The notes under the pieces: model-generated
The model's database searches: none
Told to the model about the DNA's origin: nothing
Seen by the model: only the letters and a program-made list of their open reading frames with translations
NCBI GenBank assembly: GCA_944385405.1
Contig: CALWXB010000013.1
Location: forward strand, 1-44,442
DNA length: 44,442 bases
Direction of reading: 5' to 3'
Source: an uncultured Oscillospiraceae bacterium
GTDB lineage: Bacteria > Bacillota > Clostridia > Oscillospirales > Oscillospiraceae
Position numbers and translations under genes: made by a program
Part shown: positions 1-44,442 of the stretch, piece by piece
Position numbering within the stretch: position 1 is the stretch's first letter
Layout: every line of letters starts with the position of its first letter

Positions 1-755
1 GGGTGAACCCGGAGTGCTCTACCCAGGAGGACCACGCCATCTACGATCCCTGCGCCCCCGGTTCCCGGCTGGGCACCACGCTGGAAAACTTCCGGCCGGA
101 GCAGCTGCCGCTGCTGGACGGTCTCCACTTCCACACTCTCTGCGAGCAGGACGCCGACGACCTGGAGCGGACTCTGGACGCCTTTGAATCCAAATTCGGC
201 CCCTGGCTTACGGGATTGAAATGGATCAATCTGGGGGGCGGGCACCACATCACCCGCCCCGGCTATCAAACGGAGCGGCTCCTGGGCCTCATCGCCCGGC
301 TGCAAAACCGATACGGCGTGGAGGTCTATCTGGAGCCCGGCGAGGCAGTGGTGCTCAACGCAGGCTTTCTCTATACCCGGGTGCTGGACACCCTGCGCAA
401 CGGCCTGGACATCGCCATCCTGGACACCTCCGCCGCCTGCCATATGCCGGATGTGCTGGAGATGCCCTACCGTCCTCCCCTGCGGGACGCAGGCGAGCCC
501 GGCGAAAAGCCCTTCACCTACCGCCTGGCAGGCCCCACCTGCCTGGCAGGCGACATCATCGGGGATTACTCCTTCGACCGCCCGCTCCAGCCGGGAGATC
601 TTCTCTGCTTTGAGGACATGGCCCTCTATACCATGGTCAAGACCAACACCTTCAACGGTATGCCCCTGCCGGACATCGTCTGGCAGGACGCCGCCGGAGA
701 ACGGACGCTGGTACGCCGATTCGGGTATGAGGACTTCAAGACCCGCCTTTCCTGA
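1..755 (+). CDS. nspC: Carboxynorspermidine decarboxylase, 3' part
   Basis: PLP-dependent decarboxylase of the alanine-racemase fold (Orn/DAP/Arg decarboxylase group 2) that makes norspermidine or spermidine from the carboxy-polyamine in the cytosol. The visible part starts inside the conserved NPE(C/Y)S stretch and runs to the end of the protein. It includes LNLGGG-like WINLGGGHH, the PLP-phosphate site EPGEAVV, and the C-terminal GPTCLAGD motif with the Cys used at the partner active site. About 250 residues are seen of roughly 380, so the true start lies upstream of the window; the GTG at 3 is an internal codon. It probably follows a carboxynorspermidine synthase gene outside the window. 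A strong bidirectional terminator follows directly. Confidence 0.93.
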   Translation, partial: VNPECSTQEDHAIYDPCAPGSRLGTTLENFRPEQLPLLDGLHFHTLCEQDADDLERTLDAFESKFGPWLTGLKWINLGGGHHITRPGYQTERLLGLIARLQNRYGVEVYLEPGEAVVLNAGFLYTRVLDTLRNGLDIAILDTSAACHMPDVLEMPYRPPLRDAGEPGEKPFTYRLAGPTCLAGDIIGDYSFDRPLQPGDLLCFEDMALYTMVKTNTFNGMPLPDIVWQDAAGERTLVRRFGYEDFKTRLS

Positions 756-757
756 CA

Positions 758-795
758 AAAAGGCCGGCCTCCGTTTCGGAGGCCGGCCTTTTTTG
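758..795. terminator. Bidirectional intrinsic terminator between nspC and amt
   Basis: The stem AGGCCGGCCTCC / GGAGGCCGGCCT with loop GTTTC is flanked by an A-run on the left and a T-run on the right. It can end nspC on the plus strand and amt on the minus strand, the two genes that converge here. Confidence 0.9.
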
Positions 796-810
796 AAATC
801 GCCGTGGATC

Positions 811-2529
811 TCACTCCACATCCTGAAGGGCGTCGTATCCCTCTTCGCCGGTGCGGACTTTCACTGCATTCTCCACGTCGTAGACGAAGATCTTGCCGTC
901 GCCGATGTGGCCCGTATAAAGCACCTTTTTGGCCGTCTCGATGACATCCCGGACTGGCACCTTGCTGACCACGATGTCCACCTGGACTTTGGGCAGCAGC
1001 GTCGCTTCCACCTGCACGCCGCGGTAATACTCCAGCCGCCCCTTCTGGGCGCCGCAGCCCAGGACATGGGAGACGGTCATGCCGGTGATGCCCAGGCGTG
1101 TCATGGCCGCCTTCAGGGCCTCCAGGCGGGACTCCTTGCAGAGGATCTGGATCTTGGTGAGCTTGGGCCGGTCCGCAGAGACCGCCGCCGGCTCCGTCCT
1201 GACAGGGATGGCTTCCGCGGCAGGCACATCACCGGTGATCACCGGCGCTTCCTCGCCGTCGTCAGCCGTCAGCGTATCGGGCATCATGGCAAACCCTGCA
1301 TAGGCGGTGAGCAGGCCATGCTCGGACAGATCCAGGCCCGCCAGCTCATCCGCAGCGTCCGCCCGCAGCCCAACAGTGTGCTTGAGCAGCTGGAACACCA
1401 CGGTGATCACCACCGCCACATACAGCGCCACCGTCACCACGCCCAGGGCCTGCACCCCCAGGAAGTGGAAGCCGCCGCCGTAGAGGAGACCGCGCTCCGT
1501 GGACGCGCCGTCGGCAAACACACCGGTGAGGATCGTGCCCAGAGCGCCGCACACGCCGTGCACCGAGATGGCGCCCACAGGATCGTCGATCCGGACCACC
1601 TTGTCGAAAAACTCCACTGCCAGCACGATGACGATGCCGAACACCAGACCCATGACGGCGGCGCCCACCGCGTCCACCGCGTCGCACCCGGCGGTGATGC
1701 CCACCAGGCCCGCCAGCGCGGCATTGTAGGTCATGGATACATCCGGCTTGCCGTAGCGCAGCCAGGTGAAGATCAGGGTCGCGCAGCAGGCCACCGCAGC
1801 GGCCAGGTTCGTGTTGAAGAACACCCGGCCCGCCCGGACGATGAGCTCGTCGGTGTCCATTCCCACCGTGGATGCACCATTGAAGCCGAACCAGCAGAAC
1901 CACAGAATGAACACGCCCAGGGCGGCAAAGGTCAGGTTATGGCCAAGGATGGCCCGGGGCTTGCCGTCCTTCCCGTACTTGCCGATGCGGGGCCCCAGGA
2001 TGGCGGCGCCCACCAGGGCGCACACGCCGCCCACCATATGGACTGCGGTGGAGCCTGCAAAATCATGGAAGCCCAGCTCTGCCAGCCAGCCGCCGCCCCA
2101 GATCCAATGTCCGGAGATGGGGTAGATAAACAGAGAGATGGCCGCGGAATAGATGCAGTAGGCGCTGAATTTGGTGCGCTCGGCCATGGCGCCCGACACG
2201 ATGGTGGCGGAGGTGGCGCAGAAAACCGTCTGGAAAATGGCGAAGGCCCACAGGGGAACGCCCGCCGGGAGGATATGGCTGTAATCCTGCGTCACCAGCG
2301 GGTCCAGCCACCCGAAGAGTCCGGACCCCAGGCCAAACATCATCCCGAATCCGAACAGCCAGAAGCAAGGCGTACCGATGCAGAAGTCCATCAGATTTTT
2401 CATCAGGATATTGCCGGTGTTTTTCGCCCTGGTGAATCCGGCCTCGCACATGGAGAACCCCGCCTGCATGAAGAACACCAGGGCCGCTCCCAACAGCACC
2501 CAAATGGTGTTGACCGCACTATATGTCAT
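811..2529 (-). CDS. amt: Ammonium transporter with fused C-terminal P-II domain
   Basis: Membrane channel of the Amt/MEP/Rh family (residues 1 to about 395, about 11 membrane segments) joined through a linker (about 396-455) to a complete P-II (GlnK-type) domain (about 457-565). The Amt signature DFAGSTAVHMVGG is at 156-168 and the pore histidines are probably H164 and H324. In the P-II part the T-loop carries QKGRLEYYRG, so the usual uridylylation-site tyrosine position is kept, and the B-loop reads TGHIGDGKIFV. Length 572 aa against about 400 for Amt alone. P-II domains bind ATP/ADP and 2-oxoglutarate and gate the channel. Here the sensor is covalently attached. It lies 71 nt after glnN on the same strand, with RBS GAGGG before ATG, so it is probably cotranscribed. 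Confidence 0.95.
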   Translation of the reverse strand: MTYSAVNTIWVLLGAALVFFMQAGFSMCEAGFTRAKNTGNILMKNLMDFCIGTPCFWLFGFGMMFGLGSGLFGWLDPLVTQDYSHILPAGVPLWAFAIFQTVFCATSATIVSGAMAERTKFSAYCIYSAAISLFIYPISGHWIWGGGWLAELGFHDFAGSTAVHMVGGVCALVGAAILGPRIGKYGKDGKPRAILGHNLTFAALGVFILWFCWFGFNGASTVGMDTDELIVRAGRVFFNTNLAAAVACCATLIFTWLRYGKPDVSMTYNAALAGLVGITAGCDAVDAVGAAVMGLVFGIVIVLAVEFFDKVVRIDDPVGAISVHGVCGALGTILTGVFADGASTERGLLYGGGFHFLGVQALGVVTVALYVAVVITVVFQLLKHTVGLRADAADELAGLDLSEHGLLTAYAGFAMMPDTLTADDGEEAPVITGDVPAAEAIPVRTEPAAVSADRPKLTKIQILCKESRLEALKAAMTRLGITGMTVSHVLGCGAQKGRLEYYRGVQVEATLLPKVQVDIVVSKVPVRDVIETAKKVLYTGHIGDGKIFVYDVENAVKVRTGEEGYDALQDVE

Positions 2530-2560
2530 GGTAAACCCTCTTTTCTCTCAAACACACACT

Positions 2561-2580
2561 TATATGAATCTATATGAATC
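2561..2580. repeat. 10-bp tandem repeat in glnN-amt spacer
   Basis: Two exact copies of TATATGAATC lie head to tail between glnN and amt. On the amt strand a small hairpin (CGCGG-GAAAA-CCGCG, about 2583-2597) lies just before it. It has no T-run, so it may be an mRNA-processing or spacer element; the role is unknown. Confidence 0.5.
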
Positions 2581-2600
2581 GCCGCGGTTTTCCCGCGTGC

Positions 2601-4691
2601 TCAGCGGACACTGAACAGCAGGTCGCCGTAGGTGGGATAGGGCCAGCAGTCGGAGGCCGTCAGCGTCTCCGCCTCGTCCGCAGCGGCCCGCAGGGCGCTC
2701 ATGGACGGCAGCACCTCATCCCGGATCCGTCCAGCCGTGACGGTGACGTCGCTTTCCGTCTGCAGCTCCGCCATGAGACGCTCCAGCGACTCTGTCCGCC
2801 CGGCGATGCGGTCCGTCAGTCCGGAGAGCCGGCGCACCAGATCCCGCTCATACAGGCACATCAGCTCCGGATCCGCAGCCTTCTTGACAGAAGCGGAAGA
2901 GGCCACCCGGGCAGCGTATGCCTCCACGGCGGGCAGGATATCCCGCCGGGCCATATCCACCATGGTCAGTGCCTCAATGCTCACGCTCTTGCAGTAGTTC
3001 TCCATGGTGATCTCATAGCGGGACTCCAGCTCCGCCTGGGTGTAGACCTTCAGGCCGGTGAGCATCTCCATGTTCTTCTTCTCCAGCAGGCAGGGGACAC
3101 AGTCCGGCGTGGTGCGCAGGTTGGCAAGTCCCCGACGGGCGGCCTCCTCCAGCCAGGCATCGTCGTAGCCGTTGCCGTTGAAGATGATCCGCTTGTGATC
3201 CCGGATGGTATCCTGGATCAAGGTGTGGAGCGCGGCGTCCAGGTCCCCGGCCCCCTCCAGGCGGTCGGCAAACTTGCGCAGGGTATCCGCCACGGCGCTG
3301 TTGAGCATGATGTTGGCGCAGGCGATGGAGTTGGAGGAACCCAGCATCCGGAACTCAAACTTGTTGCCGGTAAAGGCGAACGGCGAGGTCCGGTTGCGGT
3401 CGGTAGTATCCCGGAGGAACCGGGGCAGCGCCGGAACGCCCAGCTTCATGCGGATACGCTCCGCTCCCTGGTAGGGAGCGTCCGATTCGATGGACTTGAG
3501 CACCGCGGTGAGCTCGTCGCCCAGGAAGATGGACACCACGGCAGGCGGCGCCTCGTTGGCGCCCAGCCGGTGATCGTTGCCGGCAGTGGCCACAGCTGTG
3601 CGCAGGAGGTCCTGATAGTCGTCCACCGCCTGGATCACAGCGCACAAAAACAGCAGGAATTGGGCGTTTTCGTGGGGCGTCTCACCGGGGGAGAGCAGAT
3701 TCACACCGGTATCCGTGGACATGGACCAGTTGTTGTGCTTGCCGGAGCCGTTGACGCCGGCAAAGGGCTTTTCATGCAGCAGGCACACCAGACCATGGCG
3801 GGCGGCCACCGTCTGCATGATCTCCATGGTCAGCTGGTTGTGGTCGGTGGCCAGGTTGGTGGTAGTGTAGATGGGGGCCAGCTCATGCTGGGCGGGTGCC
3901 ACCTCGTTATGCTCGGTCTTGGCCAGGATGCCCAGCTTCCACAGCTCCTGGTTGAGATCTTCCATGTAGGCCGCCACCCGGGGCTTGATGGTACCGAAAT
4001 AGTGATCGTCCAGCTCTTGCCCCTTGGGCGGTCTGGCTCCGAACAGCGTCCGGCCGGTATAGATCAGATCGGGACGGCGCCGGTAAAGCTCCGCATCCAC
4101 CAGAAAATACTCCTGCTCCGGACCCACAGAGGTGCTCACGCGCCGGACATCTTCATTGCCGAACAGCCGCAGGATCCGCAGTGCCTGACGGTTCAGTGCC
4201 TCCATGGAGCGCAGCAGCGGGGTTTTCTTGTCCAACGCCTCGCCTCCGTAGGAGCAGAAGGCCGTGGGGATGCAGAGCGTCTTACCCTTGACGAAGGCAT
4301 AGGACGTGGGGTCCCAGGCGGTATAGCCCCGGGCCTCAAAGGTGGCCCGCAGCCCGCCGGAGGGGAACGAGGATGCGTCGGGCTCCCCCTTGATGAGCTC
4401 CTTCCCGGAAAACTCCAGGATCACCCGGCCATCCGGGGCAGGGGTGATGAAGCTGTCGTGCTTTTCTGCCGTGATCCCCGTCATAGGCTGGAACCAATGG
4501 GTAAAATGAGTGGCTCCCTTCTCCACCGCCCAGTCCTTCATGGCGGCGGCCACGGCGTTGGCCACGGACAGATCCAACTTTGTACCGTCGTCAATGGTCT
4601 TTCTCAAAGAGCGGTACACATCCGCGGACAGACGGGCTTTCATCACCCGGTCGTCAAATACCATGCTGCCAAAATACTCCGGTATCATCAT
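2601..4691 (-). CDS. glnN: Glutamine synthetase type III
   Basis: ATP-dependent synthesis of glutamine from glutamate and ammonium in the cytosol. The length (696 aa) and the N-terminal block [20 protein letters not shown] are diagnostic of GSIII, not of the 440-470 aa GSI. Catalytic-core motifs visible: GPEQEYFL (about 190-197, metal-binding Glu), [13 protein letters not shown] (about 258-270) and [12 protein letters not shown] (about 312-323). It starts at an ATG preceded by GAGGTGAG. It heads an operon with the Amt-P-II fusion and is read away from the glutamate synthase operon. Its leader carries a promoter followed immediately by a terminator hairpin, which points to transcription attenuation. 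A second, type I-like synthetase is at 8375-9586. Confidence 0.96.
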
Positions 4692-4720
4692 AACGGCTCA
4701 CCTCACACAAAAATAAAAAA

Positions 4721-4765
4721 CGGCGATGGCGTCGGCAGAAGTTTCCTTCCGCGACGCCATCGTCG
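4721..4765 (-). terminator. Leader terminator/attenuator upstream of glnN
   Basis: On the minus strand a stem CGACGATGGCGTCG / CGACGCCATCGCCG (one mismatch, inner GAAG-GAAA-CTTC) is followed by TTTTTTATTTTT, about 25 nt before the glnN start and a few bases after the predicted transcription start. A terminator inside the leader implies regulated readthrough. Confidence 0.8.
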
Positions 4766-4777
4766 TTTGATGCGCTT

Positions 4778-4807
4778 ACTATACGCCCCGGATATCCGCC
4801 CCGTCAA
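4778..4807 (-). promoter_or_regulatory. Predicted sigma-A promoter of glnN
   Basis: On the minus strand a -35 TTGACG (4802-4807), an 18-nt spacer and a -10 TATAGT (4778-4783) place the start near 4771, directly in front of the leader terminator. Confidence 0.65.
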
Positions 4808-4820
4808 TGGCAGATCTTCC

Positions 4821-4857
4821 AAAAATCACGCGGAACAGCCGCGTTTTTTTGGAAGGC
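4821..4857. terminator. Hairpin with T-run between divergent nitrogen operons
   Basis: CGCGG-AACAG-CCGCG followed by TTTTTTT, nested in an outer CTTCCAAAAA / TTTTTGGAAG stem. It lies between the two divergent promoters and resembles an intrinsic terminator readable on both strands. It could insulate the two promoters or form part of a longer leader. Confidence 0.55.
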
Positions 4858-4864
4858 GGTTTTC

Positions 4865-4893
4865 TTGACAAAGAACCGCTCCGGGAGTATTTT
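4865..4893 (+). promoter_or_regulatory. Predicted promoter of the glutamate synthase operon
   Basis: Consensus -35 TTGACA (4865-4870), a 17-nt spacer and -10 TATTTT (4888-4893). The predicted start, near 4900, is just upstream of the leader terminator at 4906-4960. The -35 also lies in a GCGGTT...AACCGC hairpin-forming sequence. Confidence 0.65.
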
Positions 4894-4905
4894 TTTACCA
4901 AGAAC

Positions 4906-4960
4906 AAGGATGTTCATTCCCGGGAAGGGTCTGCCCTTTCCAGGATGAACATCCTTTTTT
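4906..4960 (+). terminator. Leader terminator/attenuator of the glutamate synthase operon
   Basis: Long stem AAGGATGTTCATTCC / GGATGAACATCCTT with an inner GGAAGGG-TCTG-CCCTTTCC hairpin, followed by TTTTTT, within about 25 nt of the ATG at 4985. A competing hairpin GAAC-AAGGAT-GTTC can form from the upstream AGAAC and the 5' arm. Its six-base loop has A at position 1 and G at position 4, as described for ANTAR-protein RNA targets. It would disrupt the terminator stem. Confidence 0.75.
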
Positions 4961-4984
4961 ATTCTTCCGAAAGGATGATCGCCC

Positions 4985-6079
4985 ATGAAATCACTGGAAG
5001 GACAAGTGCGCATCCCCTCCGGCTGCGCGGTCTCCGCCATCATCTCCCGTGAGGGCCGCCGCATGAGCGGCCAGGCCGTCATCGACAGCATGAAGCCCAT
5101 GCACGACCGTTCCAACGGCCTGGGCGGCGGCTTTGCCGGCTACGGCATCTATCCCGAATACCGGGACTTCTTTGCCTTTCATCTGTTTTTCCGGGACCAT
5201 AGTACCCGCCGGACCTGCGAGGCATTCTTGAAGGAACGCTTCGACATCGTCCTGGCCGAGGAGATCCCGGTAGAAAAAATGCCTCAGATCACCGACGAGC
5301 CCCTGATCTGGCGGTACTTCGCCGCGCCCCTGCGCTCCGCTCTGCGGGCCATGCAGGTGGACGAGCGGGAATTCGTGGTCCGCACCGTCATGCGGCTCAA
5401 TACGGAGATCCCCGGGGCGTATGTCTTCTCCTGCGGCAAGAACATGGGGGTCTTCAAGGGCGTCGGCTATCCCGAGGAAATCGGCAGGTTCTACCGTCTG
5501 GAGACCTACCGGGGCTACTGCTGGACCGCCCACGGCCGCTATCCCACCAACACCCCCGGCTGGTGGGGCGGCGCCCATCCCTTCGCCCTGCTGGACTACT
5601 CCGTGGTCCACAACGGCGAGATCTCCTCTTACGACGCCAACCGCCGCTTCATCGAGATGTTCGGTTACCAGTGCACGCTCCAGACCGATACGGAGGTCCT
5701 CACCTATATGCTGGACTATCTGCTGCGGCGTCAGAAGCTGAGCCTGACCGAGGCTGCCGCGGTCACGGCCGCCCCCTTCTGGAGCACCATCGCCCGCCGT
5801 CCTCCCGAAGAGCGGGAGGTCCTGACCTATCTGCGCACCGTGTTTCCCAGTCTGCTGGTGACCGGCCCCTTCTCCATCATCCTGGGCTTCAGCGGCGGGC
5901 TCATGGCCCTCAACGACCGGCTGAAGCTGCGCAGCATGGTGGTGGCGGAGAAGGAGGATCTGGTGTACATTGCCAGTGAAGAGGCTGCCATCCGGGCCAT
6001 CGCCCCGGATGCGGAGCATCTCCGCTCCCCCATGGGAGGCGAGCCGGTGATCATCCGGGTAAAGGAGGGCGCTTACTGA
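4985..6079 (+). CDS. Glutamate synthase, class II glutamine amidotransferase subunit
   Basis: Ntn-hydrolase domain that releases ammonia from glutamine for the glutamate synthase reaction. The family block SGCAVSAII places the nucleophile at Cys14, so a short propeptide must be removed. Other blocks seen: MHDRSNGLGGGFAGYGIYPE, HGRYPTNTPGWWGGAHPF and HNGEISSYDANRRF (glutamine site). The 364 aa correspond to the amidotransferase part of GltB as a separate protein, as in archaeal-type and GlxB-type systems. RBS AAAGGATG precedes ATG 4985. The stop overlaps the next start (TGATG), so translation is coupled to the FMN subunit. The upstream leader carries a terminator hairpin. Confidence 0.9.
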   Translation: MKSLEGQVRIPSGCAVSAIISREGRRMSGQAVIDSMKPMHDRSNGLGGGFAGYGIYPEYRDFFAFHLFFRDHSTRRTCEAFLKERFDIVLAEEIPVEKMPQITDEPLIWRYFAAPLRSALRAMQVDEREFVVRTVMRLNTEIPGAYVFSCGKNMGVFKGVGYPEEIGRFYRLETYRGYCWTAHGRYPTNTPGWWGGAHPFALLDYSVVHNGEISSYDANRRFIEMFGYQCTLQTDTEVLTYMLDYLLRRQKLSLTEAAAVTAAPFWSTIARRPPEEREVLTYLRTVFPSLLVTGPFSIILGFSGGLMALNDRLKLRSMVVAEKEDLVYIASEEAAIRAIAPDAEHLRSPMGGEPVIIRVKEGAY

Positions 6080-7584
6080 TGAAGATCCAAGATTTCTATC
6101 CGGAATACGAGGTGGTGCGCAGCGACAGCCGCTGCACCCGGTGCCGCATCTGTGCGCAGCAGTGCGCCAACGGCGTGCACCGCTACGATGAGGCCCATCA
6201 CGTCATGCTTGCGGATGAGAGCAAATGCGTCAACTGCCAGCGGTGCGTCGCCCTCTGTCCCACCCGGGCGCTGAAGATCGTCAAAAGCGATTGTCAATTC
6301 CGGGAAAACGCCAACTGGGACGCCGACACCATCCGGGAGGTCTACAAGCAGGCAGGCTCCGGCGGCGTGCTGCTGTCCTCCATGGGAAACCCCAAGCCCC
6401 TCCCCATCTATTGGGACAGGCTCCTCATCAATGCCTCCCAGGTGACCAACCCCTCCATCGACCCCCTGCGGGAGCCCATGGAGACCCGGGTGTTCCTGGG
6501 AAAGAAGCCCACGGACGTGAAGCGGGACGTCTGGGGACGTCTGGACTGCACCCTGCCGCCCCAGCTAGAGCTGAGCATGCCGGTGATGTTCTCCGCCATG
6601 AGCTACGGCTCCATCAGCTACAACGCCCACGCCAGTCTGGCCCGGGCGGCGGAGGCCCTGGGGATCTGCTACAACTCCGGTGAAGGCGGCCTCCACGAGG
6701 ACTTCTACCGTTACGGCGCCAACACCGTGGTACAGGTGGCCTCCGGCCGCTTCGGCGTCCACAAGGACTACCTGGAGGCCGGTGCCGCCATCGAGATCAA
6801 GATGGGCCAGGGCGCCAAGCCCGGCATCGGCGGACACCTGCCCGGCGCTAAGATCGTGGGGGACGTGTCCCGCACCCGCATGGTGCCGGAGGGCTCCGAC
6901 GCCATCTCCCCCGCCCCGCATCACGACATCTACTCCATTGAGGACCTGCGCCAGCTGGTGTGCTCCCTGAAGGAGGCCACGGAATACAAAAAGCCCATCA
7001 TCGTCAAGGTGGCCGCCGTCCACAACATCGCCGCCATCGCCAGCGGCATCGCCCGCAGCGGCGCCGACATCATCGCCATCGACGGGTTCCGGGGCGGCAC
7101 CGGCGCGGCGCCCACCCGCATCCGGGACAACGTGGGCATCCCCGTGGAACTGGCGCTGGCCGCCGTGGATCAGCGGCTGCGGGACGAGGGGATCCGGGGC
7201 CAGGTCTCCATCATCGCCGGAGGCAGCATCCGCTCCTCCGCCGATGTCATCAAGGCCGTGGCCCTGGGCGCAGATGCCTGCTATGTGGCCACCGCCGCCC
7301 TGCTGGCCCTGGGCTGCCGCCTGTGCCGCACCTGTCAGAGCGGCAGGTGCAACTGGGGCATTGCCACCCAGCGTCCGGAACTGGTGGCCCGGCTGGACCC
7401 GGACGAGGGCAGCCAGCGGCTCATCAACCTGATGACCGCCTGGAAGCATGAGATCAAGGAGTTCATGGGCGGCATGGGCATCAACTCCATCGAGGCCCTG
7501 CGGGGCAACCGCCTGATGCTGCGGGGCATCGGCCTTACAGACCGGGAACTGCGGGTGCTGGGCGTTTCCCACGCTGGAGAATGA
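6079..7584 (+). CDS. Glutamate synthase, FMN and 4Fe-4S subunit
   Basis: Central synthase domain that adds ammonia to 2-oxoglutarate on an FMN TIM barrel. The N-terminus (about 1-75) has two ferredoxin-type clusters, CTRCRICAQQC and CVNCQRCVALC. The synthase domain (about 150-480) shows MGQGAKPGIGGHLPG, DGFRGGTGAAPT and a CRTCQSGRCNWG cysteine cluster like the 3Fe-4S site of GltB. Length 501 aa agrees with the archaeal-type/GlxD-like split synthase. It overlaps the gene before by one base and the GXGXG gene after. No GltD (FAD/NADPH) gene is seen here, so the electron donor is either ferredoxin or a partner encoded elsewhere; this is open. Confidence 0.93.
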   Translation: MKIQDFYPEYEVVRSDSRCTRCRICAQQCANGVHRYDEAHHVMLADESKCVNCQRCVALCPTRALKIVKSDCQFRENANWDADTIREVYKQAGSGGVLLSSMGNPKPLPIYWDRLLINASQVTNPSIDPLREPMETRVFLGKKPTDVKRDVWGRLDCTLPPQLELSMPVMFSAMSYGSISYNAHASLARAAEALGICYNSGEGGLHEDFYRYGANTVVQVASGRFGVHKDYLEAGAAIEIKMGQGAKPGIGGHLPGAKIVGDVSRTRMVPEGSDAISPAPHHDIYSIEDLRQLVCSLKEATEYKKPIIVKVAAVHNIAAIASGIARSGADIIAIDGFRGGTGAAPTRIRDNVGIPVELALAAVDQRLRDEGIRGQVSIIAGGSIRSSADVIKAVALGADACYVATAALLALGCRLCRTCQSGRCNWGIATQRPELVARLDPDEGSQRLINLMTAWKHEIKEFMGGMGINSIEALRGNRLMLRGIGLTDRELRVLGVSHAGE

Positions 7585-7631
7585 GCCGCAGCCGCGATTT
7601 CCTCATTGAAAATACGCGGAGGTATGATACT

Positions 7632-8351
7632 ATGGTAATCAATGCATCCTCTCTTTCCTATCAATCCCTCAATGAAGCCGTGCGCAGCGCCGGCGGTGAA
7701 TGCCGCATCGAAAACTGCCTGGGCCAGCGCTTCATCGGCGCAGGCCTCTCGGACTGCCGCATCTCCATCGGCGGGATCCCCGGAAACGCCCTGGGCGCCT
7801 ACCTCAACGGCGCTTCCATCCAGGTGGACGGCAATGCCCAGGACGCCGTGGGCGACACCATGAACGCCGGCACCATCGTAGTCCACGGCAGCGTGGGAGA
7901 CGCGGCGGGCTACGCCATGCGCGGCGGTGCCATTTATATCCGGGACAACGCCGGATACCGCGCCGGCGTCCACATGAAGGCCTATGGAGACCGGCAGCCT
8001 GTGATGGTCATCGGCGGCCGCGCCGGGAGCTTCCTGGGGGAATATCAGGCCGGCGGCATCATCGTGGTGCTGGGGCTCCACCCCGGTCCGCGGCCCATTG
8101 TGGGAAATTTCCCCTGCACGGGGATGCACGGCGGAAAAGTGTTCCTTCGCTCCGCCTGCGCGGACGTGGTCTTCCCCGCTCAGGTCACCGCCCGGTCGGC
8201 CGCGCCGGAGGATCTGGAGGAGATCCGTGAGGAGCTGGAGACTTTCGGGCGCCTGTTCGGAGAGAATCCGGCGGAGCTCCTGAACGCCCCCTTTACCGTG
8301 GTGACACCGGACTCCAGCACTCCTTACCGCCAGATGTACGTTGCAAATTGA
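7632..8351 (+). CDS. Glutamate synthase, GXGXG (beta-helix) subunit
   Basis: C-terminal beta-helical domain of GltB as a separate protein of 239 aa. The repeated G-x-x-G/GN-x-x pattern is clear: GIPGNALGAYLNGA, GNAQDAVGDTMNAG, GSVGDAAGYAMRGG, GGRAGSFLGEYQAGG. I chose ATG 7632 because GGAGG lies 9 nt before it; the same frame is open from ATG 7581, which overlaps the previous stop (ATGA), so 17 extra residues are possible. It completes the three-piece glutamate synthase with the two genes upstream. Confidence 0.9.
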   Translation: MVINASSLSYQSLNEAVRSAGGECRIENCLGQRFIGAGLSDCRISIGGIPGNALGAYLNGASIQVDGNAQDAVGDTMNAGTIVVHGSVGDAAGYAMRGGAIYIRDNAGYRAGVHMKAYGDRQPVMVIGGRAGSFLGEYQAGGIIVVLGLHPGPRPIVGNFPCTGMHGGKVFLRSACADVVFPAQVTARSAAPEDLEEIREELETFGRLFGENPAELLNAPFTVVTPDSSTPYRQMYVAN

Positions 8352-8374
8352 TCAAACAGAAAGCAGGTATCGCC

Positions 8375-9586
8375 ATGAAGTACACAGCGCAAGAGGTCAT
8401 GCAGTATGTGGAGGAGGAGAACGTCAAGTTCATCCGTCTGGCCTTCTGCGACGTCTACGGACGGCAGAAAAATATCTCCATCATGCCCGGAGAGCTCCGG
8501 CGGGCCTTCACTGACGGAATGGCCTTCGACGCCTCGGCCATCGCCGGCTTCGGCGGCGAGGTCCGCTCTGACCTGTTCCTGCGTCCGGACCCCTCCACCC
8601 TCTCCGAACTGCCCTGGCGGGCGGAAAACGGCAAGGTGGTGCGTATGTTCTGTGATATCGCCCAGCCGGACGGCTCCGCGTTCGAGGCCGACACCCGGCA
8701 TCTGCTCCGGATGGCCGCAGAGGAGGCCCGAGCCGCCGGATACGCTTTTTCCTTCGGCGCGGAGATGGAGTTTTATCTCTTCAAAACCGACGAGAACGGC
8801 GCTCCCACCGCTGAGCCCTATGACCAAGCAGGCTACATGGACATCGCGCCCATGGACAAAGGAGAAAATGTGCGCCGGGAGATCTGCCTGACGCTGGAGC
8901 AGATGGGCATCCGTCCGGAAAGCTCCCATCATGAGGAGGGTCCTGGACAAAATGAGATCGACTTCCGCTACTCCGATCCTCTGACAGCGGCGGACAATGC
9001 CGTGACGTTCCGCGCAGTGGTGCAGACCATTGCCGCCCGCAGCGGACTGTGGGCAGACTTCTCTCCCAAGCCTCTCGGCGACGCCCCCGGCAGCGGACTA
9101 CACATCAACCTCTCCGTCCGCAGCGGTGCCGGGGACGATCCCATGCCCGCCGTCATCGCGGGTCTGCTGGAACACACCTACGACATCACCGCGTTCCTCA
9201 ATCCCTGCCGGGAATCCTACCTGCGCCTTGGCAGCAGCAAGGCACCCGGCTATGTCACCTGGTCCTCCCAGAACCGCTCCCAGCTGATTCGGGTCCCCGC
9301 GGCCCAGGGCGAATACCGCCGTGTGGAGCTGCGCTCTCCGGACCCTGCAGCCAATCCTTATATTGCCTTTGCCCTGCTGATCCAGGCAGGGCTGGACGGT
9401 CTCCGCCGGAGCCTGCCCCTTCCGCCCAGCGCGGACCTCAATCTGTATGAGGCGTCTGCAGAGCAGCTGAAAGCCTTCCGCCGCCTGCCTGCCTCACTGG
9501 AAGAGGCCCGGGCCGCCGCTGCTTCCAGCGCTTTCGTCCGGGACCATTTGCCCCCTGCCATCCTGGCAGCCTACAGCGGGAGCTGA
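8375..9586 (+). CDS. glnA: Glutamine synthetase, type I-like
   Basis: 403-aa member of the GSI fold. N-terminal beta-grasp (FIRLAFCDVYGRQKNISI, about 15-32) and catalytic domain with GAEMEFYLF (metal Glu), HHEEGPGQNEIDFRY, FSPKPLGDAPGSGLHIN and RVPAAQGEYRRVELRSPDP. It is shorter than GlnA (about 444 aa), has DAPGSGLH in place of NGSGMH, and lacks the adenylylation-loop NLYDLP. A typical glutamine synthetase is likely, but a related gamma-glutamyl ligase cannot be excluded. An in-frame TTG at 8348 is open, but ATG 8375 has the better spacing to AGCAGG. It follows the GXGXG gene by 23 nt, in the same operon. Confidence 0.85.
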   Translation: MKYTAQEVMQYVEEENVKFIRLAFCDVYGRQKNISIMPGELRRAFTDGMAFDASAIAGFGGEVRSDLFLRPDPSTLSELPWRAENGKVVRMFCDIAQPDGSAFEADTRHLLRMAAEEARAAGYAFSFGAEMEFYLFKTDENGAPTAEPYDQAGYMDIAPMDKGENVRREICLTLEQMGIRPESSHHEEGPGQNEIDFRYSDPLTAADNAVTFRAVVQTIAARSGLWADFSPKPLGDAPGSGLHINLSVRSGAGDDPMPAVIAGLLEHTYDITAFLNPCRESYLRLGSSKAPGYVTWSSQNRSQLIRVPAAQGEYRRVELRSPDPAANPYIAFALLIQAGLDGLRRSLPLPPSADLNLYEASAEQLKAFRRLPASLEEARAAAASSAFVRDHLPPAILAAYSGS

Positions 9587-9622
9587 ACCGCGCTTTTATC
9601 CCTTACCGGAAGGAGGGAGTCC

Positions 9623-10243
9623 ATGGTATTCCAAGAACGTACATACAGTGTCCTCCTGGTGTCCGCCGGGGAGAAGTTCGCACAGACACTCATGGCGCTG
9701 CTGCCGCCCTCCCTCTATTGGCCGGTGACGGTGGTCAAAAGCACCGGAGAGGCGCGCCGAACGCTGGCCGGCAGGCAGTACGACATGGTCCTTATCAACG
9801 CACCACTGCCGGATGACTTCGGCGTACAGCTGGCCATCGATATCTGCGGGCGCAGCGACGCAGGCGTACTGCTGTTCGTCCGCAGCGAGCTTTTGGAGGG
9901 CGTCTACGACAAGGTGACGGAACACGGCGTCCTCACGCTCTCCAAGCCCACCTCCACCCAGATGGTCACCCATTCCCTGCAGGTCCTCTGTGCTGTCCGG
10001 GAGCGGCTGCGGCGTCTTGGGGAAAAGCAGGCCTCTGTGGAAGAAAAGATCCAGGAGATCCGGTTGGTGAACCGAGCCAAATGGGCCTTGATCCAGTGCC
10101 TGGGCATGTCGGAGGATGAGACCCACCACTATATCGAAAAGCTTGCCATGGATCACCGCATCAGCAAGCGGGAAGCAGCAAGCCGGATCCTGGCCGTCTA
10201 TGGGAGCAGCAGTTCCAGCGGACGCCCGTCTGAGAGCCTGTGA
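9623..10243 (+). CDS. ANTAR-domain antiterminator with degenerate receiver
   Basis: 206 aa. Residues about 8-125 fold like a response-regulator receiver, but the phospho-acceptor Asp is replaced (YDMVLINAPLPDDFG: Asn where Asp is usual). The conserved Lys remains (LTLSKPTS). A coiled linker (about 125-145) leads to an ANTAR RNA-binding domain (about 145-198) containing VNRAKWALIQCLGMSEDE. ANTAR proteins (AmiR, NasR, EutV) prevent leader termination by binding paired RNA hairpins. It is the last gene of the glutamate synthase/GlnA operon, and both nearby nitrogen operons have leader terminators, so these are its probable targets. With no phosphorylation site and no kinase gene nearby, its signal is unknown; binding to P-II or GlnA is a guess. 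RBS GGAGGGAG. Confidence 0.85.
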   Translation: MVFQERTYSVLLVSAGEKFAQTLMALLPPSLYWPVTVVKSTGEARRTLAGRQYDMVLINAPLPDDFGVQLAIDICGRSDAGVLLFVRSELLEGVYDKVTEHGVLTLSKPTSTQMVTHSLQVLCAVRERLRRLGEKQASVEEKIQEIRLVNRAKWALIQCLGMSEDETHHYIEKLAMDHRISKREAASRILAVYGSSSSSGRPSESL

Positions 10244-10313
10244 AACCTCCCCTGCTGGGAGAGAAAGCTCCCGGAGCCTGGCTGCTGCATATTCTAAAAC
10301 CGAGATAAAACAG

Positions 10314-10377
10314 AACGATACAAGCCTCATACGCTCCGGAAGCATTATGTGCCGGAGGTATCGAGGCTTGTATCGTT
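10314..10377. repeat. 64-bp imperfect palindrome after the nitrogen operon
   Basis: Outer arms AACGATACAAGCCTC / GAGGCTTGTATCGTT pair over 15 bp without mismatch, followed inward by ATAC/GTAT and CTCCGG/CCGGAG, with a 12-nt loop. It has no T-run, so it is not a standard terminator. It lies between the last nitrogen gene and a gene-remnant zone and could be a mobile-repeat relic, a processing site or a rho-independent stop of unusual form. Confidence 0.7.
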
Positions 10378-10383
10378 GTCTGC

Positions 10384-10510
10384 AGATCTCAGCACAGTTG
10401 AGGACCACTATCAGGCCAAGTGCTCAAACAGCTACGACAACAAGTGCATCCTGCTGACCGCCCTGCGCGGTTACCTGAAGGAGTGGGAAGATGGGGATGT
10501 CATGCTCCAT
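10384..10510 (+). pseudogene. Protein-like remnant of unknown family
   Basis: An open stretch beginning near LSTVEDHYQAKCSNSYDN and ending near DGDVMLHDLV has a natural amino acid composition, unlike shadow frames. It has no start or RBS, begins inside or after the 64-bp palindrome, and runs into sequence antisense to the sigma gene. I do not recognise it. It is probably the tail of a deleted gene. Confidence 0.35.
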
Positions 10511-10517
10511 GATCTCG

Positions 10518-11144
10518 TCATACGCCCGCCTCAAAGTCATACGCCTCCTTCAGCACCTGCTTCAGCTTTTCCCGTCCCCGCATCAGGCGGGAGCGAACTG
10601 TCGTCTCTTTCTGCCCCAGGATCCGGGCGATCTCCCCGGCGGATAAGCCCTCGTAATAGAACAGATGGATCACCTCCCGGTCCCGGACCGGAAGGTCCTT
10701 CACCGCTTCCCACACGAAGGACAGGTCCTCCCGCTCTTCGGCAGCCAGGGTCTCGTCCAGTTCGTCCGTTCTCCGCAGCCGGTCATACGCGATTCGGTTC
10801 TTGCTGAGGTTTGCCGCCACCCGCAAAAGCCAGGCTCTCTCATGGCGCTCGTTTTCCAGCCGGGGCATGGTTTTCAAAAACCGGATCAGGCTCTCCTGTA
10901 AGATTTCCTCCGCGTCGGCCATGTTGTGGAGATAGGAATAGGCCAGCCGCAGCACATGGTTCCCGTGCCGTTCCAGGAGGCGCTCCGCCTGAGCGTTGAT
11001 TCGTTCCCGGTCGGCGGCGGACAGCCGGACGATCTCCAACGGCTCCGGCCGGGAAAAGACGCTCGTCCACCGGGCTATGACCGTGGCAAGAAAACACCGC
11101 CCGCGATCTGCGATCCCGGGAAACGCTCTGCAGGCTTGCTCCAT
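10518..11144 (-). CDS. ECF-type RNA polymerase sigma factor
   Basis: 208 aa. Region 2 (about 65-125) with LLERHGNHVLRLAYSYLHN and DAEEILQESLIRFLKTMPR, and region 4 (about 150-200) with LPVRDREVIHLFYYEGLSAGEIARIL and TTVRSRLMRGREKLK, the HTH that reads the -35. The first about 45 residues do not look like a sigma factor and may be a non-native N-terminus. The ATG at 11144 nevertheless has a fair RBS (GAAGGTGAAGAG). A DUF4367-type fragment lies upstream on the same strand; in Clostridia such genes usually sit downstream of ECF sigma genes and act as anti-sigma-like partners, so the locus appears rearranged. Confidence 0.85.
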   Translation of the reverse strand: MEQACRAFPGIADRGRCFLATVIARWTSVFSRPEPLEIVRLSAADRERINAQAERLLERHGNHVLRLAYSYLHNMADAEEILQESLIRFLKTMPRLENERHERAWLLRVAANLSKNRIAYDRLRRTDELDETLAAEEREDLSFVWEAVKDLPVRDREVIHLFYYEGLSAGEIARILGQKETTVRSRLMRGREKLKQVLKEAYDFEAGV

Positions 11145-11171
11145 GGTCTCTTCACCTTCTTCTCAAGGGTA

Positions 11172-11201
11172 TGAGGCTGCGCAGGGTTTCCGCGCAGCCT
11201 C
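11172..11201 (-). terminator. Hairpin between DUF4367 fragment and sigma gene
   Basis: GAGGCTGCGC / GCGCAGCCTC, a 10-bp perfect stem with a 9-nt loop. No T-run follows, so it is a weak terminator or an RNA-stability structure. Confidence 0.5.
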
Positions 11202-11211
11202 GCAGGCTCTT

Positions 11212-11565
11212 TTACCGGATGGCGGCTGCCAAGGCGGTCAGCTCCTCAAGCTCCATGCCCGGCACCGCGCTCACGGCATAAGTATAGCCGTCCCGGGCCC
11301 ACACCGCAACCGCCACCTTTCTCTCCGTTCCCTTGACCGTGACCCGGCAGCCGTCCACCACGACCGTTTCCTCATGGCCGTAGGCATTGTAATCACCGCT
11401 GATATCCCCGCTGCCGGCACCCTTTCGGATCGTCAGTTCCCGGCCCTGTCCCTCGTATGTCACTTCAATCAATGCGGAGTCGATTGCCCGGATCGTGGTC
11501 TGATCCACCCAGTTCGGGTTCCGCTCCGGCAGCTCCAGAGAAAAACCAGCCATTTCCTGGCCCAT
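11212..11565 (-). pseudogene. DUF4367-domain protein, C-terminal fragment
   Basis: 117 aa matching the C-terminal DUF4367 module of Clostridia sigma-associated membrane proteins: MAGFSLELPE at the start, then RELTIRKGAGSGDISGDYNA and a final EELTALAAAI helix. The N-terminal cytoplasmic domain and the membrane helix are missing; upstream the frame is replaced by an unrelated remnant on the other strand. A GGGGAGG lies 11-12 nt before ATG 11565, so a short product might still be made. I treat it as a truncated gene. Confidence 0.6.
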
Positions 11566-11787
11566 TACGAGCAGATCCTCCCCAAGGACTTTATCAACAC
11601 GTTGGAATCCCTTCTTGCCCAGCCCCTCTCCTACCGGTATGACGGCACGTTTTTGGGCAGCGGCGTTCTGTGGATGAGCAATTCCGGCGGAGAATTGATG
11701 ATTGAATCACTTTTCCCCTCTGACACGGTGCAGATGAAGCCCGCTGGGGGCATGGCGGTTGGTGTGGAGCCTGGAACAACGCCCTGA
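11557..11787 (+). pseudogene. Unidentified gene remnant
   Basis: A plus-strand frame with natural composition (LAHYEQILPKDFINTLESLL, later LWMSNSGGELMIESLFPSD) ends at a stop at 11787. It has no start or RBS and abuts the DUF4367 fragment on the opposite strand, so it seems to be the 3' end of a gene cut by a rearrangement. I do not recognise the family. Confidence 0.4.
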
Positions 11788-11984
11788 GCCTTGGGGGCGT
11801 GCAGGCGCAGGAGTTCAGCCATCCGCCCTGCAAATGGACCGCCCATGCCGCGCTCCGTTCCGGCAGGTATTGCAGCATCGTGAAATTCCGACAGGAAATG
11901 GCGGAGCATCGGCAAAGCAGTGAAAAACAGATTCTTTCAGTGGTCTCAATATTATGATAGCTATTTACGATAGTCTGTGATATG

Positions 11985-12011
11985 GTGTCTTGCTGCAAGG
12001 AGGCAAGACAC
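11985..12011 (+). promoter_or_regulatory. Perfect hairpin enclosing the RBS of the DUF6809-like gene
   Basis: GTGTCTTGC / GCAAGACAC, a 9-bp perfect stem whose loop TGCAAGGAG contains the Shine-Dalgarno sequence. The ATG follows at 12012 without a gap. It may set translation efficiency by displaying the RBS in a loop. It could also act as a transcription element of the mobile unit from which the gene came. Confidence 0.5.
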
Positions 12012-12407
12012 ATGAACGAGACCCTGAAATTGCTGTACGACCGATTCTACACCCCTCTGCCCTTGGCCGAATACGAACAGGAAGTCGAGGCCTGCCACCG
12101 CCAGCTGATCGAGCGGCTGGAGAAACCAGAGAGGAACCTGGTGCTGCAGATCATCGACACCCAGAACCATATCATCGAAGAACAGTCCCTGGACAGCTTT
12201 GCCTACCGGGAACTGTCTCTGGAGTTCAGCAGCGAGACCCACATCTGGAATCTGCTGGCGGACGACTGTGAGCAGACGGATGGATCGCACGGACGCATCC
12301 TGGCGCACCTACCGCTATGTGGGACGAAAGACAGAGAAGAAAATCGCAGATGCAGAGACTGTAGGAAAGATCATCTCCGCCCTGGAGGACGAGAGCATCA
12401 AGTATGA
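12012..12407 (+). pseudogene. DUF6809-like gene, truncated and joined out of frame to an integrase
   Basis: The first about 87 residues (MNETLKLLYDRFYTPLPLAE onward, with QIIDTQNHIIEEQSLDSFAY) match my recollection of the small DUF6809-type proteins carried by Clostridia mobile elements. After about 12265 the sequence becomes integrase DNA read in the wrong frame, giving a nonsense tail to the stop at 12407. The native C-terminus has been lost by a deletion. RBS AAGGAG is strong, so a chimeric 131-aa product could be made. Function unknown. Confidence 0.6.
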
Positions 12408-12969
12408 GACCTACTTCAAGCTGGTGATCGCCACAGGCATGCGCCGAGGCGAGTGCTGCGCCCTGCAATGGGGTGACATCAACTGGGAGCGGCGTTCCAT
12501 CCACATCCGCCGGAACGCGATGGAGGTGACGGACGGGGAGCTCTTCACTAAGGCTCCAAAGACCGTCTCCGGTGACCGGTACGTCTACCTCTCTCTGGAG
12601 ATGAAGTCCCTGCTGAAAGAATACCGTCAGGAGTGCGCATGTGAAACAGAGACCTATGACGGCAGAGAGCTGGAGAATGAAGACTTCCTGTTCTGCCGCA
12701 AGGGCTGCCGCTTTCCCATGACGCCATCCACCTTCACCTGGCAGTTCAAACTGACCCTGAAAAAGCACGGCCAGCTAGAATATCAGAACGTCCACTCCCT
12801 GCGGCACACCAACGCCAGCCTGCTCATCGCAAACGGCACGGACGTGGCCACAGTAGCCGGCCTCCCGAGCCACAGCCAGCCCTCCACCACGCCGGACATT
12901 TATACCCTTGCGTTTGATAAGAACAAACAGGCAGCCAGCCGGGTGCTCCAGGAGAGTCTGGAAATTTGA
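12280..12969 (+). pseudogene. Tyrosine recombinase, catalytic-domain remnant
   Basis: 229 codons of the C-terminal catalytic domain of an ICE/phage-type integrase: ATGMRRGECCALQWGDI (first Arg), VHSLRHTNASLL (HxxR) and PDIYTLAF (Tyr). The whole arm-binding and core-binding N-terminus is missing. The usual LGHSQPSTT is altered to LPSHSQPSTT, which removes the conserved Gly-His spacing. No RBS precedes it. It is the relic of an integrated element, perhaps once targeting the nearby tRNA-Arg, but I see no duplicated tRNA end here. Confidence 0.8.
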
Positions 12970-13002
12970 AACAGGAAATTCTGATCAGGCCATGATACTT
13001 CG

Positions 13003-13719
13003 TCAGCCATTTGAACCAGAGGCCGCCGCAACAAATGCAGAGAAGATCTTCCGGCTGTTTTCATCGGTGCGGAAGGAAAACTCCGGATGCCACTGCACCG
13101 CCCAGACAAAAGACTTGTCCGGAATGTACACCGCCTCCACCAATCCGTCCTCACTGCGGGCAATCTCTGCAAGGCCGGGGGCAAGAACCTTGATCGCCTG
13201 GTGGTGATAGCTGTTGACGCCCAGTTCCGCCCTGCCCAGCAATGCAGCCAGGGGCGTTCCCGGCAAAAGTGCAACAGAATGGACAATCTGATCGTAGGGC
13301 GGCCGCATCACGTGTGCCACCTCCGAGGGATGCTCCGTGGGCAGGTCCTGATAGAGGGTACCGCCCAGACAGGCATTGAAGAACTGGATGCCACGGCAGA
13401 TCCCCAGCATCGGCTTGTCCTGTTCCAGCGACTGGGTAAACAGGCGCTGCTCAAAAGTGTCCCGCTTTTCGCAGATCTCCCCGCAAGTCACACGAGGCTT
13501 CTCACCATATAGCTTCGGTGAGACATCCTGCCCGCCGGTAAAGAGAAAGCCATCACACAGAGAAACAAGCCGAGAGATATCGCTATTGCTCTCCGTCAGG
13601 GGCAGGATAATGGGAAGGGCGCCGGCCAGCTCCAGTCCCTCCAGATAGCCCGGCAGCATCCAGTAGGAGTCCCGGTCCCTGTCCCAAAGCGGCGTTACGC
13701 CGATAACCGCCTTTTTCAT
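13003..13719 (-). CDS. puuD: Gamma-glutamyl-gamma-aminobutyrate hydrolase (class I GATase, peptidase C26)
   Basis: 238 aa, cytosolic. Hydrolyses gamma-glutamyl-GABA or related gamma-glutamyl amides. Motifs: GFLFTGGQDVSP (oxyanion region), MLGICRGIQFFNACLGGTL with nucleophile Cys in GICRG, VNSYHHQAIK, and VQWHPEF with the catalytic His and Glu two residues on. It starts at ATG 13719 with GGAGG 6 nt upstream; a GTG directly before is less likely. It stands alone, converging on the integrase relic. The exact substrate is not shown by the sequence, so the symbol is by family only. Confidence 0.85.
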   Translation of the reverse strand: MKKAVIGVTPLWDRDRDSYWMLPGYLEGLELAGALPIILPLTESNSDISRLVSLCDGFLFTGGQDVSPKLYGEKPRVTCGEICEKRDTFEQRLFTQSLEQDKPMLGICRGIQFFNACLGGTLYQDLPTEHPSEVAHVMRPPYDQIVHSVALLPGTPLAALLGRAELGVNSYHHQAIKVLAPGLAEIARSEDGLVEAVYIPDKSFVWAVQWHPEFSFRTDENSRKIFSAFVAAASGSNG

Positions 13720-13750
13720 CACACACCTCCAAAAACTTCAGAAAGAGAAA

Positions 13751-13781
13751 AAGACGCACTCGAATACTCGAGTGCGTCTTT
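13751..13781 (-). terminator. Terminator downstream of tRNA-Arg
   Basis: AAGACGCACTCGA / TCGAGTGCGTCTT stem with a 4-nt loop. On the minus strand it is followed by TTTTTC, just after the tRNA 3' end. Confidence 0.85.
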
Positions 13782-13787
13782 ACACAT

Positions 13788-13864
13788 TGGTACGCCCGGC
13801 TGGATTCGAACCAGTGGCCTACAGAGTCGGAGTCTGTCACTCTATCCAACTGAGCTACGGGCGC
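13788..13864 (-). tRNA. tRNA-Arg (anticodon CCG)
   Basis: On the minus strand a 77-nt cloverleaf runs from GCGCCCGTAGCTCAGTTGG to GGGCGTACCA. The anticodon loop CTCCGAC gives CCG, which reads the CGG codon. The T-loop GGTTCGAATCC is canonical and CCA is encoded. The first acceptor pair is G-U. It has its own terminator. Confidence 0.95.
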
Positions 13865-14026
13865 ATTTCAACAAGACATGTATCATACACATCCTTGTTA
13901 AGTATAGCAGATGTTTTTTCATTTGTAAAGTCCTGAATCAAAAAAATTTAACTGTCATTCGAAAAAGCATCATCTGCAGAATCTGGCCACTTTTTCCGAA
14001 AACAGTCAAAAAATGGAGCGGATTTC

Positions 14027-14056
14027 TTGACGCACAGGCTCTGCAGCAGATATAAT
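14027..14056 (+). promoter_or_regulatory. Predicted promoter of the HAD gene
   Basis: -35 TTGACG (14027-14032), an 18-nt spacer and a perfect -10 TATAAT (14051-14056). Start near 14063, about 45 nt before the HAD ATG. The rest of the 13865-14110 gap shows no other gene. Confidence 0.7.
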
Positions 14057-14110
14057 GAATCCGATTTGGTATGAAAGTTTTGTATATAACGAAGAAATGG
14101 GGGCGCGGCT

Positions 14111-14776
14111 ATGAAGGAAAACAGGCGCTTTCGGCTGGTGACATTTGACCTGGACGGCACCATGCTGGACGACGAGTGGGCCCACGCCGAGGCCAACCGG
14201 CAGATCGGCGCAAAACTGGGTATCGACTACACTGCCCTGGGAGACATGACGGGCTATTCTGTCCGCACTCGCTGGCAGGCACTCTGCCGTCAGGCCGATG
14301 TAGCCGCAGATATAGAGGAGATCGCCCGGACCCATTTTCGCATCACGCTGGAGATCATCCGTCAGGCCCGGATACCGGAATCCACCGGTCTGACAGAGAC
14401 GTTCCACGCCCTTCGCGCGGCAGGCTACACTCTGGCGGTAGTCTCCTCCTCCGATGAGGATTTTGTCCGGGCAGTGACGGATTATCTGGGGGTGGCAGAT
14501 CTTCTGGACTGCTTCGTCACACAAAATCAGGTGGCCGTGCTGAAGCCCGCGCCAGATATCTACCGGAAGGTCCAGGCCCTGACGGGGATCCCCGCCGAGG
14601 CAGCTTTGGGTGTGGAGGACAGCGCCCCGGGCTGCCAGGCCCTGCGGAGCGCGGGGATGTACGCTGTGGGCTTCACAGACGGAGGCCGGAATCGGCAGGA
14701 CCTCTCCCATGCGGATACCCGCATCGCCGGCATGGGAGAACTTCTCCCGCTGATCCACCGGCTGCAAAACCAGTAA
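14111..14776 (+). CDS. HAD-superfamily phosphatase (beta-phosphoglucomutase-like)
   Basis: 221 aa, cytosolic phosphohydrolase or sugar-phosphate mutase. Motif I FDLDGTMLDDE (nucleophile and acid Asp), helical cap (about 25-90), motif II VVSSSDED, motif III Lys in VLKPAPDIY, motif IV GVEDSAPG. The PAPDIY/VEDSAPGCQA signature matches the PGMB/phosphatase subgroup. The substrate cannot be told. It is followed 51 nt later by capA and may share a transcript. Confidence 0.88.
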   Translation: MKENRRFRLVTFDLDGTMLDDEWAHAEANRQIGAKLGIDYTALGDMTGYSVRTRWQALCRQADVAADIEEIARTHFRITLEIIRQARIPESTGLTETFHALRAAGYTLAVVSSSDEDFVRAVTDYLGVADLLDCFVTQNQVAVLKPAPDIYRKVQALTGIPAEAALGVEDSAPGCQALRSAGMYAVGFTDGGRNRQDLSHADTRIAGMGELLPLIHRLQNQ

Positions 14777-14827
14777 AGAAATCACTGCTGATTGAAACAA
14801 CAATCATGGAAAAGGGAGGGATCGGAC

Positions 14828-16180
14828 ATGCGGCTGTACAGCGGAGGCGGCAAACGCCAGTTGTCCCGCCAGTCCTCCCCGCACCGCCGGGGCGGCAAGC
14901 ATCTGCAGCCGGCCCCGCGGGGCCGGCTGCGGCGGGGTGTGGGAGCACTGGCCGCCTGCGGAGCAGCACTGATGATGGCCACGGTATCCGCCGGCGGGCC
15001 GGATGCTCTGCTGGCGGAAGATCTGCCGGCCCAGACACTGTCTCCGGCGGAGCATATCCAGGAAACCGCAGAGCCGCAAACCCGGTTCGTCCTGAGCTTT
15101 GCAGGAGACTGTACGCTGGGAGCCGAGCATGACTCCTGGAACCGCAGCGGCAATTTCCCCGATGTGGTGGGGACGGACTATGCCTATCCTTTCTCCGGCG
15201 TACTGTCCCTCTTTGGTGCAGACGATTTCACTTTCGTCAATCTGGAAGGCGTCCTGACGGACTATCCTGTTCCGGCACAAAAGGCCTATCGCTTCCGGGG
15301 GCCTCCGGAATATGCGCAGATCCTCACAGAGGGCAGCGTGGAAGCCGTGACGCTGGCCAACAACCACACGCTGGATTATGGCACCCAAGGCTTGGCCGAC
15401 ACCCGGCAGGCCTTGGAGGACGCCGGGATCGCCGCCTGCGGCGACTGCGAGACGCTTCTGGTGACCACCGACAGCGGACTGCGCATCGGCATCTATGCCG
15501 CCTACCACCTAGACCGCACACGGATCCGATCCGGCATCGAGGATCTGCAGCAGCAGGGCGCCGAGGTGATCGTGGCTGCCTTCCACAGCGGGACGGAGGG
15601 GTCCTATCAACCCACCGCCGCTCAGGAGAGCCTCTTCCGCTACGCGGCGGACTGCGGCGCCCACATCGTCTACAACAGCCACCCCCACGTGCTGGGTCCC
15701 ATGGAATTTGACGGGGAGCACCTGATCCTCTCCAGCATGGGGAATTTCTGCTTCGGCGGCAACCGGAACCCCACGGACAAGGATACCGCCGTGGTGCAGG
15801 TAACGGTAGAGCGGACCGACTCCGGCATTGAACTGACGGAGGTAACAGCCATCCCCTGCTCCGTCACCAGCACCCCGGGCCGCAACGACTACCGCCCCTC
15901 CCTCTGTGAGGCGGACAGCACCGCCGCCGGGCGCATCGCCCGAAAGCTGGCAGGGACCTACCGGGCCCCCGCGGCAGCGCAGACAGCCCAGCCGCAGACC
16001 GCTCCATCTGCAGCCACGGGCTCCGAAACCAGTGCAGCCGCTCCGTCCCAGACAGAACTTCAGACAAGCGCAGGCACGGGAGAACAGCCCGCCGCTCCGG
16101 CATCAGAAGCCATGCAGGAGGCTCCGGGCAGTCAGGAGCCGGAGTGGGTGTTCCTTGACAATGGGACGGGTATAGGGTAA
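14828..16180 (+). CDS. CapA-family (PGA_cap) metallophosphatase-like protein, exported
   Basis: 450 aa. The N-terminus is Arg-rich and is followed by a hydrophobic segment (about 38-55), which looks like a signal anchor. The CapA domain spans about 75-380 with SFAGDCTLG, FVNLEGVLTD, LANNHTLDYG, AAFHSGTEGSYQPT and YNSHPHVLGPME, the metal/His ligands of this calcineurin-like family. CapA proteins take part in poly-gamma-glutamate capsule anchoring or peptidoglycan-linked functions. A low-complexity Ala/Thr/Gln/Pro tail (about 385-440) suggests a wall-spanning spacer. ATG 14828 has AGGGAGG at 8 nt; an upstream in-frame TTG lacks this. No capBCE genes are nearby. Confidence 0.85.
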   Translation: MRLYSGGGKRQLSRQSSPHRRGGKHLQPAPRGRLRRGVGALAACGAALMMATVSAGGPDALLAEDLPAQTLSPAEHIQETAEPQTRFVLSFAGDCTLGAEHDSWNRSGNFPDVVGTDYAYPFSGVLSLFGADDFTFVNLEGVLTDYPVPAQKAYRFRGPPEYAQILTEGSVEAVTLANNHTLDYGTQGLADTRQALEDAGIAACGDCETLLVTTDSGLRIGIYAAYHLDRTRIRSGIEDLQQQGAEVIVAAFHSGTEGSYQPTAAQESLFRYAADCGAHIVYNSHPHVLGPMEFDGEHLILSSMGNFCFGGNRNPTDKDTAVVQVTVERTDSGIELTEVTAIPCSVTSTPGRNDYRPSLCEADSTAAGRIARKLAGTYRAPAAAQTAQPQTAPSAATGSETSAAAPSQTELQTSAGTGEQPAAPASEAMQEAPGSQEPEWVFLDNGTGIG

Positions 16181-16183
16181 AAT
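16155..16183 (+). promoter_or_regulatory. Promoter of the transporter-peptidase operon inside the capA 3' end
   Basis: Consensus -35 TTGACA (16155-16160), a 17-nt spacer and -10 TAAAAT (16178-16183). The capA stop codon is part of the -10. Confidence 0.65.
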
Positions 16184-16221
16184 TTTTGCATTATCTTGCA
16201 AAAAGAGGAGAGAGAAAAAAC

Positions 16222-17634
16222 ATGAGTTATATCATAGCGATCGGAGCATATTTGCTTCTGCTGGTGATCTACGGCCTGGTCATCGCCCACAAGAAGGTCA
16301 AGACCGCCGACGACATGGTCACCGGCGGCCACCGGATCCCCTTCATCATCCTGGTGGGCAGCCTGCTGGCCACCTGGTGCGGCGGCGGCGGCATCACCGG
16401 CTCCGCCGGCGTGGTCTACACCGGCGGCCCCTGGGTGGGCGCCATCACCTTCGCTGCGCCTCCCATCGGCATCATCCTGCTGTATTTCATCGCCGGCAAG
16501 GTGCGCAAGTCCAACAAGGTCACCGTGCCTGAGATCATGGAGGCCCGGTACGGCACCGCCGCCAGCATCATCTCCGCCCTGTGCGTGATGCTGGCCTATG
16601 TGGGCGTGCTGGCCACCCAGCTCAAGGCCGCGGCGGACATTCTGGTGCTGCTGTGCTCTTCCAGCGGCATCGACCTCTCCCGCGGCATGGCCCTGACCAT
16701 CTGCACCGTCGTCATCGCGGTGATCACCGTGGGCGGCGGTCTGGTGTCCGTGGCCTACTCCGACGCCGTCAGCGCGCTGATCATGATCGGCGGCTTCTTC
16801 CTGGCCATCCCCATCCTGATGGGCGTGGCCGCATCCCAGGGCGCGGTGCTGCCCGAGGCCAAGACCACCCTCACCGGCGGCATGTCCGGCGTGGAGCTGC
16901 TGGGCTACTTCCTGCCTTCCCTGGCGCTGATGCTGGGCGACCAGAACATGCTGCAGCGCTTCGCCTCCGCCAAGAACAGCGATGAGGCCAAGAAGTCCAA
17001 CATCGGCATGTTCATCGGCGAGATCCTGGTCATCATCAGCATCATCGCCGTGGTGACCCAGGCCGCCAAGCTGTATCCCACCCTGGAGACCCCCTCCAAC
17101 GTCATCTTCCAGGTGGCGGTGGATTATCTGCCCATGGTCTTCGGTGCGCTGGTGATGTGCGCCTGCATGGCCTTCATCGTCACCACGGCGGATAGCTACC
17201 TGCTCTCCTCCGCCACCAACCTCACCAACGACATCTATGTCAAGTACATCCGCAAGGACGCCACCGACAAGCAGAAGATGCTGGTACTGCGTGGCACCAT
17301 CGTGGTGTTCAGCGCTGTGGCCGTGGCATTGACGCTGTACTTCCCCACCGTGCTGCAGCTGCAGATGACCGCCTACACCATGTACGGCGCGGCCATCACC
17401 CCCGCCATCCTCTTCGCCCTCTTCTCCAAGCGGGTGACTCCCGCGGCGGGCATGGCAGGTATCGTAGTGGGCGGTCTGGCCACCATCGCCTGGACGCTGA
17501 TGGGTACTCCCGGCGGCGTGCAGTGCGCCATCGTGGCGGTCCCCGCTTCCGTCATCGCCATTTTGCTGGTCACCGCCATTTCCGGCAAGGGCAGCCCGGA
17601 GCACTCTCTGGAAGCGCTCTATCAGGACAAGTAA
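16222..17634 (+). CDS. Sodium:solute symporter (SSS family)
   Basis: 470-aa inner-membrane carrier with about 12-13 hydrophobic segments, N-terminus without signal peptide. The SSS-typical pattern is visible: GSLLATWCGGGGITGSAG in TM2, VPEIMEARYG, the TM5 region with AYVGVLATQLKA, and ADSYLLSSATNLTNDIY in TM8 that lines the Na+ site. The substrate is not given by sequence. The three peptidase genes immediately downstream suggest a peptide- or amino-acid-linked solute (inference). RBS AGAGGAGAGAG. A GC-rich hairpin follows the stop. Confidence 0.88.
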   Translation: MSYIIAIGAYLLLLVIYGLVIAHKKVKTADDMVTGGHRIPFIILVGSLLATWCGGGGITGSAGVVYTGGPWVGAITFAAPPIGIILLYFIAGKVRKSNKVTVPEIMEARYGTAASIISALCVMLAYVGVLATQLKAAADILVLLCSSSGIDLSRGMALTICTVVIAVITVGGGLVSVAYSDAVSALIMIGGFFLAIPILMGVAASQGAVLPEAKTTLTGGMSGVELLGYFLPSLALMLGDQNMLQRFASAKNSDEAKKSNIGMFIGEILVIISIIAVVTQAAKLYPTLETPSNVIFQVAVDYLPMVFGALVMCACMAFIVTTADSYLLSSATNLTNDIYVKYIRKDATDKQKMLVLRGTIVVFSAVAVALTLYFPTVLQLQMTAYTMYGAAITPAILFALFSKRVTPAAGMAGIVVGGLATIAWTLMGTPGGVQCAIVAVPASVIAILLVTAISGKGSPEHSLEALYQDK

Positions 17635-17643
17635 TTCCCGGCG

Positions 17644-17672
17644 GGGCAGAAGATGGCTTCTGCCCCGCTTCC
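17644..17672 (+). terminator. Hairpin between transporter and M29 peptidase
   Basis: GCGGGGCAGAAG / CTTCTGCCCCGC with loop ATGG, followed by a weak T-rich tract (TTCCATTCC). It may act as a partial terminator that lowers peptidase expression relative to the transporter. Confidence 0.6.
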
Positions 17673-17701
17673 ATTCCATTTGAAAGAAAGGAAGTTTTTC
17701 C

Positions 17702-18838
17702 ATGGAAGATCCCCGTATCCGGAAATTTGCCCGCTTTCTCATCCGCAGCGCGGTGGAGCTGCAAGCGGGCGAAAAGATCCTCATCGAGCTCCACGGCAGT
17801 GAGACGGGCCTCATGAAGGCCTTGGTCCAGGAGGCCTATGCCGTGGGCGGCAAACCCTTCATCCACATCTTCGACTATGAGGTGGAGGGCGCTCTGGTCC
17901 AGGGCGCCGATGCCGCCCACATGGAGGAGATCGCCTCCTACGAGCTGACCCGGATGCGTGACATGGACGCCTACATCGACATCCGCGCCACCACCAACAT
18001 CAGCATGTGGCACAACGTCAGCGATGAGGCCCAGCGCCGTTACCGGCAGTACTACTGGGGCCCCATCCATTTGGCGGAGCGGTGCAACCACACCAAGTGG
18101 TCCGTGCTGCGCTATCCCAACGACGCCATGGCTCAGCTGGCCGGCGTCTCTACCGAGGAATACGAGGACTTCTACTTCCGGGCCTGCCTGGTGGATTACG
18201 ACAAAATGGGCCGGGCCATGGAGCATCTGGAGGCCCTGATGGACCGCACCGACCGGGTGCACATCCTGGGACCGGGCACGGACCTGACCTTCTCCATCAA
18301 GGGCATCCCCTCCTTCGGCATGCACGGCAACCGCAATATCCCCGACGGCGAGGTCTACACCTCCCCGGTGCGGGACTCCGTCAACGGCCACATCACCTAC
18401 AACTGCCCCTCCCCCTATGACGGTTTTTTGTTCCGGGACGTGTATCTGGAGTTCAGGGACGGCAAGATCGTGAAAGCCACCAGCAACAATACGCCCTATA
18501 TGAACGAGATCTTCGACATCGACGAGGGCGCCCGGTATGTGGGCGAGTTCGCCTTCGGCGTGAACCCCGTCATCACCCGCCCCATCGGGGACATCCTGTT
18601 TGACGAAAAAATTGCCGGCAGCTTCCATTTCACCCCCGGCAACAGCTACGACAATGCCTCCAACGGCAACCATTCCGCCGTCCACTGGGACCTCATCCAG
18701 ATCCAGACGCCGGAGTACGGCGGAGGCGAGATCTGGTTCGACGACGTGCTGATCCGCAAGGATGGATTGTTCGTGCTGCCGGAGCTGCAGTGCCTGAATC
18801 CGGAAGCCCTGCTGGCGGAAGAAGAAAAGGAGGACTGA
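17702..18838 (+). CDS. Aminopeptidase, M29 family
   Basis: 378-aa metallo-aminopeptidase of the thermophilic aminopeptidase (AmpS/PepS/T) family; cleaves N-terminal residues from peptides in the cytosol. N-terminal domain about 1-190. The catalytic block includes GTDLTFSIKG, FGMHGNRNIPDGEVYTSP (metal ligand Glu), GEFAFGVNP and GSFHFTPGNSY. Length is slightly under the usual about 410 aa. Translated close to pepT (4-nt gap), forming a peptide-degrading operon. Confidence 0.9.
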   Translation: MEDPRIRKFARFLIRSAVELQAGEKILIELHGSETGLMKALVQEAYAVGGKPFIHIFDYEVEGALVQGADAAHMEEIASYELTRMRDMDAYIDIRATTNISMWHNVSDEAQRRYRQYYWGPIHLAERCNHTKWSVLRYPNDAMAQLAGVSTEEYEDFYFRACLVDYDKMGRAMEHLEALMDRTDRVHILGPGTDLTFSIKGIPSFGMHGNRNIPDGEVYTSPVRDSVNGHITYNCPSPYDGFLFRDVYLEFRDGKIVKATSNNTPYMNEIFDIDEGARYVGEFAFGVNPVITRPIGDILFDEKIAGSFHFTPGNSYDNASNGNHSAVHWDLIQIQTPEYGGGEIWFDDVLIRKDGLFVLPELQCLNPEALLAEEEKED

Positions 18839-18842
18839 AACC

Positions 18843-20099
18843 ATGGATACCGCTGCAAACCGTCTGATCCGCTACGCTCAGGTGTTCAGCGAGAGCGATT
18901 ACCACGCCCCGGAGGACCGCATTCCCAGCACCGCCTGCCAGTTCGACATGGCCCATCTGCTGGTGGAGGAGCTCCACGCCATGGGCGTGGACAGCGCCGT
19001 GTGCGACGAGAAGTGCTATGTCTACGCCTGGCTGCCCGCCACGCCGGGATATGAGCATCTGCCTGCCGTGGGCCTCATCGCCCACATGGACACCACGCCG
19101 GACATGACCGGCAAGAACGTCCGTCCCCAGGTGATCCGCTACACCGGCGGGGACATCGTCCTCAACCGGGAGAAGAACATCGTCATGGAGGCAGCCAAGT
19201 TCCCTGAGCTTGCCAAGTTCGTGGGTCAGGATCTCATCTGCACTGACGGCACCACCCTTCTGGGTGCCGACGACAAGGGCGGCCTCGCCATCATCATGCA
19301 GGCCGTTGAAGAACTGCTGGCAGAGGGGACGCCCCACGGGCGCATCTGCCTGGGCTTCACCCCCGACGAGGAAATCGGCCGGGGCGCCGACTATTTCGAC
19401 GTGGCCCGCTTCGGCGCGGACTTCGCCTACACCCTGGACGGCGGCGACATTACGGACTATGAGTACGAGACATTCAACGCCGCCAAGTCCACCGTCACGG
19501 TGAACGGCTTCAGCATCCACCCTGGCACCGCCAAAGACAAGATGAAAAACGCCATCCTCATGGCCCAGGAGTTCAACGCCCTGCTGCCGCCGCTGGAGAC
19601 CCCGGGCCACACAGAGGGCTACCAGGGCTTCTTCCATCTCCAGGAGATCCACGGCAAAGCGGAGATGGCCACCATGGACTATATCCTCCGGGACCACAGC
19701 ATGGCCCGCTTCCAGGAACGCAAAGCCGCCATGGAGGCCGCCGCCCGGGAGATGGACCGCCGGTACGGTCCGGGGACCGTGGTGGTGGACACCCAAGACC
19801 AGTATTACAACATGTATGAGGTCCTCAAGGACCACATGGAGATCGTGGAGCTGGCGGAGGCGGCCATGAAGGCCGCCGGCATCGCCGCCCCGACCCACTC
19901 CCCCATCCGGGGCGGCACCGACGGGTGCATGCTCACCTACAAGGGCCTGCTGTGCCCCAACCTGCCCAGCGCGGGCCACAACGCCCACGGCCGGTTCGAG
20001 TACGCGCCGGTGGAATCCCTGAACACCGGCGTAGCCACCGTGCGCAGCCTCCTGTCTCCGGCGCTGCTGGAGCGGGTGATTCTGAAAAAGGAGGGCTGA
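18843..20099 (+). CDS. pepT: Peptidase T (tripeptidase, M20B)
   Basis: 418-aa zinc aminotripeptidase of the cytosol. Metal and catalytic residues visible: GLIAHMDTTPD (first Zn His and catalytic Asp), TTLLGADDKGG (bridging Asp), FTPDEEIGRG (general base Glu and Zn Glu), TLDGGDI and SAGHNAHGRFEY (last Zn His). PepT-typical NRXPHPGTA-like site appears as GFSIHPGTAKDKM. The gene ends 3 nt before the M24 peptidase. Confidence 0.95.
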   Translation: MDTAANRLIRYAQVFSESDYHAPEDRIPSTACQFDMAHLLVEELHAMGVDSAVCDEKCYVYAWLPATPGYEHLPAVGLIAHMDTTPDMTGKNVRPQVIRYTGGDIVLNREKNIVMEAAKFPELAKFVGQDLICTDGTTLLGADDKGGLAIIMQAVEELLAEGTPHGRICLGFTPDEEIGRGADYFDVARFGADFAYTLDGGDITDYEYETFNAAKSTVTVNGFSIHPGTAKDKMKNAILMAQEFNALLPPLETPGHTEGYQGFFHLQEIHGKAEMATMDYILRDHSMARFQERKAAMEAAAREMDRRYGPGTVVVDTQDQYYNMYEVLKDHMEIVELAEAAMKAAGIAAPTHSPIRGGTDGCMLTYKGLLCPNLPSAGHNAHGRFEYAPVESLNTGVATVRSLLSPALLERVILKKEG

Positions 20100-20102
20100 A
20101 AG

Positions 20103-21176
20103 ATGTACGAAGATCGTATTCAGCGGGTCTTGGACGCCATGGCAGCTCAGGACCTGGAGCAGATGCTGGTAACGGACCCCGACAGCATCTGGTATCTCAC
20201 CGGCTACACGGTGGAGCCCTTCGAGCGGCTCTTCGCCTTCTATCTCCGCCGGGATGGCGGCCACAAGTTCTTTTTGAACCGCCTCTTCCCGGTGCCGGAG
20301 GCTCCCTGGGAGCAGGTGTGGTTCAGCGACACCGACGACTGTATGGCCATCCTGGCCGCCAATGTGGACGCGGACAAGCCCATGGGCATCGACAAGACCT
20401 GGGCTGCCCGGTTCCTGCTGCCTCTGATGGCCCACAATCCCAAGGCCCGGTATGTCCTCTCCTCAGACTGTGTGGACGACGCCCGGGCCTGCAAGGATAC
20501 CGCCGAGCGGGAACTGATGCGGGCTGCCTCCCGCATCAACGACACTGTCATGGAGCGGGCCATGGCCTTCATCAAGGAGGGCATGACGGAGCGGGAGATC
20601 GCCGACTACATCGTCTCCCAGTACGCCGCCGAGGGCTGTGACTCCTCCGCCTTCCTGCCCATCGTCTCTTTCGGTGCCCATGCCGCAGACCCCCATCACG
20701 AGGCGGACCAGACCCGCCTGAAGGCCGGAGACTGCATCGTCATCGACATGGGCTGCCGGAAGGACCGGTACTGCTCCGACATGACCCGCACCTTCTTCTG
20801 CGGCACGCCGGACCCCAAATATGCCGCCATCCACGATCTGGTGCGGGAGGCCAATGAGCGGGCCGAGGCGCTGATCCGTCCCGGCGTGCCCCTGCGGGAG
20901 CTGGACAAAGCCGCACGAGACCACATCGCTGCCGCCGGCTACGGTGAGTACTTCACCCACCGGCTGGGCCACTTCATCGGCCAGACGGAGCACGAGCAGG
21001 GAGACGTCAGCGGCGCCACCGAGCTGGTGGCCAAGCCCGGCATGATCTTCTCCATCGAGCCGGGCGTGTATCTCCCCGGTGAATTCGGCGTCCGGGTGGA
21101 GGACCTGGTGCTGGTGACCGAAGAGGGCTGCGAGATCCTCAACCACGTGGACAAGCACTGGCGCAGTGTGGGCTGA
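20103..21176 (+). CDS. Xaa-Pro dipeptidase/aminopeptidase, M24 family
   Basis: 357 aa: creatinase-type N-terminal domain (about 1-125) followed by a pita-bread M24 domain. Ligands visible: VIDMGCRKDRYCSDMTRTF (two Asp), HRLGHFIGQTEHEQ (His), SIEPGVYLPGEFGVRVED (two Glu). Acts on peptides with proline at position 2, which PepT and M29 enzymes cannot open, so the three peptidases complement one another. Ends at a strong bidirectional terminator. Confidence 0.9.
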   Translation: MYEDRIQRVLDAMAAQDLEQMLVTDPDSIWYLTGYTVEPFERLFAFYLRRDGGHKFFLNRLFPVPEAPWEQVWFSDTDDCMAILAANVDADKPMGIDKTWAARFLLPLMAHNPKARYVLSSDCVDDARACKDTAERELMRAASRINDTVMERAMAFIKEGMTEREIADYIVSQYAAEGCDSSAFLPIVSFGAHAADPHHEADQTRLKAGDCIVIDMGCRKDRYCSDMTRTFFCGTPDPKYAAIHDLVREANERAEALIRPGVPLRELDKAARDHIAAAGYGEYFTHRLGHFIGQTEHEQGDVSGATELVAKPGMIFSIEPGVYLPGEFGVRVEDLVLVTEEGCEILNHVDKHWRSVG

Positions 21177-21206
21177 AGCCCGCCCCCTGCACAGTCTGTT
21201 TTCAGC

Positions 21207-21246
21207 AAAAAGGAGCCCCGGCGCATATGCGCCGGGGCTCCTTTTT
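21207..21246. terminator. Bidirectional terminator between M24 and DtxR genes
   Basis: Perfect palindrome AAAAAGGAGCCCCGGCGCAT / ATGCGCCGGGGCTCCTTTTT, usable on both strands by the converging genes. Confidence 0.93.
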
Positions 21247-21272
21247 CATGTGTGCAGGCGGACCAGCCGATC

Positions 21273-21653
21273 TTACTGCGCCTCCCGCCGGGCTAAAAAC
21301 TCCTGGATCCTGGAAAACGTCTCATCGCTGAGATCATGTTCCACCTTGCAGGCATCCTCCGCCGCCGTCTCCGGCGAGACTCCCAGCATGGTAAAGAGCT
21401 TTGTCAGCGTCTTGTGCCGTCCATAGATGCGGCTGGCCACCTCCATGCCGCTTTCGTTAAGGGTGATGCTACCGTCGGGCGCCATGGAGATATACCCGCT
21501 CTCCCGCAGCTTCTTCATGGCAATGCTGACACTGGGCTTGGAATAGCCCAGCTCGTTGACGATATCAATGGAGTGCACGACTCCACGCCGCTCCTTCAGG
21601 ATCAAAATGGATTCCAGATAGTCCTCCGCAGACTCGTGGATGACCAAAGTCAT
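21273..21653 (-). CDS. DtxR/MntR-family metal-dependent regulator
   Basis: 126 aa. N-terminal winged helix (about 5-65) with ESAEDYLESILIL, then SIDIVNELGYSKPSVSIAMKKL as the recognition HTH and GSITLNESG wing; dimerization/metal domain about 66-124 with the conserved RHKTLTKLF and CKVEHDLSDET metal-ligand region. It lacks the SH3-like C-terminal domain, as in MntR. RBS GGAGG is only 1 nt from ATG 21653 but 7 nt from an in-frame TTG at 21647, so translation may start at the TTG. No metal transporter gene is adjacent. Confidence 0.88.
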   Translation of the reverse strand: MTLVIHESAEDYLESILILKERRGVVHSIDIVNELGYSKPSVSIAMKKLRESGYISMAPDGSITLNESGMEVASRIYGRHKTLTKLFTMLGVSPETAAEDACKVEHDLSDETFSRIQEFLARREAQ

Positions 21654-21757
21654 CCCTCCTTTCCCGTTTTCCCATTTTGTCTATGTTAGCAAGTTTGGCT
21701 TCCAAATGCAAGATTTTTTCCCGTTTTTCTCCCCTTCGCCATATCATCCAAGTTTTT

Positions 21758-21800
21758 CTTGACTTCGTCAAGTTTTTGCCTTATGCTTGACTTAGTCAAG
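21758..21800 (+). promoter_or_regulatory. Promoter with twin palindromic operators of the bil operon
   Basis: Two 15-bp palindromes, CTTGACTTCGTCAAG (21758-21772) and CTTGACTTAGTCAAG (21786-21800), are 28 bp apart. The first covers a -35 TTGACT (21759-21764); a -10 TATGCT (21782-21787) lies 17 nt on and touches the second. The layout fits repression by the MarR-type protein encoded just downstream. Confidence 0.75.
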
Positions 21801-21817
21801 TTTTGGGGGGTGTTTTC

Positions 21818-22279
21818 ATGTTTGATACCCTGGCATATTTCTCCACCGTATGCTATCGGGACTTTGCCTCCTATGCCGGGCAGCAGCTTCAGGAGCTGGG
21901 CCTGCGGGGCGGGGAGCTGTTCCCGGTGATCTACGTGGGCAAGCACCCGGGCTGCACCCAGGCACAGCTCACCGCTGATCTGGAGCTGGATTGGGGCTAT
22001 GCCCACCGCACTGTCACCCATCTGGTGGAGACAGGCTTCCTGCTGCGGGAAAAACGCGGCCGGTCCTACCATCTGGAATTGAGTCCCCAGGGCTGCCGGG
22101 CGTTTTCCGTAAGCCACCAAGTCTTTGGAGACTGGGACGGCCTGGTCCTGGATACGCTGGACCAGGAGGAGCGGTCCCAGCTGCTAACGCTGCTGCAGAA
22201 GGTAAAACGTCGCATCAAGGAAAGGGAAAACCCATTATGTATGAATCCATCCGCACCCCTGTCAACTACGGCGGACTGA
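21818..22279 (+). CDS. bilQ: MarR-family regulator of the bilirubin reductase operon
   Basis: 153-aa winged-helix repressor. Helix 1 for dimerization (TLAYFSTVCYRDFASYAGQQ), HTH about 48-75 (CTQAQLTADLELDWGYAHRT), wing about 78-95 (REKRGRSYHLELSPQG) and a C-terminal helix for dimerization. ATG 21818 follows a G-rich RBS; a TTG at 21803 is open but unlikely. Its 3' end overlaps the bilR start by 43 nt, so the two are coupled. The promoter bears two TTGACTnnGTCAA-type palindromes, as expected for autorepression. The gene-name assignment rests on the bilQRS order, not on a search. Confidence 0.8.
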   Translation: MFDTLAYFSTVCYRDFASYAGQQLQELGLRGGELFPVIYVGKHPGCTQAQLTADLELDWGYAHRTVTHLVETGFLLREKRGRSYHLELSPQGCRAFSVSHQVFGDWDGLVLDTLDQEERSQLLTLLQKVKRRIKERENPLCMNPSAPLSTTAD

Positions 22280-23349
22280 TCTTAAAAAACCGCATCCTCT
22301 TCTCCCCTACCTCCCTGGGCGTGTCCCAGGAGGATCAGATCGCCCGGCTGCGGCGCATCGCCCAAGGCGGCTGCGCCATGGTCATCGTGGGGGATGTGCC
22401 GGTGGGCCGGCACAGCTTCGGCCCCACCCTGTATTCCAAAAAGGGCATGGCCTTCTACCACAGTCTCACCCAGGCCGTTCACGAATCCGGATGCCGGATC
22501 TGTGCCCAGCTCCACCAGTCCGACTCCAACGTGAAAGCCATGCTGAAATACGTCCCCGGGGTGCTGACCCGCTCCATCTCCAAGGAGGACCTGCGCCCGC
22601 TGCTAAACCGGGAGGTAGGCCCCTACATCACCGGCCTCTCCGCCCAAAAAGTCCGCGCCATCACGGACTCCTTCGGCCCGGCGGCGGAGCTGGCCCTGGA
22701 GGCAGGCTTCGACATGGTGCAGATCCACGGCGACCGCATGTGCGGCAGCTTCAGCTCCGCGGTGTTCAACCGCCGTACAGACGCCTACGGCGGCAGCGCC
22801 GAAAACCGGGCCCGGTTCGCGGTGGAGGCGGTGTCCGCCGTGCGGCGGCGGCTGCCGGACATCCCCATCGACTATAAGCTCCCCGTCCGCCAGACCCATC
22901 CCCCCTACGGCAGCGCCGGCGTTCTGGAGGAGGAGCTGCCCGTGTTCGTCCCATTGCTGGAGCAGGCGGGCGTCACCAGCTTCCATGTGACGCTGGCCAA
23001 TCACGCCTCCCTCACCGACACCATTCCTCCCGCCCGCCATCCGGACTTCGGCAGCGAGGGCTGCTTTCTGAAGTTCTGCGATCAGGTGCGCCGCCTCACC
23101 CACCTTCCCATCTGCGGTGTGGGCGGGCTGACGGACCCGGACTTCGTGGAAGCCCAGCTCTCCGCCGGACGCATGGACTGCGCGGCCATGAGCCGCCAGC
23201 TCATCGCTGACCCGGACTGGCCTGCCAAGGTCCTCTCCGGCCGGACCGGGGAGATCCGGCGCTGTGTCCGCTGCAACCGGGAATGCCTGGGGGGCATGAT
23301 GGCCCACCGGGGCGTCCACTGTATTTATGAAAGGAAGGAAACACCATGA
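22237..23349 (+). CDS. bilR: Bilirubin reductase (old yellow enzyme family)
   Basis: 370-aa FMN TIM-barrel NADH:flavin oxidoreductase. The start MYESIRTPVNYGGLILKN is typical of the 2,4-dienoyl-CoA reductase branch. At 164-170 it reads HGDRMCG, putting Asp at 166 and Arg at 167, the two residues I recall as diagnostic of BilR, the gut enzyme that reduces bilirubin to urobilinogen. A C-terminal CVRCNRECLGG and a further Cys (about 340-360) form the 4Fe-4S site. The FAD/NADPH domain found in long dienoyl-CoA reductases is missing, so electrons probably come from the adjacent flavodoxin-like protein. Flanking MarR and flavodoxin genes match the bilQRS order. Starts at ATG 22237 with AAAGGGAAA. 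Confidence 0.88.
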   Translation: MYESIRTPVNYGGLILKNRILFSPTSLGVSQEDQIARLRRIAQGGCAMVIVGDVPVGRHSFGPTLYSKKGMAFYHSLTQAVHESGCRICAQLHQSDSNVKAMLKYVPGVLTRSISKEDLRPLLNREVGPYITGLSAQKVRAITDSFGPAAELALEAGFDMVQIHGDRMCGSFSSAVFNRRTDAYGGSAENRARFAVEAVSAVRRRLPDIPIDYKLPVRQTHPPYGSAGVLEEELPVFVPLLEQAGVTSFHVTLANHASLTDTIPPARHPDFGSEGCFLKFCDQVRRLTHLPICGVGGLTDPDFVEAQLSAGRMDCAAMSRQLIADPDWPAKVLSGRTGEIRRCVRCNRECLGGMMAHRGVHCIYERKETP

Positions 23350-23834
23350 GATACGCCGTCGTGTACAGCAGCAAAACCGGCAACACCAAGCGTCTGGCCG
23401 AGGCCGTCCGGGCGGCTCTGGGCGAGGCGGAATGCGTCTACTTCGGTCCCCCGGACCCCAAGGCCCTGGAGACCCGCCGCCTGTACGTGGGGTTCTGGAC
23501 GGATAAGGGCACCTGCGACGCCGACACCGCCGCCTTTTTATCCCACACCGCCGGCCACCGGGTATTCCTCTTCGGCACCGCAGGCTTCGGCGGCAGCGAC
23601 GCCTACTTCACCAAGATCCTGGATACCGTCCGCGCCCAGCTGCCCGAGGGGGCTGAGGAAGCCGGCGGCTGGATGTGCCAGGGCCGGATGCCCCATGCGG
23701 TGCGGCAGCGGTACGAGGCCATGGAGGAGACCCCCCGCCGTTCAGCCATGCTAGAGAATTTCGACCAGGCGCTGTCTCATCCGGACGCGGAGGACCTCCG
23801 CCGCCTCCAGGAGACCGTGCTGACCGCCCTGTGA
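23346..23834 (+). CDS. bilS: Flavodoxin-family protein of the bilirubin reductase operon
   Basis: 162 aa. Flavodoxin fold with the FMN phosphate loop SSKTGNTKRL (about 8-17), GFWTDKGTCD and a GTAGFGGSDAYF loop near residue 80. Overlaps the bilR stop by 4 nt (ATGA), so expression is coupled. Likely electron carrier for BilR (inference from order and family). A GC-rich bidirectional terminator follows. Confidence 0.85.
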   Translation: MRYAVVYSSKTGNTKRLAEAVRAALGEAECVYFGPPDPKALETRRLYVGFWTDKGTCDADTAAFLSHTAGHRVFLFGTAGFGGSDAYFTKILDTVRAQLPEGAEEAGGWMCQGRMPHAVRQRYEAMEETPRRSAMLENFDQALSHPDAEDLRRLQETVLTAL

Positions 23835-23840
23835 CATGGA

Positions 23841-23875
23841 AAAAGACCGGTGTCCCGTTGGGACGCCGGTCTTTC
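23841..23875. terminator. Bidirectional terminator between bilS and ribH
   Basis: AAAGACCGGTGTCCC / GGGACGCCGGTCTTT with loop GTT, flanked by A and T runs; serves the two converging operons. Confidence 0.9.
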
Positions 23876-23884
23876 TGCGCAAAC

Positions 23885-24352
23885 TCAGCCTTCGATCTCC
23901 CGGATGAGGTTCACCATCTCGATGGCTCCCAAGGCGCACTCGTAGCCCTTGTTGCCGGCCTTGGTGCCGGCGCGCTCGATGGCCTGCTCGATGTTCTCGG
24001 TGGTCAGCACGCCGAACATGACGGGGATATCGCTGCTCAGGGACACCGCGGCGATGCCCTTGGAGACCTCGCTGCACACATAGTCATAGTGGCTGGTGCT
24101 GCCCCGGATCACGGCGCCCAGGCAGATCACCGCATCATACTTGCCGCTTTTGGCCATCTTGGAGGCGATCAGCGGGATCTCAAAGGCCCCCGGCACCCAG
24201 GCCACGTGGATGTCCTCCTCCCGGACATCGTGGCGCAGCAGGCCGTCCATGGCGCCGCCCAGAAGCTTGGCGGTGATGAACTCGTTGAAGCGGGAAACGA
24301 TAATGCCCACCCGGATGCCCTGGGATACCAGCTTGCCTTCAAATGTTTTCAT
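23885..24352 (-). CDS. ribH: 6,7-dimethyl-8-ribityllumazine synthase
   Basis: 155 aa, cytosolic icosahedral enzyme; condenses the pyrimidine intermediate with dihydroxybutanone phosphate to lumazine. Motifs: VSRFNEFIT (substrate Phe/Asn), [25 protein letters not shown] (phosphate site and catalytic His), [15 protein letters not shown] 24352 has GGAGG at 8 nt; an in-frame start at 24376 is less likely. Last gene of ribD-ribE-ribBA-ribH. Confidence 0.97.
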
Positions 24353-24391
24353 GATATGTTCCTCCGTATCCTTCAAATTTGTATTTGTTCT

Positions 24392-25594
24392 TCAGTAATT
24401 CAGGATGTGGCCCATGCGGCGCTGCTTGGTCCGCAGGTAGAAGAGGTCATCCTGGGTGGCCTCCATCTGGATGGGCACCCGCTCCACGATCTCCAGTCCG
24501 AAGTCGGAGAGCTGATAGACCTTGTCGGGGTTGTTGGTAAGCAGGCGCATGGTCCGCACCCCAAGATCCCGGAGGATCTGGGCGCCGGTCCAGTACTCCC
24601 GCAGATCCGGGGCGAAGCCCAGCTTCACATTGGCGTCCACGGTGTCGAAGCCCTGCTCCTGCAGCGCGTAGGCCTTAAGCTTGTTGATGAGGCCGATGCC
24701 CCGGCCCTCCTGGCGCATGTACAGCACCACGCCCCGGCCTTCCCGCTGGATCTGCTGCATGGCGGCAGCCAGCTGCTGACCGCAGTCGCAGCGCTGGGAG
24801 CCGAACACGTCGCCGGTGAGGCACTCGGAGTGGACCCGGCACAGCACGTTCTGCCCGTCCCCGATGTCACCCTTCACCAGCGCCACATGGTGCTCGCCGG
24901 TGAGGTCATTGATATAGCCGTAGATCCGGAACTGCCCGTACCGGGTGGGCATGTTGGCCACCGCCTCCCGCACCACATGCTTGTCGTGGAGGCGGCAGTA
25001 GTCCTGCAGGGCCTGGATGGTGATGACCTTCAGCCCCCACTCCGCCGCCTTCTCCAAAAGCTCCGTGGTACGCATCATGGTGCCGTCGTCCCGCATGATC
25101 TCACAGCACAGCCCGCAGGGGATCAGCCCCGCCAGGCGGCACAGGTCCACCGTGGCCTCCGTGTGGCCGTTGCGGGTCAGCACGCCGCCCCGCCGGGCCA
25201 CCAGCGGGAACACATGGCCGGGCCGCCGCAGCTCCTCCGGCCGGGTATCGGGATCCACGCACTTGCGGCAGGTGTAGCCCCGCTCCTCGGCGGAGATGCC
25301 GGTGGTGGTGTCCACATGGTCGATGGACACCGTGAAGGCAGTGCCGTGGTTGTCGGTATTCACCTTCACCATCTGTTCCAGCCCCAGCCGGGCGGCCACC
25401 TCCTCGCTCATGGGGGTGCAGATGAGGCCCTTGGCGTGCATGGCCATGAAGTTCACGTTCTCCGTGGTGGCGAACTGGGCGGCACAGATCATGTCCCCCT
25501 CGTTCTCCCGGTCCGGATCGTCGATGGAGATGATGATCCGTCCGGCGCGCAGCTCCTCCAGCGCCTCTTCCACGGTACAGTAGGGATGTTCCAT
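24392..25594 (-). CDS. ribBA: Bifunctional DHBP synthase / GTP cyclohydrolase II
   Basis: 400 aa. RibB domain (about 1-200): [16 protein letters not shown] (metal-binding acidic loop), [13 protein letters not shown], and GHVFPLVAR. RibA domain (about 205-400): [18 protein letters not shown] with the three zinc cysteines, [11 protein letters not shown] and LLTNNPDK. Makes both precursors of riboflavin, from ribulose 5-phosphate and GTP. ATG 25594 has GGAGG at 8 nt; the frame is open ten codons further up, overlapping ribE. Confidence 0.97.
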
Positions 25595-25620
25595 TGCAGT
25601 GGTCCTCCTTCTCAGCAAAC

Positions 25621-26268
25621 TCAAAATCCGTTGTTTCGCAAAAATTCCAGGGTGAGGCCACCCTTGCCCGGCGCCTCCGGCACGGGGCGGAGCAGCTTCT
25701 CCACATATTTCCCGATGATGTCTGTCTCCAGATTCACCTGGTCTCCGGGCCTGCGGAGGCTCAGCACCGTTTCCCGCACCGTATGGGGGATGGCGGAAAT
25801 GGCAAAGCCCGCTTCATCCACCCGGGCCACCGTGAGGCTGATGCCGTCGATGGTGATGGAGCCCTTCTCCACGATGTAGCGCAGCAGCTGCGGTGCGGCC
25901 TCCACCGTGTACCACACGGCAGTGTCGTCCCGGCGGACATTTATGATCCGCCCCACGCCGTCCACGTGGCCCGCCACGATGTGTCCGCCGAAGCGGCCGT
26001 CCGCCGCCATGGCCCGCTCCAGATTCACCCGGGACCCGCTGCGCAGCTGCGCCAGGGCCGTGCGGTCCAGCGTCTCGTGCATCACGTCCGCTGTGAAGCC
26101 GTCCGGGCGGACGGACGTGGCCGTCAGGCACACGCCGTTCACCGCCACGCTGTCCCCGATCTTCAGGTCCCCCAGGATCTTTTGGGCCTGGATGTCCAGC
26201 TCTGCGGAATGAGCGCCCCGCCGGATGCCCCGGAGGGTCCCCATCTCCTCAACGATCCCCGTAAACAT
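25621..26268 (-). CDS. ribE: Riboflavin synthase, alpha chain
   Basis: 215 aa. Two lumazine-binding barrels: [10 protein letters not shown] at the N-terminus, first repeat with [14 protein letters not shown] and second with [13 protein letters not shown], plus the [11 protein letters not shown] signature. Dismutates two lumazines to riboflavin. The family start MFTGI identifies 26268 as the start, overlapping the ribD 3' end by 20 nt, which couples translation. Confidence 0.96.
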
Positions 26269-27355
26269 GACCGTCAACCTCACCTTCCAGCAAAAAGTCT
26301 CCGCCCAGCGCCGTCACCGTACAGCCGCGCAGCACCGGCGCCTCCTTGGGGTCCGGGTAGCCCGTCCCCTCCACCGGTGTCCGGGCATCCCTGCCGCCGA
26401 AGAGCTTGGGCGCCACGTACGCCATAACCTTGTTCACGATGCCGCTCTCCAAAGCGGACCAGTTCAGCGTGCCGCCGCCCTCCAGCAGGATGCTGTCGAT
26501 CTCCAGCTCCCCCAGCTGCTCCATCAGCGCCGGAAGGTCCACCCGGCCGTCCGGCCCCGGCACCGTCAGCACCTGGCAGCCGGCGTCCAAATAAGGCCGA
26601 TGCCGCGCCGGGTCGGCGCAGCAGGTGGCCAGGATCATGGGGGCCTCCCGGGCCGTGGCCACCACCCGGGCGGTCAGTGGCGTGCGCAGCGCGGAGTCGC
26701 AGATGATCCGCACCGGGTCCCGGCCGCCCTCCGTCCGGCAGGTAAGCAGCGGGTCGTCCGCCAGGATGGTGCCAACCCCCGCCATGATCCCCCGGTATCG
26801 GTTCCGCAGGCGGTGAACGTGGGCCCGGGCCTCCTCCCCAGTGACCCAGCGGGAGGCACCGGTGTAAGCTGCGATCTTCCCGTCCAGGGTCATGGCGTAT
26901 TTCATCACCACGTAGGGCCGCTTCGTCCGAATATAGTGAAAGAACACCTGGTTGAGCCGAAGGCACTCCTCCTCCAGCACGTGCTCCGTCACCTCCACGC
27001 CGTGCGCACGGAGGATGCGGATGCCCTTGCCCGCCACCAGCGGATTGGGGTCGCCGGACCCCACCACCACCCGGGCAATGCCCGCCTCCAGCAGCGCGTC
27101 CACACAGGGGGGCTGGCGGCCGTGGTGGCAGCAGGGCTCCAGCGTCACGTACATGACGGCGCCCCGGGGAGACTCCCGGCAGTCCGCCAGGGCGTTCCGC
27201 TCGGCGTGGGGCTCCCCGCAGCGCTGGTGCCAGCCCTGGCCGATGATCCGGTCGTCCCGGACCACCACCGCCCCCACCATGGGGTTGGGCGAGGTCCAGC
27301 CCTCTCCCCGGCGCGCCAGCTCCAGCGCCAGGCGCATATATGCTTCATCCTGCAT
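26249..27355 (-). CDS. ribD: Bifunctional pyrimidine deaminase / reductase
   Basis: 368 aa. Deaminase domain (about 1-145) with PHAERNAL (zinc His and catalytic Glu) and TLEPCCHHGRQPPCVDALL (two zinc Cys); reductase domain (about 146-368) with VVMKYAMTLDGKIA, GVGTILADDPLLT and ILLEGGGTLNWSA. Carries out two successive steps of riboflavin synthesis. First gene of the operon, ATG 27355 with GGAGG, directly behind the terminator of an FMN riboswitch. Confidence 0.97.
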   Translation of the reverse strand: MQDEAYMRLALELARRGEGWTSPNPMVGAVVVRDDRIIGQGWHQRCGEPHAERNALADCRESPRGAVMYVTLEPCCHHGRQPPCVDALLEAGIARVVVGSGDPNPLVAGKGIRILRAHGVEVTEHVLEEECLRLNQVFFHYIRTKRPYVVMKYAMTLDGKIAAYTGASRWVTGEEARAHVHRLRNRYRGIMAGVGTILADDPLLTCRTEGGRDPVRIICDSALRTPLTARVVATAREAPMILATCCADPARHRPYLDAGCQVLTVPGPDGRVDLPALMEQLGELEIDSILLEGGGTLNWSALESGIVNKVMAYVAPKLFGGRDARTPVEGTGYPDPKEAPVLRGCTVTALGGDFLLEGEVDGHVYGDR

Positions 27356-27371
27356 GCGCGTCCGCCTCCTG

Positions 27372-27411
27372 AAAAAAACTGCCCCGAACGCAAACGTTCA
27401 GGGCAGTTTTC
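27372..27411 (-). terminator. Expression-platform terminator of the FMN riboswitch
   Basis: On the minus strand ACTGCCCTGAACG / CGTTCGGGGCAGT with loop TTTG followed by TTTTTTT, 17 nt before ribD ATG. Expected to form when FMN is bound. Confidence 0.88.
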
Positions 27412-27442
27412 GTACACTTCGGCGCGCGTTCAAATACCGCGC

Positions 27443-27486
27443 GAAAAAACAAAACGCTCCGGAACGGAAAACACCATTCCAGAGCC
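27443..27486 (-). terminator. Second terminator-like hairpin in the rib leader
   Basis: On the minus strand GCTCTGGAATGG / CCGTTCCGGAGC followed by GTTTTGTTTTTTC. It lies between the riboswitch aptamer and the ribD-proximal terminator, so the leader appears to hold two stop sites in series. Confidence 0.7.
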
Positions 27487-27526
27487 ATGCACAAAATCCG
27501 CAACATGAGACCATGCTGCAAACCGT

Positions 27527-27635
27527 CATCTTCTTCCATCCAGACTGTACTGTCGGCTTCGGAATCGCACCGAATCATGCCTTGCGGCTCGTGGGCTGTA
27601 CCACCGGTAGGGAATTTCACCCTGCCCTGAAGATG
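27527..27635 (-). ncRNA. FMN riboswitch (RFN element)
   Basis: The minus strand shows the conserved blocks in order: CATCTTC (P1 5'), GGGCAGGGTGAAATTCCC, ACCGGTGGT, AGCCCACGAGCC, GATTCGGTGCGATTCCGA, AGCCGACAGTACAGTCTGGAT and GAAGATG (P1 3'). It lies upstream of ribD and represses the operon at high FMN. No other gene is present between it and ribD. Confidence 0.96.
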
Positions 27636-27718
27636 TATTCGATTGCTATGCAGTTTACGCCCCTTTTCGTCATTTGTCAAGTCCCGCTTTTTGAGGGAGG
27701 CATGTTCTCATCGGGCAA

Positions 27719-27752
27719 AAAAATCCCGGAACCGTTGTGGTTCCGGGATTTC
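27719..27752 (-). terminator. Terminator left of the element, probably of the original tRNA-Gln
   Basis: AAATCCCGGAACC / GGTTCCGGGATTT stem with loop GTTGT, T-run on the minus strand. It sits just beyond the left copy of the tRNA 3' end, where the tRNA-Gln gene would have ended before integration. Confidence 0.8.
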
Positions 27753-27755
27753 CTA

Positions 27756-27781
27756 TTTGGCAGCGGGTGAAGGATTCGAAC
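27756..27781. repeat. Left attachment-site repeat of the integrated element
   Basis: 26 bp identical to 38466-38491, beginning TTTGGCAGCGGG and ending GATTCGAAC. It is the 3' end of tRNA-Gln including CCA. Next base differs on both sides. The left copy has no tRNA attached. Confidence 0.92.
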
Positions 27782-27884
27782 TGGAAATATTGTGTAAAAT
27801 ATGGTATCAGGCATTTTCAAAAGTCCCGCGTTTTCAATGCTTCCCGGGTTTCGCTGTAAAATGCCGTATCACGTTAAAAAAGCT

Positions 27885-27906
27885 GTAAGGGGTAAATGAA
27901 GGGGTA
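27885..27906 (+). repeat. Left arm-type integrase site (candidate)
   Basis: GTAAGGGGTAAA, three bases, then AGGGGTA. The same pattern occurs at 38346-38367 in the same orientation. Pairs of short direct repeats near each end are typical arm-binding sites of tyrosine integrases. An inverted GGCATTTT/AAAATGCC pair also lies at about 27811-27864. No gene is seen in 27782-28024. Confidence 0.5.
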
Positions 27907-28016
27907 GAAATAGCCCACTGTGGCGATTTCTGAAAACAGCTGTTATGTGGCAGCGAACCGCCGCAACCTGCACCGGTTCGCCGCCTTTGCGCTCTCTGAC
28001 GGCCTGCAAAGTGAAA

Positions 28017-28043
28017 GCTGGGGATTATTTATCCCCAGCCTCT
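28017..28043. terminator. Terminator overlapping the RHH gene stop codon
   Basis: AGCTGGGGATTATTTATCCCCAGC, then CTCTTTTT on the plus strand. The stop codon of the minus-strand RHH gene lies in the loop. Confidence 0.65.
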
Positions 28044-28231
28044 TTTTCGTCTATACAGTCCAGCACATAGTCCCGCAAGACGGCATTTGAAGTTTTCCCC
28101 ATGCCTGCACAATACGCCTTGAACTTCTCCGCCTGATCCTTCTTGACACGGCATGCCAAGCTTGCGATGTTTTCGCGCTGATATTTTGCCGACGCTCTTT
28201 TCTGCGCCTCTGATGGTGCCAAATTTCCCAC
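28025..28231 (-). CDS. Ribbon-helix-helix (Arc/CopG-type) DNA-binding protein
   Basis: 68 aa. ASLACRVKKDQAEKFKAYC gives the beta strand and helix A, GKTSNAVLRDYVLDCIDE helix B, matching the RHH fold, which binds DNA as a dimer. GTG start at 28231 with GGGAGGGAAAGAG upstream. It is divergent from the six-gene micro-ORF run, and the AT-rich region between contains repeated ATATATGGTTAAT boxes, its likely operators. Confidence 0.75.
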   Translation of the reverse strand: MGNLAPSEAQKRASAKYQRENIASLACRVKKDQAEKFKAYCAGMGKTSNAVLRDYVLDCIDEKEAGDK

Positions 28232-28254
28232 CTCTTTCCCTCCCTATTTTACCA

Positions 28255-28338
28255 TGTATATATATGTTTAACTATATATTTTTTTCACATAAATATATGG
28301 TTAATGTTGTTCCATCTGCCCATTGATATATGGTTAAT
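28255..28338. promoter_or_regulatory. AT-rich operator region with repeated ATATATGGTTAAT boxes
   Basis: Exact ATATATGGTTAAT copies at 28293-28305 and 28326-28338, 33 bp apart (about three helical turns), and an inverted related sequence TTTAACTATATAT near 28267-28279. The right box also forms a near palindrome with TCATATAT. Likely bound by the divergent RHH protein. Confidence 0.6.
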
Positions 28339-28351
28339 CATATATTACAAT
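28323..28351 (+). promoter_or_regulatory. Predicted promoter of the micro-ORF operon
   Basis: -35 TTGATA (28323-28328), a 17-nt spacer and -10 TACAAT (28346-28351). The spacer contains the right-hand operator box. Confidence 0.6.
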
Positions 28352-28437
28352 GTAATCACCGCAAGGGGCAAAAAATCCCCAGCACAGACAACAAAGGGCC
28401 AACCGGCCCAACCAGAAAATCAAGGAGGAACTGATAC

Positions 28438-28539
28438 ATGACGGAAGAACAGGCGCGGGATTTGATTTCCTGCCTGACCTATGCGGAAAAGGTCGCACTG
28501 CTTGAGATGCTAATTAATTTGGAGGGGGTATCGGCATGA
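28438..28539 (+). CDS. Micro-ORF 1 (33 aa), unknown
   Basis: Begins MTEEQARDLISC and has a second amphipathic helix EKVALLEMLINLEG. Strong RBS AAGGAGG 9 nt upstream. Its stop overlaps the next start (ATGA). Two short helices predicted, no membrane segment. First of six similar genes. Family not recognised. Confidence 0.65.
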   Translation: MTEEQARDLISCLTYAEKVALLEMLINLEGVSA

Positions 28540-28655
28540 CTTTTGAAGAAATCAAGGCGGAGCTGTGCCGCATCATCGACGTGTCGTACAAGAGTCAGGC
28601 GGAGCTGATCCTCGGAATTGCCCGCGATATTGTGGGAGAGGGGGCGCAGAAATGA
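28536..28655 (+). CDS. Micro-ORF 2 (39 aa), unknown
   Basis: Begins MTFEEIKAELCRIID; second helix KSQAELILGIARDIVG. Starts inside the stop of ORF 1 with GGAGGGGG upstream and overlaps ORF 3 by 4 nt. The M-T-x-x-E start and helix spacing match its neighbours. Confidence 0.65.
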   Translation: MTFEEIKAELCRIIDVSYKSQAELILGIARDIVGEGAQK

Positions 28656-28756
28656 CGGCCAGTGAAATCCGGGCGGAAATCAACCGCCGGCTGGAGTGGT
28701 GTGGTATGAGCCAGTTGGAACTTGTTCTCGATGTCCTGAAGGCCATTTTTAAGTGA
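28652..28756 (+). CDS. Micro-ORF 3 (34 aa), unknown
   Basis: Begins MTASEIRAEINRRLEW; second helix SQLELVLDVLKAIFK. Closest to ORF 4 (same length; LEWCGMSQL against LERCNIRQL). RBS GGGAGAGGGGG. Overlaps ORF 2 by ATGA. Confidence 0.68.
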   Translation: MTASEIRAEINRRLEWCGMSQLELVLDVLKAIFK

Positions 28757-28770
28757 AGGAGGGCGCAGGC

Positions 28771-28875
28771 ATGACACCCAATGAAGCGATTGCAGAAATC
28801 GTCCGTCTGCTGGAGCGGTGCAACATCCGGCAGTTGTCCCTTGTTCTCCGCATGGTGCGGGTTATTTTGAAGTGA
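28771..28875 (+). CDS. Micro-ORF 4 (34 aa), paralogue of micro-ORF 3
   Basis: Begins MTPNEAIAEIVRLLER; second helix RQLSLVLRMVRVILK. Same length and layout as ORF 3, and the DNA before each ATG is nearly the same (GGGGGCGCAGA, GGAGGGCGCAGGC), which supports tandem duplication. RBS GGAGGG. Confidence 0.68.
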   Translation: MTPNEAIAEIVRLLERCNIRQLSLVLRMVRVILK

Positions 28876-28888
28876 AGGGGGCGCAGGC

Positions 28889-29002
28889 ATGACGAAGCTG
28901 GAAGAGGCCCTGGAGCTGTTCGAGCAGCTTACGGAGGATAAGCAAATAGCATTTCTTGAGTTCCTGCGGAAACTCGCAGGGGAAAGTGAGGCGTGGGAAT
29001 GA
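28889..29002 (+). CDS. Micro-ORF 5 (37 aa), unknown
   Basis: Begins MTKLEEALELFEQLTED; second helix KQIAFLEFLRKLAGE. RBS AAGGGGGCGCAGGC, again the same leader as ORF 4. Overlaps ORF 6 by ATGA. Confidence 0.66.
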   Translation: MTKLEEALELFEQLTEDKQIAFLEFLRKLAGESEAWE

Positions 29003-29106
29003 CCGTCGAAGAAATGTTCGAGCATCTGACACCGGGCAACAAGGAGCTGGTGACTTCCACCATTGATGAACTAATCCAGCAGCAGGAAGAGGCGCGGCGG
29101 AGGTAA
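28999..29106 (+). CDS. Micro-ORF 6 (35 aa), unknown
   Basis: Begins MTVEEMFEHLTPGNKE; second helix NKELVTSTIDELIQQQEE. Last of the run; a terminator follows 7 nt after the stop. Shares the M-T-x-x-E start and the two-helix pattern. Confidence 0.64.
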   Translation: MTVEEMFEHLTPGNKELVTSTIDELIQQQEEARRR

Positions 29107-29112
29107 AGAGAG

Positions 29113-29140
29113 AGCCGGGGAGAGATCCCCGGCCCTTTCT
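29113..29140 (+). terminator. Terminator of the micro-ORF operon
   Basis: GCCGGGGA-GAGA-TCCCCGGC followed by CCTTTCTTATTT. It also marks the end of the tape measure gene on the other strand. Confidence 0.8.
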
Positions 29141-31131
29141 TATTTCCATCCGTGCCGCTTAAATTCTTCGATCATGTACGGGGCCAGGAAGTGGGCCGCT
29201 CCGCGCGGCTCCACCTTGAACCCCACGCTGAAATCCACTTTTTGCGGCTGCTGCTGCGTGGCTGCCGGTTCGCTTACGGTTCGCGTCATGCCTTCCACGC
29301 CGCCCATTGCGGTGTATGCCATGTTTTCCTGCCGGGTCAGGACGCGCTCGCCGTAGTCCAGGAAAGCCGGGGTCCAGTCGGCCATCACAAAATCCTCGCC
29401 GGACTGGTGGCGGGAGCCGGTCAGGGATCCGCCGTAAATGCTGACAAACGCCTCTTTTCCTGCCTGTGTGGACAGGCTCCAACTCTGCCCGCTGGTCGTA
29501 GTCCCGGACGTGGGCACAAGGTTCCCCCAGCTGTTTGTGTAGAACGTCCGGCCCGGTGCTGCGCCCAGTGTGGTATCCGCCTCCTTGAACGTTCCGGCCT
29601 GCTTCATTTGTTCGGCCCGCACATAGTCGATCCGCCCCGACGCATCGACAAGGCCGTTTGCCTGATAGTCTGCGAAGGAGGTAAAGCTGTCCATGTACTC
29701 CAACTGCTTGTTGAGGGCCTCTTCCTGCGCTGCCTTGAGTTGTTCAAGGGCCGCAATAATAAGCCCGATTGCCGCAACCGCGATCCCGGCATATCCAGTC
29801 ATACCAGACAGCGCGCCGCCCAGGCCTCCCACGGATGTCGTTGCCCCTGACGTGGTGGAAGTCATGAGCTTGAGAGCGGATGTAACATCGTCAAAGAGGC
29901 TCTTTGCCGTCATGGCCGCTTTCAGTGCAATATAACCCGTTGTCAGGGCAACCACAGCGCCGCCCACGGCCTCCAGCACTTCCTTGTGTTCCGTGCCCCA
30001 CTGGATAGCGTCCCGGGCCGCTTCCACAAGCTCCAGGGCAATGGGCATGAGATCCTCACCGATCTCCGCCGCCAGCGTCTGCATTTCAAGCTGGAGGATG
30101 CGGGTCTGGTTTGCGAAGCTGTCCGACGTTTTGGAGAAATCACCCTGGGCGTCCGCCGTGGCCTGCATGATGTACTGATATCGAAGCGTTGCCTGTTCGG
30201 CCTGGGACATCTCTTCATACGCCGTGGTGATGCCCTGGGACATGGCGTAAGCCTCCAGGTTGACAATGTTCATGTTGATGCCCAACTGCTTGAGGGGTTC
30301 GGTTTCGCCGGAGATACCGGCGCGGAGCTTTTCAAACGCTTCCGTCGGGTCCAGGTTGTAGAAGGACGCCATATCACCGGCAAGACCGGCGATCCCGATG
30401 GACATTTCTTCAATGTCCTTTTGCCCGACGCCCATAGACTTGAACATAGCGCCGATGGTAGACGTGAACTGCTTTGCCTGCAATTCGGATTCGCCGAACG
30501 CCTCCGCCGCGCTTATGGCCCACTCGTTGATCCGCTGCGCCCCTTCCTGCCCGAAAGTGGTGTCAACCACGTTCTGGACTTCGGAGAGGTCAGAGGCCAC
30601 ACCAACGGCGTACTTGCCGAACTCGATGATTTTCTTTGTGGCAAAGGCTGCGCCGATGGCCTGCGCCACCCGCTCAAGGGAGGTTGTGGTCTTTCCGAGG
30701 TTCCCCGTTAACTGATCCGCTGCACCGTCAACTTCAGAAAGCCGGTCTTTGCTTGCCGTCAGTTCATCGTTCAACTTGCTTATTTCGGATTCCAGTTTTT
30801 TTGCAGCAGCCGAATTTTCACCCTGTTCAAGCACAACGCTTTTATACTTTGACACAACTTTTCCAAGTTCGTCCTGCTGCGTCTTGATCTTTTGCGTCAG
30901 CTTATCATAAGCGGATGCCGTTTCTTCTGTTTGCTTTTCAACGTCTTTCCCGGATTTTTTGACCTTTTCACTTGATTTTTTCGCGTTTTCTGCGCCAGTT
31001 TCAACGGACTTAGTAACGCTGCCAACGCTTCCTTTTACATGTTTTTCGAATTGGTCAACGGCCTGCATGGCCTGCGACGCGTCACCCTCAATTTTGTATA
31101 CGACCTTGCCATCCTCAGCCACGCCGGACAC
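29140..31131 (-). CDS. Phage tail tape measure protein
   Basis: 663 aa. N-terminal region (about 1-150) is Lys/Glu/Ser-rich coiled coil (KSSEKVKKSGKDVEKQTEE; ENSAAAKKLESEISKLNDEL). The tape-measure core (about 155-400) contains the standard ATKKIIEFGKYAVGVASDLSE, FGESELQAKQFTSTIGAMFKSMG, AGLAGDMASFYNLDPTEAF and ISGETEPLKQLGINMN. Hydrophobic segments lie at about 400-470. The Gly/Ser-rich C-terminal part has ALSGMTGYAGIAVAAIGLI and ERVLTRQENMAY. It sets tail length and forms the inner tail core. GTG start at 31131 overlaps the -1 frame of the Gp15-like gene. Shorter than in most siphophages, so a short tail is implied. Confidence 0.93.
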   Translation of the reverse strand: MSGVAEDGKVVYKIEGDASQAMQAVDQFEKHVKGSVGSVTKSVETGAENAKKSSEKVKKSGKDVEKQTEETASAYDKLTQKIKTQQDELGKVVSKYKSVVLEQGENSAAAKKLESEISKLNDELTASKDRLSEVDGAADQLTGNLGKTTTSLERVAQAIGAAFATKKIIEFGKYAVGVASDLSEVQNVVDTTFGQEGAQRINEWAISAAEAFGESELQAKQFTSTIGAMFKSMGVGQKDIEEMSIGIAGLAGDMASFYNLDPTEAFEKLRAGISGETEPLKQLGINMNIVNLEAYAMSQGITTAYEEMSQAEQATLRYQYIMQATADAQGDFSKTSDSFANQTRILQLEMQTLAAEIGEDLMPIALELVEAARDAIQWGTEHKEVLEAVGGAVVALTTGYIALKAAMTAKSLFDDVTSALKLMTSTTSGATTSVGGLGGALSGMTGYAGIAVAAIGLIIAALEQLKAAQEEALNKQLEYMDSFTSFADYQANGLVDASGRIDYVRAEQMKQAGTFKEADTTLGAAPGRTFYTNSWGNLVPTSGTTTSGQSWSLSTQAGKEAFVSIYGGSLTGSRHQSGEDFVMADWTPAFLDYGERVLTRQENMAYTAMGGVEGMTRTVSEPAATQQQPQKVDFSVGFKVEPRGAAHFLAPYMIEEFKRHGWK

Positions 31132-31212
31132 CTCCCATCAAATTCGCCGCCAGCCGCTGGAGGCTGCGCTGATACTGCGCCTGTTCTTCTTCCGGGGTAA
31201 GTTTCAGGCGGC
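31115..31212 (-). other. Minus-one frame continuation of the Gp15-like protein
   Basis: Directly past the Gp15-like stop the -1 frame encodes a natural C-terminus (KLTPEEEQAQYQRSLQRLAA) and ends in a stop overlapping the tape measure start. Related Gp15 proteins, as I recall them, continue in this manner. Either programmed frameshifting or a fixed frameshift mutation would explain it. I see no classical slippery heptamer at the junction. Confidence 0.5.
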
Positions 31213-31704
31213 ATTTTGCCTTGCCTTCATAATGGCCCGGATTTGATCCTGGTTGTTTTTGTTCGGCTTCGGGATGGGGCAGGTGCGGATGTGTACCAGC
31301 TGGGACAAGGGGCACACCGGCCCCTGCAAAAGCCCTTTCACCGCGGCGGAGAAGTCGCACCAGTGCATTTTCCCACGCACGGCCCGCAGGTTGATGCCGT
31401 AGACCTGGAGGAAAGATGCAAAGATGGCGTCCGCGTCCTGTTCAAAGTCAAACGTCCGCTGCCCGTCTCCGCCGGTTTCCCCGTCGGTCAGGACCTTGAA
31501 CACGGCATTGATGAGGCCGGGGTCCCGGGGCGCATCGTCCCCCAGCAGCAGGAACGTCACATAGTCCAGCTTCTGCGCGGGGGTGTACTCCGGAGCTTTG
31601 TACATGCTGAACGCCTCCAGGATGCGGTCGAAGGAGGCGTTAAAGGGGTATTCTTTACCCAGGTACTCCACCCGGGAAGGGTGGGCGTCAAACAGTTTCG
31701 GCAC
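31204..31704 (-). CDS. Gp15-family phage protein (tail assembly chaperone position)
   Basis: 166 aa of the Bacteriophage Gp15 family (RVEYLGKEYPFNASFDRILEA at the start, later MHWCDFSAAVKGL and HIRTCPIPKPNKNNQDQIR). It lies immediately before the tape measure gene, the usual place of the tail assembly chaperone. The reading frame stops about 30 residues before the expected end, with the rest in the -1 frame. It overlaps the gene before by 17 nt. Confidence 0.8.
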   Translation of the reverse strand: MPKLFDAHPSRVEYLGKEYPFNASFDRILEAFSMYKAPEYTPAQKLDYVTFLLLGDDAPRDPGLINAVFKVLTDGETGGDGQRTFDFEQDADAIFASFLQVYGINLRAVRGKMHWCDFSAAVKGLLQGPVCPLSQLVHIRTCPIPKPNKNNQDQIRAIMKARQNAA

Positions 31705-32086
31705 GGCGGGCCTCCTTCATGGCGTCAATGCGCCCCTGGGTGATAGCCTGGATCTGCCGCCCAATGCGCCGGTAAATGTACGGCAGGACCTGCTCCAGCA
31801 GGTCCATATACCGCCCTTCATAGTGGGCAAGGATGGCGTCCGTATCGTCCTCGAAAATGACCTTCAGGAACTCAACCACGCAGCCGCCGTACATGCTCAG
31901 AGATACAGGGTTGCGCGGGTCTGCCGCTTCTCCGGCCTGCATCAAATGGCCCAGGGCGGTGGTGTAACGGCCCATGATGGTTTCCAGGTCCAGGGAGAGG
32001 TGAATGGTCTTGACCACGTTGCCGGATTCGTCCAGCAAGTCAAGGTTGTCCTCAAACGGGGCGGTTCGTTTCAGTGGGTAATTCAT
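31688..32086 (-). CDS. Phage tail-module protein, probable chaperone partner of Gp15
   Basis: 132 aa from ATG 32086 (MNYPLKRTAPFEDNLDLLDE), with AAGGATCG upstream; the frame is open to 32107 but from GTG. It is helical, without membrane segments, with TIMGRYTTALGHLMQAGEA and a C-terminal PYIYRRIGRQIQAITQGR. Order (this gene, Gp15, tape measure) matches the pair of tail chaperones in siphophages. Function by position only. Confidence 0.65.
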   Translation of the reverse strand: MNYPLKRTAPFEDNLDLLDESGNVVKTIHLSLDLETIMGRYTTALGHLMQAGEAADPRNPVSLSMYGGCVVEFLKVIFEDDTDAILAHYEGRYMDLLEQVLPYIYRRIGRQIQAITQGRIDAMKEARRAETV

Positions 32087-32103
32087 GATTTTCGATCCTT
32101 TCT

Positions 32104-32907
32104 TCACAGCAGATTGTAAATCTCGCTGGCGAGATAGCCCATCGTCCCGAACCGCTCCACGGCGAAGTCAAGAATGGGGTTCTGCACGTCGTTGGAAGCG
32201 GTGTCCAGCAGAGTGATAGCCCCGGCATGGACTTTGCTCCAGGCGGCTTTCCGGTTCTCCGGCGTGCGGATCTGCGCCCGGTTCTGGGCAAAGCCGTGTT
32301 CCGCTGCGTACTTATCCAGGGCGGCCAGCATGGTGTAGTTGTCCCGGTATTTCTCAATCAGGCCCACCACGTCAGCCTCCGCCAGCGGGAAGGCCCCGGA
32401 AAGCAGCTTCATATCCTCGGTGATCTTCGTACCATCGAACACGGCCCAGCGGTCAATGGACGCCAGAACGCCCTGGAAAGCGGCGTCAATAGCGTCCTTC
32501 GCCTTGTAGTACAGGGCGCGGCGCTGCTCGTTCAGCTTCTCGTTAGCCTCGTAGGAAATGGTGGGCTGCAGGCGCTCCTTGTTGGTCTTGATCTGCTTTT
32601 CGATCTCCACGGCCTGCTTGTAGTAGTCGGAAATGGCGGCCTTCATTTTGTCCATGTAGATGTTGGTCATCGTGTTGTTATCTCCTTTCGGTTGTTCCAC
32701 GGGCCGCTGCTGCGGCTCCGGCTTTTGGGGTTCGGGTTTCTTCACCGGCTCCGGCGGGTTCAACTTAATGTTGCCCCGCTCCACCAGATAGCGGAAAATC
32801 TTCATTTCTCCTTTGTCGTTCAACCTGTATTGAAGATCCCGGGGGACGTCGGCCATCGTCAGGCCTTTGGAAAGATAGTCCTGTATAATGCGCTCTGATA
32901 CGGTCAT
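32104..32907 (-). CDS. Element protein with Pro/Gln-rich linker, unknown
   Basis: 267 aa: an N-terminal small domain (about 1-50, MTVSERIIQDYLSKGLTMAD, HTH-like), a Pro/Glu/Gln linker (about 51-75), and a helical C-terminal domain (about 80-267) beginning MTNIYMDKMKAAISDYYKQ. AAAGGAGATAA lies before an internal ATG at about residue 80 (near 32670), so a second, shorter product may be made from the same frame. Such nested starts occur in scaffold or virion proteins. Family not recognised. Overlaps the next upstream gene by ATGA. Confidence 0.6.
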   Translation of the reverse strand: MTVSERIIQDYLSKGLTMADVPRDLQYRLNDKGEMKIFRYLVERGNIKLNPPEPVKKPEPQKPEPQQRPVEQPKGDNNTMTNIYMDKMKAAISDYYKQAVEIEKQIKTNKERLQPTISYEANEKLNEQRRALYYKAKDAIDAAFQGVLASIDRWAVFDGTKITEDMKLLSGAFPLAEADVVGLIEKYRDNYTMLAALDKYAAEHGFAQNRAQIRTPENRKAAWSKVHAGAITLLDTASNDVQNPILDFAVERFGTMGYLASEIYNLL

Positions 32908-33245
32908 GCTTCTGCGTCCTCCAATCTCACAACACCGCGCCGGTTCTCCCAGACATTGCCCTTCTTTTCCATAGCCGGAAAGCCGATCCAGCGGAGAAGG
33001 ACGCCCACGCCCATCTGTGTCGCCGGGTCCAGGCTCTCCAGCTGCGTCATGTCAAACTCCAACAGCGGGCAGTCCTCCGGGTTCAGCGGCTCCATTCTGC
33101 CTACCAGGTGGAAGAACACGGCCCCCCGGAAGGTTTCCCAGCTCCCGCCGTGTGGACCGGTTCGGTCTGTCCACTTCACTTGTGCGCCTCTCAGGCGCTG
33201 CTCCAGGTCTGCAATTACAGCTTCAAGGGCTGCATATCGTTTCAT
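32904..33245 (-). CDS. Small element protein (113 aa), unknown
   Basis: Begins MKRYAALEAVIADLEQRLRG, then GPHGGSWETFRGAVFFHLVG and a middle MGVGVLLRWIGFP. Compact alpha/beta protein without signal or membrane helix. Overlaps its neighbours by 4 nt on each side (ATGA). In complete phages this slot often holds head-tail joining or minor proteins; I cannot assign it. Confidence 0.6.
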   Translation of the reverse strand: MKRYAALEAVIADLEQRLRGAQVKWTDRTGPHGGSWETFRGAVFFHLVGRMEPLNPEDCPLLEFDMTQLESLDPATQMGVGVLLRWIGFPAMEKKGNVWENRRGVVRLEDAEA

Positions 33246-33604
33246 CGTCTGTCACCCGCTAATTCCTCAAGTTTTGCGATCCGGCCCAAAAGGTCGGACA
33301 TCTCCGTGTATCGCAACGCCTGTTCCAGCAGAGAACGGGCGGCGGCCACCCGGGCCGTTTTCCCTGCCTCCGGGTCCGTGGCGATCTCTTGCAGGGTGTC
33401 CACGGCAGAGGAAAGGCCGCGCTGCATACGCTGCGTAGCATCCTCTACAAGCCGTGCGTGGGCCTGCTGGTATGCCTCTCGAAAATCAGGCTCCGCCATG
33501 TATCGGCGTATGGTCCGGGCAGATATGCCCAGCTTTTTGGCCGCTGCTGCCTGCGTCGGTTCAGAAAGAAGGGCGGCAAGCGCCCGGTCCTTTTTGTCGG
33601 TCAA
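33242..33604 (-). CDS. Small-terminase-like helix-turn-helix protein
   Basis: 120 aa from a TTG at 33604 (GAAAGGCGG 8 nt upstream). N-terminal HTH (about 12-38: PTQAAAAKKLGISARTIRRYM), long helices about 50-115 (ATQRMQRGLSSAVDTLQEIA; LLEQALRYTEMSDLLGRI). It resembles the phBC6A51-type HTH proteins and small terminase subunits. No large terminase gene follows. If it is a true TerS, it could redirect a helper phage packaging motor, as in phage-inducible islands (inference). Confidence 0.6.
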   Translation of the reverse strand: MTDKKDRALAALLSEPTQAAAAKKLGISARTIRRYMAEPDFREAYQQAHARLVEDATQRMQRGLSSAVDTLQEIATDPEAGKTARVAAARSLLEQALRYTEMSDLLGRIAKLEELAGDRR

Positions 33605-33608
33605 TGTG

Positions 33609-33770
33609 TCACCGCCTTTCCTGCTGCTTTTTGTCCGCCTCTTTCCCGCTCCTTCCCCTTCTGTCCTTCGCCACGTGAAAAACCGGGGGTTCAGCGCGTG
33701 GCAGGCAGTCGCACACCTCCCCGGGGTCCAGGTTCGCCCCACACCGGGGACAGGTTCGGAAATATGCCAT
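33609..33770 (-). CDS. Zinc-ribbon small protein (53 aa)
   Basis: Begins MAYFRTCPRCGANLDPGEVC; CxxC then CxC makes a four-Cys zinc site, with a basic C-terminal half (KEADKKQQERR). RBS AAAGGAG 7 nt before ATG 33770. Small zinc-finger proteins of this type are common beside primase genes in Clostridia phages. Confidence 0.7.
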   Translation of the reverse strand: MAYFRTCPRCGANLDPGEVCDCLPRAEPPVFHVAKDRRGRSGKEADKKQQERR

Positions 33771-33797
33771 GCAATGCTCCTTTCTGGTGGTCGGTAA

Positions 33798-33910
33798 AGT
33801 GAGGCAGTGAGGCAGTGGCGTCACTTTTGCAAACTTTCCCTATATGCTTAATTTTTTCGTTTTGAGTTAAACAATAGGAAAGTGATTCACTTGGGCTCAC
33901 TGCCTCACTG
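33798..33910. other. Candidate replication origin with iteron-like repeats
   Basis: Two head-to-tail AGTGAGGC units (33798-33813) face inverted copies GCTCACT and GCCTCACT (33895-33909). Between them is an AT-rich core with a second nested inverted repeat, CTTTCCCTAT (33834-33843) and ATAGGAAAG (33874-33882). The region is directly after the primase-helicase gene, the usual ori place in P4-like replicons and islands. It may also hold the promoter of the downstream module. Confidence 0.55.
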
Positions 33911-33915
33911 TTTCC

Positions 33916-35475
33916 TTATATGATTTGCCTGTATTCGGTCGGGTGCGCTTTCTTGATTCCCATCCAAAACCTTCGCCCATCCCGGACCTTTTTTGCAAAC
34001 CCTTTGCCGGTCATGGCGTCCGAAAATTCCACATCCCGCCGGACATAATCACCGCTGCGCTGTGCCCATTCCCGGTATGTCTGGTACAGCTCCCCGGCCG
34101 GTGCCCTGGCGTCCGGCTCCATGATGCAGCACTCTTCCAGAAAGTTTTCCAGCCAGTTTTCCCGCTGCCGGTATTCGTCCGTCGCTTCCTCGACGATCTC
34201 CGGAACCGGAAGCCGGTATCCGTTCCGTGCAAACAGCATTGCCCCTTGAATGGCCCACGCCAAAATTGCAGGGCCGGCCTCTTCCACCAGCCTTTCCGCA
34301 TAGTTCGGGACGCCGTTTGCAATCCTGGTATTGAACGGAGCAACCTTGATCCGCCGCCATGTCCCGTCATCCGTCGAACCGACACGCGGCCTGTGATTGC
34401 TATACAAAATAAGGGTATGCGTTGGAACAATCGTTTCAGGGCTTCGGTATTTTTCTTCGACGGTGATGGGGTCCGTGCTGCTGATCTGCTTCAGCGTGGA
34501 AACGCTCAGCCGTTTCCCCTCTTCCAGCTCTCCGGCGATTACAAGCCGTTTCCCCCGGAGCGTGGCAAGCGCCGCGCCCCGGTTCTGCTTGTCCGTGGTC
34601 AGCACGGCAATATCCATCGTTCCGGCATAGTCACCCAATACGGCGGCCAGCGTGTTAAACAGTGTGCTTTTGCCGTTCTTGCCCGCTCCATAGGCAATTA
34701 CAATTCCTTCCTCGTACACGCGCCCAAAAAGCGACATACCGGCCAGCATTTGCAGATACGCGATAAACGAACTATCGCCGCCGGTGACGTCGTAAAGGAA
34801 TTTGCACCACATTTCCGCCCCGGCGCTTCCAGGCCCGCAAGCTGTCACCTTCGTACACATGGCCGCTTTATCGCATGGCCTGATTTCTCCGGTTTTCAGA
34901 TTGATAATGCCTTTCGGCGTGTTCAGCTCCCACAGGTTCGCGTCCAGCTTTGCCGGGTCCACGGCAAGGAAGTGCTTTGCAAGGCTCATAGCCGCGCGGA
35001 TCTGCCGCTCTCCCCTCGTTCGCATTGCGTGGGTGAGATATGCCTTTTCCCGTTTGACCGCTTCTGCGGCCTGTTCTGCCGCCTCTCTATCCCCTTCGGC
35101 CTTTGCATCGGCTTGGGCGTGAAGTGCTGCCCGATATGCGTCCTGCGCTTCCTCCAGCATCTTGTCCGACATATGTACGGCGCGCTTTGTGGACTTGTGG
35201 TCATCGGCTTCCCAGCGGATGCCATTCCAGCACAACCAGCCCCGCGAATCCGTATACAGCAGGCGGCCCTCGTTCAGCTCCCGGAACTTCTCCGCGTTCC
35301 CGGCGTCGGAAAAGTCGCCGGGGCGCACACTCTCCGCAATCTCTTCCTCTCCCCTGTCCTGCACACGCTCCGCCGCGTCTGCAATCTCTTCTATTGACAG
35401 GCCGGAAGCCTGCATTTTTTTGATTTCAGACAATGGCACACCGGCGGAAAGCGCACGGCTCAGGGCGTCAGCCAT
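33916..35475 (-). CDS. Phage/plasmid primase-helicase (D5/P4 family)
   Basis: 519 aa from ATG 35475 (frame open further up). N-terminal helical section (about 1-60), D5-N/VirE-like middle (LLYTDSRGWLCWNGIRWEAD, about 75-95), and SF3 helicase (about 260-430) with Walker A GAGKNGKSTLFN, Walker B region RLVIAGELEEG and sensor motif HTLILYSNHRP. The C-terminal part (about 440-519) is the P4-type winged region that binds the origin. It drives autonomous replication of the element. Overlaps the gene before (ATGATG/TGA), and an iteron-rich region follows its stop. Confidence 0.93.
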   Translation of the reverse strand: MADALSRALSAGVPLSEIKKMQASGLSIEEIADAAERVQDRGEEEIAESVRPGDFSDAGNAEKFRELNEGRLLYTDSRGWLCWNGIRWEADDHKSTKRAVHMSDKMLEEAQDAYRAALHAQADAKAEGDREAAEQAAEAVKREKAYLTHAMRTRGERQIRAAMSLAKHFLAVDPAKLDANLWELNTPKGIINLKTGEIRPCDKAAMCTKVTACGPGSAGAEMWCKFLYDVTGGDSSFIAYLQMLAGMSLFGRVYEEGIVIAYGAGKNGKSTLFNTLAAVLGDYAGTMDIAVLTTDKQNRGAALATLRGKRLVIAGELEEGKRLSVSTLKQISSTDPITVEEKYRSPETIVPTHTLILYSNHRPRVGSTDDGTWRRIKVAPFNTRIANGVPNYAERLVEEAGPAILAWAIQGAMLFARNGYRLPVPEIVEEATDEYRQRENWLENFLEECCIMEPDARAPAGELYQTYREWAQRSGDYVRRDVEFSDAMTGKGFAKKVRDGRRFWMGIKKAHPTEYRQII

Positions 35476-35864
35476 CATTCCACCTCCGCCGCGCTGATGG
35501 CGTCCGCCACGCTCAAAATCTCTTGCGCCCTTCCGCGCAGGGACCGAACGCATGCGGCGCGGTCTGATTCCGTCTCCGGCAGGAAATAGCCGTCTTTGCA
35601 GTTGCTCAGAATAGGGACGCCCAGCAACCGTTCGGCCTGGATGATCCGCCGCACTTCCCGCTCCGTCCAGCCGGTCAGCCGGACCAAATCGGAGAGGTGA
35701 AGGCCGTTTTGGGGACCGTGGGACAGAAAATCCGAAATACTGAATTGACTACCTCCGCCGCGTGGTGTATGGTTTTCATAGGGATTTCCGCTTGTCCTGT
35801 GGTTTCCCTGCATTGCCTGCCTGGATGTTACCGCATCTGGGCGGGCTTTTTTACTGTTATGCAC
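35475..35864 (-). CDS. HTH-domain element protein, unknown
   Basis: 129 aa. Disordered, polar N-terminus (about 1-40), then a winged-HTH-like stretch (GLHLSDLVRLTGWTEREVRR, about 55-75) and a C-terminal RGRAQEILSVADAISAAE. Similar small proteins precede the primase in Clostridia prophages; replication-linked role is inference. Overlaps both neighbours. Confidence 0.65.
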   Translation of the reverse strand: MHNSKKARPDAVTSRQAMQGNHRTSGNPYENHTPRGGGSQFSISDFLSHGPQNGLHLSDLVRLTGWTEREVRRIIQAERLLGVPILSNCKDGYFLPETESDRAACVRSLRGRAQEILSVADAISAAEVE

Positions 35865-36042
35865 TCTCGATCACCCCCGCCTGCTGATTGATCCAGCGCC
35901 TGAACGCCTCCACAGGGATACGAGTACACCCGCCAATCCGGGCCACCGGAAAACCAGGGAGCTGGAGCCATCTGTAAACTGTGGGCCTGGAAACTCCCGC
36001 CGCTCTGGCAGCCTCCGAAACGGTAAACGCCAATTTTTCCAT
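35857..36042 (-). CDS. Excisionase-type helix-turn-helix protein
   Basis: 61 aa from ATG 36042 (AAAGGAGG 10 nt upstream). MerR/Xis-type winged helix: FTVSEAARAAGVSRPTVYRW followed by the wing GGCTRIPVEAFRRWI. This family includes excisionases and small activators. It lies early in the operon next to the repressor switch. Confidence 0.78.
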   Translation of the reverse strand: MEKLAFTVSEAARAAGVSRPTVYRWLQLPGFPVARIGGCTRIPVEAFRRWINQQAGVIESA

Positions 36043-36043
36043 A

Positions 36044-36223
36044 TTAGCCAGCCTCCTTTGAAAGCCGCTCGATAATAGCAAAAATCCGCTTTTTTTCTTC
36101 CTGCGGCAGTTCTTTACGGAGCTTACGAGAAAGGCTGCAATCCGCAATTCCTAGCTCATCCGCAATCTGCCAAAGCCTTACCCCGGCCCCAGCTGCTGAG
36201 CGCCTGATATCTTGATTGTTCAT
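36044..36223 (-). CDS. Small HTH protein (59 aa)
   Basis: Begins MNNQDIRRSAAGAGVRLWQI, then ADELGIADCSLSRKLRKELP, a clear Cro-like HTH, and a C-terminal EEKKRIFAIIERLSKEAG. First gene of the minus-strand operon; ATG 36223 with GGGGGTGTAA upstream. It ends 1 nt before the excisionase-like start. Probably a Cro-type or early regulator. Confidence 0.72.
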   Translation of the reverse strand: MNNQDIRRSAAGAGVRLWQIADELGIADCSLSRKLRKELPQEEKKRIFAIIERLSKEAG

Positions 36224-36244
36224 AGTTACACCCCCAATTTGTTG

Positions 36245-36333
36245 TTGACGCTGCGGTTATATGCTGTTATACTCAGGATAGCATACAACAAGAGCAGACG
36301 CAACGCTCGAACAAAAGTTTCAACAGATATGCT
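36245..36333. promoter_or_regulatory. Divergent promoter and operator switch of the element
   Basis: Plus promoter TTGACG (36245-36250), 17 nt, TATACT (36268-36273) for the repressor. Minus promoter TTGCGT (36298-36303), 17 nt, TATCCT (36275-36280) for the lytic-side operon. A palindrome with TATGCTGT / ATAGCATA arms (36260-36285) covers both -10 boxes; an extra TATGCT is at 36328-36333. This is the layout of a CI/Cro-type switch. Confidence 0.68.
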
Positions 36334-36367
36334 CATTATTACAGCGTTTTTATGGTGGTGTTAATAA

Positions 36368-36985
36368 ATGAAGCGAAACATTGCTAGGAATGACCGCATG
36401 CCGATTTTTACAGAGCGGTTTAGAGAACTACAAGGGGAACGTTCGAACACGGAATTTGCTGATTTTTTGGGAATATCTCGGCAAACCGTAGGGTTTTATT
36501 GCAACGGAGACAGAATACCTGATGCATATATGCTTCGTTGCATTGCGGAGAAGTGCAATGTTTCTGCAGATTGGTTACTTGGGTTATCTGATATACGCCC
36601 TACTTCATACAATGAAGAAACTCCGACTTCGTTAGGGCTTACTGAAAGTTTTGTCAGATACCTTATATTTCTGAGGATGAATTGTTTTAATGGAGAAACC
36701 GAATTTTTCCATTCTGTGTTGAGCTCAAAACATTTTTTTAATGCAATTAAGGCAATTATAAAATTGTGGAATATCCCGTGCACAGACGCCGGTAATCTGC
36801 GTGGACTTGAAGGATGCGATTTTATACATTGCGCGGAAGAAATGGGTCAGAATGTCCTTCAGAAAACTGATAACAAATATACAGTTTGTCGTGTTGATAC
36901 TGCAGTTAACGGATTGATTTTTAAGGCCCAATCGAGCTTTGCATCTGCAATAGAAGATAGTTATTATAACAGGGCAAACAAATAA
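36368..36985 (+). CDS. XRE-family CI-like repressor
   Basis: 205 aa. N-terminal HTH (about 12-70): FRELQGERSNTEFADFLGIS then RQTVGFYCNGDRIPDAYML. The C-terminal part (about 80-205) is helical and lacks the S24/LexA Ser-Lys protease motifs, so SOS self-cleavage is unlikely; induction by another protein would resemble Stl of phage-inducible islands (inference). The gene is much AT-richer than its neighbours, indicating transfer. Alternative start at Met 11. Confidence 0.82.
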   Translation: MKRNIARNDRMPIFTERFRELQGERSNTEFADFLGISRQTVGFYCNGDRIPDAYMLRCIAEKCNVSADWLLGLSDIRPTSYNEETPTSLGLTESFVRYLIFLRMNCFNGETEFFHSVLSSKHFFNAIKAIIKLWNIPCTDAGNLRGLEGCDFIHCAEEMGQNVLQKTDNKYTVCRVDTAVNGLIFKAQSSFASAIEDSYYNRANK

Positions 36986-36987
36986 AA

Positions 36988-37022
36988 CCGCCCCCGGTGC
37001 TGCAAACACCAGGGACGGTCAT
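36988..37022 (+). terminator. Imperfect hairpin after the repressor gene
   Basis: ACCGCCCCCGGTG / CACCAGGGACGGT with loop CTGCAAA, flanked by an A-run; no strong T-run. Weak terminator candidate between repressor and integrase. Confidence 0.45.
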
Positions 37023-37085
37023 AGGGGCAGTAAACTTTGAGGGCCTACTGCCCTTCCATCTTATCAAATTGAGGGAGGAATTGCA

Positions 37086-38342
37086 ATGCCGCGAAAATCA
37101 AACACCAGAGCCGCCGCCGGGTCCGGAAGCATCCGGCAGCGTTCGAATGGCACCTGGGAGGCCCGCTTCACCGTCGGGCACGATCCGGGAACCGGGAAGC
37201 CCATTCGAAAATCCGTTTACGGAAAGACGCAGAAAGAAGTCCGCCAGAAGCTGGCCCAGGCCGTGGCCGCTGTGGATAACAGCGATTACTTCGAGCCATC
37301 AAAAATGGCGCTTTCACAATGGCTGGATGTCTGGGCGGCGGAATACATGGGGGACAAGCGGTATTCAACGAAAAAGACATACAAGGCTAACATTGAAACC
37401 CACATAAAGCCCGCCCTGGGGGCCGTGAAACTGTCCCAGCTGACCCCGCATCTGATCCAGAAGTTTTACAACACCCTGCTTACAAGCGGCTGTAAAGTGC
37501 CGCAGAGGGACAAGGACGGGAAAATGATCAAGCTGGACGGAAAGCCTGTCTATGATGCCGCCCCTATGTCTGCAAAGACCGTGCGGAACATTCACGGAAC
37601 ACTGACAAAGGCGTTGTCAACCGCCGTTGATATTGGCTATCTGCGGATAAATCCCGCTGACCGTGTCACTCTCCCACGGGTAGAGAAGAAAGAACTCGCT
37701 CCACTGACGGACGAACAGGTAAAGAACTTCCTCCAGGAATCGTCCAAAGATGATTTTGAAATCATTTTGAAGGTCATCCTGTTTACGGGTCTGCGGGAAT
37801 CGGAAGCCCTGGGCCTTACATGGGACAGCGTTGATTTCAAGGCCGGTACGCTCAAAGTATCAAAGCAGCTCCAAAAGCGGCGGCTCGCTGACGGCGGCGC
37901 GACGCTGTCCCCCACCAAAAACGGCAAGTCCCGGCTCCTGAAGCCCGCCCCGTTTGTCATGGGTCTGCTTCATCGGCAATACCAGGAACAGGCCACACGG
38001 CGCCTGAAAGCCGGGGATCTGTGGCAGGGATGGCAGACAGCGGAAGAACGAAAGACCAGCCTTGTATTTACAACAGCGGAAGGGAAAAGCATTTCCCAGA
38101 CGTCGATCCGCTATCACTTCAAAAAAGTCGCGTCTGCAATCGGCGTCCCGGCTTGCAGGGTCCATGATCTCCGCCACACGTTTGCCGTGCTGTCCCTCCA
38201 GAATGGGGATGACATCAAGACCGTACAGGGCAACCTGGGCCATGCCACCGCCGCCTTTACGCTGGATGTGTACGGTCATGTATCGGAGAAAATGAAGGAT
38301 GACAGCGCCGCCCGTATGGAGGCTTATATAAAGTCACTTTGA
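37086..38342 (+). CDS. int: Tyrosine integrase of the element
   Basis: 418 aa. Arm-binding AP2-like N-terminus (about 10-65: GSIRQRSNGTWEARFTVGHD), core-binding SAM-like domain (about 75-195: LSQWLDVWAAEYMGDKRYST), and catalytic domain (about 210-410) with TGLRESEALGLTW (Arg), VHDLRHTFAVLSL (HxxR), GNLGHATAAFT (His) and DVYGHV (Tyr). All catalytic residues are present. ATG 37086 with GAGGGAGG. It lies 124 nt from the tRNA-Gln it uses as target, the usual position for an active integrase. Confidence 0.95.
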   Translation: MPRKSNTRAAAGSGSIRQRSNGTWEARFTVGHDPGTGKPIRKSVYGKTQKEVRQKLAQAVAAVDNSDYFEPSKMALSQWLDVWAAEYMGDKRYSTKKTYKANIETHIKPALGAVKLSQLTPHLIQKFYNTLLTSGCKVPQRDKDGKMIKLDGKPVYDAAPMSAKTVRNIHGTLTKALSTAVDIGYLRINPADRVTLPRVEKKELAPLTDEQVKNFLQESSKDDFEIILKVILFTGLRESEALGLTWDSVDFKAGTLKVSKQLQKRRLADGGATLSPTKNGKSRLLKPAPFVMGLLHRQYQEQATRRLKAGDLWQGWQTAEERKTSLVFTTAEGKSISQTSIRYHFKKVASAIGVPACRVHDLRHTFAVLSLQNGDDIKTVQGNLGHATAAFTLDVYGHVSEKMKDDSAARMEAYIKSL

Positions 38343-38345
38343 GCC

Positions 38346-38367
38346 GTAAGGGGTAAACTTAGGGGTA
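38346..38367 (+). repeat. Right arm-type integrase site (candidate)
   Basis: GTAAGGGGTAAA, three bases, AGGGGTA; direct repeat of 27885-27906. Located just after the integrase stop. Confidence 0.5.
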
Positions 38368-38427
38368 TTTGACCGGGAGCAGAGAGCGTCCCGGAACTTT
38401 TTGCAGTTGTTTTTGAGCAAATATAAA

Positions 38428-38458
38428 AGAAAAGCCCCGGAATCATAACGATTCCGGG
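38428..38458 (-). terminator. Element-borne terminator of tRNA-Gln
   Basis: GCCCCGGAATC / GATTCCGGGGC with loop ATAAC; on the minus strand TTTTCTTTTATATTT follows. It replaces the original tRNA terminator now stranded at 27719-27752. Confidence 0.8.
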
Positions 38459-38465
38459 GCAATCT

Positions 38466-38491
38466 TTTGGCAGCGGGTGAAGGATTCGAAC
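38466..38491. repeat. Right attachment-site repeat (inside tRNA-Gln)
   Basis: Second copy of the 26-bp repeat, here part of the intact tRNA-Gln 3' end. The element restores the tRNA on this side. Confidence 0.92.
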
Positions 38492-38541
38492 CCTCACATA
38501 CAGAGTCAGAGTCTGCTGTGCTACCCTTACACAAACCCGCT
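38468..38541 (-). tRNA. tRNA-Gln (anticodon CTG)
   Basis: 74-nt cloverleaf on the minus strand, from AGCGGGTTTGTG to ACCCGCTGCCA; anticodon loop CTCTGAC gives CTG, reading CAG. T-loop GGGTTCGAATCC. CCA encoded. Integration site of the 10.7-kb element. Confidence 0.93.
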
Positions 38542-38672
38542 GTATCTGTTCACCGCAGCGAACAGATATTATTATACAGAAAATTCCGCTTTTGTCAACC
38601 CTGTTTTTAAATTTATTTTTTCTTTTTTTCGGGTCTCTGCGCGGCGAGATGTATATAGCCTCCGGAAAGAGA

Positions 38673-40814
38673 CTATGTATGCCGCCAGCCGCCCAGCAAA
38701 CCGTCCCAGAGCCCGCTCAAGCCCCGGGCCTGACGCAGATGCGCCGCGCGCTCCGCTGCGTCCTGATAGTCCTGCCGGGCTGCAGATTCATAGAGCGCCG
38801 CCGCCTGCTGCCGGTCCCTGCGAACGCCTTTGCCGTGCTCATAGCACCAAGCTAGATGATACTGGGCACGGGGATGCCCCCGTTCCACAGCCTTGCGATA
38901 CCAATACACCGCTGTTTCCCAGCTCTGGGACACACCCTCGCCAAGCTCATAGAGATAGCCCAGATTACACTGGCCGACAGGATCTCCCTGCTCTGCCGCC
39001 GCGCGGTACAGCTCCGCTGCACGGGCACAGTCCTTGCCTACACCTTCGCCGCGCTCATAGCATACGCCCAGATTGCACTGCGCCGCCGCATAGCCGCCAT
39101 CGGCGGCTTGGGTATACCAGTAGACCGCCTGCTCCCAGTCCTGGCTCACGCCTGCACCTCGCTTGTAGCAGGCGCCCAAGCCAAACATGCCCCGCAGATC
39201 CTTTTGCTCCGCAGCCTTGCGGTACCAGTACACTGCGCGGCGCGGGCTCTCTTCTACACCCTTGCCGTATTCATAGCACCAGGCCAGATTGCACTGGGCA
39301 CGGGCCAGTCCCTGCAGCGCGGCGGCCCCATACCACTTGGCAGCCGCCGTCCAGTCCTGCTTCACGCCCCGGCCGATCTCATAGAGATAGCCCAGGTTGC
39401 ACTGGCCCGGCGCGTTGCCGCCCTCCGCCGCCCGGCGGTACAGCGCCGCCGCCGCGGCGTAGTCCTGGGCCACGCCCTCACCCCGCTCGTAGCACACGCC
39501 CAGATCGCACTGAGCCGGCGGGAATCCGGCATCGGCAGACCGGGTATACCAGCGCACCGCCTCAGCGCTGTCCTGCACTACGCCAAAACCGTAGTCATAG
39601 GCTCTGGCCACACAGAAAAGGCCCCGGGGATCTCCCTGATCCGCCGCCTTTCGGTACCAGCGCAGCGACTCCGCCAGATCCACCCCCACGCCCTTGCCGT
39701 GTTCGTAGCACCAGGCCAGGTTGCACTGGGCGCGGGCAGAACCGCTCTCTGCCGCCCGTGTATACCAGCGCACTGCCTCCTCCCAGCTCTGCTCCACGCC
39801 CTCGCCGTTTTCATAGAGATAGCCCAGGCAGCAGGCACCGTCCTCATCTCCGTGCTCCGCAGCGGCGCGATACCAGACTGCCGCCTGCTGCAGATCCACC
39901 GGGACGCCCTTGCCCTGCTCGCAGCAAAGCCCCATGCTCAGCTCGCCCCGGGCATAGCCCTGCTCCGCCGCCCGACGGTACAGTGCCGCCGCCTGCTCCG
40001 CGCTCTGCTCCACGCCCCGGCCGTTCTCATAGCACCAGGCCAGATTGCACTGGGCACGGGGATATCCCTGGGACGCCGCCGCGCGGTACCAGCGCACCGC
40101 CTCCTCCCAGCTCTGCTCCACGCCCCGGCCGGACTCACAGCAAAATCCCAGGCAGCATTGTCCTGGCGCATGCCCCTGCTCCGCCGCGGCGCGGTACCAC
40201 ATGGCCGCCTGGCGCAGATCACTCTCTGTTCCCACACCGAACTCCAGGCAGCGGCCCAGCTCCGTCTGTGCCGGTGGGTAGCCCAGCCACGCCGCAGAGC
40301 GATACCAGCGAAATGCCTCGCTCTCATCCGCCGCCGTGCCCTCGCCCCGGCGCAGGGCCTCCGCCAGCAGAAACTGGCCCCGGGGATACCCGCGCCCTGC
40401 GGCATTGCGGAAGCACTCCAGCGCCCGGGCGGCATCCCGGTCCACACCGATCCCGCAGGCATAGCAGTACCCCAGATTGGTCAGGGCAGGCAGGTATTCC
40501 TGAGACGCCGCCTGGGCATACAGCACCGCCGCCTGCCTGGGGTCCTCCCGGACGCCCACGCCGCTTTCAAAGCACCAGCCCAGGTTGGTGGTGCCCAGGG
40601 GATCTCCCATGGCTGCCGCCCGCTGGTAACAAGCCAGTGCGTCGGTATCCCGGCCATCGTCCACCGCCTGGCCGCCCAGGCTCACCCAGTCGCCCGCCGT
40701 CAGTTCCTCCTCGTCCAGCGTATGAAAGAAGGTGCCGCCGCAGCGGGGGCACACGTCCGGCTCCTCCTCCGCCACATAGCCGCACTCCGGGTTCTCACAG
40801 CGATAAAACTCCAT
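38673..40814 (-). CDS. Sel1-repeat protein with zinc-ribbon head
   Basis: 713 aa. The N-terminus (about 1-30, FYRCENPECGYVAEEEPDVC then CGG) is a rubredoxin/rubrerythrin-like four-Cys zinc ribbon. It is followed by 17 Sel1-like repeats of about 36 residues (core A-x-x-x-LG-x-CYE-x-G-x-GV), each a helix pair of the TPR-like solenoid, and a short tail. Sel1 arrays are protein-protein scaffolds; no catalytic domain is present. No signal peptide, so cytosolic. Starts at MEFYRCENPE (40814). The repeats are also alike at the DNA level, so copy number may vary between strains. It follows the TtcA-like gene by 10 nt. Confidence 0.9.
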   Translation of the reverse strand: MEFYRCENPECGYVAEEEPDVCPRCGGTFFHTLDEEELTAGDWVSLGGQAVDDGRDTDALACYQRAAAMGDPLGTTNLGWCFESGVGVREDPRQAAVLYAQAASQEYLPALTNLGYCYACGIGVDRDAARALECFRNAAGRGYPRGQFLLAEALRRGEGTAADESEAFRWYRSAAWLGYPPAQTELGRCLEFGVGTESDLRQAAMWYRAAAEQGHAPGQCCLGFCCESGRGVEQSWEEAVRWYRAAASQGYPRAQCNLAWCYENGRGVEQSAEQAAALYRRAAEQGYARGELSMGLCCEQGKGVPVDLQQAAVWYRAAAEHGDEDGACCLGYLYENGEGVEQSWEEAVRWYTRAAESGSARAQCNLAWCYEHGKGVGVDLAESLRWYRKAADQGDPRGLFCVARAYDYGFGVVQDSAEAVRWYTRSADAGFPPAQCDLGVCYERGEGVAQDYAAAAALYRRAAEGGNAPGQCNLGYLYEIGRGVKQDWTAAAKWYGAAALQGLARAQCNLAWCYEYGKGVEESPRRAVYWYRKAAEQKDLRGMFGLGACYKRGAGVSQDWEQAVYWYTQAADGGYAAAQCNLGVCYERGEGVGKDCARAAELYRAAAEQGDPVGQCNLGYLYELGEGVSQSWETAVYWYRKAVERGHPRAQYHLAWCYEHGKGVRRDRQQAAALYESAARQDYQDAAERAAHLRQARGLSGLWDGLLGGWRHT

Positions 40815-40824
40815 AGCGCCTCCG

Positions 40825-41697
40825 TCATGCTTCCCCTTCGTCGTCCAGCCAGTCCGCACCGCCGTAATGATCCAGGAAGGAGTGGGTCTTTCCCCGGTAC
40901 TTGAAACCCGGGAAGGTATCCAGCTGCACCCCGTGGATGGCGCGGAAAATGCTCTTTTCAATGTTGGTATTCGTCTTTTTCAGCTCCCGCAGCAGCACCT
41001 TCATCTCCTGGCGCTTGCTCTCCCCCACACCGTCGCTGGAGGCGTCCCGGGCCTCCGTGAAGCGGCAGGCGCACTGGAGGAACTCCAGTCCGTTATACCG
41101 CTTCCAGGCCAGGATGGCATCCTCATGAACACAGTACAGAGGGCGGATGAGCTCCATGCCCGGGAAGTTGCGGCTGCGCAGCTTGGGGGGCATGGCCTGG
41201 AGCTGGGCCCCATAGAAAAGGCCCAGCAATGTGGTCTCCACCACATCAGAAAAGTGATGCCCCAGGGCGATCTTGTTGCACCCCAGCTCCTGCGCCCGGG
41301 CATACAGCCAGCCGCGGCGCATCCGGGCGCACAGATAGCAGGGATTCTTCTCCACCTGGGTGGTCACCGCAAAGATATCGCTTTCAAAAATGGTGATGGG
41401 GATCCCCAGTCGCGCCGCATTGGATTCGATGAGCGCCCGGTTCCGGGGATTGTATCCCGGGTCCATCACCAGGAAGGTCAGGTCAAAGGGCGCGTCGGTA
41501 TGCCTTTGCAGCTCCTGCATCAGCATGGCCAGCACCATGGAGTCCTTCCCGCCGGAGATGCACACGGCAATGTGATCGCCGGGCTGCACCAGCTCATAGC
41601 GCTTCACAGCGGCAATGAATGGGTTCCAGAGGGTCTTGCGATAGGTCTTGATGAGACTGCGCTGGGCAATCTCCCGGGGGGTCAGCTCTCGGGACAT
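40825..41697 (-). CDS. TtcA/TilS-family PP-loop tRNA thiolation protein
   Basis: 290-aa cytosolic ATP pyrophosphatase. PP-loop CISGGKDSMVLAML (about 50-63), a Cys pair PCYLCARMRRG (about 133-143), the LGHHFSDVVETTLL block and a second Cys site QCACRF near residue 220. TtcA uses a 4Fe-4S cluster held by such cysteines to make 2-thiocytidine at tRNA position 32. The substrate is inferred from family. RBS AGGAGGAA. Lies 23 nt after cls. Confidence 0.85.
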   Translation of the reverse strand: MSRELTPREIAQRSLIKTYRKTLWNPFIAAVKRYELVQPGDHIAVCISGGKDSMVLAMLMQELQRHTDAPFDLTFLVMDPGYNPRNRALIESNAARLGIPITIFESDIFAVTTQVEKNPCYLCARMRRGWLYARAQELGCNKIALGHHFSDVVETTLLGLFYGAQLQAMPPKLRSRNFPGMELIRPLYCVHEDAILAWKRYNGLEFLQCACRFTEARDASSDGVGESKRQEMKVLLRELKKTNTNIEKSIFRAIHGVQLDTFPGFKYRGKTHSFLDHYGGADWLDDEGEA

Positions 41698-41720
41698 GGG
41701 ATTCCTCCTGTGGGTTACTT

Positions 41721-43286
41721 TCAGATCCAGATGGCGGCCAGACGCAGGATGGAAGCGAAGGTCCGCCGCAGCCAGGGCCGCCGGTTCCACTCTTCCAGGG
41801 TATAGCGCTGGCTCTGGGCCATGGTGGCGTCCAGGTCCTCCAGCAGTTCCTCCACCACCGGCATGTGATAGAGCATCACAGCGCACTCATAATGGAGCTG
41901 GAAGGTGCGGTAGTCCATATTCGTGCTGCCCACCAGTGCCACCTCCCGGTCCACCATGACACTTTTGGCGTGGAGGAAGCCGGGCGTATACTTGTAGATC
42001 TTCACACCGTGGGCCAGCAGCTCGCCCCAATAGGTTTCCGCCACGACGTAGGCATACTTCTTGTCCGGGATCGCCGGCACCAGCAGGCGCACATCCACTC
42101 CGGCATCCGCCGCGATGCACAGCGCCTTCTGCATGGCCTCCTCCACCGCATAATAGGGCGTGGTGATATACAGCATCCGCTTGGCCGAGGCGATGAGCTG
42201 GAGATAGGTCTCCTCAATGGGGTTGTCCGGGTTGTTCAGCGGCCCGTCGGTAAAGGGCTGGCAGTATCCGGGGGAAGAGACGGGAGTATGCCGGGGACGG
42301 TAATAGTCGTCCTCATTGGGCAGGGTGCGGCCCATCATCTTCCACATCTGCATGAACTGAGCCGCAAAGCCCCAGGCGCCCTCCCCCTGGATGCGCACGC
42401 CGCTGTCCTTCCAGTGGCCGAAGCGCTCGATGAGGTTGGCGTATTCGTCGGCGATGTTGATGCCGCCGGTATAGGCGGTCCAGCCGTCGATGACGGCGAT
42501 CTTCCGGTGGTCCCGGTAGTTGAAGTAGATGCGGTTGACATACCGGTGGACGGGATTGAACACCTCCACCTCAATGCCGGCGTTCTGGATGGCCTGGAGG
42601 GTCTCGTCCGAGAGGCGGGTGAGGTTGCCGAAGTCGTCGAAGATGATGCGCACCTCCACGCCGGCGGCGGCCCGGTCCCGCAGCACGGAGAACATCCGGT
42701 CCCAGACCCGCCCCTCTGCCAGGATATAATACTCCAGGAAAATATAGACCTCCGCCTGGGCCAGCTGCTGGATCAGGTCCTCCAGAAATGCGGCGCCGTC
42801 TCCGAAATAATGGGCCTGGGTATCCCGGTAAAGGGAAAAGCCCCGCTTCTGAAGGTAGGCCGCCACCCGCCCCCAGGCCGGGGACCGCTGGGTCAGGCGG
42901 CTGAGGTTGGCAGCGCTGCCCATGCGCTGGCTCTCCAGCTCCGGGATGGGCGGGATCTTCCGCAGGCTCAGGCTCTTGGCCTGATGGGTCCCGCCCCACA
43001 GGCAAAAGAGGATCATACCGGACACCGGCAGCGCCAGCAGCAGACACATCCACACCAGCTTATAGGACGGGCTGCCGGGCCGCTGGTAGACCCGGATAGC
43101 CACGATGGCACCGGCGATCTCCAAAGTCGCATAGAAGTAACTGGCCTTCTCCCGGAGGAAATGGGTCAGCAGCAGCGTGGTGGCGATCTGGGCGATGACT
43201 GTAAGCACACACATGGAGATGCTGGTGACGGCGGAAATGCGCCGTTCAATGCGCTCCGTGGGCTGCGGCAGATTTCTGTGATGCAA
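41721..43286 (-). CDS. cls: Cardiolipin synthase (phospholipase D family)
   Basis: 521-aa membrane enzyme that makes cardiolipin from phosphatidylglycerol. Two to three N-terminal membrane segments (about 18-45, 50-68, 77-97), then two PLD motifs: HRKIAVIDG with following GGINIADEY (about 260-280) and HAKSVMVDREVALVGSTN (about 445-462). TTG start at 43286, 7 nt after GGGGGAG; no better ATG is seen. First gene of a run with the TtcA-like and Sel1 genes. Confidence 0.93.
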   Translation of the reverse strand: MHHRNLPQPTERIERRISAVTSISMCVLTVIAQIATTLLLTHFLREKASYFYATLEIAGAIVAIRVYQRPGSPSYKLVWMCLLLALPVSGMILFCLWGGTHQAKSLSLRKIPPIPELESQRMGSAANLSRLTQRSPAWGRVAAYLQKRGFSLYRDTQAHYFGDGAAFLEDLIQQLAQAEVYIFLEYYILAEGRVWDRMFSVLRDRAAAGVEVRIIFDDFGNLTRLSDETLQAIQNAGIEVEVFNPVHRYVNRIYFNYRDHRKIAVIDGWTAYTGGINIADEYANLIERFGHWKDSGVRIQGEGAWGFAAQFMQMWKMMGRTLPNEDDYYRPRHTPVSSPGYCQPFTDGPLNNPDNPIEETYLQLIASAKRMLYITTPYYAVEEAMQKALCIAADAGVDVRLLVPAIPDKKYAYVVAETYWGELLAHGVKIYKYTPGFLHAKSVMVDREVALVGSTNMDYRTFQLHYECAVMLYHMPVVEELLEDLDATMAQSQRYTLEEWNRRPWLRRTFASILRLAAIWI

Positions 43287-43383
43287 AAAGGCTCCCCCCT
43301 TTTGATGTTCACTCTTCTACGAAATTAAATTATTATACCGAATTTTCAGGATCTGTTCAACCACGATTCCGTAACAAACGGCA

Positions 43384-43407
43384 GCGCCCCGCCCATAAGG
43401 GCGGGGC
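43384..43407. terminator. Hairpin after nicotinate phosphoribosyltransferase
   Basis: GCCCCGCCC-ATAAGG-GGGCGGGGC-type stem without a strong T-run; probable terminator of the minus-strand gene. The remaining 43287-43383 is AT-rich and holds the probable cls promoter. Confidence 0.55.
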
Positions 43408-43416
43408 ACCGGGGTT

Positions 43417-44442
43417 TCAGCGGCTCTTGCGCAGCAGCGACTGCTTGATGTCCCACAGGCGCTGGGACAGGTCCACATAATAGGTGTGGGGATTTTCAAA
43501 TCGCTTCACCTCATCCCAGAGGGTATCCACCTGGGCAAGGCAATAGCTCTGGATCTCCTGGAGGCTGGGACGGCGGTACACCAGCTCGCCGTGCCGGAAC
43601 ACCTGCACCTGCAGAGGCCGGGCGATGAAATGGGTAAAGGTCTTGCGCTTCCAGGTAGAGCGGGGATCGAACAGCTCCAGAGGCTTGGTCTCGTCCACCA
43701 CCTCGTCCCAGACAGTGAGATAGTCCGCCTCGGCCTTGCCGGTAGCCTTGTCATAGATCCGGTAAACCTTTTTGAAGTGGGGGTTCGTGATCTTGTCCAC
43801 GTTCTCGCTGACCTTGATCTTGGGGATGATGCGCCCCGCCTTGTCCTCCACGGCAGCCAGCTTATACACGCCGCCGAACACCGGCTGGCTGCTGGCGGTG
43901 ATCATCCGCTCGCCCACGCCGAAGAGATCCACCTGGGCCCCCTGCTGCAGGAGATCCCGGATGATATACTCGTCCAGGGAATTGGACGCGGAGATCTGGC
44001 ACTCGGTCCAGCCCGCATCGTCCAGCATCCGCCGGGCTTCCCGGGTGAGGTAGGCGATATCGCCGGAGTCCAGCCGGATGCCGCACTTGGTGATGCCCAG
44101 AGGGCGGAGCACCTCGTTGAAGGCCCGGATGGCGTCGGGCACGCCGGATTTCAGCGTGTTATAGGTATCCACCAGCAGCGTGGCGTTGTGGGGATAGATC
44201 CGGCAGTAGGTCTTGAAGGCCTCCAGCTGGCTGTCGAACATCTGGACCCAGGCGTGGGCCATGGTACCGCCGGCAGGGACCCCATAGAGCTGGTCGGAGA
44301 TGGTGCAGGCCGTGCCCTTGCAGCCGCCGATATAGGCCGCCCGGGCACCGGAGATGGCGCCGTCGGTGCCCTGGGCCCGGCGGGAGCCGAACTCCAGCAC
44401 CGTGCGGCCCTGGGCCGCACGGACGATGCGGTTGGCCTTTGT
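43417..44442 (-). CDS. pncB: Nicotinate phosphoribosyltransferase, 3' part
   Basis: NAD salvage enzyme joining nicotinate and PRPP in the cytosol. Visible residues cover the C-terminal about 341: LEFGSRRAQGTDGA, the PRPP site TMAHAWVQMF (phosphorylated-His region), GITKCGIRLDSGDIAYLTRE and FGVGERMITASSQPVFGGVY. The reading frame stays open to the window edge (upstream residues TKANRIVRAAQGRT), so the start is outside. The GTG at 44400 is internal. Confidence 0.95.
   Translation of the reverse strand, partial: TKANRIVRAAQGRTVLEFGSRRAQGTDGAISGARAAYIGGCKGTACTISDQLYGVPAGGTMAHAWVQMFDSQLEAFKTYCRIYPHNATLLVDTYNTLKSGVPDAIRAFNEVLRPLGITKCGIRLDSGDIAYLTREARRMLDDAGWTECQISASNSLDEYIIRDLLQQGAQVDLFGVGERMITASSQPVFGGVYKLAAVEDKAGRIIPKIKVSENVDKITNPHFKKVYRIYDKATGKAEADYLTVWDEVVDETKPLELFDPRSTWKRKTFTHFIARPLQVQVFRHGELVYRRPSLQEIQSYCLAQVDTLWDEVKRFENPHTYYVDLSQRLWDIKQSLLRKSR

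Follow-up and report, generated by a model that had tools for sequence, protein, structure and literature searches.

Six tandem microprotein genes in a satellite-like element of an Oscillospiraceae bacterium: candidate SinI-like hooks for XRE/CI-type phage repressors

Within a 44,442-nt stretch of DNA from an uncultured Oscillospiraceae bacterium (the whole of which is called the window hereafter), six consecutive short ORFs are situated at one end of an element resembling a phage satellite, and we propose, with about as much trust as doubt, that they encode SinI-like hooks which pair with the tails of XRE/CI-type repressors and act as a pooled set to lift helper-phage repression. The evidence described below supported the micro-ORFs as real and protein-like, with a two-helix plan, a position opposite an RHH-like gene and a place in the accessory end of the satellite-like element. 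In the proposed mechanism, the run would be translated into six separate two-helix hooks, each roughly as long as the hook regions of SinI and SinR, and all of them would be made together once the RHH-like regulator leaves its operators. Each hook would then pair with the C-terminal dimerisation tail of one particular XRE/CI-type phage repressor, and this pairing would break the repressor dimer or tetramer and lift repression, such that the satellite could rouse or direct various helper phages, whether already resident or newly arriving.

Table 1. Positions in the window of the six ORFs, their control region and the surrounding element.
Feature	Position	Strand	Description	Remark
Left copy, 26-bp direct repeat	27756..27781	.	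probable attachment site
RHH-like regulator, 68 aa	28025..28231	-	divergent from run	weak family match
Operator-like sites ATATATGnTTAAyCATAT and partial copies	28257..28351	.	predicted	binding presumed
Promoter-like site of run	28323..28351	+	palindrome in spacer	core kept in five aligned loci
ORF1	28438..28539	+	33 aa, putative lineage B hook	nearest relative L148 microprotein, z 15.7
ORF2	28536..28655	+	39 aa, putative lineage A hook	z 8.6 to ORF3, 11.1 to G118a relative
ORF3	28652..28756	+	34 aa, putative lineage A hook	z 12.7 to ORF4, 7.9 to L060 XRE tail
ORF4	28771..28875	+	34 aa, putative lineage A hook	68% identity to G118a; AlphaFold2 model
ORF5	28889..29002	+	37 aa, putative lineage B hook	z 12.7 to L150 microprotein; AlphaFold2 model
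ORF6	28999..29106	+	35 aa, putative looser lineage B member	z 11-12 to L156/L161 microproteins, 8.3 to L151 XRE tail
Terminator-like stem	29114..29133	+	3' flank of run
Remainder of element	29140..38342	.	tape measure, Gp15, small terminase, D5 helicase/primase, excisionase-like, XRE repressor, integrase
Right copy, 26-bp direct repeat	38466..38491	.	at tRNA-Gln gene

As summarized in Table 1, the coordinates confirmed all six ORFs of the original prediction, at the site and with the lengths given there. The own RBS or ATGA coupling that had been claimed for each was likewise found, in that an SD-like sequence precedes the ATG in six of six and ATGA overlaps join ORF1/2, ORF2/3 and ORF5/6, while the spacings between ORF3 and ORF4 and between ORF4 and ORF5 are 14 nt and 13 nt, respectively. 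The leader DNA said to be common to ORFs 3 to 5 proved to be a 19-nt repeat, D1, present in three copies, the first of which doubles as coding DNA for the C-terminus of ORF2. The run is preceded by a promoter-like site and followed by a terminator-like stem, in agreement with the suggestion that it has a promoter and a terminator of its own. The proposed common start Met-Thr-x-x-E held in part, with Glu at position 5 in five of the six products and MTEEQ in ORF1.

The six products had also been taken for one expanded family, instead of which sequence comparison (500 shuffles per pair) divided them into two lineages. ORF2, ORF3 and ORF4 were mutually alike (z 5.6-12.7) and are assigned to lineage A, and ORF1 and ORF5 resembled each other (z 7.8) and are assigned to lineage B. 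ORF6 exhibited no clear direct likeness to the other five (z 1.4 to ORF5), and was placed more loosely in lineage B via its relatives, namely the L156 and L161 microproteins and the L151 XRE tail. As for the common two-helix plan, AlphaFold2 predicted hairpins for the two products modelled, one from each lineage: ORF4, with helices at residues 3-15 and 19-33 (pLDDT 91, alignment of 5 sequences), and ORF5, with helices at 3-12 and 16-36 (pLDDT 90, alignment of 4 sequences).

A lineage B profile composed of ORF5, ORF1, ORF6 and one ORF from a viral contig, and containing no XRE protein, matched 33 of 400 genomes at E <= 0.02, host included, and the loci of 19 of the 35 non-host matches listed were read. 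Eight of these 19 are stand-alone ORFs; in six, the match falls on the tail at the C-terminus of an XRE/CI repressor, and in one on what looks like a truncated XRE tail (L149, which reads like such a tail in a short frame, is not counted with the six). The remaining four lie in the C-terminal regions of MarR-family proteins, and thus the motif is not confined to XRE proteins. A convergent XRE gene was located at -109 to +81 nt in seven of the eight stand-alone loci. In the eighth, L146, the XRE gene is upstream on the same strand and a lineage-A-like ORF follows downstream; here (1154-1452) a 54-aa B-type ORF and a 40-aa A-like ORF stand in tandem between the XRE repressor and an integrase-like ORF, which is a miniature of the mixed run in the window. 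The nearest microproteins were L148 for ORF1 (z 15.7), L150 and L157 for ORF5 (12.7 and 11.4) and L156 and L161 for ORF6 (11.0 and 11.9), each of the three ORFs being nearest to a different XRE-paired microprotein. By way of control, a convergent XRE gene was present near 1 of 125 SD-bearing ORFs (28-60 aa, taken from ten other stretches, range -110 to 310 nt), and this single ORF lies in the window.

The tail of the XRE protein and the neighbouring microprotein were alike at p <= 0.001 in six of eight lineage B pairs, the L162 and L164 pairs giving p 0.08; these eight pairs count L150 and not L146, and the eight stand-alone loci count L146 and not L150. Of the 40,320 permutations of the eight pairs, which are partly redundant (L156 and L161 are near-identical), 32 scored as well as or better than the true pairing, as did 4 of the 720 permutations of six pairs. 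The relatives of lineage B offer what the SinI model requires, namely a hook on its own next to a repressor whose tail resembles it. In L148 (1501-1882), L153, L156, L157, L161 and L162, the XRE gene and the convergent hook gene overlap antisense at their 3' ends by 37-109 nt, and the two C-termini therefore share DNA. Such overlap may add to the tail likeness of several B pairs; in L148 and L153, by coordinates, it takes in less than half of the hairpin.

For lineage A, a profile built from 11 rows found matches in 19 of 400 family genomes (E <= 0.02) and in 4 of 391 class genomes (E <= 0.01), host included in both counts, and within the host genome it matched ORF2-4 only. At the DNA level, the run had one strong match in the 300 family genomes, G118, in which the ORF4 homologue (G118a) and a second 34-aa member are divergent from the same RHH-like regulator and adjoin a tape measure gene; this element carries an integrase and a small terminase, and PHROG matches support all three assignments. 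Eighteen stand-alone lineage A cases were picked by eye from the matches of several searches, with the omission of L097, L109 and L110 (where no SD-bearing small ORF could be made out clearly at the match), L100-L103 (weak matches, for the most part in long frames) and L099 (which is the L060 XRE). A convergent XRE gene was found within 306 nt in 10 of the 18, in seven of them at 19-55 nt, and 8 of the 18 had none nearby; in G544, a 31-aa ORF is separated from its convergent XRE gene by 177 nt. One further match, L060, is itself an XRE repressor's C-terminal tail, which is resembled by both ORF3 and ORF4 (z 7.9 and 9.4). Phage-type integrases were identified near XRE-hook pairs in L175, L178, L182, L183, L184 and L185, six of twelve stretches having been tested. 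In addition, three genomes that were followed further carry phage head genes: G206 has large terminase, portal and major capsid, G212 has large terminase, portal and tail sheath, and G143 has portal and tape measure proteins as well as a minor head protein, which places at least three of the lineage A XRE-hook pairs in prophages. Among the roles put forward in the original prediction, namely anti-defence, interference with a helper phage and host modulation, helper interference is closest to the evidence, because the relatives pair with phage-type XRE repressors; the effect on the helper itself is a presumed one. In these analyses, which were directed at other questions, no result hinted at anti-defence.

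Six lineage A microproteins showed absent or marginal likeness to the tails of their own convergent XREs (p 0.04-0.63). A further idea, that the XREs opposite lineage A microproteins carry B-type tails, proved weak on testing: with profile B, L054 alone of ten XREs beat all 200 shuffles, L056 was matched by 1 and L055 by 3 of 200, and the others by more. No XRE gene is adjacent to the run in the window. In the host genome (88% complete), no clear matching tail was found among the XREs read, which comprised 30 of 55 HTH_3 matches and further stretches, seven weak matches being left out; ORF4 and an XRE tail on host contig 11 gave a weak lead (p 0.0015, uncorrected).

The missing tail likeness of lineage A, together with its eight loci lacking a convergent XRE and the four MarR matches of profile B, would suit helical proteins with other host or phage targets, such as defence, metabolism or MarR-type regulators, whose likeness to XRE tails would reflect a generic LTPEE-type hairpin. 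We consider this explanation fairly unlikely, since neither an XRE adjacency far above the control nor the better likeness of the true pairs is expected of a generic hairpin. Adjacency and tail likeness are, on the other hand, compatible with binding of either sign, and the hooks might serve as co-repressors that bind XRE repressors and strengthen or retarget them, keeping helper phages or promoters down; small co-repressors have been described, including Lxc of P1 and the dual role of MOR (PMC11323111). A hook without a DNA-binding domain would nevertheless be expected, by analogy with SinI, to break repressor dimers, and co-repression appears rather improbable to us, antagonism being the sign that we infer.

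Translation of the six ORFs is presumed. Taking SD-bearing ATG ORFs of 28-60 codons as the links of a chain, a chain of six was obtained in 0 of 5000 dinucleotide shuffles, in which the chain length was 0 (1741 times), 1 (3041), 2 (211), 3 (6) or at the longest 4 (once). When 240 tiles of 730 nt from both strands of the window were scored, one had a chain of 5, one had a chain of 3 and the rest had at most 2; because of the tile step, the former two may cut the run itself. Lineage A profile matches of 1e-5 or better were recorded in other genera prior to their inclusion. In the dN/dS comparison that had been proposed as a check, pN/pS was below 1 in 18 of 18 lineage A pairs tested (0.06-0.83; two were saturated for dN/dS), and dN/dS was 0.04 for L058/L059. 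Differences between L089 and L092 fall on third positions in 14 of 16 cases, and the changes in the microproteins of G066, G202 and G145 are mostly at third positions (1, 1, 14; 3, 2, 13; and 2, 3, 11 by codon position). In other pairs the position bias was slight, as in ORF3/ORF4 (12, 10, 14), or absent, as in L095/L105 (4, 4, 4) and L054/L057 (17, 9, 12). These latter pairs, and the fact that the whole six-gene run was not found at the DNA level among the 300 family genomes searched, speak for ORFs that are non-coding or translated without function, an interpretation that the shuffled chains, the matches across genera, the low dN/dS and pN/pS values and the third-position changes of L089/L092 render very improbable.

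Searches against known sequences and folds gave little. Of 50,697 phage records, none was matched by 28000-29150 in blastn, nor by ORF3, ORF4, ORF5 or the L057 microprotein in tblastn at E <= 10. None of the six ORFs matched NCBIfam, nor the SinI model in a Pfam scan at E <= 10, and their matches to PHROGs and Pfam were all sub-threshold; when 19 lineage A members were compared with PHROGs, the lowest E-value, reached by a single member, was 0.0024. A tape-measure scan of viral contigs gave no match, profile A5 had none among PDB sequences, and a fold search with the ORF5 model returned 4 matches at E <= 10 and 0 at 0.001. Matches of ORF5 to 17 PDB sequences, chiefly pentatricopeptide repeat proteins, were rejected, as they covered 14-15 residues and were summed over repeats with no stretch passing alone. 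In the literature, searched at the level of titles and abstract openings, neither a tandem hook operon on a satellite nor these families were encountered.

The element that carries the run lies in tRNA-Gln (27756-38491) and is bounded by perfect 26-bp direct repeats, and its integrase, probable attachment sites and length of 10.7 kb agree with the PICI-like pattern of an integrase with attachment sites at about 10-15 kb. Large terminase phrog_2 (E <= 0.001) was matched on host contigs 11 and 16 and nowhere in the window, and no capsid or portal was recognised in the ORF list and scans of the window. Judged by its sequence, the element looks like a PICI-like phage satellite, as had been predicted. 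The related loci with named records belong to Oscillospiraceae and other Clostridia (best 9 of 11). A second direct repeat of 26 nt (85%), at 27881-27906 and 38342-38367, is placed just inside the element ends and may be an integrase arm site. Tape measure and small terminase genes are found in two satellite-like elements, those of the window (29140-31704) and of G118 (L111, 13512-16508), in which large terminase and capsid were not seen; a satellite with its own tail-length ruler would be unusual. The large-terminase match at G000:C11:21840-23282 of the host (L191) contains two in-frame TGA codons and is perhaps a decayed prophage.

Opposite the run, the predicted RHH regulator was present as a divergent gene, though its RHH assignment is weak: its match to RHH families was Arc-like, at E 0.11, and a ParD match of the G118 homologue was below the cut-off. 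Its homologues are 64-81% identical (six aligned sequences). The promoter TTGATATATGGTTAATCATATATTACAAT has a palindrome within its spacer, and the promoter core and similar upstream motifs are largely kept across five aligned loci of the regulator. From this arrangement, the RHH-like protein would repress the run by occupying the promoter. A toxin-antitoxin pair with the RHH-like protein as the antitoxin was considered as a conceivable alternative. In G290 (L035, 9418-11934), two near-identical copies of the regulator and operator region are separated by ~2.3 kb, with a protein of 500+ aa between them. A protein of 89-92 aa, similar to the end of the RecE-type PHROG phrog_434, recurs as the first gene opposite the RHH-like regulator (L095 1113-1382, L033 about 3290-3559, L042, L044 and L048) and is missing from the window.

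A satellite protein that lifts the repression of its helper is known in epsilon of P4, which acts on P2. Epsilon is one larger protein, in contrast to the six small ORFs here, and is likened to them by role. In Bacillus subtilis, SinI and the tail of SinR hook together and thereby abolish DNA binding, SinR residues 74-111 and SinI residues 3-39 forming an intermolecular four-helix bundle (PMC3163267). The putative hooks resemble this system in that two of them are modelled as short two-helix proteins and in that the hook regions are about as long as the ORFs here; likeness to the C-terminal hook of an adjacent HTH repressor is seen in six of eight pairs of lineage B relatives. SinI, of 57 aa, is single and chromosomal (PMC3163267), whereas the six ORFs follow one another on a mobile element, presumably controlled by an RHH-like gene. 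In the TF-smORF modules of prophages, a transcription factor is divergent from a small-protein gene, an arrangement shared by the RHH-like gene and the run (Table 1), and the small protein inactivates a cI repressor; the factor there activates one smORF against the cI of the same phage, whereas the regulator here probably represses and six ORFs follow, and the smORFs are stated to be without homologues (PMC10432266). The Gifsy/Fels antirepressors of Salmonella are small and able to act on the repressors of other prophages, but are described as single genes of complete prophages under LexA or phage control, and are likened to the run by this description (PMC3121763).

Small antirepressors, TF-smORF modules and cross-acting antirepressors are already known from these accounts (PMC11323111, PMC3121763, PMC10432266). 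It is a tentative but conceivable extension that the satellite fires six hooks as one operon against whichever helper is present, a multivalent antirepression embedded in a wider, unnamed XRE-hook pairing of Oscillospiraceae phages. On the question of how satellites make use of unrelated helpers, pooled tiny hooks would, if true, be a simple means of reaching many repressors; the pooled-hook reading predicts one-to-one pairs, namely ORF1-L148, ORF5-L150 and ORF6-L156. Through the wider pairing of XRE genes with convergent hook genes (about 30-55 aa), small ORFs of phage immunity regions, which annotation may pass over, would acquire a role, and the hooks, if this is true, would provide short protein handles for controlling the dormancy of prophages in gut Clostridia.
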